Assembly (NCBI GenBank): GCA_028673005.1
Contig: CM054118.1
Coordinates: forward strand, 92,852,858-92,916,857
Direction of reading: 5' to 3'
DNA: 64,000 nucleotides
Origin: Tanypteryx hageni
Lineage: Eukaryota > Arthropoda > Insecta > Odonata > Petaluridae
The notes beneath the pieces were generated by a model. It was not told the origin of the DNA and did not search any database. It worked only from the letters and a program-made list of their open reading frames with translations. Shown here piece by piece: positions 1 to 64,000 of the stretch; positions within the stretch are counted from its first letter, which is position 1, and each line of letters begins with the position of its first letter. The translations under genes were made by a program, and so were the position numbers.

Positions 1-599
1 ACCCCTCGAACACACGCTGATTCCTACCGGTTATACCGACATTAATGGGCACTTTATAAGGAACCTTCAACCAATGTTTTAAAAAATGACCGTTTAACAG
101 GTTGGTTTTCTCTACGCTATCATGAATAAGAGCACCCGAGTCATTTCGCAAGGTAGGTATGGTGGGGCTTATTCTCTGACGCCTAAGCGCACTCATAACT
201 TGCTTATTGTACCAACGTGGCTCTTTATTGTCGACCTTCAATTTAATTGGAATGTACTTATCGATGCCTTCTAGCATTATATCCTTGAATAGTGTCCATG
301 ACGACTCAGCACCTGATCGTTCGGTCATATCACGGAAGCCAGGTAGTATTTCACATAGGCGCGTCCTGAAGTTAGAAAAGTCTGCCTTAGCAAATATATA
401 AAACTTTCTTTTAGGCTTAAGGTGCCTCTTGATTTTCATCTTACACTGCACATACGGCCAGATGATCACTTATTCCATCTTCAATGGTGACTTTGTTTAT
501 TCTTTCTGGGACGTTAGTTGCTAATAAATCTAATATGTTTCCCGATCGCGTTGGCTTTCTGAAAAGAGAGAGTGCTCGCAGAATGTTTCGATTAATGCC

Positions 600-1475
600 T
601 CACAGGATTCGCGTAGATTCGAAACATAGGTTTACCCAATCAATTGAGGGTCCTTTAACCTTGATGATGGCTACTTGGTAACCAAAATACGTATCGACTT
701 TTATCCGGTTTTTATCCAGCTTTTTACTCCGTTTTTTATTCAGGTTTTTATCCAAATTGATTGGATCTGGAGATTTTCCTTCGCTTACAATTGAGGGTAA
801 GTTAAAGTCACCACCGGCTATAACGATTCCTCCTGATAGTTGCTTCTTGAGATTTAAAATACAATCTACACCAGCGTTAGGTGGCCTGTAAAACGAGCAT
901 AAGAACACCTTTTTGGAGCCATCTTTACCTATGCGGCACCAAACACTCTCGATATCCTCGTCACTTATCGGAATCTCACTGCTATCGTACTTATCGCTAA
1001 CCGCAATAAAAATCTCCCCGCCCGGTCTATTGCCCCGATCTTTTATATAGACACGATAGTCTCTAGGAAATATTTCCTGACTCTGAATCTCATCCGTTAA
1101 CCAACTTTCTGTGCCTATCACGACGTCGGCGTGCAGACTGCGAATAATATGCTCGAACTCAGCAATTTTCCTACGGATGCTGCGACAGTTCAGTACGACG
1201 ACGTTTAATTTCTCACTATCACTTCGCATACTAATCTCACCCTTGACTTTCTCTTCCACTCTAAAACTACATGCGCTCCCATCACAATCACTCCCACGAC
1301 TGTATGGCGTCGCATCAAAATTGGAATTGCGACCCGTCGCGCCCTTTACGGAACATGCTATCAATGACCTATCGCGAAATTGGTACTGCATGTTACGCTC
1401 GGAGTATGTTCTATCATTTGATAATCTTTTGGGATTCTTATCTTCTACAAACGCATCGATTATCCCCTGACCCAA
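600..1475 (-). pseudogene. LINE ORF2 N-terminal part: endonuclease (EEP) domain
   Basis: 291-codon open stretch encoding an apurinic-like endonuclease/exonuclease/phosphatase domain that would nick target DNA for reverse transcription. Visible motifs are LNCRSIRRKIAEFEHII near residue 93, the catalytic-glutamate block TESWLTDEI, FYRPPNA, and GGDFNLPSI with the conserved Asp-Phe-Asn. The HAD/SDH end of the domain is not seen; after GGDFNLP the frame runs into a Lys-rich stretch (NLNKKRSKKLDKNRIK). The first ~90 residues resemble no domain I know and may be untranslated leader. Called a pseudogene because it sits in a broken element. Confidence 0.75.
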
Positions 1476-1535
1476 AACTGACCTACACCCTGCCCTACTC
1501 TCTAGCCTAAAAAATCCCTACTGTGCTCGAGAATC

Positions 1536-1982
1536 CTACTCGCTACTCTCTGAGCCGATTCGGGCGTGTAGTGAACACCAGAATGATCCAGTGGTGCCAT
1601 GCACGATTCGATATTCGGTCATAGGTCGACGAATCCACCCCCGACAGAAATTCCGCAGCCTTCGGTTCAGACCTTCAACTCTACTCCAAACCTCAGAACC
1701 GCGGTCAATCCTAGGGACTATACTGCAGACAGTAAGCCGCACATCGAAACCCGACTCCTCTCGGACACGAGCAACTTCAGAAGCCAAGTCCTTAAAAGAA
1801 CTTAAAATCTCCTCGGACCCGCGCTTCGAGGCGTCTTTAGTCCCAACATGAGCCACCACCCGCAGCCGAGAGCAACCTGTCGCCGCTACCGATTCTCTCA
1901 ACGTGTTGGTCACTCGCGGCACCGTGTCCAACCGTGTCTCCTGATATACATCTGGAGAAGACCCGCTCCTCCCGACTGGCAC
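1536..1982 (-). pseudogene. LINE ORF1 fragment with SGNH-hydrolase (esterase)-like block
   Basis: 149-codon open stretch upstream of the endonuclease ORF on the same strand. It contains VVAHVGTKD, then a helix-rich stretch, then LTVCSIVPRID, RVEGLNRRLRNFC and a terminal WCSLHARIG region. This matches the second half of the SGNH-type esterase found in ORF1 of some CR1-group LINEs, where the usual motif is HVGTND; here Asn is replaced by Lys. The N-terminal GDS nucleophile block is not present, so the copy is 5'-truncated or decayed. No upstream ATG in frame; a stop lies just before the segment. Confidence 0.6.
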
Positions 1983-2159
1983 TGAATAACAGGGGTTCCA
2001 TCACACGCCGAACGTTAGAGCTACCAAAATCTACCCAACATGCCGGGAAAGAGGCCGTTTTCTCTAACTCAGCTGGTGTAGTACTCTATCCTCGACTCCT
2101 GCACATCCCGGGCCTAGCCAGAGGGACGGGTACGGGCCAATCCTATGGAATTCATTATG

Positions 2160-2830
2160 GGCTCGGGCCGGGCTTTAGGAATTACTGGATGTATCAGGAA
2201 TGTTTTAAAAATTTTCGGGCTTTGACGGGCCAAAAATATTTAATGTGCCAGAAATTATTCACGATTGAAGAAAATTTGCCTCCATATTTGCCTCAAAATC
2301 TTGGCCCGAAGAAAATGTCGATATTCTGTCCTCTGATGAGCTGTGCCGTTAAATGACCCAAGATTGTTGTTATTGAATACTCTTATCTTTTACTTTATTG
2401 TACTGTACATATTTGATTTTCCTTTTACTGCAGAAAAAATGTTCTTTCAAATCGAGATGTCCTTAATTTATAATATTATTCGAGTCCTAAGTTAGCCTCT
2501 ATAATTTTGTTTCGGATGTTTAAATGTCAAATGTACTGCACTCAATATTTATTAATAAACGTTATTTTCATTTACAATACTTTGATAATTTTAATTACTG
2601 CAGTTCTATACTGTTAGTTTGCCTAAGTAAAATACTAAATACAAACTAATATTAATTCATTATCCATAATCTACTTGAATAAAAATGAATGTTTGGTCAA
2701 TAAAGAGAAAGAAAATGACTGATGATAAACAATCAATATAAAAACACTGGAATTAAAAACATGAGAAATAAATATATTAGGTCTAAATATTTGAGTCCCC
2801 GTTTTTTCTGTTTCCGCAAGAAGTTCATAA
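2160..2830. other. AT-rich spacer, nothing recognised
   Basis: Low-complexity AT-rich sequence between the CR1-like element and the plus-strand LINE tail. I see no coding region, RNA gene or clear inverted repeat in it. Confidence 0.5.
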
Positions 2831-2834
2831 AATG

Positions 2835-3265
2835 CTATGTGTAGAGTATAGCTCTGTACGGGGCAGAAACATGGACGCTAAGGAAAAATGACATCAAATA
2901 CTTGGAAACTTTTAAATGTGTAAATGTGGTCTTGGAGGAGAATGCTGAAGATAAAATGGACAGATAGGATGAAAAACGATGAAGTGCTACGAAGTGTAGG
3001 AGAAAGACGAATGTTTATACAGACTATTAGAAAGAGGAAGGGAAACTGGGTTGGGCATTATCTGAGTAGAGAGAGTATGATTAAAGATGTGTTAGAAGGA
3101 AAACTAGATGGGAAAAGGGAAAGAGGTAGGAAAAGGTTTCAGCTGATAGACGATTTGAAAGGGAAAGAGAGTTATCAAGATATGAAAAGGACAGCGGAAT
3201 TTAGGAGTATATGGAGAACCAGGTTTCACCAAGAATAATCACGGGCCTGTCTACGGACAGACTAC
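2835..3265 (+). mobile_element. RTE-like LINE 3' end fragment
   Basis: Plus-strand copy of the extreme C-terminus and 3' end of the same LINE family found on the minus strand at 3922-6890. It encodes ALYGAETWTLRKND followed, after a small frame break, by WWRR-like MLKIKWTDRMKNDEVLR and VGHYLSRESMIKDVLEGKL. Reading ends at the stop after RTRFHQE near 3238. The shared 3' tail (CCTGTCTACGGACAGACTA) is at 3246-3266. It is severely 5'-truncated. It faces the minus-strand copy tail to tail, with a Penelope-like fragment between them. Confidence 0.8.
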
Positions 3266-3269
3266 CTAT

Positions 3270-3428
3270 GATGATCAATTTGAGTTAAAGGCTTTCGCAG
3301 CGTTGCTGAATGCTGGTGGAGGTTTTCGGGTTTTGCTGCGTTGGCGGCATTTCTAGCTCTCCACTTCGCAGACATTGCAGTCTGCATCTTCAGGAGATGA
3401 AGTGAGATCCGATGGTAGGGATCTGCTA
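3270..3428. repeat. Penelope-terminus-like repeat piece
   Basis: Contains a stretch around 3360-3410 with GCAGACATTGCAGTCTGC next to CATCTTCAGGAG. This resembles the palindromic ends I associate with Penelope-like elements. No coding potential. The family call is an inference from style only. Confidence 0.35.
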
Positions 3429-3925
3429 TGATGATGATGATATAAATTGATGGCAACAAGTTGAGGGGATAAGGAAGCTCAGTGAGCACTCACCAATAAG
3501 ATCACTTCAGGTTGGCGAGCTGCTGGGAGTGTCGAAGTGACGCACGTAAAACGAACACAGAAACACGGAAGCTTTCGGGGACGATCCCTTCGTCAGCACA
3601 GGAGAGGGACAACTGATGATGGTGACACTAGGTGGAGGCATGGGTGTGTAAGGGTAGTGCGGAAAGGTCGGGGATTGGAGGATATGGAGGGGGTTGGGGA
3701 ATGGCAGAAAGTGAGTGAAATGCTAGCGAAGGTTGAGGCCAGGGGGTGTGAAGGAGTTTAAAAGATTGATATGTGCAAGTTCCAACCGACGGATTTGGGG
3801 AGCTGAAGCATTATCGGGGAGAGCGCGAATGGCCCTCACCGTGAAGCAATCATTAAATGAGTGCTCACTGTGCTTCATTATCCCAACAACTTGTTGTCAT
3901 CAATTTATATCATCATCATCATAGG
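3429..3925. mobile_element. Short Penelope-derived element with inverted ends
   Basis: The left arm at 3429-3490 (ATATAAATTGATGGCAACAA, then AAGGAAGCTCAGTGAGCACT) is repeated inverted at 3858-3925. The interior holds the GTGTCGAAG...CGTAAAACGAACACAG block and the CTTTCGGGGACGATCCCTTC/GTCAGCACAGG block, both seen at the ends of the larger Penelope-like element at 13.5-16.3 kb. There is no reverse transcriptase. It is therefore a terminal-repeat derivative of that family. Confidence 0.65.
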
Positions 3926-3951
3926 TAGTCTGTCCGTAGACAGCTCCGTGA

Positions 3952-4221
3952 TTATTCTTGGTTAAACCTGGTTCTCCATATACTCCTATTTTCCGCTGTC
4001 CTCTTCATATTTTGATAACTCTCTTTCCCTTTCAAATCGTCTATCAGCTGAAACCTTTTCCTACCTCTTTCCCTTTTCCCATATAGTTTTCCTTCTAACA
4101 CATCTTTAATCATACTCTCTTTCCTCAGGTAATGTCCAACCCAGTTTGCCTTCCTCTTTCTGATAGTCTGTATAATCATTCGCTTCTCTCCTATTCTTCG
4201 TAGCACTTCATCGTTTTTCAT
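3952..4221 (-). pseudogene. RTE-like LINE C-terminal domain
   Basis: 89-codon stretch NDEVLRRIGEKRM..., KANWVGHYLRKESM, KRERGRKRFQLIDDL, SIWRTRFNQE. This is the conserved C-terminal tail of this LINE type, ending at the element stop codon close to the 3' end. The same tail appears at 2924-3238 (plus) and 29265-29534 (minus). Confidence 0.75.
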
Positions 4222-4562
4222 CCTATCTGTTCATTTTCTCTTCGGCATTCTCCTCCAAGTCCACATTTCAAAGCTTTCCAAGTATTTCATGTCATTTTTC
4301 CTCAACGTCCATGTTTCTGCCCTATACAGAGCTATACTCCATACATAGCATAGAACTTCTTGCGGATATATTCCCTTATATTCCCTGTAAGTAGGTGTTT
4401 CTTTCTTCTGAAAGCCGATTTTGCTTTTCCTATTCTAGTTCTGATCTCATCCGTACATTTTGCTTCTCGTGTTATGATGCTTCCAAGGTATTTATATTTT
4501 GAAACTTGTTCTAAAGGCTTTCCTCCAATACTTATGTTCAGATTCTCTTCTTTTCCCGATAT

Positions 4563-5294
4563 TCAAACGAACTTGGATTTTTCTGTATTTATCTCCATAA
4601 ATTTTCTACCTGTTATTACTAGTCTATTTATCATTTTCTGGAGTTCCTCTTCCTTTCTTGCTAGAAGTACTTGATCATCCCTGTATTTTACTGTTCTTAT
4701 AATCCTTCCTCCAATTTTGAAATCTCCTGTGCCTTCTAACGCTTCTTGTATTAGACTTTCTCCATATATATTAGATAAGGTTGGCGATAGAGAGCAGTCC
4801 TGTTTTATTCCTCTACCGATATTTACTCCGCAGGTGACCGCATTCTCCAACCTGACCTTTACAACTTGATTCACATATAGATTCCTGATCAGTCTCCTGT
4901 CTTTCCAGTCTACACCTATATCCTTTAATATCTTCATCAACTTTACCCAATTTACTCTATCAAAGGCCTTCTGCCAGTCTACGAAACATGCGCAGATATC
5001 TTGACTGTACTCTATTGCCCTTTCTGATATGATTCTAACTATTCCTATAGCATCTCTAGTTCCTCGTTTTTTTCTGAAACCGAATTGATCTTCCCCTATT
5101 ATTTCTTCTGCCTTTTTCTCCAGCCTTTTTTTAAGAATCCTCGTTATGATCTTCGATGTGTGTGACAGAAGGCTTATCGTTCTGTAATCTTTACACTGCA
5201 TTGCCTTTGGCTTCTTCTTTAGAGGGATCATTGTTACTTCTAGGAAATCCCGAGGCCACTCTCCCGTGTCGTAAATCTTATTAATTAATTTCAT
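4563..5294 (-). pseudogene. RTE-like reverse transcriptase domain
   Basis: 243-codon open stretch with fingers and palm of a LINE reverse transcriptase: MIPLKKKPKAMQCKDYRTIS, FGFRKKRGTRDAI, CFVDWQKAFDRVNW (motif A with catalytic Asp), GIKQDCSLSPTLSNIY (family consensus GVRQGCPLSP) and VKYRDDQVLLA at the YADD box. The box reads YRDD instead of YADD. The frame ends at an in-frame stop just after INTEKSKFV; the downstream thumb is in other frames. The upstream fragment at 5318-5656 (KKAIVELKKGKATGSNGIPTE) supplies the RT1 motif. Confidence 0.8.
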
Positions 5295-5884
5295 GATCGC
5301 TTTTAGTCCTTTTGATCCTATGACTTAAGTATCTCAGTCGGTATTCCATTGCTGCCCGTGGCTTTCCCCTTCTTTAGTTCCACTATCGCTTTTTTTACTT
5401 CGCTCTCCATAATATTTGGTCCTAAGTTGTCTTCTTCAATGTTTTCTTCATCTTCCAGTTCTATTTTTGCCGCTCCTGCCTGTTTGCTGTATAATTCCTT
5501 AATGTATTCTTCCCATACCTGTGCTACATCCTTTGTTTCTGAGACTATCTTCCCATCCGTATTCATAATTCCCATACCATGAATTCCATTAGATTTCTTA
5601 TCTTCTAATTCGAGTGCTCTAGTGTACATCATATCGTACCGTCCTAACTTCTCCATTTGTTCTATTTCATCACATTTTCCTTTTATCTAATTTTCTCTAG
5701 CATCTGTTACCCTTCTCAACTCATCGTTTATATGCCTATAGTTGGCTCTACCTTCTTCAGTGTTAACGTTTTTTCATTTTCGTCTCTCATTCATTTTCTC
5801 CAGCATTTCCTTAGTGATCCATGTTTTTCTGATTTTCTTCTCTTGTTTTCAATCTCTTTATCCAAGGTTTTCTTGATACTGGTT

Positions 5885-6889
5885 TTAATTTCTTCCCATT
5901 CCATAGTCTTTGGTTTGTTTTCCAATTTTCTTAGGAAATCTTACAACTTCATGCTGACTACATCCTGCCTTTCTTTCAGTTTTTCTAGGTCCCAGGTCTG
6001 TCTTTCTCTTCTCGTTTTTCTTATATTGTTTGAGCTTTGTACTCACTTCAAGTATTAGAAGGCTGTGATCTGAATCAATGTCCGCTCCTTGAAATGCCTT
6101 GGCGTTCTTTATGCTGTTCCTGAATCTTTGTTTTACAAGGATGTATTCTATTTGGAATCTCATTCTATCTCCTGGGCTTTTCCATGCGTATAACCTTCGT
6201 TTATGGTTTTTGAACCATGTATTATTCACTACAAGGTCATTATTGATGCAGAATTCTACGAGTTTCTCCCCTCCTCGATTTCTCTTCCCAAGTCCGTATT
6301 GCCCGACAACATTTTCTTCCTGTCCTTCTCCGACTATGCTTTTCCAATCTCCCATTATTATGCAGTTTACCTTTCCTCTTCCGTCTTCTTCGTAAATTTC
6401 ATTAATTTGCTCATAGATCTCATCTATTTCTTCATCGTCATGAGCTGACGTTGGCATATATACCTGGATTATCAGTATGTCCACTGGGACTGCTTTTAGT
6501 TTTATTGCCATCAGTCTATCGTTCGTTGCTATTATCTTTGTCACGCTTTTCATCATATCTTTCCTGAGTACCAGAGCTACTCCCCTTTCCCCACTATTTC
6601 CTCCAGAATAAACTACCGTGAATTCTTCCGAGTCGAACTGTCCTTCTCCCTCCCATCTAGTTTCGCTTAGCCCTATAATGTCAACTCTATTTTTTCTCAT
6701 TTCTTCTTTCAAGTTCTCTAGCTTTCCTGCCTTTCTCATAGTTCTTACGTTCCAAGTCCCTATTCGTAATTTACTTTCGACAAATGTTTTCCTCAAGGCA
6801 GTCCCCGCCCGGAGATCCGATTGGGGGACTATTTTACCTCCGGATCGTTTTATTTCGAGAGAACTCATATTGTCCGACCATATAATCAT
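5885..6889 (-). pseudogene. RTE-like endonuclease domain
   Basis: 334-codon open stretch with the motif series of an apurinic-type endonuclease: RIGTWNVRTM, IIGLSETRW (catalytic Glu), VYMPTSAHD, CIIMGDWKS (family consensus GDFN, here GDWK), LVVNNTWF, DRMRFQIEYILV (family consensus QIDYI; Asp replaced by Glu) and DIDSDHSLL (catalytic SDH). The changes in GDFN and QIDYI suggest reduced or lost nuclease activity. The C-terminus passes into a Lys-rich linker that is frame-shifted relative to the next part at about 5660-5885. Confidence 0.8.
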
Positions 6890-6954
6890 AATTTATATAT
6901 ATATATAATATATATATTTATAAATGCTTACGGAAGAGGAAAAATAAATGGGTT

Positions 6955-7149
6955 AAATGGATGGCAACAAGTTGTTGGGATAAGGAAGCCCAGTGAGCAC
7001 TCACCAATAAGATGACTTCAAGTTGCGAGTTGATGGGTATGTAACACACGTAAAATACACACAAAAAACACGGAAACTTTCGGAGGTGATCCCTTCGTCA
7101 GCAAAAGAGAGAGAGAGAGACAATCATACATACATACATACACACACAC

Positions 7150-7204
<55 letters not shown>

Positions 7205-7286
7205 GATATGGCAACATGTTGTTGGGGTAAGGAGGCCCAGTGAACCCTTACCGATAGAGAGATCCTCTGGGGTGTCGGAGAAAGAC
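6955..7286 (+). mobile_element. Penelope-derived terminal fragment, left part
   Basis: Carries the family end sequence (GGCAACAAGTTGTTGGGATA, AAGCCCAGTGAGCACTCACC), the CTTTCGGAGGTGATCCCTTC/GTCAGC block and an (AG)/(CA)/(TA) tract. A second copy of the end follows at 7208-7286. That second copy is interrupted by a hAT transposon, and the sequence resumes at 11058. Confidence 0.65.
7149..7203. repeat. (TA)n microsatellite
   Basis: Pure TA tract preceded by CA and TACA runs, inside a Penelope-derived fragment. Confidence 0.95.
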
Positions 7287-8612
7287 ATTTAAACCAGGGT
7301 ATCGAACCGGAATCGAACCGAAAACTCGAACCGAAAAAAAAATATTTTTGTCCGGAGTGGAACCGAACCCAAACCGAAAAAAATAATTCTGAACCCAAAC
7401 CGAAACGGAAAACCGTTATTTATTTCGTTCCTCTTTTTCGCTTTGCATAAATTTTATAAACTCTCATTCCTTCTCCATGTTAATTATACCCGCCTTTCGC
7501 CAGTCTTTCCTTACTAGCTGTAGAACTAGGATTGTTATGTTTCTATGCTAATGGCGCATTCACTATCGTTTGTTACAGGCTGGCACTTTTTGTATATATT
7601 ATTATTGTTATTATACTCGGCGTTGCCCGGGAAATTACGCGTAAATGTTTTAAATAATTATATTCAAATTACTCGGTTTTGTCTTTGTTTTGAATTTCAT
7701 GCTGCTCTGGATGTTACCATTATTTTAAAGATTGATTTCTTTTGACCTAAACATTGTCTTTTTATTCAAGGATTTAGACTGTTGACGTTTCGGTTTCTAG
7801 GGTGCTTAAAATTTTCGATCACTTTATGACCTGACTTCCGATTTTATCTAATTGAAATCGAACTTGTGCCTGTAGAATGGAAGGTAAACATGCACCTTTC
7901 TCTTCCATTGCATATAAAAGTAAATCATGCCAAGTTTGGTCGTTGTGGTCCGTTTTCGGATAAATAAAGATACAAATTTTTGCTTACTCCAAAAAACTTA
8001 GCCGATTGAACGTTACTTCGTATAATATTTCTAAAATCTTCAAAATTCTATGTAATTGGAACTTTTGTTGTGCGTAAAGCTTCATTTATTATTTGCAACA
8101 CATATGTGGCTAAACCCTGTAAGTTGTGTTTATTGTACTTAACGATTTTATGTAGGTAACTTAAAGCTTAACTTATATCTAGGCTTGGTAGGATTCGACA
8201 TTTATTATTTTTGAAAATCGATGATTAAAATCGACGTTTATTTTCCTGAGAGATTTTCGACAAATATCGACGCTTCAGATTACTGCTTAAATACGGGGCT
8301 GGCAGCTTTCGGCCTTTCAATTCGATGATTTGAATTTACTTTTTACATCGAAATTCTAAGTTCTTCGAAAATTGAATCGTTTTGGTTCTACATGGCGATA
8401 AATTTGTACTATTCACTTTCAAAACATAAAAAGTATATTTAATCGTTAATTTGATCTTTTACTAATTAAATCGTAACTTTAAACCAAGAAAATAACATTT
8501 GAGCCGGCCACGAAATTTCGCGGACGTTTATTGGATTTGTGACAAAATGTCCATAAACTAAGTATACTACGAATCTAAATCCGGTGCACAACGTGTTAAT
8601 GCGACATGCAAC

Positions 8613-8615
<3 letters not shown>

Positions 8616-8679
<64 letters not shown>
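8616..8679. repeat. (TA)n microsatellite
   Basis: Uninterrupted TA tract followed by a short ACATACATAC stretch. Confidence 0.95.
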
Positions 8680-8685
<6 letters not shown>

Positions 8686-9029
8686 CATACAATTATATAA
8701 GAATATTTTCAGTTGAAAGCTTACCTCTTTAAGTAAAAAGAAATAGCTAGTGCAGAAAAAAGTTTACTGTGCTAACACAAAACTATATTTTTTGTTATTG
8801 TATTTTCACTTCTTTTCTTAAAAATTTTGCCAAACGTGATTATTTCGGCAACCAACCTATATGCAAAAACATATTAATAGTTAATTCACGCCTCTTACTA
8901 ACTAAATCTTGATGATTAAACCAAATTAGCACCTTGCATATCGGTCACGAGAATATTATAGTTGGTTTACTGCAGTAACAACAACAAAAACAACACACCT
9001 TGACGCTTTCCCTTGCGGGGTAAGCCATG

Positions 9030-9545
9030 CCATATGTCTGCCAATTACCAACCCATCACCACATGCTTCCTCCACACACTTCTATCCTTGCACACTTCTT
9101 TTGCTTCACTTACACTCATACACTGAGTCACACATTTCCTTTTATTTCTCATACTTTTCACGTCCCTTTTTCTCAGAGTCTCACTAACCACATCCAACCA
9201 AGTCTTGCGCAGTCTGCCTCTCCCTCTCTCGCCATTCACTCTTCCTTCATATATTCGTTTGGTGATTCTACTCTCCTCCATTCTTTCTACATGTCCGAAC
9301 CACCTCAGCAGACCTCTCTCATACAGATCTGTTACACTAGCTTTCATATCACATTCGTTCATCACCCAATTATTCCTTACTTTGTCCCTCCTAGATTTTC
9401 CACAAACTCTTCTCATGTATCCCATCTCAACCGCAGTCAAACTACTTTTATGCTTCTCCTGACACACCCATGTTTCACTGCCATACAGCAAGGTAGGCAT
9501 TAAAACACTCTTGTATACAGTAAAACTTAGTATATTTTTATTCTC
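9030..9545 (-). mobile_element. LINE 3'-end fragment (reverse-transcriptase C-terminus)
   Basis: Minus-strand open stretch reading LSFTVYKSVLMPTLLYGSET, then YMRRVCGK, NNWVMNECDM, LLRWFGHVERMEESRITKRI and GERGRGRLRKTWLDVV. This is the conserved tail of an RTE-type or related LINE, a different family from the 3.9-kb copy. Everything upstream of LLYGSET is missing, so it is a typical 5'-truncated copy. It sits inside the nested hAT element. Confidence 0.75.
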
Positions 9546-10160
9546 AAATATCGTAAGCTGGTATTTCCAAATCTAGATATTTTTAATTTCGTATAATTCT
9601 TATCGTGTCGTTGACAAATATATTATATCGCGAATGTAGATAGTAAATTAGGATTTACCTCTTTAAATTGTATAATGAAAACTATAAAGCGATTAATTAT
9701 GAAATTCGAGCAATATGATGTTGCTTTTGCCGAGAAACATTCTTTAAAAAATAATTTGCGAGGTCAGTGTAAAATATTTTAGACTTTCGTTTATGCCAAT
9801 TAAGGAAAAACATTAACGATATAATTATTACAATAATATTTAAGACGTAAAAAAAGCTATGTAATACTTTGTATCATTTGGTATATTTCATCACTGCACT
9901 ACATATTCTCTTTATTTAACATAAAATATATAGTGGGAAAAATTATACTTTATTACTGAGCGCTCGAACAACAGTGTGAGTATTTCAAAAACACGCATAT
10001 TTGAGTGTAAGGAAATACCCCTCTTTCAGTCCCACTGTTAATGCTAAGCCCAGAAAAGGAACGAAATCGCAGGCAGAAAATAATACTGCGAAAAAAGTAA
10101 ACAGAAACGACTTTAATATTATAATTCAGAATAGGTTTTCAGACGTATACTTTTCCATCT
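9546..10160. other. AT-rich interior of nested hAT element, nothing recognised
   Basis: No coding region, RNA gene or internal repeat that I can support. It is presumably filler of the element at 8180-10271. Confidence 0.4.
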
Positions 10161-11057
10161 TGTTGGAAAATCGACGCTTATCGACGACTATTCCTTTTCG
10201 TGGATTTTGAAATTAAAAAAAATCGACATTTATCGAAGTTTTTCGATTTAAATCGCATCCTACCAAGCTTACTTATATCCCTTTCAATGCATACTGGGGC
10301 AAATAACTATCAAATCAATTTCGCTTCAAAATTCACATTTGTTCTCGAGACAATTTCTCTCAAAAATCTGCTCATATATCGTGCTTCCAAAAATCTAAAT
10401 TTCAGAAAAGATCTAGTACATTTTTAGAGCACCTTATTACATTACGTAACATTTAAAAAATGTTCAATAAAATTCTAAAGGATTATAAAATGACATATAA
10501 ATAAATGATTAATTTATTTTATACGCAAAAGGAACGAATATTGTAGTTGTAAAATCAAACCAATGTTGACTTTTGAAAGCATAAAAACGGTTTTGCATCA
10601 AATTATAGACTATAAAATAAATAACGTTTTAAATAGTTTTATACGCACTAAAAGGAAAGAATGATATTTAAATTCCTATAACATTGTATTAGAAGGAGTC
10701 GTATAAAAGGAGCCGTTTACAAATGGAATAATAAAAAATGTAAGAAGGGAAGGGAAGTTTTACTGTTCGTTACATGGTGGGAGGGGGCGTTAGCGCGATG
10801 TTACGTGCGGACATCTACTTTTATCTTCTTGGCTTGTAATAGTGAAGACATATTTGGTTTAAATAAAAATAATATTAATTAATAAAGATTATTTTGGAAT
10901 TCTCTTGAAATTTACCCCAAAAAATTCAGTCAGAGCGAAATAACCGGTTGGAACCGGTTCAATGGTGGTTGCTGGAGCGAAACCGGAATAGGACCGAATT
11001 TTTTTGTTTTGTGTGAACCGGAGCAAAACTATTTCGGTTCTATGCTCTGATTTAAAC

Positions 11058-11201
11058 GTGTTGATTGGAGATTTCTGGGGTATCCCTTTGTCAGCACAGG
11101 AAAGAAACAACTGATGGCAGTGACACTGGGTGGAGGCATGGGGGTGGAAGGGTAGTGCGGCGAGGTGTGGGATTGGAGGATGCAGAGAGGGAGGGAGAAC
11201 A

Positions 11202-11203
<2 letters not shown>
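11058..11203 (+). mobile_element. Penelope-derived terminal fragment, right part
   Basis: Resumes the repeat broken at 7286 and includes CCCTTTGTCAGCACAGGAAA, GACACTGGGTGGAGGCATGG and GGATGCAGAGAGGGAGGGAG. It ends in a TA tract. The same block is found at 19955-20104. Confidence 0.65.

Positions 11204-11259
<56 letters not shown>
11204..11259. repeat. (TA)n microsatellite
   Basis: TA tract joining a Penelope-derived fragment to the start of a Jockey-type LINE. Confidence 0.95.
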
Positions 11260-11261
<2 letters not shown>

Positions 11262-11262
<1 letters not shown>

Positions 11263-12915
11263 GACGAAACTAAGTTCGCCACGTTCAAAAACACCGCCGA
11301 AATAGAAAGGTTCCCCGACCCTCCGCTAGTGCGACAAGAGCAATGTGTGGCATTGAGGCGTCACCTATTTCGACTTGATCCCCTGGCACTAAGGTGGACC
11401 TATAAAAGGCGTGACCGAAAAGCAACATGGTCTTTCACCGGAGATCAGCCTTGACCTCCAAAACACGAACTGGAAGGCCTTCCGCAAGAGGTTAGCGGAC
11501 TCCATTCCGGAGGACATTTGCGAACCAGTCGATGCTGCCGGAATTGACCAACTGGCCACTGATTTGTCCGACAACATCCTGAAATCTCTGAAGGCTGAGG
11601 CCCCAAGAAGGATCCGGAAGCCACCGGACTACATGAACTTGCCGCCCTGGATTCTCCAGGATATCAAAGAGAAGAACAGAGCGCGTCGACTCTTCCAAAG
11701 ATGGGGCACTCCGGACCTGCGAAGGCAGTTAACGGCAATGCAACATCGAATCAGAGACGAGATTCAGGCATTCCGCAAAGAGGCCTGGAGGAAGCGGATG
11801 GAGTCACTCAACCTTCGCGATGGCTCCCTCTGGCGAATGGCTCGTGCGCTGCGTGCTGATAAGGCTCTGGACTTCCTGCTAACGGGGACCGCAACAGCGC
11901 AAACCAGTGAAGAAAAAGCAGAGTGTATGGCGTCCTATTTGGAGAATTGCTTGACAATCCACCATCGCCTGACTCACCGGTCCTAAACATCGATGACCTG
12001 CCCACCGCAGCTGCCGTCTCCGAAAGCGAGCCTCCAGCCGTCTCCTTAGCCACCGTCACGACCCTCCTTTCGCGTCTCCCACTCCGGAAGGCGCCGGGAG
12101 AGGATGGTCTCCTGAATGAGGTACTGCGCCAGATTCCACGTGCTGCGGGCCTAGCACTGGTTCATCTCATAAACGCCTCCATCCGAGTTGGTCACTTTCC
12201 TGCCAACTAGAAATCTGCCGTGGTGATTTGCATTCCAAAGCCGGGGAAGGCCCCATCCAAGCCGGAGTCCTATCAACCCATCTCCTTGCTGTCTGGCCTA
12301 TGCAAGACATGGGAGAGAGCGATCCTGCCGTTCCTGCTGAGCCATGTTGAGGAGCACTCCATCCTTCCTCCTCAGCAGTTTGGATTTCGGTCCCACCATT
12401 CTACGACCCAGCAGTTGGTGAGAGTAGTAGACTTCATCACGGATGCCTACAACCGGCGAGAATGCGCGGTCGGGGCATTCCTAGATGTGAGTAAGGCCTT
12501 TGGTCGCGTCTGGCACGCGGGTCTTCTTAGCAAGATAGAGGCGATGGACTTCCCACTCTGGGCCTGCAAACTCATCAAATCCTCCCTGCTAGAAAGGTCC
12601 TTCCGCGTGCGCTGGAGCAGAACATTTTCATCGCCAGGAGGATCTCAGCTGGCGTTCCACAGGGCTCCGTTCTCGGTCCTCTCCTATTTAGTATATTCAC
12701 CGCCAACCTGCCCACCAACCATCACTGGAATGTTAAGATAGCCCTATTCGCAGACGATGCTGCGGTCTTGGCGAGATCGAAACAGCCTCGCCTTGCTGCA
12801 TCCTACCTGCAGCGGTCCACCGACAGTCTCACCCAGTGGTATTTACGCTGGCGGATAGCGATCAATCCTTTGAAGACTCAGGCAGTGTTCTTCCACCATA
12901 ACCGGAATCTATTTT
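11262..12915 (+). mobile_element. Jockey-type non-LTR retrotransposon, 5'-truncated, defective
   Basis: Plus-strand LINE lacking gag and endonuclease. It begins directly after a TA tract and runs through a Jockey-style linker and reverse transcriptase in at least two frames. The coding remnant stops near QAVFFHHNRN and is followed by a short-period tandem repeat. Base composition is clearly richer in GC than the surroundings, as usual for a LINE insert in AT-rich DNA. Confidence 0.8.
11411..12915 (+). pseudogene. Jockey-like reverse transcriptase, broken
   Basis: Visible in order: NTNWKAFRKRL linker; LPLRKAPGEDGLLNEVLR (RT1); FPAN followed by a TAG stop at 12208-12210 where the family has Trp, then KSAVVICIPKPGK; ESYQPISLLSGLCKTWERAI (RT2); PPQQFGFRSHHSTTQQL; AFLDVSKAFGRVWH (motif A, first Asp kept, second Asp changed to Gly); then, in another frame, ISAGVPQGSVLGPLLFSIF and IALFADDAAVLARS (catalytic FADD). 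Frame changes fall near 11950 and 12640. It would have copied the element RNA into the nicked target. It cannot be functional as it stands. Confidence 0.85.
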
Positions 12916-13085
12916 GTCAATTGCCCATTGTAATTGTTCATTTGCCATTGTAATTGTTCATTCGCCATTGTAATTGCTTTTTTGCCCAATATAATTGTTC
13001 GTTTGCCGTCGCAATTGTTTATTTGCCATTGTATTTGCTCATTTGCCCATTGCATGTGCTCATTCGCTCATTGAATGTGTTTTGC
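12914..13085. repeat. Minisatellite, about 20-21 bp period, about 8 copies
   Basis: Degenerate tandem units of the form TTGCCATTGTAATTGTTCAT run from 12914 to about 13085, alternating 20 and 21 bp. They begin where the LINE coding remnant ends, so they may belong to its 3' untranslated region. Confidence 0.85.
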
Positions 13086-13452
13086 TTTTGTGTATTTTTT
13101 CTCTTTGTTTTATCCGCATTTTGTATAATGCTTTTGCTTGTCTCTTATGCATGAGAAGCATGTTTTTTGTTGTACAGTTCTCATTGTTTATTAAATTCCT
13201 TTTTGTTTCGTGAATTTAAGTTTAACCTGATGTTATCTGTCCCATCCAATCGCTTTCAGTGGTATTAAGCTATATGTTCACAGTAAGAGTACCATACGTC
13301 CTATTTTTCCAACAACCCATATAGTTCGCACGCGACGGGTTGTGGGTAGAAGAGTCCTTTTTGGCCTGCGGGTCATCAAGAAGTCTCGAGACCACCTCCG
13401 TACAGTACTTTTGCAAGAGAGAGGAAGGGAGTCGGAAGGAGTGGGATCGTGA

Positions 13453-13454
<2 letters not shown>
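13086..13454. other. Spacer, possibly LINE 3' tail
   Basis: T-rich sequence, then ordinary sequence up to a TA tract. No gene or repeat end is identifiable. Confidence 0.35.

Positions 13455-13501
<47 letters not shown>
13455..13501. repeat. (TA)n microsatellite
   Basis: TA tract abutting the 3' side of the Penelope-like element. Confidence 0.95.
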
Positions 13502-13503
<2 letters not shown>

Positions 13504-13856
13504 CTAAAGGAAAAGAAAAGGTAGTGATGAGGGTGGCAACAAGGTGTTGAGGGAAGCCCAGCGGACACTTACCAAGTTGAGGACCAAGCTGGTAGGCTGC
13601 TGGGGGCGTCGAAGAGACACGTAAAACACACGAACACAAAAACACACGCAAGCTTATCGGGCCTATGCCCTTCTTCAGCGAAAGAGTAACGTAAAGTGAC
13701 ACACTGGGCGGGGAATGACAGGGTGATGTGGGAAGGTTGATGATTGGAGGAGGTGGGGAGTAGGAGGGGTGGATAGCCAATAAAGTGGAAGTGTGGTAAG
13801 GGAAAGTGCGAATAACTACAAAGTAACAAGGAGACATTGTAAGGGGGCTAATAGGG

Positions 13857-16048
13857 TTAGCGGAGGTTGAGGCCAGGCGGAGAGAAAGAGTCGAGAAGAT
13901 GGATATGTGCTATTTCCCAGTGTCGGAGAAGGGGGGCAGGAGTGTCATAGGGTAAAGCGCGAATAATCCTAACATTGTAGCAACTATTGAAGGGGACATT
14001 GTGGGTATTAGCATGTAATGCAACTGGGAGGGGTGACCGTTCATTCGGATGTTTAACGGATTGCTGGTGAGGCCTACGTAAAACGCGGGACAAAGGGTGC
14101 AGGTAAGGAGGTAAATGACGTTACGGGTGGTGCAGTTGCTTCTGGAGGTGATGGGGTAGGTGATGTTGGTGGAGGGACTCGAGAAAGAAGATGATGGTAG
14201 GTGGATAGGGCAAGTGAGGCAGCGAGGTTTTCCGCAGGGGTGGGAGCCTATTGCAAGAAGCGTGGTAGAAGTGGGAAGTTCCTTCCTCCACAAGATATTT
14301 CCCAAATTTGGGGGCCGGCGGAAGGAGAGGAGCGGAGGATTGGCAAAAAGGTTGATAAAGAGGGACTGATGGGAGGAAGAGGTAAAAATTGGGTGGGCAG
14401 CATGAAGGATTGTTTTGAGAGCTTCGTGGATACCAGGAAGGAAAAGTGTCGTAAGAGTGAGTGGAGGGGTAGATGCAGGAATAGTGGGTGTGTGAGGATG
14501 AGATCCATTGTGGGTAGGCGTCATCGCCCTATGGATCTGTTCGCGGACCAAGACTGGAGGGTAACCACGTTTGAGAAGAGCATCCTCGAGGACAGAGTAA
14601 TACTCTAGAAGGGATGCTCTATCGGAACAAAGCCTCCATCCTCGACGAGCAAGGGCATAGGGGATAGAGGTTTTGGTATGAAGGGGATGGCAGCTATCAA
14701 AGTGGAGGTATTGGAGGCTGTTGGTGGGTTTGATGTGAACACAGGTGCGGATTTGGCTGTCTTGAAGGTAAAGATTGACATCCAGGAATGTGATGTGGGA
14801 GGTAGAGGATTGGTGGATGAAGGACAGTGAAGGATGGGAGGAGAGACGCGAGAGAAAGGAAAGGAGAGAGTCAGGTCCATGCGTCCAAATGAGGAAGACA
14901 TCGTCGATGTATCTCAGCCACAAAAGTGGTCTGAGTGGAACGTTGAGGAAGAGTCTTTCCCATTCTCCAAGGTAGCAATTGGCGTATGAAGGCGCCATTC
15001 GGGTGCCCATCGCAGTGCCTCTAATTTGAAGGTAGTGACGACCATCGAAAGAGAAGTTGTTCAATTTGAGCACCATTGCTGCCAAGTCTAATAAGAAATG
15101 GGAGGAAGGTCTTGCGTCGGGTGGTCTTGAGTCCAGGAGTTTACTAAGGGCAGAGAGTCCATCATCGTGGGGGATGTTTGTGTAGAGGGAAAAGACATCG
15201 ATAGTGGCCAACTATGGTATTGGGTGGGAGAGGAAAGGGGAGGTGTTTGAGACGTTTGAGAAAGTGGTTAGTGTCTTGGATGAAGGAAGGGAATTGACGA
15301 ATGAGAGGTTGTAGGTGGGAGTCAACGAAGGCTGAGATGCGTTCTGTATGGGAATTAAAGCTGGCAACAATGGAGCGGCCGGGGATGTTGGGTTTATGGA
15401 TTTTAGGGAGAAGGTAGAATGTGGGTGTGCGTGGTTTGTTGGGGATCATTAGAGCAATGGCGGAATCGGAAAGGCCTTCCTGTTTGCCTGAGGAATGAAG
15501 ATAGGACGAAATTTGGTAGGGGTGGTGGTCTGTGGGGTTGGAAGTAAGGTGATGGTAAAAGGTTTCGTCAGAAAGTTGGCGCTCGGCTTCCTCGTTATAT
15601 TTGGCGCGATCCATCACAACCGTGGTGGTGCCCTTGTCGGCAGGGAGGATGATGATATGGTCAAGATGTTTGAGTGTGGAAATGGCATGCCTTTCACGTC
15701 TGGTAAGATTATCTGTATGGTCGATAAGATCGGAAAAGTTAGGTTGGGAGATTCTGGAAAGGATATAATTGAGGTATTGTTCGACCGGGTGTAGGGAAGG
15801 AAGGGTGGGTGGAATGTATTGGGAAGGAGGTTTGAAGATGGAAAAGGTAGGTGGGAGGCCGGGAGGGAGTTTTGGGTTGGCAGAGGTGAGAGAGTCTTCT
15901 TTGGGAGGGTTAGTTTTTAGACGTAGTGTGCGGGCAAAGGACTGGACGTCGGGAAGGAGGCGAAAATGATCAAATTTGGTGGTGGGACAAAAGGAAAGGC
16001 CGCGTGAGAGGAGTTCATTCTCGGCAGGGGTAAGTACGAGGGAGGAAA

Positions 16049-16050
<2 letters not shown>
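13857..16050 (-). pseudogene. Penelope-like RT plus GIY-YIG protein, two frameshifts
   Basis: N-terminal: VLTPAENELLSRGLSFCPTT and FARTLRLK (about 15890-16045). Then HIIILPADKGTTTVVMDRAK (RT1, about 15610), TPTFYLLPKIHKPNIPGRSI (RT2), a frameshift near 15205, ATIDVFSLYTNIPHDDG (motif A), GTAMGTRMAPSYANCYLG, YIDDVFLIW (catalytic Asp pair, codons at 14900-14911), CGKPRCLTCP (Cys motif typical of the family) and NVIYLLTCTLCPAFYVGLTS (GIY-YIG core). A second frameshift near 14040 moves the end of the endonuclease, LRHWEIAHIHLLDSFSPPGL, into another frame ending at 13857. About 700 codons in total, in line with the family. Confidence 0.85.

Positions 16051-16096
<46 letters not shown>
16051..16096. 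repeat. (TA)n microsatellite
   Basis: TA tract between the Penelope-like ORF and its upstream terminal repeat. Confidence 0.95.
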
Positions 16097-16098
<2 letters not shown>

Positions 16099-16271
16099 TC
16101 TCTCTGTAGCTGAAGAAGGAGTAGTTCCGAAAGCTTCTACGTTTGTGATGTTTCTGTGTTTTAGTGTTCTTTTACGTGTGTCGCTTCGACATCCCCGGGG
16201 CCTCGCCAACCTGAAGTCGTCTGATTGGTGAGTGTTCACTGGGTTTCCTCATCCCAACACCTTGTTGACAT

Positions 16272-16273
<2 letters not shown>
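16097..16273 (-). repeat. Upstream terminal repeat of Penelope-like element, with hammerhead-like core
   Basis: Inverted copy of the other terminus (13531-13700). On the plus strand it contains CTGAAGA (16110-16116), a small hairpin GGA..TCC, and GAAA (16129-16132), flanked by GTAG (16106) and CTAC (16137) that can pair. This is the arrangement of a type I hammerhead core with a minimal stem III. Terminal repeats of Penelope-like elements are known to carry hammerheads; activity here is not shown. Confidence 0.45.

Positions 16274-16345
<72 letters not shown>
16274..16345. repeat. (TA)n microsatellite split by LINE insertion
   Basis: Long TA tract. TA-rich sequence resumes at 19292 after the LINE, which suggests the LINE inserted into it. 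Confidence 0.9.
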
Positions 16346-16348
<3 letters not shown>

Positions 16349-16810
16349 GGGCCATAAGCCCACGCAGCAAAAAACGCGGCCTAGAGTTACTAATATTCTT
16401 TCTTTTTAGAAATAAGCCCCCTCAGGGATATAGCCCCTCCTAGGCCAGATCCCCCCCTCAGGGAGGAAAAACTATTAACTAGTTTATTTTATTTTTTTGA
16501 ATTTCCATACACTAGTAACAATATAAATTATTTTACGTCTTTGGACATCCCCTATACTTCATTGCAGAGGGTAAATTTGAGTCTCAACCCCCATTAAATT
16601 TACTTCTCCGTTTTAGGTATAACAATAATCTTACTTTTATCTTTTCTCTAAAGATTAGTTTTAGGTTCCCCCACTAAAATAAAGATTTCCCCCCTTTCTT
16701 AGAATTAAATCTCCAAATCGATTTTAGGTCCCTCTAATAATTTTCTTCCCTTTCTTAAATTATTTTTGCTACAACAACGCCCCTTCTGGGCCATACCCTC
16801 TCAGGGTAAG

Positions 16811-16968
16811 TAAAACGGCCTTTTCAGGGCCATAAGCCCAACCAGCAATAACTTGTCTTAGATCTACTGAATATTATTTTTCCAGAAATAAAACGGCCTT
16901 TTCAGGGCCATAAGCCCAACCAGCAATAACTTGTCTTAGATCTACTGAATATTTTTTTCCAGAAATAA
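16811..16968. repeat. 78-bp tandem duplication in LINE leader
   Basis: The unit starting TAAAACGGCCTTTTCAGGGC at 16811 is repeated at 16889, almost identical. A diverged relative (GGGCCATAAGCCCACGCAGC) lies at 16349. Such arrays in a 5' leader may be promoter units of the LINE. Confidence 0.85.
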
Positions 16969-17090
16969 AATAAACGGCATTATTTAGGCCTTTTTTTCTC
17001 TTCAGGAAGGACAACTAACCAAAATTCCTTCCACAGGAATACCGGCAGGGGGGGCTTGTTTCAGCGGAAACCCCCATTTACGAAAGGAGT

Positions 17091-18210
17091 ATGAGGCTTT
17101 CAGGGTGCAGAAAATGCTCGGCTATAGCCTGCGAGAAAGACCGGCAGAGGAGAGAAGGAACCCGACTCCCCCACCCAATACCTCGTCCCATTCCGCATCC
17201 CCGCCCGCACTCCACAACGATCCACCTTCATCCATCCCACGACCGAGCCCGCGCCCCGTTCCTAAACCAAGGACTCCTCCCCCATCACCCATCTCACCTG
17301 ATCCCTCTCCTCGGACGTCCATCTTCTTCCCACCTCAACCCATCCCAAACTCACCCACGCGCCGATCCCGCCCCATGGACCCAAGGCGACGCACCCCCCA
17401 CCCCGACCCACACGCCCTTCCTCCATCCTTATTGAAAACCTGCCTCCCAAACTAACCCAGCGAAGTCTCTTTCATATTTCCATGCGGCTTTTTACCTTCT
17501 TTTCCGAGGGGGAACTCACCCTCTTCAAGTTGGAGAGGAAGGCAAGGATAAAAATAGCGCCGGAATTGGCAGCCCTCATCATTGAGGGAAAGAGGAAGCT
17601 CAAAGATACGCTGGGTCAGTCTCTCAGAATGACCGCCAGCGAAGGAATCGCGGCCAGAAGGTCAGCAGCACCAACAAGAAGCGAATTCGTCGTCGTCATC
17701 CGGGGAGTGGACCTGGACATAGAGGACTAGGAAATTGAGGAGGAACTACGGGCAAAAGAGATCGGCTTCATGAGGCTCTGGAGAATCAAATCCAGAGCCA
17801 CAGGTACCATGACCAACCTGATAAAGGTGGTAACGCCAACTAAGGAATCCCTCTCCCGACTCTTGCAGGAAGGATTCGACTTGTACGGGAAGCGCCACCT
17901 TTGCGAACCAGCACGCCCGCCCCCAGCCCAGCCTGCCCAGTGCGCGAGGTGTCGAAGTTTTGACCACCTCACTCCCGCATGTAGGGCAGATTTGAAGTGC
18001 CCGAGGTGTGGCAAACCACACCGCGTCGGCCAGTGCGACGCCGAGGTGCTTAAGTGCGCCAACTGCGGGGGAGGCCACAACGCGGGAAGCTGGGACTGCC
18101 CAAGGAGGCCGAAGGAGCCAGCCAGCCTCACCACCACGGTGCCACTGCAGGCCGCAGTGGAGGAAGAGGAAATCACGCCAAAGGACCCAACGATCCCGGC
18201 GACGATCTAG
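17091..18210 (+). pseudogene. LINE ORF1 (gag-like) with three CCHC zinc knuckles
   Basis: A Pro-rich N-terminal part (17091-17450), a middle part (17482-17730, TLFKLERKARIKIAPELAAL) and a C-terminal part (17770-18210) are in different frames or split by stops. The C-terminal part has CARCRSFDHLTPAC, CPRCGKPHRVGQC and CANCGGGHNAGSWDC. These are three Cys-Cys-His-Cys knuckles as in Jockey and R1 group ORF1 proteins that bind element RNA. An acidic tail follows the knuckles. Not intact as a single ORF. Confidence 0.75.
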
Positions 18211-18394
18211 GACGTGATTAAATTCATGAGTATCGTCATGGCGAACACTCACCCCACGGAAAGGGCCTCTGTGGGACTCAGACTTAACAGGGCTGCTACT
18301 GTAGTATTCGGGCAGGAGGTTCACCTCCATTATAACAGAAATGTGGTCCAGCCCACGATAACATACGCTTCTCTCCTCCGGCCCCCCACAACCC

Positions 18395-18660
18395 ACCATG
18401 GGAGGCGACCCAAGGATAGGCTTTGTCAACGTGAGGAGCGCCCTGCGGCAAAAGAAGCCCCTCATAGAGGACCTGCTATAAAGGAGGAACATAATCTGCC
18501 TGGGCCTTGCAGAGACATGCCTAAAACCTGCCCAGAGACTGCACATCCCAGGATACAATATCATCAGAAGAGACGACCAAAAACGCTGCAGAGGAGTGGC
18601 CCTCATCACCCGACCCGACACCTATCACCAACTCCTTTTACCTCTACCCCGGGTCCTTCC
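18395..18660 (+). pseudogene. LINE endonuclease fragment
   Basis: Reads RIGFVNVRSALRQKKPLIED, a stop, then ICLGLAETCLKP (catalytic Glu block), RLHIPGYNIIRRDD and GVALITRPDTYHQ. This is the first third of a Jockey-type endonuclease. The catalytic GDFN and SDH blocks and the reverse transcriptase are absent. It follows the zinc-knuckle ORF directly, as expected for ORF2. Confidence 0.7.
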
Positions 18661-19291
18661 TCGAAGGGCCCATAAAGTCAAATATCCCTCCCCGGGCAGA
18701 GTGATAGCGGAAACGCTGTCACTCTACTACCCCGACGCCTCGCGCCCCCACCCTAGATCGCACATCCCAATCCCCGATTACCTGCAACCTCAGCCGGGAT
18801 GGCCTCTGCATCAGCCGAAGAAGAAGAAGAGGAGGAAAACACGCCGCTAGGAGCGGGCAACCCAGTGAACCACCAGTTGTTGCCTAATATTAACCTTCAA
18901 AGAATTATTATCTGTTAAAATCTAAATTCTGTTACTTTATTAACTGTTATTTGTTATTGTTTTGTATATCATTATCTATTATTTATTTATAAGAAACCAA
19001 ACCAATACCATTAAGGCTGTCTACGGAAGGTTTTGCCGGGTTTCCCTTCCGTCTCAGGGCAAATGCCAGACAATGCCATCCCCGGAGAAAGTACGAAAAC
19101 ATTACTACCAATGGTTCAATTGATATTTACAAACTTGCTACCTGAACCGACCCTGAAGAGGCTTTCTGCCTAAACAGGGCTTCCTCGGTCAGGCCCATGT
19201 ATAAAAATGAATGTATGTACAATGTCTCTGTAAACAAATCTTGAAATGTATGGGTCTACCAGGAAATAAAAACCTTTGAATTGAATTGAAT

Positions 19292-19360
19292 TGATATATA
19301 CATATATATACAAATGCATACATACATACATGTGCATATATATATATATATATATATTTG
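19292..19360. repeat. TA/TACA-rich microsatellite
   Basis: Mixed TATATACA, CATACATACA and TA runs directly after the LINE tail. Confidence 0.9.
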
Positions 19361-19384
19361 GAGACATGTACATATGATCGCATG

Positions 19385-19540
19385 TATTAGTTGAAGCCTT
19401 GATGCAACCTTAATAGTGACTTTTTCTGCGTTCTTTTGGAAGAATGCATGTTTACGAGTTGTGCGTTCCTCTGTACAAATCAGGGGAGGCCAAACCGCGG
19501 CTCTTTTAACTTAGTTCACGACTCGAATAAATTAAAGCTC
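19385..19540. repeat. Direct repeat copy 1 with hAT-like start inside
   Basis: About 150 bp repeated at 20112-20257. It includes TTTTGGAAGAATGCATGTTT and, at 19481, CAGGGGAGGCCAAACCGCGG, which looks like the 5' end of a hAT transposon. Confidence 0.6.
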
Positions 19541-19954
19541 TTATTATATACAGTTCATCAACCCCATAATTGAAAGCAGTGACGTTCTTTTATTTAATAA
19601 CATATATCGCGTTTTAAAATTATGACGTCATGATATGTATACGTCTTTGGGTAAAATCAATGGGACAATAAGAATTTCTCAATTAAAAAGCTTTAAAGCG
19701 ATGCTATTATAATACGAATTGCCAATTCCCATTGAAAAGCATTGTCCTGGTTGCTATGGTAGCTGAAGTTCTTTATTGTTGAGCTTCTGATTTTTTGATT
19801 AAAAACATATTTCTTCATCAATTCGGCACCGATTTGAATTTAGTCTTAAAAAATAAGAAACATCATTCTTTTAGCTATAAAAATGTTTTCACCACGAGAT
19901 CCTATTTTAATTATAATTAATTTAAAAATGCAAATTTATGAAACTCTGCACAGA
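19541..19954. repeat. Old interspersed repeat (relative at 33.9-34.1 kb)
   Basis: The stretch around 19550-19690 (AGTTCATCAACCCCATAATT; AAAATTATGACGTCAT) occurs reverse-complemented at 33935-34105. A relative of 19700-19790 lies near 32640-32750. Non-coding; family unknown to me. Confidence 0.6.
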
Positions 19955-20104
19955 TTTCCATGCTTTCGGGGACGACCCCTTTGTCAGCACAGGAGAGAGA
20001 CAACTGATGGCGGCGACACTGGGTGGAGTAGGCATGGGGGTGGAAGGGTGGGTAGTGCGGCGAGGTGTGGGATTGGAGGATGCAGAGAGGGAGGGAGAAC
20101 AGCA
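19955..20104 (+). mobile_element. Penelope-derived terminal fragment
   Basis: Has CTTTCGGGGACGACCCCTTT, GTCAGCACAGGAGAG and GGATGCAGAGAGGGAGGGAG, matching 3575-3680 and 11085-11200. It is followed by a short TA tract. Confidence 0.65.
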
Positions 20105-20111
20105 AATATAT

Positions 20112-20257
20112 ATATTAGTTCAAGCCTTGAATAGTGACTTTTTATGCGCTCTTTTGGAAGAATGCATGTTTACGACTTTTGCGTTCATCTGTACAAATCA
20201 GGGCCGGGAAAACCGCGGCTCTTTTAACTTAGTTCACGACTCGAATAAATTACCGAG
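20112..20257. repeat. Direct repeat copy 2 with hAT-like start inside
   Basis: Copy of 19385-19540. CAGGGCCGGGAAAACCGCGG starts at 20199. The two copies share the flank upstream of the CAGGG as well, so the duplicated unit is larger than the transposon end. Confidence 0.6.
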
Positions 20258-21430
20258 TAAATAACAGATAATAATGATAACAGTTTATAATGAATAATAC
20301 AATTTCAAACCCACTCTGAAATTATTCCGTATTATTACTACATACAGTGTTTATTATAAGGCGAATGGTAACCTATTCGTAAAAGGTGTGGCAAGCATCT
20401 CAAACCTGTTGGTTACCGCTGGTATAGATGATACGCAATAGGCTGACGGATCTAAAGCGACCGCACTCTCAGGATAGGATTTTATATCGAAAATTAAGGC
20501 AAAACAGCATTTCGGAATACCCAAAAAAAAACGTGAGCATAGTCATTTTCGAAAAATCGCTAAAAAATAGTTTTGCATAATTTGCAATGCAATTATTTCC
20601 TTATTTAACTATTATAATCTAGGCTATCTAATTGTTAGTTTCAGCAGCTGTGAAATTTTCAAAGGTTTTTAGGAAACTAAAGCATTTTAAGCATGCCAAA
20701 TGATTTAAACCTAAAACTGAATATAGATTATAAATCATGAAAATTGTTTTTTTAATAGAATAGTAAGCTTCAATTGCCAAGAATAAGTTGGAAAAATCAG
20801 ACGCGCGTTTCTGATACATTGGTTAATCTCAGGCAATCTAAAAAAAAGTTCGTTTTCATCTACAGTAGATTTAAAAAAAAGTCTCTCCTTAAATTTTCAG
20901 CTGTTATCCTCAGTAGGTTTGTTTCACTGCACAAAATAATTCCGATGGTGTCCCTCACGAATTAATCAAATCACTCGTAACAATGAAAAAATACATCAGC
21001 CTGTATTTGAAGTGTCCGCAGTTGAATGCCTAAGGATAAATCGTAAACACAAATGGATATGAAGTCCCAAACAAACAAAGGACTCGCAAATCACTGCATA
21101 TGTCTCGGAAAAGGCGAGCCTTCGTTTTGGTTCCGTTTAAGAAGCGCCATGTGAGAAATAAAGACGTAATATTTTTCAGTACATAGTTTATAAGAAACTT
21201 TCTTAAGAGTTATTATAATTAAACTCTCATTGTTACCACAGAATCGTTACTGGTCTTCTTTTATATTGTAAACATTGGAAGCGCACTAACAGTCACTCAA
21301 TACTAAATATTTTTATACATCACCAATGCTTACATTTTCAGCTCAAGTACGTAATATTATATTGTGAAAGCTGTTTCATTAATGCATTTTTAACTTTTAA
21401 ATTAATATATTTGTTAACTGTCTCTTTTAA
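20258..21430. other. AT-rich spacer, nothing recognised
   Basis: No convincing coding, RNA or repeat feature found. Confidence 0.4.
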
Positions 21431-21539
21431 TTATATAGTCGCACCGGCGGAAAAGTCGGCGCCATCTAGCAGTAGATTCTGTCACTATTTGTCTTAAGTT
21501 CTGACAATTGACTGATTTTGAGCTATTGACTTTGATACT

Positions 21540-23608
21540 GATATTGTTTACTTTCTTGTGATTTATTTTACAGTGAGCAGTGATTCTTTGCTATAAATTT
21601 ACAATATTTTAGTGATTTTTATATATCCTGGAAATGAATTGCGAATGTGTGGTTGAGTCTGGTAAGTTTTTACTATTTTGACACTAATTTAATTCTTATT
21701 TTGTATTTTTAACATTATAACCTTATAAATATATAATCTTTTAACTAAGGTAAAAGTAACTATATTTTAATTTTTTATAGTGGCTATTCTATAATGGATC
21801 ATTGGCTAAAAACAGGCGTATTGAAAAGAAAAAGTGAGGAACTTGAAAATGTCACTACTAATGATACTAAAAATGAAAATATGAAGAAAAATCGTAAATA
21901 TTGCGACAGTTATTTAAATTTGGGTTTTATGTGGACAGGCTTTGAAGAGAATCAAAAACCATTATGCGTGGTTTGTGGTGAAGTCCTTTCGAATGAATCC
22001 TTAAAACCTACGAATATACGCCGACATTTAGAAACCAAACATAGCTGTTATGCAAGTAAACTTGTCGAATTTTTTCAGAGAAAACTGCAAGAATTGTAAG
22101 GAATTAGTGATGTTATGTTACGTGCAGTGTCAGGTAGCAGCAATGAGAAGGCATTAGATGCTTCTTTCCGTGTATCTCTTTTGATAGCAAAAGCAGGAAA
22201 CCCGCATACAATCGGAGAAGAGCTTATACTGCCAGCAGCGAAAGAAATAGTGAGAGCAATGTTTGGTGAGAAATATTGCAAGGAAATAAATAACATATCC
22301 TTGTCAAATAATACAGTTCAACGTAGAATTGGTGAGATGGCTGAAAACATTAAGGAACAATTAATATCAAGAATCCATAAAAGTCAATTTTATGCTCTTC
22401 AGCTTGACGAATCCACTGATATTGCCAATCAAGCTAATATTTTAGCGTTTGTTAGATATGAATACGATGGAAGTATGAATGAGGACCTGCTATTTTGCAA
22501 ATCACTACGTACCAGAACAACCTCGGAAGCAATTTTTGGACAACTAGATGACTTTATAAAAGAAAATAAAATTATCTGGAAAAAATGTGCAGGCATAAGC
22601 TGTGAGCTCGCGCTAATACAATGGCGTTGTTGCTCGAGTAAAAAAAGTAGCACCGGAGGCAAAATTTATTCATTGTTGCATGCATAGAGAAGCATTAGCG
22701 ACGAAGAAAATGCCACCTGGATTACGAAACGTTTTGGAAGAAGCTGTAAAAATTGTGAATTTCATCAAGGCTCGTCCTTTAAATTAAGGAATTTTTGAAG
22801 TTCTTTGTGAAGAAACGGGAAGAGATTATCGTCAGCTTCTTCTACACACAGAAGTTCGTTGGCTTTCCAGAGGGAAGGTCTTAACGCGTCTTTTTGAATT
22901 ACGAAATGAAGTACGCATTTTTTTACTCGAATTAAATTTTCAATATAATGATTGCTTGGATGATATCTGTTGGCTGGCGAAATTAGCATACCTAGCTAAT
23001 ATATTTAGTTCTTTAAATACATTCAACCAATCTCTTCAAGGAAAAGATGTAAATTTATTCAAAGTTCAGGATAAAATTGAAGCTATGATTAAGAAGTTAA
23101 GTCTGTGAACTCGTAGATTATGCCAGTCAAACTATGAATCATTTTCAAACCTTTCCGATTTAATTTCAACATCAAAAATGGAGTCTTCAGACCATTTGAG
23201 TGAGCACCTACATAGCTTGCAAGTTAATTTACAAGAATGTTTTCCAGTTGTTGAGACAAAGTATGAGTGAATTAGAAATCCCTTCGTATTTTCCGATAAA
23301 AATAACTGCTATGACTTATCAACAAAAGAAGAAGACAGCCTAGTGGAATTGTCTTGTGATAACTCATTAAAATTAGTCTTTAATGAAAAAACATTGCCCG
23401 AGTTTTGGTTACATATTCGTACAGAATATCCAGAGATATTTGATGCCCTTTACTACGACTTACGCATGTGGAACGGGTTTTTCTGCACTTGTTGCCATGA
23501 AAACATAATATAGAGATATCGAATCAGATTTGAGATTGAAACTTACATCTTTCCATCCAGATATCCAGTCGTTGAAAGCTTCAAAGCAACCTCAACCTTC
23601 TCATTAAA
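21540..23608 (+). pseudogene. BED-finger hAT transposase-derived pseudogene (ZBED5/SCAND3-like)
   Basis: Starts with MDHWLKTGVLKRKSEE (ATG at 21794), then a BED-type finger CVVCGEV...NIRRHLETKH, a TAA stop at 22097, then in another frame SFRVSLLIAKAGNPHTIGEE, the catalytic block YALQLDESTDIAN, then (shifted) KFIHCCMHREALATKKMPPG and TEVRWLSRGKVLTRL. The hAT dimerisation end reads FWLHIRTEYPEIF and TGFSALVAMKT, then DLRLKLTSFHPDIQSLKASK, ending near 23608. At least five stops or frameshifts. Order and motifs fit the Buster-like hAT group often annotated as ZBED5 or SCAN domain protein 3. An intron-like GTAAGT...TATAG segment (21661-21780) precedes the ATG. Confidence 0.85.
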
Positions 23609-24172
23609 TTACAATGTAAGAGAACTTACAATATCATCAGGAATTAATCGAATACATGAACAATAATTTTTAATAGATACAGTAAATACATATTTAGTAT
23701 TCATGTCTATTTAGTTCTTATCATTTCACAATGATATAGTTTAATAAATTTCATGTTAACATGACTACACCGTTTTTTATTTATTTAATTTCTATTTATT
23801 TGTCACTAGGGGTTACCCATCGAAATTGACGGTTACCTAGCAGTTTATATTTCACAGGTTTATTATAAAGTAAATAAAGCAATTCGCTGTTCATTTTAGC
23901 GTCAATTTGAGTACTCAATTTTAATATTTGTGTATTTTAATGTTTAAAAGAAAAAGATTTTGCAAGACGGAAATCGAATTTTCCAATTTTCTTCAATTGA
24001 CATACGAATATCATCAATAAATTGCGAACCAACGCTCCTTTCTTTTGACACCTCAACCATATTCCTAGGGTCTATCGTTGTCTCTCACGTTTTCCACAGG
24101 AAAAAAGCGAATTCAATTACCATATAGATTATTCTCTATAAATTTCAAAGCCATTAACGGTTATTATTAACA
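23609..24172. other. Spacer, possibly 3' part of the hAT-derived locus
   Basis: AT-rich, no gene. Contains an AATAAA-like context near 23745. Confidence 0.35.
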
Positions 24173-24240
24173 CAGGGGTTCGCAAATTTTCAAGGCAGCA
24201 AAAAAGGGGTCTGCATATGGAACAAGGTTGGGAACCACTG
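24173..24240. mobile_element. Short hAT end pair (miniature remnant)
   Basis: Begins CAGGGGTTCGCAAATTTT and ends GGTTGGGAACCACTG, the inverse of the common CAGTGGTTCCCAACC hAT end. Flanking octamers TATTAACA and TACTAGAA match at five of eight positions. Only 68 bp remain. Confidence 0.55.
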
Positions 24241-25820
24241 TACTAGAAAAATTCTTTTATGAGAGAATTTTTTGCATATAGAATGCTTTAATAGCTGCAC
24301 TAGAGTTACCCCAAAAGATTATCCCATACGCTAAGTGGGAATGAATCTTACCATAATATACCAGTTTTAAAACTTCAATGAAAGTGATCGAGGTTGGTCA
24401 AACGGTATAAAAATCTTCGAATGTATAAAAATCAAACAAAATAATATTAAATTTTTATAATTTGCTATGTTGCCGAAAACGCCTAATAGTTATTTAATTA
24501 TCACGTAATTCATGGAAGGCTCACGGGAAATTTGAAGTTTATATGCGGGCCGTGTTTTATGAATATCGAAACGCTGTTCTGAACCACAATTCGTCTCCGT
24601 AATCGTAGTTGGTCGATGAATAAAAGTTTCGGTGCGTTTTTTCCGAGAACTTGAACATTTCTTTGGTCGGAGATGATCTCTAATGATATTTTATTTTGAT
24701 TATGTAACGAATAGAACAGCCTTTGGCATTACGCCCAGTATTTCATCACGCGCTGTTTGATCGCTGCTTGTAGTGGCGCATCCCACATCGACGATAAGTA
24801 AATGTTTTGCATTTACTGAAGTCGCCTGCGACTTCGGCACGTGGTGTCTTTGCTTCGTATCTGCCCACCAACGAGCACTTAAGTTTTTCTGACAATTCTC
24901 CAGTAAATTACAGAATAAGGAAAATTAACTCATGACAAACAGATACGAATGTTCATAGGGATATTATTATTTCATTTCTGAGTATCTTTCTCCTCTTTAA
25001 AGCAAAATTGGCCTTCGCTGCCATATTGTCGATACAACTGTGAAATTCAGTTTTTGTAGGCTATCGCGGCAATTTAGAGACACTGGATATCTATTTATAT
25101 TGAATTTCACGTGAAATTATATGCTGGTGGTAATTTGCACGAATAACTTCAGAAAGCATCGGTACCTCTCTCCCATGATATAATTAAATTAAATAAAAAA
25201 TATCCAGCGACTGTTACGAAACCTGACTGCATATGTGCGGAAATTGAAACTAAAGAGATGGAATCATGACCTTGGAGGTTGATTAACTTTGCAATACAGT
25301 CGATTGATTTCTTCTATTTTTACATTATTCCAAAATCGCATAGCTTTTCCTGCATCTTTGAAGTTCTTCTACAAGAATTTGACTAATGACAGCATCTCCA
25401 AATTATTGTTCCCCTTACTAAGGTTTCATTCTTAATTTTTCCTTTCGATTCTTGGAACAACACAAGCTTCAGAATGAAAATCTCTGCCCAGTCAGATAAC
25501 ATTATTTACACGACCCCTTCAGACGCAAATCCACCGTAATGTCAACTTGTGTCACCAGCATGCCAGGAACGCAAATTTTATCATTAGCGCCAGTGACGTC
25601 TGATCAGAATGTTGCATTAGTGCGTCATCTGTTTCGTATGTCAACATACATAAGATTGCGTTCGGCTGAGTGGAGAAAAGTTTGAATGGCGATGTATGGC
25701 TAGAGGGAGAGGAGGAGAAGATTAACGGAGGGAGATACTGAAAGGGAGGGAGGTCACACGTTTGAAAGCTTCCTCCTTAGTAAAATTAGGCAGTTTTTTA
25801 TTACACGAAAGAGAAACAAA
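24241..25820. other. AT-rich spacer
   Basis: No gene seen. A short palindrome, GAAGTCGCCTGCGACTTC, lies near 24823. Confidence 0.4.
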
Positions 25821-25825
25821 AATAA

Positions 25826-26620
25826 TTTATCTCTATTAATAAAAGGCAATGTGTGTGTGTGGACAGCATATCTCGAAAACCAAGAAACTTAGAGATTTAA
25901 AACTTGGCACGCGTACTTAGGGAAACCTGAGGGTGTGCATCTTGGGGCCAGAATTTTGATTTTTGCGGGGAGGGGGGAAGTAGAAGGGGGTGCAATTTCC
26001 CATAAGATAACACTTAAAAATAGATTTTTCGACTTACAGACTTTTACTCTTTTGCAAATTAAAATTAGAAATAATTGACCTACGAAATTAGGGTCTAGAC
26101 CGTTTCAAAGAAAAATAAATAACGTTTGTGATTTTTATCGTAAAATTTCCCTACGATACAAAATCGCTCAAGTTCTACGCTTAAATCACATATATTTGAA
26201 AATTTAAGCTTTTTAACGATATGTTGATTTGTCGACGGTGTCATTGTTAAATCTTGAGATTGTATTGTCGCCTTAATCCTCATATTATACAAGGAGTTGG
26301 TGCTTGCATTCTACAAGCATTTCATCTTACCTTGAAAAAAAAAAAACATTAATTTTCAGAGATATTCCATTATTAGAAATATTTTTTAATCCAAAATATT
26401 TCACCTCTGCACCGATTTTTGTTCTTTCCTCATGGAACAATATTGGAGTAATACAATCCCTAAAATTTGCAATTTTAAGAATATTATACATTTTTCATTG
26501 TGGGGTACTAATGCCACACGTCTGCCAAAGTTTTAAGTTGTAGCACATTTAGAAGTGAAATAATATCTATCTAATTGTTTAAATTAAAAAAAAATCTAAC
26601 GGTCGCAATAGCATATTGGT
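25826..26620. repeat. Old repeat, possibly Helitron-like
   Basis: Starts TCTCTATTAATAAAAGGCAA followed by TGTGTGTGTG. Contains a hairpin, GGTGCTTGCATTCTACAAGC, at about 26298-26318. Parts 25985-26310 and 26310-26620 are both found again near 34.3-35.0 kb, but rearranged. No Rep/helicase coding seen. Confidence 0.45.
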
Positions 26621-27480
26621 GGGTGCCCCCAAATTTCTCAATGTGTTATTCGGAGAAGAGGTTCACATGGAATTTTAACTACCATTGAAAAATTTTAGTC
26701 AGGCTTGTGCTCGTGGGTGTATCTCAATGGCGAATCCATCATATAATCAACGCAGACTGCTTTTCCAAGAATATTTGGCATAATCGAACAGTATTATTAA
26801 AATAAGAATTATTCCGAGTGCACCATAAGCCCTGAATTTTCGTTCCCCATTCCTTAATTACGCAAGCGATGTTTACATTAACATTTAATATTTTATCTAT
26901 TGTATTGTCAATTTTTACCATTAATATATTTACGCATTAACATCTTGTTTAATATCCACATGGATAGATGCACCGAAGCCTTTAAAGCAGCAATAAAATT
27001 ATGTGGATTATGTCAATAGTGTTAGCCAAAACGTAAACAATAAACAACATCTTGGTTACCGAACAAATGTAAGTAGATGTATCGATTAATGTTGCAACAA
27101 ATCTTTCAATGTTAATGGTAAAAGATAACAATGTTCTAATATTCCTTAAAAATCATTTGACTAACTTTAAAAGTATTCATAGACTATATTTAGGCATTAA
27201 TCCATTTGTACCCTTTATCTTGGTGTCGACTGTTCTTCCTCTACGGCGCGCCACGGCGTGGATTTTCCTTGCATTAATCTTTACGTGGCCATCTCCCTTT
27301 GAAGAGGACAACAATTAAGAAGTTGAGCTTTGTTGCCGCCTGAAAATTGCTCATCTAAACCGATAAATTTTGCTCTTAAAGAAACATTTCGGGCGATTTA
27401 GCATGTAATACTACAAAACATGAACATAATTAAAATATTCAGTCTTCTACATCTAAATCTACATGTTACCCCCGCAATTC
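26621..27480. other. AT-rich spacer
   Basis: No supported feature. Confidence 0.4.
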
Positions 27481-27484
27481 ACCC

Positions 27485-28345
27485 AATTGGTGGGTGGCAG
27501 GAGGTGCAATGCACCATAACCTACCTAAAGGTTGTCTATCGCAGGTTGAATTTTTCTATTGTGATCACGTATTGTCCTCGGAAAGGACGAGCCTAGATAA
27601 CGCTCCGTCCTACAATCGATCTCACGTATCTTATCGTCACGGTCGTTTCTACCTATATACGTTGGTGCTTCAATTATTCCTACAACCTCGTCTTTTAGAC
27701 ATTCAGATCTATATTTTTTCAGAAGCCGCAACCTTGCCTTCAATATACGATCCTCCAGTGGTACCCAGTCCAAATCCCTCAATAATGAGGTGACGCTTTC
27801 CTTATGTTCGTACTTTTGTTTTACGAATCTGGCTGCTCTGCGCTGAACTCTTTCTAATTGAATTATATGTCCCTGCTCGTACGGATCCCATATGCATGAG
27901 ACCACTTGTGGTCTAATCAGTGATAAGTAACATGTTTCGTATACTTTTTCTGTAGTGTTCCGTACTATTCTACCTATGAAAGCCTGCTTCTTGTTGGTCG
28001 CGCCTATAACTCGACGAATGTGCATGTCCCACGAAAGATCTCGACAAATGGTTACTCCTAAATATTTTACATACTCGGCTGCTTTAATATTTATTCCATC
28101 TATTTTAGACTCGAAACCTACTTCTGTGTTCTTACTTTCCCAGAACGTAACTGCGGCACATTTAGTGTAATTAATTTCAATTTGCCACTCTTTGCACCAC
28201 GTTGAAATGGCTCTTAAGTCTTCACGCAGCGACTGATGGTCCTCCTGGTTTTTTATTTCTTTATATAGAACGGTATCATAGACAAAAAGTCTAATTTTAC
28301 TACGAACTACCGAGCAGATATCATTTGTGCGTAAAATAAGCCATT
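27485..28345 (-). mobile_element. CR1-like LINE 3' fragment (reverse-transcriptase palm end, thumb, C-terminus)
   Basis: Minus-strand reading IRLFVYDTVLYKEIKNQEDH (FADDT motif, now FVYDT), AISTWCKEWQIEINYTKCAA, EYVKYLGVTICRDLSWDMHI, KKQAFIGRIVRNTTEKVYET, then LERVQRRAARFVKQKY, SVTSLLRDLDWVPLEDRILK and RLRLLKKY. This is the normal C-terminal half of a CR1/L2-type enzyme. It is 5'-truncated near 28345. The catalytic box has lost an Asp. The long thumb part (27525-28025) is still open. Confidence 0.8.
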
Positions 28346-28995
28346 TCCCATGATCGTAAGTTATTATTTAGGTATATTTATATCCACATCAGTGAAGGGC
28401 TGCATGGCATTTTGGGTTCTCCACACCATTTCCCATGCATTCTTATCTAAATAGTATTTTGTTGACCTCATGGGGTATAAGAGACCCCACGGTCTGCAAA
28501 CCTAGACTAAGTTCTTCCTTTTGCCCATAGGATGGCTCATGAATCTTTTGAATTCGATAGCTTCAACGGTGTAAAAACGTATAAAGAACATACATATATA
28601 CATACACACACACACTAAAATCTCATCTTACAATTATGTTTAAATAAGTACAGTCCGTAATGGGTCCCTATAGGTGCGAGGTGTGCTGCGCACTCCAACA
28701 GTCGAGTGCGCGCAGGGCACATTTAGCTATACAGGTTTCGAAGCAATTATTTATGTTTTAGATCATCCCCATTTACTTTCATAAATTATGTTTATGTAAA
28801 CGTTATATTTAAACTGTTATCACGCAATAATATTCTCTTGAATGTGGCCAGATACGGATTTAACTACGCCTAGAAATGATACGCGACGTGGCCAAAATAC
28901 TTTTTTTCCTGGTAAATTTTCTAAAAACTTAGGGTGCGTTTTATATTGCGAAAAAAACGGTAAATATGGCTCTATTGTATTTGTTCCCATCAATT
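28346..28995. other. Spacer
   Basis: No supported gene. A CA/TACA microsatellite lies at 28590-28615. Confidence 0.4.
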
Positions 28996-28997
28996 TT

Positions 28998-29232
28998 CCG
29001 AAGGGGTGGCGGAGTGGTTAGAGCGTTGGCCTTCCACGCAGCGGTCCCAGGTTCGAATCCGGTGGAGGTCGGATTTTTCAACCTGGGATAGTCCCGTCCC
29101 CCTACTTGTGTGATTTGAGAATACCGCGCAAGTAAGCGCTCCGTCCTTCGGAAGGGACGTTAAGCAGTTGGCCCTCTTGGTGCTCTTCGTAAAGAGTAGG
29201 CTAATGCCGGCATCTGTTTTCCCTCCTCCCAT
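28998..29232 (+). mobile_element. tRNA-derived SINE
   Basis: The head resembles a tRNA, with box A TGGCGGAGTGG (29007-29017) and a perfect box B GGTTCGAATCC (29050-29060), the internal promoter for RNA polymerase III. The ~170-bp body, with GTCCTTCGGAAGGGACGTTA, has no coding potential. A true tRNA is unlikely, because the region after box B continues without a clean acceptor-stem end or T-run. Its 3' end abuts the 3' end of an RTE-like LINE in the opposite orientation. Confidence 0.75.
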
Positions 29233-29233
29233 C

Positions 29234-31612
29234 ATAGGTAGTCTGTCCGTAGACAGGCCCGTGATTATCCATGGTTAAACCTGGTTCTCCATATACTCCT
29301 ATTTTCCGCTGTCCTCTTCATATTTTGATAACTCTCTTTCCCTTTCAAATCGTCTATCAGCTGAAACCTTTTCCTACCTCTTTCCCTTTTCCCATATAGT
29401 TTTCCTTCTAACACATCTTTAATCATACTCTCTTTCCTCAGGTAATGTCCAACCCAGTTTGCCTTCCTCTTTCTGATAGTCTGTATAATCATTCGCTTCT
29501 CTCCAATTCTTCGTAGCACTTCTTCGTTTTTCATCCTATCTGTTCATTTTCTCTTCGGCATTCTCCTCCAAGTCCACATTTCAAAGCTTTCCAAGTATTT
29601 CATGTCATTTTTCCTCAACGTCCATGTTTCTGCCCTATACAGAGCTATACTCCATACATAGCATAGAACTTCTTGCGGATATATTCCCTTATATTCCCTG
29701 TAAGTAGGTGTTTCTTTCTTCTGAAAGCCGATTTTGCTTTTCCTATTCTAGTTCTGATCTCATCCGTACATTTTGCTTCTCGTGTTATGATGCTTCCAAG
29801 GTATTTATATTTTGAAACTTGTTCTAAAGGCTTTCCTCCAATACTTATGTTCAGATTCTCTTCTTTTCCCGATATTCAAACGAACTTGGATTTTTCTGTA
29901 TTTATCTCCATAAATTTTCTACCTGTTATTACTAGTCTATTTATCATTTTCTGGAGTTCCTCTTCCTTTCTTGCTAGAAGTACTTGATCATCCCTGTATT
30001 TTACTGTTCTTATAATCCTTCCTCCAATTTTGAAATCTCCTGTGCCTTCTAACGCTTCTTGTATTAGACTTTCTCCATATATATTAGATAAGGTTGGCGA
30101 TAGAGAGCAGTCCTGTTTTATTCCTCTACCGATATTTACTCCGCAGGTGACCGCATTCTCCAACCTGACCTTTACAACTTGATTCACATATAGATTCCTG
30201 ATCAGTCTCCTGTCTTTCCAGTCTAAACCTATATCCTTTAATATCTTCATCAACTTTACCCAATTTACTCTATCAAAGGCCTTCTGCCAGTCTACGAAAC
30301 ATGCGCAGATATCTTGACTGTATTGTATTATCCTTTCTGATATGACTCTAACTACGAAGCCGAATTGATCTTCCCCTAGCATTTCTTCTGCCTTTTTCAC
30401 CAGCCTTTTATTAAGAATCCTGGTGATGATCTTCGAAGTGTGTGACAGAAGGCATATCGTTCTGTAGTCTTTACACTGCATTGCCTTTGGCTTCTACTTT
30501 AGAGGGCTCATTAATACTTTTAGTAAATCCCGAGACCACTCTCCCGTTTCGTAAATCTTATTAATTAATTTCGTGATCGCTTTTAGTCCTTCTGATCCCA
30601 TGACTTTAAGTACCTCAGCAGGTATTCTATCGCTGCCTGTGGCTTTCCCTTTCTTTAGTTCCACTATCGCTTTTTCTACTTCGCTCTCCAAAATACTTGG
30701 TCCTAAGTTGTCTTCTTCAATGTTTTCCTCATTAATGTATTCTTTCCATACCTGTGCTACATCTTTTGTTTCTGTGAATATTTTTCCATCCGTATTCATA
30801 AATTCATAATTCCTTTACCACGAATTCCATTAGACTTCTTATCTTCTAATTCCAGTGCCCTAGCGTACATCATTTCGTACCGTCCTAACTTATCCATTTG
30901 TTATACTTTATCACATTTTTCATTTATCCAATTTTATCAAGCTTTATCTGTTACCCTTCTCAACTCATTGTTTATATGTCTATATTTGGTTCTACCTTCT
31001 TCACTTTTAACATTTTTCCATTTTCGTCTCTCATCCATTTTCTCCAGCATTTCCTTAGTGATCCATGTTTTTCTGATTTTCTTCTCTTGTTTTCAATTTC
31101 TTTATCCAAGGTTTTCTTGATACTGGTTTTAATTTCTTCCCATACCATAGTCTTTGGTTTGTTTTCCAATTTTCTTAGGAAATCTTACAACTTCATGCTG
31201 ACTACATCCTGCCTTTCTTTCAGTTTTTCTAGGTCTCAGGTCTGTCTTTCTCTTCTCGTTTTTCTTATATTGTTTGAGCTTTGTACTCACTTCAAGTATT
31301 AGAAGGCTGTGATCTGAATCAATGTCCGCTCCTTGAAATGCCTTGGCGTTCTTTATGCTGTTCCTGAATCTTTGTTTTACAAGGATCTAAACTATTTGGT
31401 ATCTCATTCTATCTCCTGGGCTTTTCCATGCGTATAACCTTCGTTTATGGTTTTTGAACCATGTATTAGTCCCTACAAGGTCATTATTGATGCAGAATTC
31501 TACCAGTTTGTCCCCTCCTCGGTTTCCCTTCCCATGTCTTTATTGCCCGACAACATTTTATTCCTGTCTTCCGACTATGCTGTTCCAATCTCTCATTATT
31601 ATTATTATTGGT
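29234..31612 (-). mobile_element. RTE-like non-LTR retrotransposon (copy 2), 5'-truncated
   Basis: Nearly identical to 3922-6370, same orientation. The open segments 29265-29534, 29876-30481 and 30494-30799 correspond to the C-terminal, reverse-transcriptase and linker parts. The endonuclease start is missing: similarity ends in an ATT repeat at about 31600. It shares with copy 1 the stop after INTEKSKFV and the YRDD box, but has its own deletion in the FRKKRGTRDAI region and near 30740. Confidence 0.8.
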
Positions 31613-31689
31613 GCCGAATTTACGAAGTAATGTGTTTTTATTCGGAAAAAGCAGATGCTCAAAAATAAAGAACTCCAGCTACCATAAAA

Positions 31690-32780
31690 ATCAGGACAAT
31701 GCTTTACAATGGGAATTGGCAATCTTATATTATACGAGTTGTCGGTGCTCGCATATTGCAAGCGCTTAAAATATCACCATACACCAAGACCTAAAAACGT
31801 AAATAAACCGACGTGTTCTCCAGGGTAACAGCACTTCGGCCACGAGGAGTCTATATGTGTTAGATAATAAATTCCATGAGTTCTAGGAGAATATTTATAA
31901 TTTTCCGTGAAATTAAGGCAACTATCCGTAATTTCCATATTCTCTGGCAATCGCCTCGTGTCCAAGTTTTCGTATGTTAAGTTTTGTTACTCAGATTTCC
32001 CTGTATGATCAATAAGAATAATCATAATTAGGGCAATACCCTATACACTAAAATTATGGAAAAACTACGATATTTTGTGTTAAGATTATGGCATCATCAT
32101 CCGTGACTTTAGCACGTATTTGGATAAAAAAATCGCGAAATAGGTATGACGCCATTATATTCAACAACTGAAAGGTTAAAATTTTTCGAAAAACTACGAA
32201 ACGCAACATTAAAATAATTTCATGTTTTACTAAATTTCGTGTGTTAGTAGGTCATCATATGCTTACGTCGTAGTTTAAATCAATGGCATAATAATATATA
32301 AATAAGACATTAATTTTCATTTTCAGCTAAATTAATGCATCTATCCGAAATTTCTAAATTCTCTGGCAATCGGCTCGCGTCCAAGTTTTCGAATCTCCGG
32401 TTTCGTGGCTTAGATCGCCCTGTATTAGCAATAGCTATAATCATCATTAAGATAATAGCTTATATGTTACACTAAAATTCATGCAAAAATAAGGATATTT
32501 TGCGTTTTAGGATTATGGTGACATCATCTGTGCCTTTTAGTACGCATCCGAATAAAAAAATTAATGTAATATTATAATGTCATCATAAGTATACGTCGAT
32601 TGCTGGAATCAAATGGATTATAATGCAACCTAACTAAGCAATAAATCAATGCTCTTGTAGTATGGAAAATCAAGTCCCATTGAAATGCATTGCAGTCGTC
32701 TCTATGGTAGTTAATATTTTCCATTGTTGAAAAAGGGAAATATTTTCATAGTTTTAACGAATCACTACGCAAATTCAGCA
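31690..32780. repeat. Two tandem copies of an unknown ~425-bp repeat
   Basis: Blocks at about 31915-32120 and 32340-32560 align (TTCTCTGGCAATCGCCTCG / TTCTCTGGCAATCGGCTCG; CAAGTTTTCG; ACACTAAAATT). Spacing is about 425 bp. Non-coding, strongly diverged. Confidence 0.6.
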
Positions 32781-34320
32781 TGGATTTGAATTTTATGTTC
32801 AAGAAAAATAAACTTCATTCTTTCGTCCATGGTATGGTGCATGTCCCGACGTTGTATCTTAATTTTAAATAATTTAAAAAACCAATTTTATATATCCCTG
32901 CACCGTTTTATATCCTATAATGATAACCGTAATCGTCGTAGGAGAACTTTTTGGTAGGGTGGTTATAGCCTATTGTTAAGCTTATATCTCCGCCGCTGTT
33001 TGGACTATTTTCGTCATCTATAGTTTGTAACATTAACAGTACTAAAATCAACCGGAAATTTTAAATATTTTTGTTTTTAAGGTGGGTTTTTCGACACCTC
33101 TGCACTCCATAAGAAAAGCGTTGGAATCAGTATCGGGCATTATAAAATCGCATTTTAATATTAGTTAAAATCAAGATACGAAGTCGGGATCTAAACGGTT
33201 GTGTTGTTAAAAAAAAAGAAGTTCATTTTGGTTACCGTGAAACTTGAATTACGTTCCGAATTTCTCGGAAAATCCGTTTTTAATACGAAAAAACGCGACT
33301 TTTAAACAATGAGAACTGTCAGTTACCATGGTCACCTCATTTGAGCTAGTGGTAATATTGGGTGTATATTTGCGAGCTCCTTGACGATATTACGTCATTT
33401 TGTTTGTTTACATGGATTTTGAACATTTTTGAAGAATAAGTCAACTTTTCCCTTTGAATTAAAGAGCCATTTTATTCGTTATTGTAGCATCGTTTACAAA
33501 ATTAATTAAATGAATTTCTTTAAGCCAAGCGAAAAACATTTTAAACGGTATAAGATTAAAATAGAACCCCTTGACGATATTACGTCATTTTGTTTGTTTA
33601 TATGTTTGTTGATTTATGTCATTGTGTTGAGCCTGGTTGAGCCTGTTTATTCTAAAATATTTACGTAGAAAGAATTTTAAAATAACTTAGCAATGTCAGT
33701 TATTTTTATTTATCACATCACTTGGAGAATTAAAAAAATAAAATAAAAATTAAATTATACTTAGCCTAAATCCTAATACAGGTTAATAATAAATAGAATC
33801 TTCTGTTCTATTTACGAAAAAAGATGTTTACATCTTTTATCAAATAAATGTGTTTGATCAAATTAATTATTTAAAAAATCAAAATCAACCTAATGTGACA
33901 GTGAAGCGTCACAGGCTCTCTAGAACGTATTATAATAGCGTCTCTTTAATGCTTTTTAATTGGGAAATTCTTAATGTCCCATTGATTTTAACCAAAGACG
34001 CATACATATGATGACGTCATAATTTTAAAACGCGATATATGTTAATAAATAAAAGAACGTTACTCCTTTCAATTATGGGGGTTGATGAACTGTATATAAT
34101 AATAGCTTTAATTTAGTGTTTCTAAAGAGAATAAGTGGATTGTATTATAATGCAATTGATTTTAAACTACGGAGTAAACTTATAACGATGTCAAAATCCA
34201 AAAACAGGAAATATTAGAGAATTGTGAAAAAAGTAATGTCGCGTTGGAGCTGAAATTTTTAAGTTATTTAGAGCTTAGTGCATATATCCAAATAAACATT
34301 TTAAAATCTCGATGAATATG
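32781..34320. other. AT-rich spacer with old repeats
   Basis: Has a direct repeat CTTGACGATATTACGTCATT at about 33380 and 33569. The reverse complement of the 19.5-kb repeat lies at 33935-34105. No gene. Confidence 0.45.
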
Positions 34321-34329
34321 TTATTGCGG

Positions 34330-34967
34330 TCGTTAAAGTTTTTTTTTAATTTAAACAAATAGATAAATATTATTTCACTTCTAGATAAGCTACAACTTTA
34401 AAATATGGCAGAAATATGTGGCTTTAGTACCCTACTGGAAAAAGTATAATATTCTTAAAAGTGAAAATTTTAGGGATTGTTTTAATCTATTATTGTTACA
34501 TAAGGAAAGAACGAAAATTGGTGCATAGGTGAAATCTTGAGAATGAAATGAAATGAAATATCTCTCTGAAAATGATTGCTTTTTCAAGGGGAGATGAAAG
34601 GCTTGCAGAATGCAAGCACCTTTTACTAGTAATTATATACATAATAACCTTATTCTGTCCGTCCGTGGGTCCGCCAGAATGCTCTATAGAAATCCCCATA
34701 AGAAAACACTTAAAAATACATTTTTTCTTTTGCAGGCTTTTTTTCTTTTGCAAAATTAAATTAGAAGTAACTCACCTACGACCTTTAGACGGGGACCACT
34801 ATAAAATAAACATAGATTCCTATTCCTGTCGTCGACTTTTGCCTTCGGTTCGAAATCATATTTATTGGAAAATTTTAAGCTTTTTTAAGGTATGTTGCCT
34901 TGGCGACCGTGTCATTGTTAAACCTCGAGATTGTATTGCCGTCCTTATACCAAATGCATAAGGAAAG
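34330..34967 (+). repeat. Old repeat with Helitron-like 3' terminus
   Basis: 34330-34628 ends with the hairpin GCTTGCAGAATGCAAGC, then CACCTTTTA and CTAG followed by T, the usual layout of a Helitron 3' end (hairpin, short gap, CTRR, insertion before T). 34690-34967 is similar to 25985-26290. No Helitron protein is seen. Confidence 0.45.
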
Positions 34968-35127
34968 TGTTCTGAAAACTTGCTAAATGATCCGAGAAAT
35001 TTCACATATATGAACTTTCTCCACGTCTTTATTGATCACTTAAAGTTAAAAACAATCGTGACTTATTATCAATAAACAGCATTGTCTCATTAAAGCCAAC
35101 GATCATCGTATGGCAACTGAATAAACA
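34968..35127 (-). repeat. 3' LTR of BEL/Pao element
   Basis: 160 bp. Read on the minus strand it begins TGTTTATTCAGTTGCC and ends TTTTCAGAACA, the normal TG...CA form. It differs from the other LTR at five positions (about 3%). A purine-rich stretch (AAAGGTGGGAGGATTCTGAG) lies just upstream on the minus strand and could be the plus-strand primer. Confidence 0.9.
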
Positions 35128-35207
35128 AACTCAGAATCCTCCCACCTTTGCAAAAGAGAAGCTTTTGTAAATCAAACAAAATCCCTTTAAAATCAGAATT
35201 AGGATTC

Positions 35208-36635
35208 TTAAAGGTCCAGCAACTCGCGAGGCCGCCGCACCCCCCGTCCTCTCCGCGTTCCCAGGTCACTTGGATGCATGGCACTCCCACCGACGGCGTC
35301 TCCAGAATCCAGTTTGGCCTCCCCTTCAGTCTCTTCACAGCCCGACGTGGTCGGTGCATCCTTCTGGGTTGACCTGGGAGCCCTGGGATGAAGGGGTCCT
35401 GATGCCTCCGATGGCAACTCCAGGGAGTACAGTCTTTGCACCGGTCTCAGTTGAATCCCTTTCGCAGTCTTGACCCGAACCAGCCTTTTCACTCTGTCTC
35501 TCCCCAGCAACAATTCCACTACTCTGCCAAGAACCCAGCCTAACCGCCTTTTATCATTACAGCCGACTAACACTATGTCCCCAATCTGCACGCCATCCCG
35601 CTCATTTGTTTTCCTAGCAAAGGAATGCAGGAGGCCCAAATATTCCCTTTTAAAACGCAGCCGGAGACCATCTCTCACCCTTTGTAAATATCGCCATCTT
35701 CTGACAAGACACGACCTCTCCAAGTGATCAAAGTCAATTACCTCACACCCAGGAAGGCATTGGATAAAGGAGGATGGTCTCAAAGGCAGGAGTTCACCAG
35801 GTTCCTCAGAAATATATGTCAGTGGTCGATTGTTTAACACTGCCTCGCAGTCACACAACAAGGTGTTCAGCTCTTCATAACCCAGTGATGCACGACCCAG
35901 ATTTCTACCCAGGAGTCCCTTCAGCATTCCGATGAGGCGCTCCCAAAATCCTCCCCACCATGCTGCTGTTGGAGGGTTGAACTTTCATGTTATCTTCCGC
36001 AGACCGCATTCTTTCTCTATCTCAGCCCAGTCTAATTGCCTAAGAGCTTTATATGCCCAACAAAATTTGTGCCATTATCGGAGTAAATAACTGAAACTCT
36101 GCCCCTCTGCGCAATGAAACGACGCAGAGCCTGAATAAAGGCACCTGTGCAGAGAGATTGAATTAATTCTAAATGCACTGCTCTATATACCGCAACAGGT
36201 AAAAAGTACAACCCAACATTTTTCACGAGTCTTCGTAAAGAAAGGGCCTGCTAAATCTAATCCAGTGACCTGAAAAATAGACGAAGTATTTATTCTATCA
36301 GCAGGAAGGGGTGGTGCTGGCACGCGAAGAGCCTTTGCTTGATTCCTTCGACAGATCAAACATTTCCCTAGGGCCGACCTTACAGATTTCCTGCCCTTTA
36401 AAATCCAAACTCTTTCTCGAAGAATAGCCAATAATGTTTGGACACCTACGTGTTTATGCAGGATGTGCTGATACTCTATTAACTTTTTGACGATGAGTTG
36501 ATGGGAAATTATAGGACATACATACTCTTCGCTCTCTTCCCCGTATAGCAAACGTGATTTCAGTCGTATGATGCCCTCTTGGTCCACAAAGACTTGAAGC
36601 TTCTTCAAAGCCGTGTTGTCGCTGAAACTTTCCAA
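35208..36635 (-). pseudogene. BEL/Pao integrase
   Basis: Reads HKHVGVQTLLAILRERVW...KCLICRR (zinc-binding His-His-Cys-Cys), VTGLDLAGPFFTK (first catalytic Asp), VIYSDNGTNFVG (second Asp), FNPPTAAWWGGFWERLIGML (Glu region) and a C-terminal GDIVLVGCNDKRRLGWVLGR / GIQLRPVQRLYSLEL block like the DUF5641 tail of this family. The parts are in different frames (36183-36635, 36032-36226, 35208-35927). The enzyme would insert element cDNA. Confidence 0.85.
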
Positions 36636-36852
36636 TTGTACACAGCGGTAGAGCGGTAGAGCACCTTTTCTGCCCGTAAGAACTCTTCTCCAGTGATGTA
36701 GTGTCCACCCTTTATTTTCGAGGCAAAACGCAACACCCAGGCTAAGGTTCTAACCATCTTCGGGTATTTTGACAATCTTTGACTCAATTGTCCGATGATC
36801 GTCTAATGAAGGGAGTCTGCCGCCACGACGACAGTCTTCCTCTTTTCTTCTT

Positions 36853-37503
36853 CTACTTCCTCAGCAGGGGGTAACAGTTTTGTCGTTGGCCACTCACTGG
36901 AAGGTTGTCCCACCATCGGGAAAGGAGAAGTTGACGAGGTGTACAACCCCATGAGGGCAGATCTACTGGGTTAGCAACTCCCTGAACATGCCTCCATTGT
37001 TCCGGTAGGCTAAACTGCCGAATTTCTCTTACTCTGTTTTCCACAAACACCGACCAACATCCTTGTTTTGAAATCCACGCCAACGTCACTGTGGAGTCCG
37101 ACCAATAGAAAAGAGGAATGTCATCCCTGTTTAAACCCCTTTTGACTTGCAAGGAATGACGCATTCCTATTAGGGCTGCCATAAGTTCTAACCTAAGAAG
37201 GGTGAGGTTCTTCGCTGGTGCCACTCTCGATTTCGCTTGAACCAAACTGAGGTGTTCCTTTCCCTCTCGTTCCGTCAGCAGAAATATACAGCAAGCATAC
37301 GCCAACTTACTTGCTTCGCAAAAAACATGTAAGGTAGTACTTTGGTCGACATCAAGCAGGCAAGGTATCTTGCAGTCAGTCAGAACTCCAAGTTGACTAG
37401 CCCATGTATCGAATTCTTTCCTGATGGCTTTAGGTAATGTCTCATCCCACCCTAGTTTCAACTGCCAAGTACGTTGAAGTAACAATTTTGGAATGAGTCC
37501 CAC
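36853..37503 (-). pseudogene. BEL/Pao RNase H and connection domain
   Basis: 216-codon open stretch: VGLIPKLLLQRTWQLKLGWD, STTLHVFCEASKLAYACCIF (the RNase H DAS block, here EAS), LLRLELMAALIGMR (catalytic Glu), FYWSDSTVTLAWI (catalytic Asp). The next fragment (36454-36787) follows in other frames. The Asp-to-Glu change in the first motif suggests loss of activity. Confidence 0.8.
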
Positions 37504-37622
37504 CGGAACAGTGAATCCAATCAGGTCGAAAATTTTCTAAGCACACGATAGCAACGTTCTCTTGGTTAATGAACAGATAGTCTGGCTTAACTTTCCGACG
37601 TTGCATCCCAGTTCATCTGTAG

Positions 37623-39209
37623 TCAAAACCATTTAAATCCAAGTACATTTTCCACCGCAGTTACCTGATCAGCGCTGCTCACCCATCCTCTCAGATTGCA
37701 GCCGGCAGGTAACAACAATCTCTGAGATTCGCATATAAATCTCTCGAGCTCCGCCTCCGACGATACCCCTGTGACGCAATCATCAACGCAAAAGGACCTC
37801 TTCAATTTCTCAGCGGTGTTTTTCAACTCGGGGGGAGCGTTGTCCAACAAGTGAGTCAAAACAGCAGCTAACAAGAATGGGCTGCATGTCACTCCTAAGA
37901 CCACTCTACAATGACGAAAAGCAATTCTCTGGTCTTCTTCCCACCAGAGAAAACGCAGCATGTCTCAATCATTTGGGCCTACATAAATCTGAAGAAAGGC
38001 ATTTTCAATGTCAGCAGTAAGACCAATGGCAAATTGTCGAAAACTAATCAAAATGAGTAGTATAAGTTCTATCAGATTTGGGCCTTTTTCCAGATAGTTA
38101 TTTATCGGGAGATCGTTTTCATCCATATTGGAAGCGTCAAATACGGGCCGGACCTTTGTGGTTCCTAGCTTCTTCAACACAGCTCTGTGTGGCAAGTAAT
38201 GTACCCTCTCCGTGCCTTCACCGTCTTCAACCCTCTCAATGATGCCTTCATTTAGCCATCCCTTAAAAACCAAATCGTACTCCGTAAATTTACGCAGACG
38301 GCGCAACCTACGTGTGGTTGAACGTAGCCGACCCTCTGCAGAATCCCGATTCGTTTGCAGTAGCTGGGGACGACCCTCAATCCAGGGATGCCGCACCACA
38401 TAACGACCAGAAGGGTCTCTTCTAACTGTTTTCTGAAAAAATTCGGAGACCTCCCGGTCCTTCTCTTCCTGGATTATCTTTTTCTCCGGGTCCAAAATTC
38501 CCAACGTTTCCAAGTCCCAGAGTTTCGTTATCTCGGTTGAATTCAGCAGGGTTACCAGTAGTGCCGCGGAAGCTGAATGATTCTGCGCGGCCGAACCCAA
38601 GAGTGTCCAACCAAGTCTGGTCCTGATAGCAACTAAACTGCCATCTAGCCTGATCAACTCGGGCGTAAGTATTTGAGACCAAACGTCGGCGCCCAATAGT
38701 CCCAGCACGTCTTCTGAATCATCGGCTGCCGATGAGGAAAAGTCTGATAAAATAATTCCCTTTTCCTTCAATTTTCGATACAATTTTCCGTCAGTGACCT
38801 TGGGTACGAAATTACAAATTCGCTCTTGCTCCGGTGCATCTGTCTCACTTTGAAAATTTGAATCCAACCCTCGGAGGACTGTCTTGTAAACACCGTGCGT
38901 CGAAGGTGCAGTCGTTCCACCCCCAAACAGCTCCTGTCGAACAGAGAGTTGACCAACCCGCGGCAAAGCCAGTTCCTTTACATAACTCTTGAGGACATAC
39001 GATCTCTGCGAACCGGAATCGATTAATACCCTGACCCTCTTGAATTTATTTCCTCCACCGACTAGATGGGCCACAAGAGGTTGTAAATAAGTCACAGTGT
39101 TACTCGTCGACAAGCTCACTGTTGTTTTTGCTGACTTCTCTGAGTTTTCTCCAGCTATGTTCGGGCACATTATCGCGTAATGCCGCGCCCTGCTAGCCGG
39201 GCATCTCAC
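37623..39209 (-). pseudogene. BEL/Pao protease and reverse transcriptase, in-frame stop
   Basis: Protease block VRVLIDSGSQRSYVLKSY (DSGSQ), VLGLLGADVWSQIL, then TRLGWTLLGS. RT block VRPVFDASN, LIELILLILISFRQFAIGLT, ADIENAFLQI (motif A) and, after a TGA at 37962-37964 within the same frame, FLWWEEDQ, GVTCSPFLLAAVL and FCVDDCVTGV (catalytic Asp pair). A further stop follows KWF at 37620. The stop replaces a residue between GPND and DMLRF; an Arg CGA to TGA change would fit. Confidence 0.85.
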
Positions 39210-39343
39210 AAATGTTCTGCACTTGTTACTCAGATATCCTTTCCGAAGACATTGAAAACAGACCCCCCTTTTTTAAAATTTCCCTTTTTTGTTCAATAGA
39301 TACATCAATCGCCGCAGCGCAATCTTGGGACGGATGTTAGTCC

Positions 39344-40420
39344 TTACCACAGAAAATGCAACTGAAGTCTTTGAGTTTTCCCTACGTCCTCGGACGAAAC
39401 CAAAGCAGCGGCTGAAGGCACGTTCGGCTTGAACTTCAGAGATTTTACCTTCATCTCGGCCCTTTTAACGTCCTTCATTGGCTCGAAACTATCTTGTCTC
39501 AACTTTAACCGCTCCTGACTTTCTACTTCTACTCGTAGAAATTTCATTAATTTTGATAAGTCATCCTCATTCTCTTCGATCGCGACCTTCATCACTCGTT
39601 GCCGTTCCCAAATCAAAAACAAATCTTCCAGAATCGCTGATTCAATCAGAGGAATTAACATTGAGATGTAATTATTTTTTGTAACGCCCATCGACTCTAG
39701 CGCTCTTAAGCTAGCCTCCAAGTTGTCATACAATTGAGCGATAGGTCGACCTTCATTTTTATTTAACACTAACGACAGGAGCTCCCCTACATAAACTTCG
39801 ATTAATAGCCCCGCTCTCGCATAACGCGCTTTCAGTAAGTCGATCGCTTTATCATAGTTTTCTTGGGAGGGAGGAAATCCTTCTATTAACGCCCGGGGGG
39901 GGGGGGGGAGTGAACCGGCTTCCAGGGCTTTGCAATAAATATTGGAATTTGCCCTCTTCGTGAAGGTCCTCCCTTTCGTGAGTCTTAGAGAACTGACCCC
40001 AAAATCCAATCCAATTTTTCACATTACCGTCGAATTTCTTAAGTTCTAATTTCGGTAATTTTAAGTTCGTCTTGAAAGCGTGATTTGAACGGTTTGCGCA
40101 TTCTGATTCTTCCAGCGATTTTTGCTCAGCAATTGTTTCTCTGAGCGTAAAATATCGTAACTCGTATTCACCCGCCTTATCTATTTCTCCCTCTAATTCC
40201 TCCTCGCTAATAGTTCTTTCATCCTTTATTCATTAAGTAAGTTCAATTTCTCGTACTTAATCTTCAACGACGCAAACTTTGCGTTTATATCAGTTTGACA
40301 GGCTCCCAATGCGAGCAGTTCCTCTAATTGTTTCGCTTCTCTAGTGAACAGAGATCTAAGGGCACGTCGTTCCATCCTTAAATCGAACCCTATATAATTT
40401 CCCCGTTCTAATAATAGCAA
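39344..40420 (-). pseudogene. BEL/Pao gag
   Basis: N-terminal piece 40226-40420 (RRALRSLFTREAKQLEELLA, coiled-coil-like) and main piece 39344-40009 (ALIEGFPPSQENYDKAIDLL, ILEDLFLIWERQRVM, FLRVEVESQERLKLRQ), the DUF1759-type capsid of BEL/Pao. Zinc knuckles follow (CIFCGKD.HPSQDC with a stop; CFQCLRKGYLSNKC). A run of 14 G at 39895-39908 lies inside the gag and is a likely frameshift site. Confidence 0.8.
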
Positions 40421-40512
40421 AACAAAAACTGAAGCTCAACTTACCCGATAACGGCACTAAATATTGCGGGGCACCCACTATTTGACAAGTCCTGTCGCGG
40501 TCGCCACTAACA

Positions 40513-40672
40513 TGTTCTGAAAACTTGCTAAATGATCCGAGAAATTTCACATATATGAACTTACTCCACGTCTTTATTGATCACTTAAAGTTAAAAACAA
40601 TCGTAACTAATTATCAATAAACAGCATTGTTTTATTAAAGCCAACGATCATCGTATGGCAACTGAATAAACA
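40513..40672 (-). repeat. 5' LTR of BEL/Pao element
   Basis: 160-bp match to 34968-35127. Just inside, on the minus strand, is TGGCGACCGCGACAGG (about 40492-40507), shaped like a tRNA primer-binding site. I do not assign the tRNA. Confidence 0.9.
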
Positions 40673-41064
40673 AACCCAACATAAAGTGTGTTTTGAATGC
40701 TTTAGTTCGAGTGAGAGAGAAGGAGCCAGAATTATTTATAATTAAAATCGTGCTTTTCATTAATTTCTTTTCAGATAACTTCCTATTGAAATTTTTGACA
40801 ATTAACTATTTTTATAGCTATTTTCATAGCTTTTTTGTAGTGCATCTTATAATTAACCAAAGTTATAAATTCGCATCGCATATATGAATCACGCAAAAAG
40901 CAATTCCTTAACATGCAGACCTTTTTCGTTTACATTTTAAAATATTTCAAGGATGAGGTATTTAAAACTTAGTCATGAAGAGAAGAGAAGCATTGAAATC
41001 TCATTCGTAAATCTCAAAAAATTACGTTTTAATAAGATTTTTTTTCAGGTTTTCACGCATTTTA
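40673..41064. other. AT-rich spacer
   Basis: No supported feature. Confidence 0.4.
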
Positions 41065-41705
41065 TTACTTTCTCCATACGTAGTATAGGGGAAAGTATTG
41101 TATTCATGAAAAAAATCGACTTCGAGATTTCAACGGAAATACACGTTTTGACCACTTTCTCGATGATGTCTGCGTATGGGACAGCTTTTTTGTGGCTGCT
41201 CTACCACAAAAACTATTAATCAGGTCAATGCGAAATTTTATAGTTAACATTTTTATAAAAGTCACAAAAACTGATTAGTTTTTGGTAAAAATCTATCAAT
41301 CGGAAGTGGGTGTTTACTCTTGTTACTTATCCGTTATTTTGAAATATTTGCTTTAATATTTGATAAATGTAAAAATGTATCTGAAATTTTTGAAATATTT
41401 TCCCGTATAATGCATTGTTTAAGATATATCTTATATTTTTAGCTTCCACCGCCACGTCTCCTACCGACGACTATTGTTAAGAATTGTCGCTTAGTTACGT
41501 CTTAGTAACGCTCTTTTTTATTTTATTAATTGTTGGAGCTTTGTGGCTATATTAACTATCAGAAGGCTATGGTTTGAGTTTATTTCTGTTCTATGTGAAG
41601 TCTAAAATTTTCTCGGTTTCTTAAAATATTCATTATTTTGTAACCTATTTGGAATTTTTAGAAATATTACAGATATGGAGAAATTCATATGATGGCCACA
41701 TCAGA
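41065..41705 (+). repeat. Unknown interspersed repeat, copy A
   Basis: Matches the reverse complement of 49630-50315 throughout: ATGAAAAAAATCGA, GAGATTTCAACGGAAATA, ACTGATTAG, AACTATCAGAAGGCTATGG and ATATGATGGCCACATC. Short open stretches are not conserved between copies, so I regard it as non-coding. Confidence 0.7.
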
Positions 41706-44700
41706 TTTTTTATATTGGGCCACTGTTGTCCCAATTGTTGAATTCTATTCTTGGCCTCGTAATAAATGCACCAATTTAGTGCTTTAACATTGATCAGACT
41801 TTTATACATGGGTGTAGCTTATTTACTGAGTCTATTAAGTAATTTGAGGGAGGAAGGAAAAGAGAATGGGGAATGAGCTGAAATGGAGGAAGAGGACGTA
41901 GCATTTGTATATGATTAAAAGGAGCTGCAGTAAAAAATAACAATAATAAATTATAATTGATTATGAGACATTTTATACTATCGAATCATGCGCCATTGCC
42001 AAATGGTAGGGATTCATAAAACTATATATAGGTCACGTAATTTTCAATGGATTTCTTTAACTGATAATACAGCAAATATTTCGAAACGAATCTCTAAAAA
42101 GATTGATAAAATAACATTTTATTGACTTTCATTTCAATTTCTTTAAATAAAGCCAATTTTCAGAAAAATTTCAAAATTACTATATGTAGTTAAAAGAAAA
42201 TTACGATCTAATAATATTGATAAAACTCATTGCAGTTCACGTAAGTATTTAGTTCATAGTAATTTACTACACTTTATCCCTTAGTGGTAAATTGACTTCA
42301 TTCACATTTTATCCTGTTTTCACGCGATAATAAGAGTAAAATAATTCAATTATTAAGTAAAATTCTATACATCTTAAATAACTTATAATTTGCTGAAATG
42401 TTTTAAGTAAATTTCTGCAAATTATTTATGCAAATTCTTTATTATATCTTATTATTTCGATTTTCCTCTTATTTTCAGCAAATATTTGGATAATCATTTG
42501 TCCTCTATGATAATAATTATTTAAACAATATAATTAAAACAAAGATAACTTTCAAAACAGTGATTTGATTGTGCATGAATGTCAAACCAGATCAAAGCAT
42601 ATCTCACTGATCTCTCATACCGAAATCAAATATATTTGGAATACTGTTATGATAATCCCGTCATATTTGACGGGCAATTACGATAGTATCTTAATATTTA
42701 TACATCGAAACAGGATTTGTGCTATTGTTAGCATAAAATAATGCAAGTTCTAATTCTCGTTGTAGTATTTTGTTTATCAATTGCACCTCTTGTCGTGTAA
42801 ATAATGACTTTATACAATTTGTATTTCTTTGATTTATAGCACTTTTTTAATCAGGTAATTCATGGATAACAGAAAACCTGTGAAAGGTGAAAAACATGGT
42901 TTTCTCTAAAGTCTCCGAGTTTAAAATCAGAATCTTTGTACCATGAAGGTCCTAAAGTTGGCAACCCTACTCCGCACCCTATACGTAAAGCGGTCAACTC
43001 GTATAATATTTATTTTTCTTTTATTTAATTAAACATATTGTATTTTTATAAAAATCTGCTTGTATAACAATTTTCATAAAATTTGATTTCTTAAATTTCC
43101 TCAAAGATAAAAGAGTCAGAGAACTACAGTTGCACTCACAGCCAGACGCTCACGAGTGGCTAACTGCCCCTCCTCCCTCCCCAACACCCTTCTCTGCGGA
43201 TGTCAACGGCTGGAACCCACTTAAAAAAGGCGTTCACGTCATTTTCACTTGATACAATCAATCGTGCATCGCTACACACCATTTGGGGAAACATTTCCCA
43301 AGTAATTACGCTGGTTACATAAAGGAAATTTTCTAAAACACTGCTTTTAAAATTAATAGTGTATTTTTGGCCTAATATTAGAGATTGGCTCCATATTTTA
43401 TTGTTAAATGAAAAACTATAACGAGGTAAATATTTTCAAAAATTTATTTTTCTAAAGAACTTAGTTTAGAATTTGCATATCGGATCACATAAATTATAAT
43501 CCTTTAACACGACCTTCTTGTGTTTTATCCCGTTTTCATATCGAGCTTTCCAACCAGAATCCGTAATTTAATCCTCCGTTTCACAATTGAATTCGTCCTT
43601 AACCGTTTTATCTCGGAAACTTTCTAAGACGCGGGCATCTTCCTTAAAATACCGCCATTACTTCGCATGGAAACAGCGAAATTTGAATGGCGATAAAATC
43701 GTCCAATTTAGTCCTAACGATAGCTTATGAAATGTAAAGGGAAAGTACTAAATAAATAACATTCTTAATTTCTCTTTGCACAATCAAATCGGTAATATGC
43801 TTCTGTAAAATAAATGCTCAGAGTGACCTCTTAATGTCATCTGCACTGTGATCGCATCACGTGACAAAATGCTGAAGGTCATCGCGATGACGTTCATAAG
43901 CGTCGCTATGCGTATTGAAAGACGGATCTTCATTATTGGCGTTGAGGCCTTCGGATTTGCAGATTCTCCCTCCAGCCGCTCCGCAACCTTGCAATTAATT
44001 TTTCCCTTAGAGATGCAAGGACGGAATTACCGGAGGGCGCTCGGGCCGGTCGTCGAACGGCTTAGCAAATCTCTCATTTGCTAAGTTAAAAATACGAAAT
44101 TCAATTTAAAGCCATGCGGTGGTAGGTTACCTTATAAAAAATTATGGTCCCAAAATATTTCTCCTTGGATATTTACTTTTCACTATATAAATTATAATTG
44201 CGATATACATACTAGCGTATAAAACCTGATAATGCTGTTGATTATATAATAGGTTGAAGGAGAGGCAGGTAGCCGCAGTAACGGTCTATGTCCAATGGTT
44301 TTGTGGATTATTGTTTCTTCTGGTGTATGCTTACCAATAGTACCATTATTGTATTGGAGTTTCTTTATTTTAAATTATTTACCGCCAATTCTATCGACTT
44401 TGAAAATGGAAATAGAATAATATGCCGGAAATATCGTTGGTACAGCATAAGAAAGGACACATATCACCTTCTATCTCAAATTACATGAACAAATTAGGTA
44501 ATATAAATGTTTATTAGACATAGCAAGTAATCTTCATCTCTCCATTGATTTTACTTAATGAAAATAAATTCGCATTTTGAGAAAATAACGCGCTCGAAAT
44601 TTTACCAGATTAAGATGTTGCAATGCATTTTGAAAAGAGGAATTACTGAAATTATTCTCAATAAAAACAACGACAAATATAAGTTCGCTGAAATCAAATA

Positions 44701-45655
44701 TTGTTTCGCTTTTCAAAAAGCGCACTTCTTATGTTCTTCCGCATTTCCTCTGAACTGCTGTCGGCATAATCTTTTTCATTTCTTACAGCGCAGATTATCA
44801 TTCACGTTTTCAACCCCGTTTCCTTAAGGAGCAACTTTTTTCTCTGAGTAACCGTCGGCGTCTTTAAGTCCATCGCATCCAGATATAAGGAAGAAGCGAG
44901 GAATATTATAGCTTCCCGCTTCGTCCCTCTTTCTCCTTTTGGTCGCCGCCATTAAGGAAATTGAAGATCCGGTCAGAACGCTGTGTAATGAACTCACGCG
45001 TGATCGCAAGGATCTATTTCGCCGCCGATATTTGTGAATTTAATGCTATGCCGTATTTAGTGACGCTCTGACAAGCCCTTTGTTGGAATAAATGACGCAC
45101 GGCCATGCGCTTCGCATCGTTCTGTCGCTTCCCCGTCGTTAATGGGCCGTTAACTGTAGAATATCAATGTCTGATTTTATGAGTGAATCGACAGCTTATT
45201 CCTTTGGTTTTGTTTGTTTTTTTTTGTCATGCTCAGATTGCGGCTGAATGGTGCTCCAAGCGAAATTTATTCTTCTTCTTTCCTCATTCCGGAGATAACA
45301 GACTGATTCATGTTGAACTTCTTAGCAACAGAAGTTGTTTTTTTTTGTTTCATTCTCGTCTAGATTTCGGATTCATGAGAGAAGGGATTTATTTTACAAT
45401 AATCAATTATAAATCGCGTTGAACGTTTCTTATACTTAGCGATTTTTGTTATCTAAAATTTTAATTTACTTTAGGTTTATTTCCTCAATTACTTTTTGAT
45501 TTGTAATTATGTAGAAAAAAATTTAGAAAAAGGTCAAACTTAGTTATTTTATATTTTTCTTCGTGCAATGGACTGTTACGTAGCAATTTTGAAAGGAAAT
45601 AGCGTCATAAATTAGTTGCAAATAGACGAAAACGGCCGCTCCAAATTTCACACGC
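41706..45655. other. AT-rich intergenic DNA
   Basis: No gene, RNA or element that I can support. Short open stretches (for example near 43848 and 44558) lack recognisable motifs. Confidence 0.4.
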
Positions 45656-45659
45656 AGTA

Positions 45660-46150
45660 CAGAGTGATTTTTTATTCGAGAACCATGAAAAAAAACAATA
45701 TAGCAAGATATAAGTTAGATAGAAACTTGAAATTTTGTGTAATTAAATTTTTTATGATACTTTAAAATGTTTATTTAAAAAAAGTCTCGAATAAACGGCT
45801 GAGAGTGACCAGCGCCATTCTGGATACACGAACGAGCTCTCCGCAGAATGTTTTCCCACACGGAATGCGGCTTTTCTTAAAGGATATTCTCAAAGACATC
45901 CCTGATCCTTGTCATTAGTTCATCACGAGCTTGGGGGATTTTTAACGCGTACTTTAGTGATATTAACTTTTTTATGTATCTCCAGAAGAAATAATCAGTG
46001 AATGCCAGACTTGGAGATCGAGGTGGCCATGACGGCTTGGAAACAAAATAGTCCCAAAGAATAGGAAATGTTCCTTTATCCTGTAGTGTGTGTGTGTTGT
46101 ACGGCTCATGTGTCCATCTTGTTGAAACAACCTCAGTGAATTTCATCCTC
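45660..46150 (-). mobile_element. Tc1/mariner-like transposase C-terminal remnant
   Basis: The minus-strand stretch 45877-46146 reads TLQDKGTFPILWDYF, then SWPPRSPSLAFTDYFFWRYI and ARDELMTRIRDVFENI. This is the end of a DDE/D transposase with the block usually written WPPRSPDLTPLDFFLWGYLK. The Asp of SPD is now Ser; the following Asp is kept. The catalytic first two acids are absent, so it is only a tail. CAGAGTGATTTTTTATTCGA at 45659 may be its terminal end. Confidence 0.6.
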
Positions 46151-46194
46151 TGTTAGGTACGCTAATCTTTATTCTCATTATAGCACTGTAGCGA

Positions 46195-46310
46195 TTTCAC
46201 GGATGTTACATTTAAGGCAGAAGGGAGAGGAGGTGGGTAGAGGGGAGAGGAGAAGGATGGGAGGTCGAGGGGGAGAGGGAGGGAGGTCGAGAGGAAGAGA
46301 AGCGGGGGTA
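46195..46310. repeat. Purine-rich (GGGAGA)n low-complexity tract
   Basis: G/A-only runs such as GGGGGAGAGGGAGGGAGG on the plus strand. Confidence 0.8.
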
Positions 46311-47810
46311 GCGGATCCACATACTCTTGACCAACTGAAGGCAAGAATCAGGAGCGTCGTTGCGATTATCTTTTAAGAAATGCCTCAGTCTGTGTCAGAA
46401 AACATTCTACAGAGAGCATGTTCGTAGTGTTGGTCACTCTTAGCAATTTATTCGAGATTGTTTTAAATAAATATTTTTGAATATCGTCGTAATTGAATCA
46501 CAAACAGTTTCGAGTTTCTACTTAAATTATATCTTGATATATTGTTATTTTTCATGGTTTTCAAATAAAAATCACCCTGCAGAAGCAACATTAGGTCGAA
46601 AATATTGTCTGAAGAATATTTTAAAGATCGGGAAGCGCTAAAATATGAAAACAGAATCAACTTTGTCACTAATGCCCGCCCCTTTTCTGGTTTCTTGGTG
46701 GATATGTACATAACTTACTTAATCATTAAACATTATCAAAGAAATTACTATCGGCGCCGAAAATTTTAAAAATGATCTTAAAATTTAAGTATATAGGAAT
46801 GAAAAGAATACAGAAATGAACAATTCACTGATTCTTACATAAGTAGGACAAAATGCATGAAGTTTATACTTCATTTTACATTCCACGCGTAGCTCAAGAT
46901 TTTCGTTTACATTATCGATTTCAGAAAGGCTTAATATTAGACTTTTAGCAAAATTAAGAAGTTAAATCTTTTTGACCTCTCGTCGTAAAAATGAATCACA
47001 ACTACTATGAAGATATTTATCGTTTTGTTCTGCGCACTGCTAAACCAACTTGGTGTCAAAGGAAAAATGAAATTTCATTATTTTGAATGACGCAAGCAGA
47101 AACTGCCGATTGAGATTTCCGAAGCCATAAACTTGGCGTCTCCTAATCGCAAATAATGAAAATAAGGTTGGGGCAAGCGTCTCTCGAGGAACTCTCGGCA
47201 ATTTATAGAAAATTATCCTTTAGAAAAGAGGTCCTTGTTTGTTAGGTCAGATGGCAAGAAGCTATTTTCACAAAGCCTCGCACACCATCGCTAATGCCAC
47301 CCTTCCACATTTGTTTTGATGGTTTTATCTTGTTGGCTAATCCGTTTGGAAGCCTAATATTTCCTGGAATCCCATCGATACTGCGCAACACCCCCCAAAT
47401 CTGCGCACAAGTGGTAAATGTGAGTTGGTCTTAATATTTGATAGAGCGCTTGTCCTTCGATTTTAATATCCAGGTGTGCTTTACACTGAGCTGGGTTATT
47501 TATGTATACCAAGAACAATAATCCATTAGTATTGAACTCATAGTTAACTCTTTAAAAATTAATAGTTAAAAATGAAAGTCTCTTTTATATTTTGTCAAGC
47601 CGTCACATATGTAATTATTGTCTCGTAAAATCCATCTATGGATCTTTTGTTGCTCCCCTGTCACCTAACACGTACGGTTTTGATACACATGATTTATTGC
47701 CAATAATTACTATCAGAGAGTCACATAACTTGGGCAAAATCACATTTTATCCCTTATCCGTCTATTATTTCGCGATTTAAAGAACCCATAACCACTATCG
47801 GCGATTAATT
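46311..47810. other. AT-rich intergenic DNA
   Basis: No supported feature. Confidence 0.4.
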
Positions 47811-47814
47811 AGAC

Positions 47815-48355
47815 TTCTTCTTCTTCCCTCCCCTCCTCTCCTCACCCCCTCATCCCTCATCCCCTCCCTCTCTTTCCCTTAACCCCGTTGTTGGAGGTTG
47901 TGATATGCGACCATTGAACAGGTCCCTCATTTCCTCTACCCCATCGCCTCCCCCCTCCCGACCCTACAACCCTCCTGCATCTAAAGGACTTTATCTCTGC
48001 CGAGAGTTAAAAAGAGAACACCCTGAGAGGCCATTGCCTCTTCCTCCCCAAAAATCCCCATTTTTCCGACATCCGCACTCACTTTCCCTTGTGTTCCCTC
48101 CTTCCGCCACAATGCCTGCCTCTCCTCCCCCTTCTCCTCCCCCTCCCCTCCTCCCCCTTCTCCTCCTCCCCCTTCTCCTCCCCCTTCTCCTCCTCTCCCT
48201 TCTCCTCCTCGCCCTTCTCCCCCTCCTTCCCTCTCCCTCCTCCCCTCCCCCTCCTCCCCATCTCCCCCCTCCTCCCCATCTCCCCCCTCCTCCCCATCTC
48301 CGCCCTCCTCCCCATCTCCCCCCTCCTCCCATTCTCCCCCCTCCCGCCACCTCTC
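47815..48355. repeat. Polypyrimidine satellite
   Basis: Nearly pure C/T on the plus strand. 48120-48240 has CTCCTCCCCCTTCTCCTCCT-type units and 48240-48350 has about six 18-bp units, CCTCCCCATCTCCCCCCT. The long open frames here on both strands are artefacts of low complexity. Confidence 0.9.
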
Positions 48356-48359
48356 TGAC

Positions 48360-49625
48360 CCCTACTCGTAGATAACAACGCCCTGGCTGCGTGTGACGTT
48401 AATTCCCTTTCTGACATGTGGAGCTTGCATAAATGGATGTCGATGTACGTTTGACCCCTCAGCCGCCACACTCGCTCGACTTAGGCACTCCGAGACCCCG
48501 CCATGTGACCTCGGGGGGTCAAGGTGTTGCGCAAGTCCCGACGGCACTGGGTGCGCATTCGTGGAAGTCTCTATACGTCACCCTCTCGTTATTCGCCGCT
48601 TCCTTTCGAGATTTTTTGGCGCTAAGAAGCCTAATGTCGAGTGACATGAATCGCTCGGCGATTTCCCACTCGAATGTAGAGTCGATGGTTTGATAAAAAA
48701 ACAGACTCTTTAGTGCTTTACGATACAATTACGGTCTGTTTTAGCCCCAGATAAAACAAAATGCTGTTAAAAAATTCTTCTATGAGCATAAAGACACCAT
48801 TTTTAAGTATACTAAATTATGTTCATCATCCGATCAAAATAGAATATTAAAAAAGTGAATTACAAATAAAATTTCGAAGCTAGTTGTATGAATTGAGTAA
48901 TTCTCAATTAAGTTGTGAATTTTTTTAACACAAGAAACTCACTTGTGTCGCTCACCGCCGTTTTTGCGTGTTCTCCGACGGATTTTTTTAACACAAAAAA
49001 TAATGCATTTGTATAAAAGTTCTGCAGGAGTTGCTATGTTCTTATACTCGTTTTGCTCATAAATATCGCCGACATAAAAAAAACGTTTCTCTCCATTTTC
49101 GTGAACTCTTTAAAGCGAACGCTTCGACATAGTCGGGTAAAAAAAGGACGGTGAACCACACCATATTCTCTTTTTATTCGTGTCTATGTAAAGCGAATAA
49201 TAACGGAATCGAACCGTGGGACAGAGAAGACCGCGAAGGCGACACGGATTTGACTCATTCGGTGAGATACGAGGAAGTAACTTTGGCCCTTTAAAAAAAA
49301 GGGAGCTTTCTGAATTGAGACGTGGAGTCGCTCGCGCTGAGAAACGCGGAAAGGCCGAAGAAAATGAATTTTGAACTGGCTGTCGGCTGATAGCGGACTT
49401 ATGTTGCACGATCAGTGACTAATGGGAAGGCAACATCTAGGTCAAGTTCCTTTGCCTTGTATTCCACCGGCTTCGAAAACAACGCCCAAAATTCATTCCA
49501 AATGCAATTCCACGTGCTCTAAACGCTTGTTTTCGATTGCCAACGCACCATATTGACCGTCCGAACGTGGAATTGGCATCCAACCGCGCGGACGTGCGTG
49601 GAGCGGTCGATCGTGACCGTAAGAC
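48360..49625. other. Intergenic DNA
   Basis: Higher GC between 48370 and 48660, then AT-rich. No gene motif recognised. Confidence 0.4.
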
Positions 49626-49629
49626 AAAA

Positions 49630-50315
49630 AACTCTGATGTGGCCACCACATGACTTTCTCCATACCTGTAATATTTCTAAGAATTCCAAATAGGTTAAAT
49701 GATAATGAATATTTTAAGAAACTGCGAGATAAATTGAAAGACTTGACAAAGAACAGAAATAAACTCTAACTGTAGCCTTCTGATATTTGATATAGCCACG
49801 AAGCTCCAACAATTAAGACTAAGATGTAACTAAGCGTAAAGTGTTTACAATAGTCGCCGGTAGGTGGTGTGGTGGGGCAGCCAGAAAATATAGTTTTTAA
49901 AATATCTCTTAATGGGGGAAAATGTTCCAAACAAAGATTGTATAAAATTAATTTTTCTACAACTTTTATTCCAATACTTTTTTATATTAATCAAATAATA
50001 AACCAAATATAGAAAAAACGGATAACTGACAAGAGCAAACCCCCCCTTCCGGTTGGCCGATTTTTACCAAATACTAATCAGTTCTTGTCCATTTAACAAA
50101 AATGTCAAATCTAAAATTTCGCGTAGACTTGATTAATAGTTTTTGCGTTACAGCACCCAAAAAATTCTATCACATACACTCTCTCACGCACACGCAGACA
50201 TCATCGAGAAAATGGTCAAAACGTGTTCAGGGGACCTCAAAACATATTTCCGTTGAAATCTCGTAATCGATTTTTTTCATGAAATACTTACCCCTATATG
50301 TACTGGGTACGTATT
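49630..50315 (-). repeat. Unknown interspersed repeat, copy B (inverted)
   Basis: Reverse complement of the repeat at 41065-41705. The two copies are about 8.5 kb apart in opposite orientation. Confidence 0.7.
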
Positions 50316-52134
50316 GAGAAAGTAACGAGGCGTTTCTCGTCAAATCGTTTGTTTGTTTGATTTCTCCCGAACGACGGACTTCCACAAATTTGCGCAACAA
50401 ATCTGCCCAATTGATGGCAGCAGCCATGAAGAAACTCATCTCGAGTCCGCAAATGCCCGCGGTCGCAAGGTCGCCTCTGTGACATTGGACGGAGGCGTAT
50501 CGCCTGACGTCTTTTCCGACAAATGCAGATATTGGCCGCTGCCGGATTGCCCTTTCGCTGTCCCGATAGCGAGTTCAAAGGGGAGAAGACTTCCCGTCGT
50601 CCGAATATTCTGGACGGTTTTTAAATCTCGATCATCTCACGTTTATAAAACATAAACTCCTCACGAGGATCGGTAAGCTTGCACCCAGTTCATCTTGATC
50701 AAGGCCGATCCTTTTGCTGAGGCGTGACCAGCTTCGAGGGCCATGACTGTTGTCCTTTCTGAAGGGAGATGAAAATAAAAAAATCCACCTGTCAATGAGC
50801 GCAAGATAGATCTGGCGCATGTGTCGACATAACGTCTCTTGGGGGTCATTTACTTCGGAAGTAATGTCGTACTGAATGAGTTATCAGCGGTGCACAGCGT
50901 AAATGACAAAAGCTCGTTTTTCGGCAACCGGTCGCTACATGTGAAGTTCGCTGACCGTGACAAAGCGCCGTCTAATCTTTTGGCAAAGTGCGCCAAATCC
51001 TTCACAGTTAGAGGCACGCATTTGTGCATAAATTATGAATAAACTCTTTCTTCGGTTCGCTTTAAATTCGTTAACAAAGACTTTTAAAGAAAACGTAAAC
51101 GTTTCTTGGAGAGCAATCTCACAGGTTTCCAAGAATCTGTTTATTCGGGCGTTATATCAACATAATGACTAGGCACGACTATTCAGGTCAAAGATTTTCG
51201 TTTGATTTATGAGTAAGCGTCCTCATTGCCGCCGTTTAATGGTCATTAAAAGGTCACTTGGCAAATGATCTGAAAGCGAAGATTTGCTTATCAATCGCTC
51301 TTTATTCGAGAGCGCGATAGTATCGCCGCATTCTCATCGTGCGATGTTTATCCTAACATAGAAGCAGCGGAGGCCATTTCATTAACGAGGTTTATAGTAT
51401 TATTATCATCGTAGAACTATCCGTCTCCTTTTGATTTGATTTGATCGTTTTATACAAAATGGAAAATCGATTTAAAATTAATTATCCGCTAAACCCCCTT
51501 TAGGTCCAACTGATTCAATCTCTGATCTCGAAGTTCTTCTTAAGGATTAAGTAAATTGCAGGGTATGTGGCGAAAAATATATTTTCATGGTCCCTTCTGG
51601 AAAGAAACTTCAAAATTTGATATTCTGCAAGAATCCATTGATAATCTATTTATTTTTCTTAAATTTAACGGACATCAACGGGAACTTTTACCTTCAAAGG
51701 AATCGCATCCATCAAGTAGAACAGGAGTGCACCCATTTCAAAAACTTGCACGGCCCAAAATCGACCTTGGCTGAAACTAAGCGGGCCGCACCATGGCGAA
51801 ACAGGAAGAACCGGACTTAGGCTGCAGAATTTAACAAACGCCGAGCTCTAAGCTGTTGCGCGAGGTGATGTCAGACGTAATAAAGTGAAATCATTTCAGC
51901 AGTAAAATATTTTAAAGTTTCATTGTTACATTGGATTTTTATCAAACTCAAGGTTTTTTTTTGATCCGGAAGCCCTTATATCAAAGTCATAACTCGAAGA
52001 GATGGAAGACATCCGATTTGGCAGTTGCGTAATTGGGAGACGGCGCTAAAAGAGCATAAATTGGAAAAAAATCTCAAACGCGCATAATTTATTCTATATA
52101 TTAAAAAAATGTTTCAATAAAATCTTTTTGAATG
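50316..52134. other. Intergenic DNA
   Basis: No supported gene. Short open stretches near 50353-50655 and 50839-51042 have no recognisable domain. Confidence 0.4.
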
Positions 52135-52142
52135 GCCTATGG

Positions 52143-52445
52143 CAGGGGTGGTCTACCGGCGGCTCTGGAGGCTCTTTGAGAGTTGATATGCGGCTCTTGA
52201 AAAGTTTTGCTTCCTTACATAGTATACCGCAATTTTCCGATTAGGGAATTGTCGAATTCAAGGATTACCAGAAGTTCCACCAAATAAAACAGTAAGCTTT
52301 TGTTTTTATTGTTATTATTGTATGCATCAGCAGCTGCATTGTGCGTTAAATATTTTTTATCAGCTCATTACACGTTGCTGCGGCTCTTCGGTGATATGCA
52401 TTGCAGTATTGTGGCTCCTGTTATGGCCCAGGTTGGCCAACCCCG
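52143..52445. mobile_element. Non-autonomous hAT element (303 bp)
   Basis: Begins CAGGGGTGGTCTACC and ends, on the other strand, CGGGGTTGGCCAACC. The flanking octamers GCCTATGG (52135) and GTCTATAG (52446) match at six of eight positions. The interior has repeated GCGGCTCTT units. No coding. Confidence 0.65.
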
Positions 52446-52467
52446 GTCTATAGTAGACAAAGGGTCC

Positions 52468-52502
52468 GAGCCGTCGAAAAAATGTTTCCAATGGCGCCGG
52501 CG
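52468..52502. repeat. Left arm of an inverted repeat split by Transib
   Basis: GTCGAAAAAATGTTTCCA with GGCGCCGGCG. Its diverged inverse (TGGAAACTATTTTCGAC) is at 55118-55134, just beyond the right end of the Transib element. Confidence 0.55.
52498..52502. repeat. Transib target-site duplication, left
   Basis: CGGCG, identical to 55091-55095. Transib elements make 5-bp, GC-rich duplications. Confidence 0.85.
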
Positions 52503-52541
52503 CACAGTGGTCAATATCGTGAATCTAGCTGGACAAAATTC
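52503..52541 (+). repeat. Left terminal inverted repeat, 23-RSS-like
   Basis: Heptamer CACAGTG 52503-52509, spacer 52510-52532 (23 bp), nonamer-like ACAAAATTC 52533-52541 (seven of nine match the RSS consensus). The heptamer is identical to the vertebrate RSS consensus. Confidence 0.85.
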
Positions 52542-52807
52542 CAAATATAGTTTTACTCAGGATATAATGTATAAATAAAATGTAGTCCTGAGCAAAATAC
52601 TAAGAAATAACGCATTAACCCAAAATTGACCAACTTCCGAGCTTGGTATGAGACATTTCAATGATTTAAGTGCTACACATTTGTATGAAATATTGGGCGA
52701 ATCTTTTAAAATTAAAACAAAAAACATTATGGACACAAATCGCGTTTCCGCAGCACCCAAGAGGTAGAGATTTCGGCGCGTTTTTTATAGTGGTTCCCCG
52801 CGCCGCG

Positions 52808-52853
52808 TGGATTAGGCCTAAGCTACGGCGCGCCGTAGCGTAGGACTAATCCA
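52808..52853. repeat. 46-bp GC-centred palindrome inside Transib
   Basis: Two 23-nt arms without a loop, TGGATTAGGCCTAAGC... against its inverse, matching at 21 of 23 positions, with centre GGCG/CGCC at 52830/52831. Confidence 0.9.
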
Positions 52854-53043
52854 TTTTTCAGAGTGCTTTAATAAAATCAAATCTTATTTAAATACATTTT
52901 ATCGGTTATAATTTGAACACCTACTCGTGTTCACTTTCTGACTCAGAATCACAATAAAAGCTCAATAAAATTTCTGAATTTTCTGTCTGAGAAGTGCCCG
53001 ACATAGAGGGCTGTTCAAGTAAGCTAAATAATTCTGAAGTCAG

Positions 53044-54481
53044 TTAGTCCTTTTTTCGTTGTGAACGTGTCCTGTAATGAGCAATGACGGAATCTGATGT
53101 AATGAGTAACATATGCAGCAAGTCCACCATGGTACTTGTTCTTGAGAACTTGCGCGTGTGACTCTCTCTAAATATTTTGCAGTCTTTGTGTCGGGCTTCT
53201 TGTGCATCTTCTGACAGTTGACCAATAGGCAGCAAACAAGATTTAATTATAGCCGGTCCACGTCTGGCAGAGTTTCCATCATTTGTTGTGCCACATCCGG
53301 GCTTAGGAATGTCCACCAATAAACCCATTTCAGAGCGAAATTTTCTTTGTACTTCTTCTTTCCTTTCACTTGCTTTTTTCTTATCTTCTGAATCTCTTAT
53401 TTGCCATTTCTTTAGATTACGTCGGTAGGCGATATGAAGAAGGCACTCGAAACACCGAATCCAGGCATGTAGTACTGATATTCCAAAGTCGTGCGTAGTA
53501 ATATCATGCACATTCATTGAGTGACTTAAAATGATATTGTTCATTTCTTTGGGGCTATCTCCACACATGCAACATTTCTGCGCAGACACTTCTGTGATAG
53601 CACTACATACTTTTCTATCAACCATGGTTCAAGCTTTTGTTTCACCAATATATCTTTTCCTCTCATTTCAACTTTTGTGGGAGACGAGTTATTTGTTCTT
53701 CAAGCTTCTTTATTTCTATTTTGCATAATTCTGCCGTCTCCTTTTCAAATAATAATTTAATAGGCCTACAATACCTGGTCGAGGAAGGATGTTTATTTCG
53801 CCACACAATAGTTTTTTCATTATCAGAATCTACTGAAAGTTGCAGTGGGACTATGGACACAACAAACAAATCAGAATCCTTCTCCACTAAATTTCTGTTT
53901 GTATGTGCTTTGGCCAGAGCTCCTATTGCGCCTCCATTTGAAAATCATCATAAATGCTGTTTCACATCCAATGTCTACTTCCGCTATCGCATCAGATTGA
54001 ACAGATAGCACTCTTTGAATAGTATGATCAAGAAGGGCCTGTAATTTTATTTCTGCAGATTTCTCGGTAATTGTGATAGACTCTTCTATAGGATAGCACT
54101 TTACCTTTGACTCGATAATGAAGTAGTAGGCTGGGTATATATCTGAATTTTTTGCCTTTGCTTGCGATCGGATCAAGGTGTACTGATTTTAACCATTTTT
54201 CCATGCTTCATCAGATGTATATGGTATTGGCGCCTGAGTGAGAGAACGAAATGCCTTTATTCCTGTAGCACAGTTGATGTTTCACTTTCAACTATTTTCG
54301 GGAAAGTTATATTTCCACCCAGCAACTTGTCATTCTTCTTTAAAAATCCTTTTAGTGTTCTGTGGCTTTCGGTCAATTTTGAAGAGATTTGTAAGCAAAA
54401 GTTATGAACCCTTTCCCTTAGCTTCTCTTTCACACTTTCTGAACCGTTTTCTTGTCCCAAATCATTCAATACATATGCCAA
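53044..54481 (-). pseudogene. RAG1-like (Transib) transposase, broken
   Basis: Read downstream on the minus strand: RERVHNFCLQISSKL and GFLKKNDKLLGGNITF (54257-54481); ITEKSAEIKLQALLDHTIQR and KWRRNRSSGQSTYKQKF (53871-54176); after a frameshift near 53885, IVWRNKHPSSTRYCRPIKLL (53663-53887); then CCMCGDSPKEM, LHAWIRCFECLLHIAYR, ERKEEVQRKFRSEMGLLVDI and TNDGNSARR, joined directly to LLPIGQLSEDAQEARHKDCK and MVDLLHMLLITSD (53044-53625). These align in order with RAG1 core: the TCDGMGD block, the MNGNFARKL region and the E962 block WASEGNES. Family members usually read GCDG where this copy has RRNR. A stretch is missing between NSARR and LLPIG. Confidence 0.7.
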
Positions 54482-55051
54482 AACACTTAAATATAGTTTA
54501 TACTTTTATCGGGTTTCTTCCGCCAAACCTCAAAAAACGCTCGGCGAGAAATGGTTCCGGCTAAAAAAATGAATAACGTGTGATTCGGCAACTTTCGGCA
54601 GCTGATTTCAGCACTTAATCTTCGATTCATCTTAACCCATAAAGCAAAGGAAATGCTCAACATTGGTCAACATTTTTATAGGTCTTTAGAAAGTTTATAT
54701 TTGAAAATAATTTATGTAAACTTCGTTGTCCATATTCCACGCACAGTAAATATATATTAAAGAAATGTATTTCGATGATTTATAGTACGTTATACCATAC
54801 ATACCTTCTGAGGTGATATCTATAAAGGAGAACAAAATCGGCTTGCTAACACTCACAAAATCGCACTTTTACTTCAAAGGAGGAAAAGCGACCGAGAGCG
54901 GCTCTGAGGGCCGCATGCGATTGAGGGACAATTATGACGGTCTCGGTTCCATTAGCCTTTGTTAAATTGGTAAATTGTTTCATTTTTGATTTAAACGAGA
55001 ATTTCTTTGTAACTTGTGATAGAAGGTATGTTGTATGACACTTACTAAAAT

Positions 55052-55090
55052 GGATTTTGTCCAGCTAGGTTCACGATATTGACCTCTGTG
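55052..55090 (-). repeat. Right terminal inverted repeat, 23-RSS-like
   Basis: On the minus strand: heptamer CACAGAG (55084-55090), 23-bp spacer (55061-55083), then ACAAAATCC (55052-55060), eight of nine matching the RSS nonamer consensus. Confidence 0.85.
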
Positions 55091-55095
55091 CGGCG
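55091..55095. repeat. Transib target-site duplication, right
   Basis: CGGCG, identical to the left flank. Confidence 0.85.
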
Positions 55096-55099
55096 GGTC

Positions 55100-56920
55100 G
55101 CGTGTTGCCCGCCCTAATGGAAACTATTTTCGACATTTCGGTGATTTAGAAGAACAGGACATGGAGAATTCCAACGAGACAAAAATGACTTCATCCGAAG
55201 AGAAGATAAACTTTGTATAAAATCAATGTATAAATACCCTTTCAAGTCACAGGCAATGTAAGATAAAACGCTGGTACGGAAGTATGCTCCGAGTGTATCA
55301 ATAACACGGCTAAGAATGTATGTAAAAATAATAAATTGAAATAAATATGATAAAATTCCAGACTTGGCCATGGCTAAAGAAGAGTATGCATAAATAAAAG
55401 AACGTAGGTGGCGTTAGTTGAAGTAAGGGCAGATAAAAGCATCTCATGCTATACAAAAGAGACATTAAAAATGCTGCGAGGACTGGTTTATGAGGGAGAG
55501 AGATAATATTATATGAAGGGAGGGAAAATATTGCGTGGTGCCGATAGGCTGTTTTACGGGAAAGACAGCTCCGATAGCCACAAAATTGTCGGAAAAACCG
55601 ACCGCGCATTTCCTCAACAAAGACCCCTACCTCAGAGGTGCCACATTGATCGTTGATTCTAGAAATAATCGGATTTATTTTCATCAAAACTTTAATTCCA
55701 GCCTTTAGATGAGCTCAGTAATTTATTTTTGTGTTTGATTTGAAATATTAATCAACATTAATGATGATAATAACTAGGAATTTGGACGTTATAGTTATAA
55801 TATGCGTGAAATTTATCCATTGATGTTAAATTTAATCATTTAAAACTGATAATTTATCTTTGAAAACAATTGTTTCGCTAATGTCAACATTGCAAACAAT
55901 ATTTTTCCATTTAATTTGTGCGATTCTTTGAATCATATTTTAAAATTTCCGTATTCAGATAAAGAAACGCTTTTTTGTGTAGGCGGAAATATAAAGAGTT
56001 ACTGAATCTCATGAAACATTAGTGGTGACATTGTCGTTATTTAGCAGTTCCTGTTACCTCCTCTCGCACATGAAAATTAAGCGTCGGCATTTTTAAACGA
56101 GGAAGTTTGTAACGTGCTGAATTGTTTGATTTATGGTGGAGAAATCTGAGTAAGCAAACTATTCAGTGTCATCGGAGTTCCTCCCTTCACTTCATATTAT
56201 TCCTTAAAATTATAATTTCATTCCAAAAAACCATAAATCAGCCGTGTCATTTTATTCATATATATTGAACTACGTAACTTACCCAAAAGCATATTTTCGC
56301 AAAAGTCAATGGCTGAGTATTGCTATATTGACAAATATGACTCGGTACCGAGGTTACTTATCAGGTATATTTGCGTGGATGCATCATTAGTTGCTACGGA
56401 ACCTGCACCCTAGATACGCTTTTAAAATAAAGATTTCGATAAAAAGGTTCAGGAAACGGAGAAAAATTGTATTTGCTTGTCATTTGTCATTGTGTTTTAG
56501 TTTAAGTTTGAAATAACAACTTACTTTGTCATACTGGCTTCTTGAATGTCGTTGAATATTTTTTCTTGATATGGATGAGTTTAAATAAAACAGAACATAA
56601 TGAAACGATATTGTGTGTACTTGTACAGTTATGCAAACCTTCCATTGTTCTTTTACAATATAAAACTAAGCAAATAGTCTCATGAAATTAAATGTATCAA
56701 CTTAAACTTTAATTTAAATCTCAATTTTTGCTTATTTTTGGGAAACATTCTTTCGTGAGATTTATGATAAATAACACCACACTCAGTGCCTGTTTTTTTA
56801 AACCGACAATTTGTTTTATGAAATTATCCCTTACATTCGAATATTAAATACGCATTGATTGATATTCTCCTCTGACGAAGGCGTTAATTCGTGGAAAAAC
56901 ACTATAAAACAGATTAAAGA
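55100..56920. other. AT-rich intergenic DNA
   Basis: Apart from the right arm of the split inverted repeat (to about 55145), no supported feature. An open stretch at 55310-55687 (minus) lacks motifs. Confidence 0.4.
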
Positions 56921-56926
56921 ATATAA

Positions 56927-57040
56927 CTTAATAATTTCCACTAATTTTATTTTCGCGACTGGTTTCGCATTTACTGCGTAGTCATTTACGATGATGCAGT
57001 AGAACCAATCGCGGAAATAAAATTTATGGAAGATATTAAG
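56927..57040. mobile_element. Foldback miniature element (114 bp)
   Basis: CTTAATAATTTCCACTAATT at the left is inverted at the right end (AATTTATGGAAGATATTAAG). The inner part also pairs (TTTTCGCGACTGGTTTCGCA region; TACTGC/GCAGTA near the centre). It looks like a hairpin-forming miniature transposon. Superfamily not assigned. Confidence 0.7.
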
Positions 57041-57494
57041 TATTATTTTTATTCCATTTAAAATTTTTGGAAATTGGAAACGCCATGAATTAATACAATG
57101 CTTTAACTTTATGCCTTGTCATTGGAAGGGTCAGAAAGTCTCCGTCTCTTTTTCCTTTCTCCCAGTGCCACTTTAAAATGCATAGTTTGCTTTTTATTTC
57201 CACGTAAAACTCGACATCTTATGGTGCACATTTAATATTATATAATTAATGAATAATAATGAATATAACAAGATAAATACTTGTTAATCTAATCAATCTA
57301 AAGGAGGAATATTCAAGCGTAATCCTCTATCATTCTTTGCCTTTATCGCAATTTGTTAATGTCATTATTCATACATCACCACGTTTTTCCAAAAATAACG
57401 ATCGTTTTAAAATTGCAAACCAAATAAAATAAGTTACTTTTTTTGGTGGTAAATTATCTTCAATCTGAATAAATATTTATTTTGAGGTGGTGAT

Positions 57495-58208
57495 CAGGGT
57501 TGCCAACCGTCCGTGAATTTACGGACAGTGCGTAAAAAAGAACCAAAGTTGGACCTGTCCATAAGGTGCGTAAAAATATTTAGATGTCCGTAACAATGCT
57601 AAGACGTTTCCAGAGTTGTAATGCAATGGTATCCAACCTTTATAGTCAGCGTACCCCTTAAAGTATTTTTGACGAAATTCCTGTCCTCTAGTATATTTTA
57701 AAGTTAACGAACTCGGTTATGTGTGTGTGTGCACATTTCCTAATTATATGATTTACGTATATTTTATGCATGAGATAATTATTAGATTTTATTTCACCAT
57801 TTTTAAATATCGTATCTCTTTTAAAGATCTCGCGTATCCCCAGGGACATGCGTACTTAAAGTTGAATTTCGCTGATTTAAAAAATATATGTTTATCTTAT
57901 ATATTCTCATTTTGGTTATATTTTTAAAAGTAAAGTAACCTGTCCTTTTCAATGGCCACAAATTAAAAATAAGGAACGAATTTTTACTGAGCATCTGAAA
58001 TTTCCAGTTTCCCTAAGCCAAATAAGTGTGTTAAACTAACGTAAATAACATTTCTGTTGCGATGTATGAATGACAGCATTGAATATTGTTCACTTGTCTT
58101 TTTGAGACATATTAATATTACGCAAAAAATGTCCGTAAAAAAGTTGGATTGTCCGTAATTGTTTTCCGTATTACCCGTAAAAATCATTTTCACTAGTTGG
58201 TATTCCTG
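57495..58208. mobile_element. Non-autonomous hAT element upstream of Sam-S (714 bp)
   Basis: Begins CAGGGTTGCCAACCGT and ends, on the other strand, CAGGAATACCAACTAG. The flanking octamers GTGGTGAT (57487-57494) and GTGGTAAT (58209-58216) match at seven of eight positions. Subterminal GTCCGTAA motifs repeat at both ends (57580-57595, 58125-58165). No transposase. It ends about 460 bp before the presumed Sam-S start site. Confidence 0.75.
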
Positions 58209-58639
58209 GTGGTAATTCACCAAATCCGGGAATTTATTATACCATATCGATATAATCATTCGCCTTACTTGCAATGTAGCATTTACAGTACGACTAGTAA
58301 ATTTTCTTGTTTTTTCCCTAATTTATAAAATTACTTAAATGAACGCTATTTCAAAAAGACGCGCCTCTAGTTTAGCGCAATAGTGGTAATGGATGAGCAA
58401 ATCTTGTCGCTGATTGGTCTGCCAAGCCGGAGTTATTCATTTGAATCGTCGCAAGATCATGTGACTGCTTTCTTATAAATTGAGATGCTCCCAACTGGCT
58501 GGGCATATATTGATTTTGGTGTAACAAGAGTGATTGCTCCCGAGTCGAACAGTTCATCTTAGCAATTTGGATCCTAAGTGTCTACACATCAACTCGAAGC
58601 AGACGGTACATTCAAACCGTTGCGTGGTGGAGCTGAAGT
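58209..58639. other. Upstream region of Sam-S
   Basis: No repeat or gene recognised. Probably the proximal promoter. Confidence 0.4.
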
Positions 58640-58683
58640 TATAAATACCCCTCTCTCCGTATAGGTGGCCTCTTTTCGTCAGT
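58640..58683 (+). promoter_or_regulatory. Sam-S: Sam-S core promoter
   Basis: A TATA box, TATAAATA, is at 58640-58647. About 32 bp downstream is a pyrimidine initiator CTCTTTTC (C at 58672). Slightly further is an arthropod-type initiator TCAGT (58679-58683). Either could be the start site; the spacing favours the first. The leader to the ATG would be 45-57 nt. Confidence 0.55.
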
Positions 58684-58727
58684 GGCGTTGCTACAGATTG
58701 TCCGGTGCGCACTCTACAACGTTCAGA

Positions 58728-58845
58728 ATGCCTGAAACATCTCTTTACATAAACGGATTTGGTCATAACGGCCACATGGAGTCCGAAGTTGTTGAAGGGG
58801 ATACTTTCCTTTTTACATCCGAGTCCGTTGGTGAAGGGCATCCGG
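58728..58845 (+). CDS. Sam-S: Sam-S exon 1
   Basis: Encodes the variable N-terminus ([16 protein letters not shown]) and [16 protein letters not shown], the start of the ATP-binding motif. Donor GTAAGT at 58846. Ends after base 1 of an Asp codon. Confidence 0.93.
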
Positions 58846-61444
58846 GTAAGTGTATATTCTCTTTACGAATTATGTGAAGGTTAGATATTATTTGAGGAGT
58901 TAAGTTTGCAGCCATGTGCGCACCCTTGCCGTTACATCGAAAATGGCGCCTGGCCAAGGTTGTTAGAAAAATATATTAATACAATTTTTAAAACGTCATT
59001 GTTATATCGTATATTTAATTTTGGAAAGAGTAATATTTAAAGAATCGATTCAATGTTATTGTTTTCAATTGGGGCTATTAGTGCTACATGTGTTATGTGA
59101 CCACGCCGAACAGTTTTGAGAATTTACATTTTAACATTCATTATTATTATAACTATTTAATTTATTTTGTTTCGCAAAATATATTTTCACTATTTTTATT
59201 TGTTGATTTTTATTATGATAATTATACTAATAGTATTGAACCACGAAAGTATATATGAGGTGAATGTTAAATTGTATCTCATGATTTATTATTTCAGACA
59301 AAATGTGTGATCAAATAAGTGACGCAATTTTGGATGCGCATTTGAAACAAGATCCCGATGCCAAAGTTGCTTGCGGTAAGTATTTTTATAATCTTTGCAT
59401 AGTTATTCATCGAGATGTACCCGTTTTATGTTGCATTTCTTCGCTTTCAGAAACTGTGACCAAAACGGGAATGATTTTAATCTGTGGGGAAATAACGTCA
59501 AAAGCTGTAGTCGATTACCAGAAAATTGTGAGAGATACTGTTAAGCATATAGGATATGACGACTCGTCAAAGGGTGAGTACATTGATTCTTGATGTAATC
59601 GATAATTTCCATTTCTAACAATGAATAAGTTTTAAAAGGCGGTTTTAACTTCTATTTCTGTGAATCTTGAAATCAGTTGCTTTGAAAGAGTAATGTATTT
59701 AGGTAATGGATTATTAAATATCCCTTTTTAATCCCCATAAACGTCCTATTTAAGGAGTCCTCTTGCCTTATCCCTTCTGATGTAGATTTGTTTTTGTACT
59801 AAAGTCATTTCGGAACCAATTTCTTTTGAATGTGTTCTTATAATGTTCTATGATAAGTAGCCAATGCAAGAAGACTCCCCACTGCTCTCGGAACGTCATA
59901 ATGACATGTTAGTCTTTGTCCCAAATGGATCATTTTTTGACTGTGATCACGCTGCAGGCTTTGACTACACAACTTGCAATCTCCTGGTGGCCGTTGAACA
60001 ACAGTCCCCAAACATCGCTGACGGCGTGCACGTTAATAAGGAAGAGAACGAGATTGGTGCTGGTGATCAGGTACCAAAGTGGTTTTCAGTGTTTCGAGAG
60101 CTCATTTTACAGAAAAAAATGGGAGAATTATTTGCTTGGGGCATGTGTACATTTTGTTAGACCGTATTGGTCTGTTATGTCAGGAAATGTAAGTCAAAGC
60201 CTGGCACATTGGTTGCTTCTAACATGAAGAGACTTGCAAAGCATTGTTTGTGACAGAAAGTCTTGACAATTGACAAAATTTCAAAAAGATATTTCATAGT
60301 TTACCCTAGTATACTTAAGTGTACCAAGGATTTGACTTGATATCTGTGCAGACAGTGTTTTGGTTGATATTAACATTGGTCTGTATGAAAGTTGATCTCA
60401 TATTGGGAGAATGAGATGTTGGATGGGGAAGAAAATAGCAATGGTGCATGTAATGTCAGTTTAAACGTTTTTTATTTTCCAGGACTACTTGAGGTATCAA
60501 TTGAGTCATCCATGTCTATTGTTAAGTTGATTTTCAATTAACTAGGATACAATTTAATTTACAATTAATATTATTGGGCATGGGATTGCATGAATGTGGC
60601 TGAATGCCATATGGTATTCCCGAAATTATTATATAAAGAGTTTTAGAAGTTGGGATTCCTTGTCTTGTCTGAATAGGGTTTGATTACAAGATCTGCAATG
60701 TCCTCTTGGCCTTGGATCAGCAGTCTCCAGACATCGCATCTGGTGTCCACCTGAACCGAAATGAAGAGGAAGTTGGTGCAGGGGACCAGGTGATTGAGCC
60801 TTGTTAGGCCACCTGTTGTTCTCTTACCAATTATTTTTCATTGCATAAATCATTTTTCTGAACTATGCTTATATGTACTTGGAGAACTTTCATAAATGTC
60901 AGCATGTTATATATGCATTTTGTCAGATTGTCTTAGCTTTCCCAACTTTGCATGTGGTGCAATATTCCGATGATGTGATTTGTATTTGCTACTCTTGAGT
61001 GAAAAATGATGAAACTCTCAACCACCAATTTAACTTGACTGAGGGATATGCATCACGTTAGCATATGTTTGACTGGCTTGAATTTTGTTGTATGCTTTTG
61101 TGTCTTAATTCCTAAGATTACTGTGCTTGTTGCAAATTATTAATAAACTGTGAATTTGCAGTAATTGTCTTAAATTGTTTGCTCAGAAATGTTTAATCTC
61201 AGTCATGGAGATTGCATGTATGTTTATTTTTTGTTGTGTTTGCATATTATTTCTCGAACACCAATTGCACAAGTAATACATGTAGCTCTTAATGTTTTAG
61301 GGTCTCATGTTCGGTTATGCAACAGATGAGACTGAGGAATGCATGCCACTGACGGTTGTGCTTGCTCACAAGCTAAACCAACGCATTGCACAGCTCAGAA
61401 GAAGTGGCGTCTTCTGGTGGGCAAGACCGGACTCCAAAACTCAG
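58728..61444 (+). CDS. Sam-S: S-adenosylmethionine synthetase, N-terminal half (gene continues past window)
   Basis: The enzyme makes S-adenosylmethionine, the main methyl donor, from methionine and ATP in the cytosol. Exons: 58728-58845, 59298-59375, 59451-59573, then 59958-60070 or 60677-60789, then 61301-61444. All use GT-AG introns, and the reading frame is continuous for 192 codons. Motifs include GEGHPDK (split across exons 1 and 2), [37 protein letters not shown] across exons 4 and 5, and [15 protein letters not shown]. The family is about 400 residues, so roughly the last 210 residues lie beyond 64000. The ATG at 58728 is the first in the leader after the promoter and gives the usual short variable N-terminus. 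Confidence 0.95.
59298..59375 (+). CDS. Sam-S: Sam-S exon 2
   Basis: Acceptor TTTCAG. Encodes [16 protein letters not shown] and [10 protein letters not shown]. Donor GTAAGT at 59376. The following intron is only 75 bp. Confidence 0.93.
59451..59573 (+). CDS. Sam-S: Sam-S exon 3
   Basis: Acceptor TTTCAG. Encodes [20 protein letters not shown] through [10 protein letters not shown]. Donor GTGAGT at 59574. Confidence 0.93.
59958..60070 (+). CDS. Sam-S: Sam-S exon 4a (alternative)
   Basis: 113 bp. Acceptor GCTGCAG, donor GTACCA. Encodes [20 protein letters not shown] and [17 protein letters not shown]. The same segment is encoded by exon 4b. Including both would add 226 nt and break the frame. 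Confidence 0.88.
60677..60789 (+). CDS. Sam-S: Sam-S exon 4b (alternative)
   Basis: 113 bp. Acceptor GAATAG, donor GTGATT. Encodes [20 protein letters not shown] and [17 protein letters not shown], closer to the usual family sequence than 4a. Confidence 0.9.
60940..61060. repeat. Intronic repeat, copy 1
   Basis: TGTGGTGCAATATTCCGATG...TTTGCTACTCTTGAGT and following bases recur at 62897-63010. Confidence 0.75.
61301..61444 (+). CDS. Sam-S: Sam-S exon 5
   Basis: 144 bp, 48 codons. Acceptor TTTTAG. Encodes [20 protein letters not shown] through [11 protein letters not shown]. Donor GTAATT at 61445. The next exon (expected to start with VT) is not found before 64000. Confidence 0.93.
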
Positions 61445-62880
61445 GTAATTTGTTATCGTCTTTATGAAGTCTTGAAAATTCTAGATTGTACCTTCTTAGT
61501 TGGTTGTTAGGTAGTGTGAAGTTGGCAAGGAAAATGAATTTATCTTAAAATAATGCGAATAATAATTGCTGAATAATATAATTAAGGTCTCTGCACTGCG
61601 TCAAAACTGATATACTATGCACTTTAATTTTTTTTATAAATAACATCTTAATATACCGTTGAAAATGGATTTGCTAGTCAGATTGGTATTTTATCTTTTT
61701 GGATCATTTCTTAAGAAAAAGTTGTTTGTGGGTGGTCCCGTTCTAATGATATTGTTATAATTGATCTTATCCGTATAGAATATGAGAATGAAATCAGCAT
61801 TGCTTGATTGAGACCCCATCTGGGGTCTTAAAATCTTTTTTCATAAATCCTCTTATTAATCGATTTACTTATATATAATAATCTTCTTCATTTGAAGATA
61901 TTGATCAATTCTTGCATTTTTACAATTGTCATTGCTAGTTTAACAGAAATGTTGCTTGTTGCTTCAACTCCTGCCATTGGCATGTACTTCTGGCAGCCAT
62001 TTTAGATTACATATAGAGGCTCAGCTGCTCAATCTCAACATAATACCAATACTGCCTTTGGCATCAGAAGCGCTTCAAAATTATTTCTTAACATTATCCA
62101 AGTTAATGCGTTTCATTGATCTTATCTTGCTATGGGTTAGGGGGTTTTTGTTACTGTTTTGTAATAATAATTTTTACTTGAGGGGAATTGCTTGAATATC
62201 CACTTAACAGCTTATGCCTGTCTGCATAGGATCTTCGGATCGCTCTATCCCATCAATCCATGTAAGAGTTATCAGCCTTACCTGTGTATTTCCTATGTAT
62301 TATCATTATATGCATTTTTATCTGCCATCAAGGTACATCAAGTAAATTTTCCTATTGTTAACTCCCTTGAGGAAACCACTGGTGACAGTGCAACGATTTA
62401 TTCATTTGAATTCTTAAAGTTACTTTTGATTTATTTGGTCCATGATAACAAGAGAGGAAAGACGCACACATCATGCTGGCATACGTGAGGCTGAGGCATT
62501 CTTTATATATGCAATAATGTCTAAAAAGATAAATAGTCATTGCTTGGTATGATGTCTAAGAACTGAAAAATGGTATGCCAAGGAAATAATCGAATTTTTG
62601 ATTCACTGATTTATTTCCTAATGTAAGGAATGCATAAAAATTTTTAAAAAAGGCCTTCTGGTCAGCTCGTTCCGGCTGTCCAACATCTGCAAAATTACTT
62701 TGCAGATTTTCATGAAATATGATACCATATTAACTCTTGTACCATGCACCCTCGTGCAGGGAAAACTTCAATGATTCTTTTACAAGAGCTTAATTATTTA
62801 ACATCTGAAGATTTCAGAATAATACCTTTATTGTTCCCATGCTTAGGGCATATTCCAAAATATAAGATCAAGTTGTCTTT
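61445..62880 (+). other. Sam-S: Sam-S intron 5 (part)
   Basis: No further exon recognised. AT-rich with short open stretches only. Confidence 0.6.
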
Positions 62881-62884
62881 AGCT

Positions 62885-63015
62885 TCCCTGGCTGTGGATG
62901 TGGTGCAATACTCCAATGATGCTACTTGTATTTGCTACTCTTGAGTAAACATGATGAAACTCTTGACCACCAAACTTACTTGACTGAGGATTGTGCATCA
63001 CATCTGTTTATTGGG
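62885..63015. repeat. Intronic repeat, copy 2
   Basis: Diverged direct copy of 60940-61060, on the other side of exon 5. Confidence 0.75.
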
Positions 63016-63074
63016 CTCATGTTAATACGCTGGGATCACATTAAAAACTTACCACTGCTCAGACCTCAGATTAG

Positions 63075-63640
63075 CTGTTCGAAACTTGAGGATTCGTTCC
63101 AAAACAGAGCTCGGGTACCTGCCCCCTCGCAGTAGGGAATCTCTAGCAGACCAAATCATTTGCAATAAAATTTTAACTATTTTATTTTGTTAAATTAGTG
63201 AAAAAGTAACTGCGTCGAATCTGGGTAAATGCGCTGATTAAGATCATCTTTTAAACGAAATTCTACGATAAATAATAAGATATTCACGCTCACATGTAAT
63301 CTTGACACCCAGGAATACCAAACTTTTAAGAGTTTCTGGAAAGTTTGTGCTGCAACCAACCCAACGCACATTTTTCATGTTTTCAATACAATCCCATCAT
63401 AGAAACTCTTTACATGTGAGCATGAATATCTTATTATTTATTGTAGAATTAAGTTTAAAAGTCTTAATCAGCGCATTTACCTGGATTCAATGCCCGCGTT
63501 ACTTTCTCACTGATTTAACAGCATTAAATAGTTAGAATTTTTATTGCAAATGATTTGGTGGACTCGAGATCTCCTGCTGTGAGGGGACGGGTACCCAAGC
63601 TCGGTTTCAGGATGAATCCTCGAGTTTCGAACTTCTGATC
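63075..63640. repeat. Long inverted repeat (foldback element) in Sam-S intron
   Basis: Left arm 63075-63300 and right arm 63405-63640 are inverse copies (for example TTCGAAACTTGAGGATTC against GAATCCTCGAGTTTCGAA; CCAAATCATTTGCAATAAAA against its inverse). About 225-bp arms, ~100-bp loop. Superfamily not assigned. Confidence 0.85.
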
Positions 63641-63895
63641 AGAGTTAATTATGGTTGTATTTATTGTCTCGCTTGAGCTGTTCAAGGAAGCTGACAAAAG
63701 ATGATTTGAAAGGGAAATATTCTCATGAAAGATATCACCTATGCCAAAGGAAATTTAGCTAAAAAATTTGGAGTTCATCATGTCAAAATTTGACTGATAC
63801 AGCTTTTTTATTCTTGCTGGTGTATAATTACCAGTGTTTTCTGTTGTTCGGCATTTCATTTGTTAAGTGAATGTTTTGTAATTTGTTTTATGATG

Positions 63896-63896
63896 T

Positions 63897-63961
<65 letters not shown>

Positions 63962-64000
63962 GCGTGTGTGTATATATATGTACACACACGCATATCATAT
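63896..64000. repeat. (TA)n microsatellite with flanking GTGTGT/ACACAC palindrome
   Basis: TA tract to about 63960, then GCGTGTGTGTATATATATGT ... ACACACACGC, nearly self-complementary. Continues to the window edge. Confidence 0.9.

Follow-up and report, generated by a model that had tools for sequence, protein, structure and literature searches.

The Transib transposons of Kapitonov and Jurka (2005, PLoS Biol) reportedly combine RSS-like ends with a 5-bp target-site duplication and a RAG1-like transposase. As cited from those authors in the available part of PMC8355894, their spacers are symmetric at 20-22 bp, with a few 12/23 pairs, and the likeness of Transib ends to the RSS is already in print both there and in the accessible text of PMC9435367. 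According to PMC8289069 (partial text), V(D)J recombination joins a signal with a 12-bp spacer to one with a 23-bp spacer, ProtoRAG carries RAG2L together with a distal element GCCATCTTG at a spacing of 27/31 bp, and the ends of HzTransib show little or no nonamer. RAG1 reads the nonamer via an N-terminal nonamer-binding domain (NBD) composed of a GGRPR hook and three helices (PMC6941560, partial text), and a Transib equivalent of this domain, with GRP, has been reported for subgroups I and II (PMC9435367, same portion). Invertebrate RAGL complexes depend mainly on the terminal 15-17 bp, as stated in the available part of PMC7204232. Literature pairing Transib with dragonfly was limited, in our search, to partitivirus work.

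The window, that is, the whole 64,000-nucleotide stretch of dragonfly DNA that was analysed, contains what is very probably a broken copy of a cut-and-paste element of the Transib superfamily, with a 5-bp duplication and with ends at which a RAG1-like transposase is likely to have bound and cut. The element is 2588 bp long (52503..55090), has its coding remains on the minus strand, and lies between two copies of the target-site duplication CGGCG (left, 52498..52502; right, 55091..55095). Its left end, on the plus strand, consists of the heptamer CACAGTG (52503..52509; 7/7 against the RSS heptamer), a 23-bp spacer (52510..52532) with ATCTA..GG near its end, common to several sister families, and the nonamer-like box ACAAAATTC (52533..52541; 7/9 against the RSS nonamer), and its right end, on the minus strand, of CACAGAG (55084..55090; 6/7), a 23-bp spacer (55061..55083), and ACAAAATCC (55052..55060; 8/9). 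The terminal inverted repeat (43 nt, 93%, the duplication edge included) begins with CAC in an RSS-like heptamer, as do those of the sister families. Read letter by letter, the motifs, both 23-bp spacers, and the CGGCG duplication lie exactly where the preliminary description had placed them; its claim of a V(D)J 23-RSS layout holds for each single end, which is 23-RSS-like, but not for the pair, which is 23/23, unlike the 12/23 substrate of V(D)J recombination. Among the 9-mers in the window, 0.24% match the RSS nonamer at 7/9 or better and 0.02% at 8/9 or better, and near-canonical RSSs (heptamer of at least 6/7 starting from CAC, nonamer of at least 7/9, spacer of 12 or 23) number three in the 64 kb on both strands, namely, both element ends and a site at 13279; since the two ends of one element are homologous, they are not counted as two independent matches.

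The window also holds remains of other mobile elements, all on the minus strand: a Pao-type retroelement at 35214-37536 (Peptidase_A17, 3.7e-33; DUF5641, 3e-15) and reverse-transcriptase remains at 4569-5324 (RVT_1, 3.7e-29) and at 27531-28367 (RVT_1, 1.3e-5, below the curated cut-off). Inside the Transib element itself lies a 46-bp near-perfect palindrome (52808-52853; 23-nt arms, 91%), the left arm of which, judged from BLAST pieces, is truncated in the family copies L011 and L018 and missing in L012 and L013.

The host is a dragonfly: a COX1 frame on another contig of its assembly (L055) is 97% identical to that of Aeshna mixta, and the named matches ranking after it are Odonata. A search of the host genome (1.68 Gb), from which 15 further loci of the window family were fetched, gave boundaries that were derived from BLAST and are independent of the duplication. 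Counting the window copy, 13 left ends were available, of which 11 begin at element base 1, one at base 2, and one at base 5. Of 11 right ends, 10 finish at base 2588 and one is cut at base 2545, so that the proposed boundaries 52503 and 55090 withstood comparison with the genome copies. Two of the left ends in these counts belong to L012 and L013, which share the same left flank on contig C2, about 76 kb apart and on the same strand, and are likely to be one duplicated insertion, not two. Seven family copies retain both ends; five of them have an exact 5-bp duplication (CGGCG, CAGCG, CGACG, CATTG, and CGATG), one has a duplication that agrees at 4/5 bases (TGACG/CGACG), and L015 has none. The window copy is 88-93% identical to seven relatives and 72% identical to L018. 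One further family copy, L014 (C1:165749863-165754910), terminates at a 342-aa open frame that is retroelement-like, and RNase H-like by eye only.

The RSS-like layout is not special to the window copy. On the basis of their ends, at least seven families of Transib can be distinguished in this one genome: A (the window family), B, C, F, K, M, and N. The ends of family B (CACAGTGGGTTAAATTGCAAATCTAGGTGGACAAAATGTC; L031, L032, L035, L036, L037, L041, L043, and L044), family C (CACAGAGGTAGATTTACCCGATCTACGCGGTCAAAAACAA; L034), and family K (CACAGTGGGGTATTTTCCTTAAAAGCTGGCCAAAATGTGA and CACAGTGGGGCTTTTTCAAAAAAACATGGCCAAAATCCAA; L046, L048, L049, and L051) were located by inverted repeat and duplication, with no nonamer required and with up to one duplication mismatch allowed in the selection for the B and C search and up to two for the K search; the other loci in the inverted-repeat searches gave weak, chance-like pairs only. 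The spacer pairs are 23/23 in families A, B, and C and 22/22 in family K. A motif scan of 30 loci found an end with 22- or 23-bp spacing in 24 and none in the other six (L026, L027, L028, L042, L050, and L054), adding families F, M, and N, whose five ends were found by a motif requiring CAAAA, family A having been picked for its nonamer. Since sister families use 23 or 22 bp, "exactly 23" is no fixed rule. Among these loci, L035 and L036 have identical duplications and ends and are likely to be one duplicated insertion. The family K copy L046 (C5:1807891-1809864) has few stops in its transposase frame, one in 714 aa, and the few stops in copies of family K make it likely that this family moved more recently than the window family.

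The spacing could also be followed genome-wide with the pattern CACAGTG N(8-32) GGNCAAAAT, which gave 2197 matches against 25 for the reversed pattern. Among the 100 matches listed, which follow contig order and cover C1, C2, and the start of C3, the spacer is 23 bp in 40 and 22 bp in 25, and the other lengths (10 to 34) have a mean of 1.5 each, with 1-4 matches at each of 18 lengths and none at five; 12 bp, with one match, is at this background level. These 100 matches hold 73 distinct spacer sequences, of which 22 are from 23-bp matches and 16 from 22-bp matches, and which when grouped by likeness form 12 groups at 23 bp and 7 at 22 bp; at C2:182.2-182.9 Mb, eight of the 23-bp matches lie in copies that are nearly identical. 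A stricter search, for ends with ATCTA within the spacer, gave 90 matches and none in the control; of the 90, 72 have 23 bp, three on C6 have 21, one has 22, one has 20, and 13, at 27 bp, belong to a separate repeat (CACAGAGCAGG...). The end signal is thus bipartite, with a distance of mostly 22-23 bp, and 12 bp sees no visible use. If the listing is complete in contig order, 99 of the 2197 matches fall on C1 and C2, which make up 31% of the genome, and a dense set must then lie on some other contig. Transib ends also recur every ~59-63 kb or multiples thereof, and transposase fragments every ~221 kb, these long-step repeats being sited at C2:182.2-182.9 Mb and C9:161.5-162.7 Mb, a pattern that would fit amplification of very long tandem units.

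We infer that the RSS likeness of these ends reflects descent from a common ancestor. A competing reading is that the likeness of the distal box to the nonamer arose by convergence or chance, an A-rich inner end resembling the A-run of the nonamer, and that the 23-bp match is uninformative on descent; this we consider possible but doubtful. It draws on the scores, which range from 5 to 8 of 9 across the ends with the last three bases variable, and on a conserved block, ATCTA..GG.CAAAA, which is longer than the nonamer and starts inside the spacer in families A, B, and C (the block was imposed in the stricter scan, and these three families show it independently of that scan). The spacing at which the nonamer matches best speaks against it, being 23 in 11 of 13 ends from seven families; in the other two, which are K ends scoring 5 and 7, it is 22, tied with other spacings. 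Six ends, moreover, from families B, C, and K, were found without requiring the nonamer, the counts at 23 and 22 bp among the 100 matches listed stand far above the mean for other lengths, and the proteins of these same elements have a RAG1-like core and mostly a GRP hook.

It is improbable that the distal box is kept for promoter or host-protein binding and not for the transposase: a YY1-like factor that acts in ProtoRAG ends provides a precedent (PMC7481187, partial text), but the box is present at both ends and lies almost equally far from the heptamer even where the spacers differ between families. That the ends form an asymmetric 12/23 pair, as in V(D)J recombination and the few such Transibs of PMC8355894, is hardly conceivable, even though asymmetric Transib ends have been published (PMC8355894 and PMC9435367, both in the parts available), since 23 is the best spacing at both ends of the window element, each end matches at only 3/9 at 12 bp, and 12 bp does not rise above background among the 100 matches listed.

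The coding remains place the element in the Transib superfamily, as the preliminary description had proposed. The best solved relative of the window-copy frame is HzTransib (1.5e-42), and the family profile matches HzTransib at 4e-186. The same profile also reaches ProtoRAG (BbRAG1L) and RAG1, at 2.6e-12 on that side, which bears out the proposed RAG1 kinship. For the window copy, the Pfam RAG1 model gave only 0.098, on one frame, and TF_AP-2, found by Pfam on separate frames, was rejected at 0.0034, below its cut-off. Over the genome, neither Pfam RAG1 (PF12940, at 1e-3) nor Pfam RAG2 (PF03089) gave a match, the search controls being silent as well in both cases. Between the element ends there are transposase matches only and no second, RAG2-like gene, and the two-ended relatives L011, L012, and L015, at 2.9-3.1 kb, have about half a kilobase on each side of the gene, too little for RAG2. 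The family profile does match RAG1 and BbRAG1L. It is nevertheless extremely unlikely that the window element, instead of being a Transib, belongs to the RAG-like (RAGL/ProtoRAG) elements or represents a RAG1-like gene that was domesticated, given the far better match to HzTransib, the lack of space for RAG2, the numerous copies with transposon ends and duplications, and, weakly, with its controls silent, the empty Pfam RAG2 search.

The transposase gene of the window copy is broken. It occupies 53002..54505 on the minus strand and comprises translated matches to the Transib transposase P0001 (54257-53877, 53878-53681, 53628-53260, and 53259-53002) and an N-terminal remnant in the frame 54260-54505. 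By alignment to HzTransib, whose catalytic residues are D126/D225/E436 with D126 as the first Asp (PMC6941560, partial text), the first catalytic Asp codon (53925..53927, minus strand) has become AAT, for Asn, and the second Asp codon (53617..53619, minus strand; GAT) and the Glu codon (53197..53199, minus strand; GAA) are kept. Alignment to eight relatives shows two deletion points: (i) at 54258..54259, the GRP or NBD-like segment has been lost, which measures 200-214 bp in five of the eight relatives, is partial in two, and is absent from L017, its GRP motif being seen in L015 as AGRPQKIFQECSSRTKNRKLKCLLES; (ii) at 53260..53261, a segment corresponding to about residues 328-398 of the HzTransib chain has been lost, 187-210 bp of which is present in seven of the eight. 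In the alignment to its relatives, the window copy shows a 215-column gap after 54259, a 212-column gap after 53261, and two further gaps of 17 columns. With the Asp-to-Asn change and two losses of ~210 bp, the window copy cannot make a working transposase, and none of the ten family copies translated has one open frame across the gene. The damaged DDE triad makes the window copy a dead member of its family, an intact triad being a trait of a working element and not of descent; any later movement of this copy could at most have been driven in trans by a relative.

The N-terminal part deleted in the window copy is the one that would read the distal box. GRP followed by F or L occurs within the first 220 residues, and never later, in 99 of 107 Transib proteins of at least 600 aa, taken from the 120 relatives listed for the dragonfly query. 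In the predicted model, GRP is followed by helices at 120-133, 136-149, and 153-164. By sequence, the match to the RAG1 NBD is weak (2.6 bits; i-Evalue, 300). By structure, a single VIA alignment to RAG1 (6dbx_A) spans model residues 109-654 at an rmsd of 7.9 A, a fit in which this part is barely tested, and opens at residue 109, the G of GRP; Foldseek gave longer alignments to NBD-bearing RAG1 chains, at high rmsd. Among 31 dragonfly rows, 12 have GRP, 10 have an altered form (such as GRR, GSP, or CRP), and 9 do not span the motif, so that it is altered in 10 of the 22 rows that do.

In a FastTree phylogeny of 193 proteins, one root branch (92 members, support 1.0) has no member with GRP and the other (101 members, support 0.69) has 93, with a Fitch count of 8; the tree was midpoint rooted and built from the top matches of two queries, so that its sampling is uneven and its rooting weak. 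Among proteins of at least 640 aa in the HzTransib search, GRP was found in 1 of 93, being replaced in the long relatives as in KRSRKPF. The four nearest relatives of HzTransib listed (81-94% identity) have 699-707 aa, and the deduced HzTransib protein has 489 aa (PMC1852546, partial text), so that about 180 N-terminal residues present in these relatives are missing from the known protein. Alignment to a 705-aa relative, P0241, puts the start of the published protein at about residue 178; for the solved chain, the alignment to the profile opens at position 178 and that to the model at residue 183, which leaves the NBD-like part outside the HzTransib structure. P0241 itself has at least 67 matches in the dragonfly genome, at 30-53% identity, with 63 of 1656 candidates scored. 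Viral contigs yielded no Transib relative and 34 pattern stretches, none of which was confirmed, so that this source gave no end sequences for the HzTransib clade.

These data suggest, tentatively and against the odds as we judge them, that Transib is of two kinds: one with a GRP-bearing NBD that would read a true bipartite signal of heptamer, 22-23 bp, and nonamer, as in the dragonfly, and the HzTransib kind, in which GRP and nonamer would both have been lost. The V(D)J signal, with nonamer and NBD, might then have been inherited whole from a Transib of the GRP-bearing kind, and the Transib that serves as structural model for the origin of RAG would be of the HzTransib kind, solved without its N-terminal domain. 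The contrast of box with hook against no box without hook is one comparison, in which the HzTransib ends are taken from the report in the available part of PMC8289069. The GRP-bearing and GRP-less clades offer a direct and cheap test of joint nonamer and NBD inheritance.

Kinship with HzTransib and RAG1 predicts how a working relative would have moved. A transposase dimer would grip the distal nonamer-like box via the N-terminal NBD-like domain, with its GRP hook and three helices, the putative reader of the box; the DDE core would act at the heptamer CAC, nicking the flank and closing it into a hairpin, and the freed element would be inserted with a 5-bp stagger. The window copy is an ordinary one, though its RSS-like ends are unusually clean, and the RSS resemblance is broadly known for Transib, here seen in several sister families at once. 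The suggestion that this arthropod family could serve as a model of the ancestral signal is accordingly better applied to the set of families, which is useful for the purpose, than to this single copy, which is not. Varied spacers combined with a constant heptamer, distance, and CAAAA box amount to an experiment of nature in which an RSS-like signal has been mutated, and the family set adds to the case that the heptamer-nonamer signal predates vertebrates.

Compared with known systems, the dragonfly families share with the Transibs of Kapitonov and Jurka the RSS-like ends, the 5-bp duplication, and the RAG1-like transposase reported for them, and differ in spacing, which is 23/23 in families A, B, and C and 22/22 in family K against 20-22 bp. 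HzTransib of Helicoverpa zea (PDB 6pqn, 6pqr, 6pqx, and 6pqy) belongs to the GRP-less clade, unlike the window clade, and the little or no nonamer described for its ends in the portion of PMC8289069 at hand contrasts with the nonamer-like box of the dragonfly families. Among the Subgroup II Transibs, as described in the accessible text of PMC9435367, symmetric ends occur, as in the dragonfly families. The CAC ends, 5-bp duplication, and RAG1-like core of ProtoRAG and RAGL are also found in the window family, whereas neither GCCATCTTG at 27/31 bp nor RAG2L was seen in the dragonfly element, and, judged by their sequences, the dragonfly families look different from the RAGL reliance on 15-17 bp described in the available part of PMC7204232. 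Set against the vertebrate 23-RSS, the window ends have no 12-bp partner, bound a mobile element, and differ in the last nonamer bases, and the conserved block of some dragonfly families runs into the spacer; shared with it are the heptamer (7/7 and 6/7), the 23-bp spacer, and the nonamer (7/9 and 8/9), and the catalytic core of RAG1 is similar to that of the window-family transposase.
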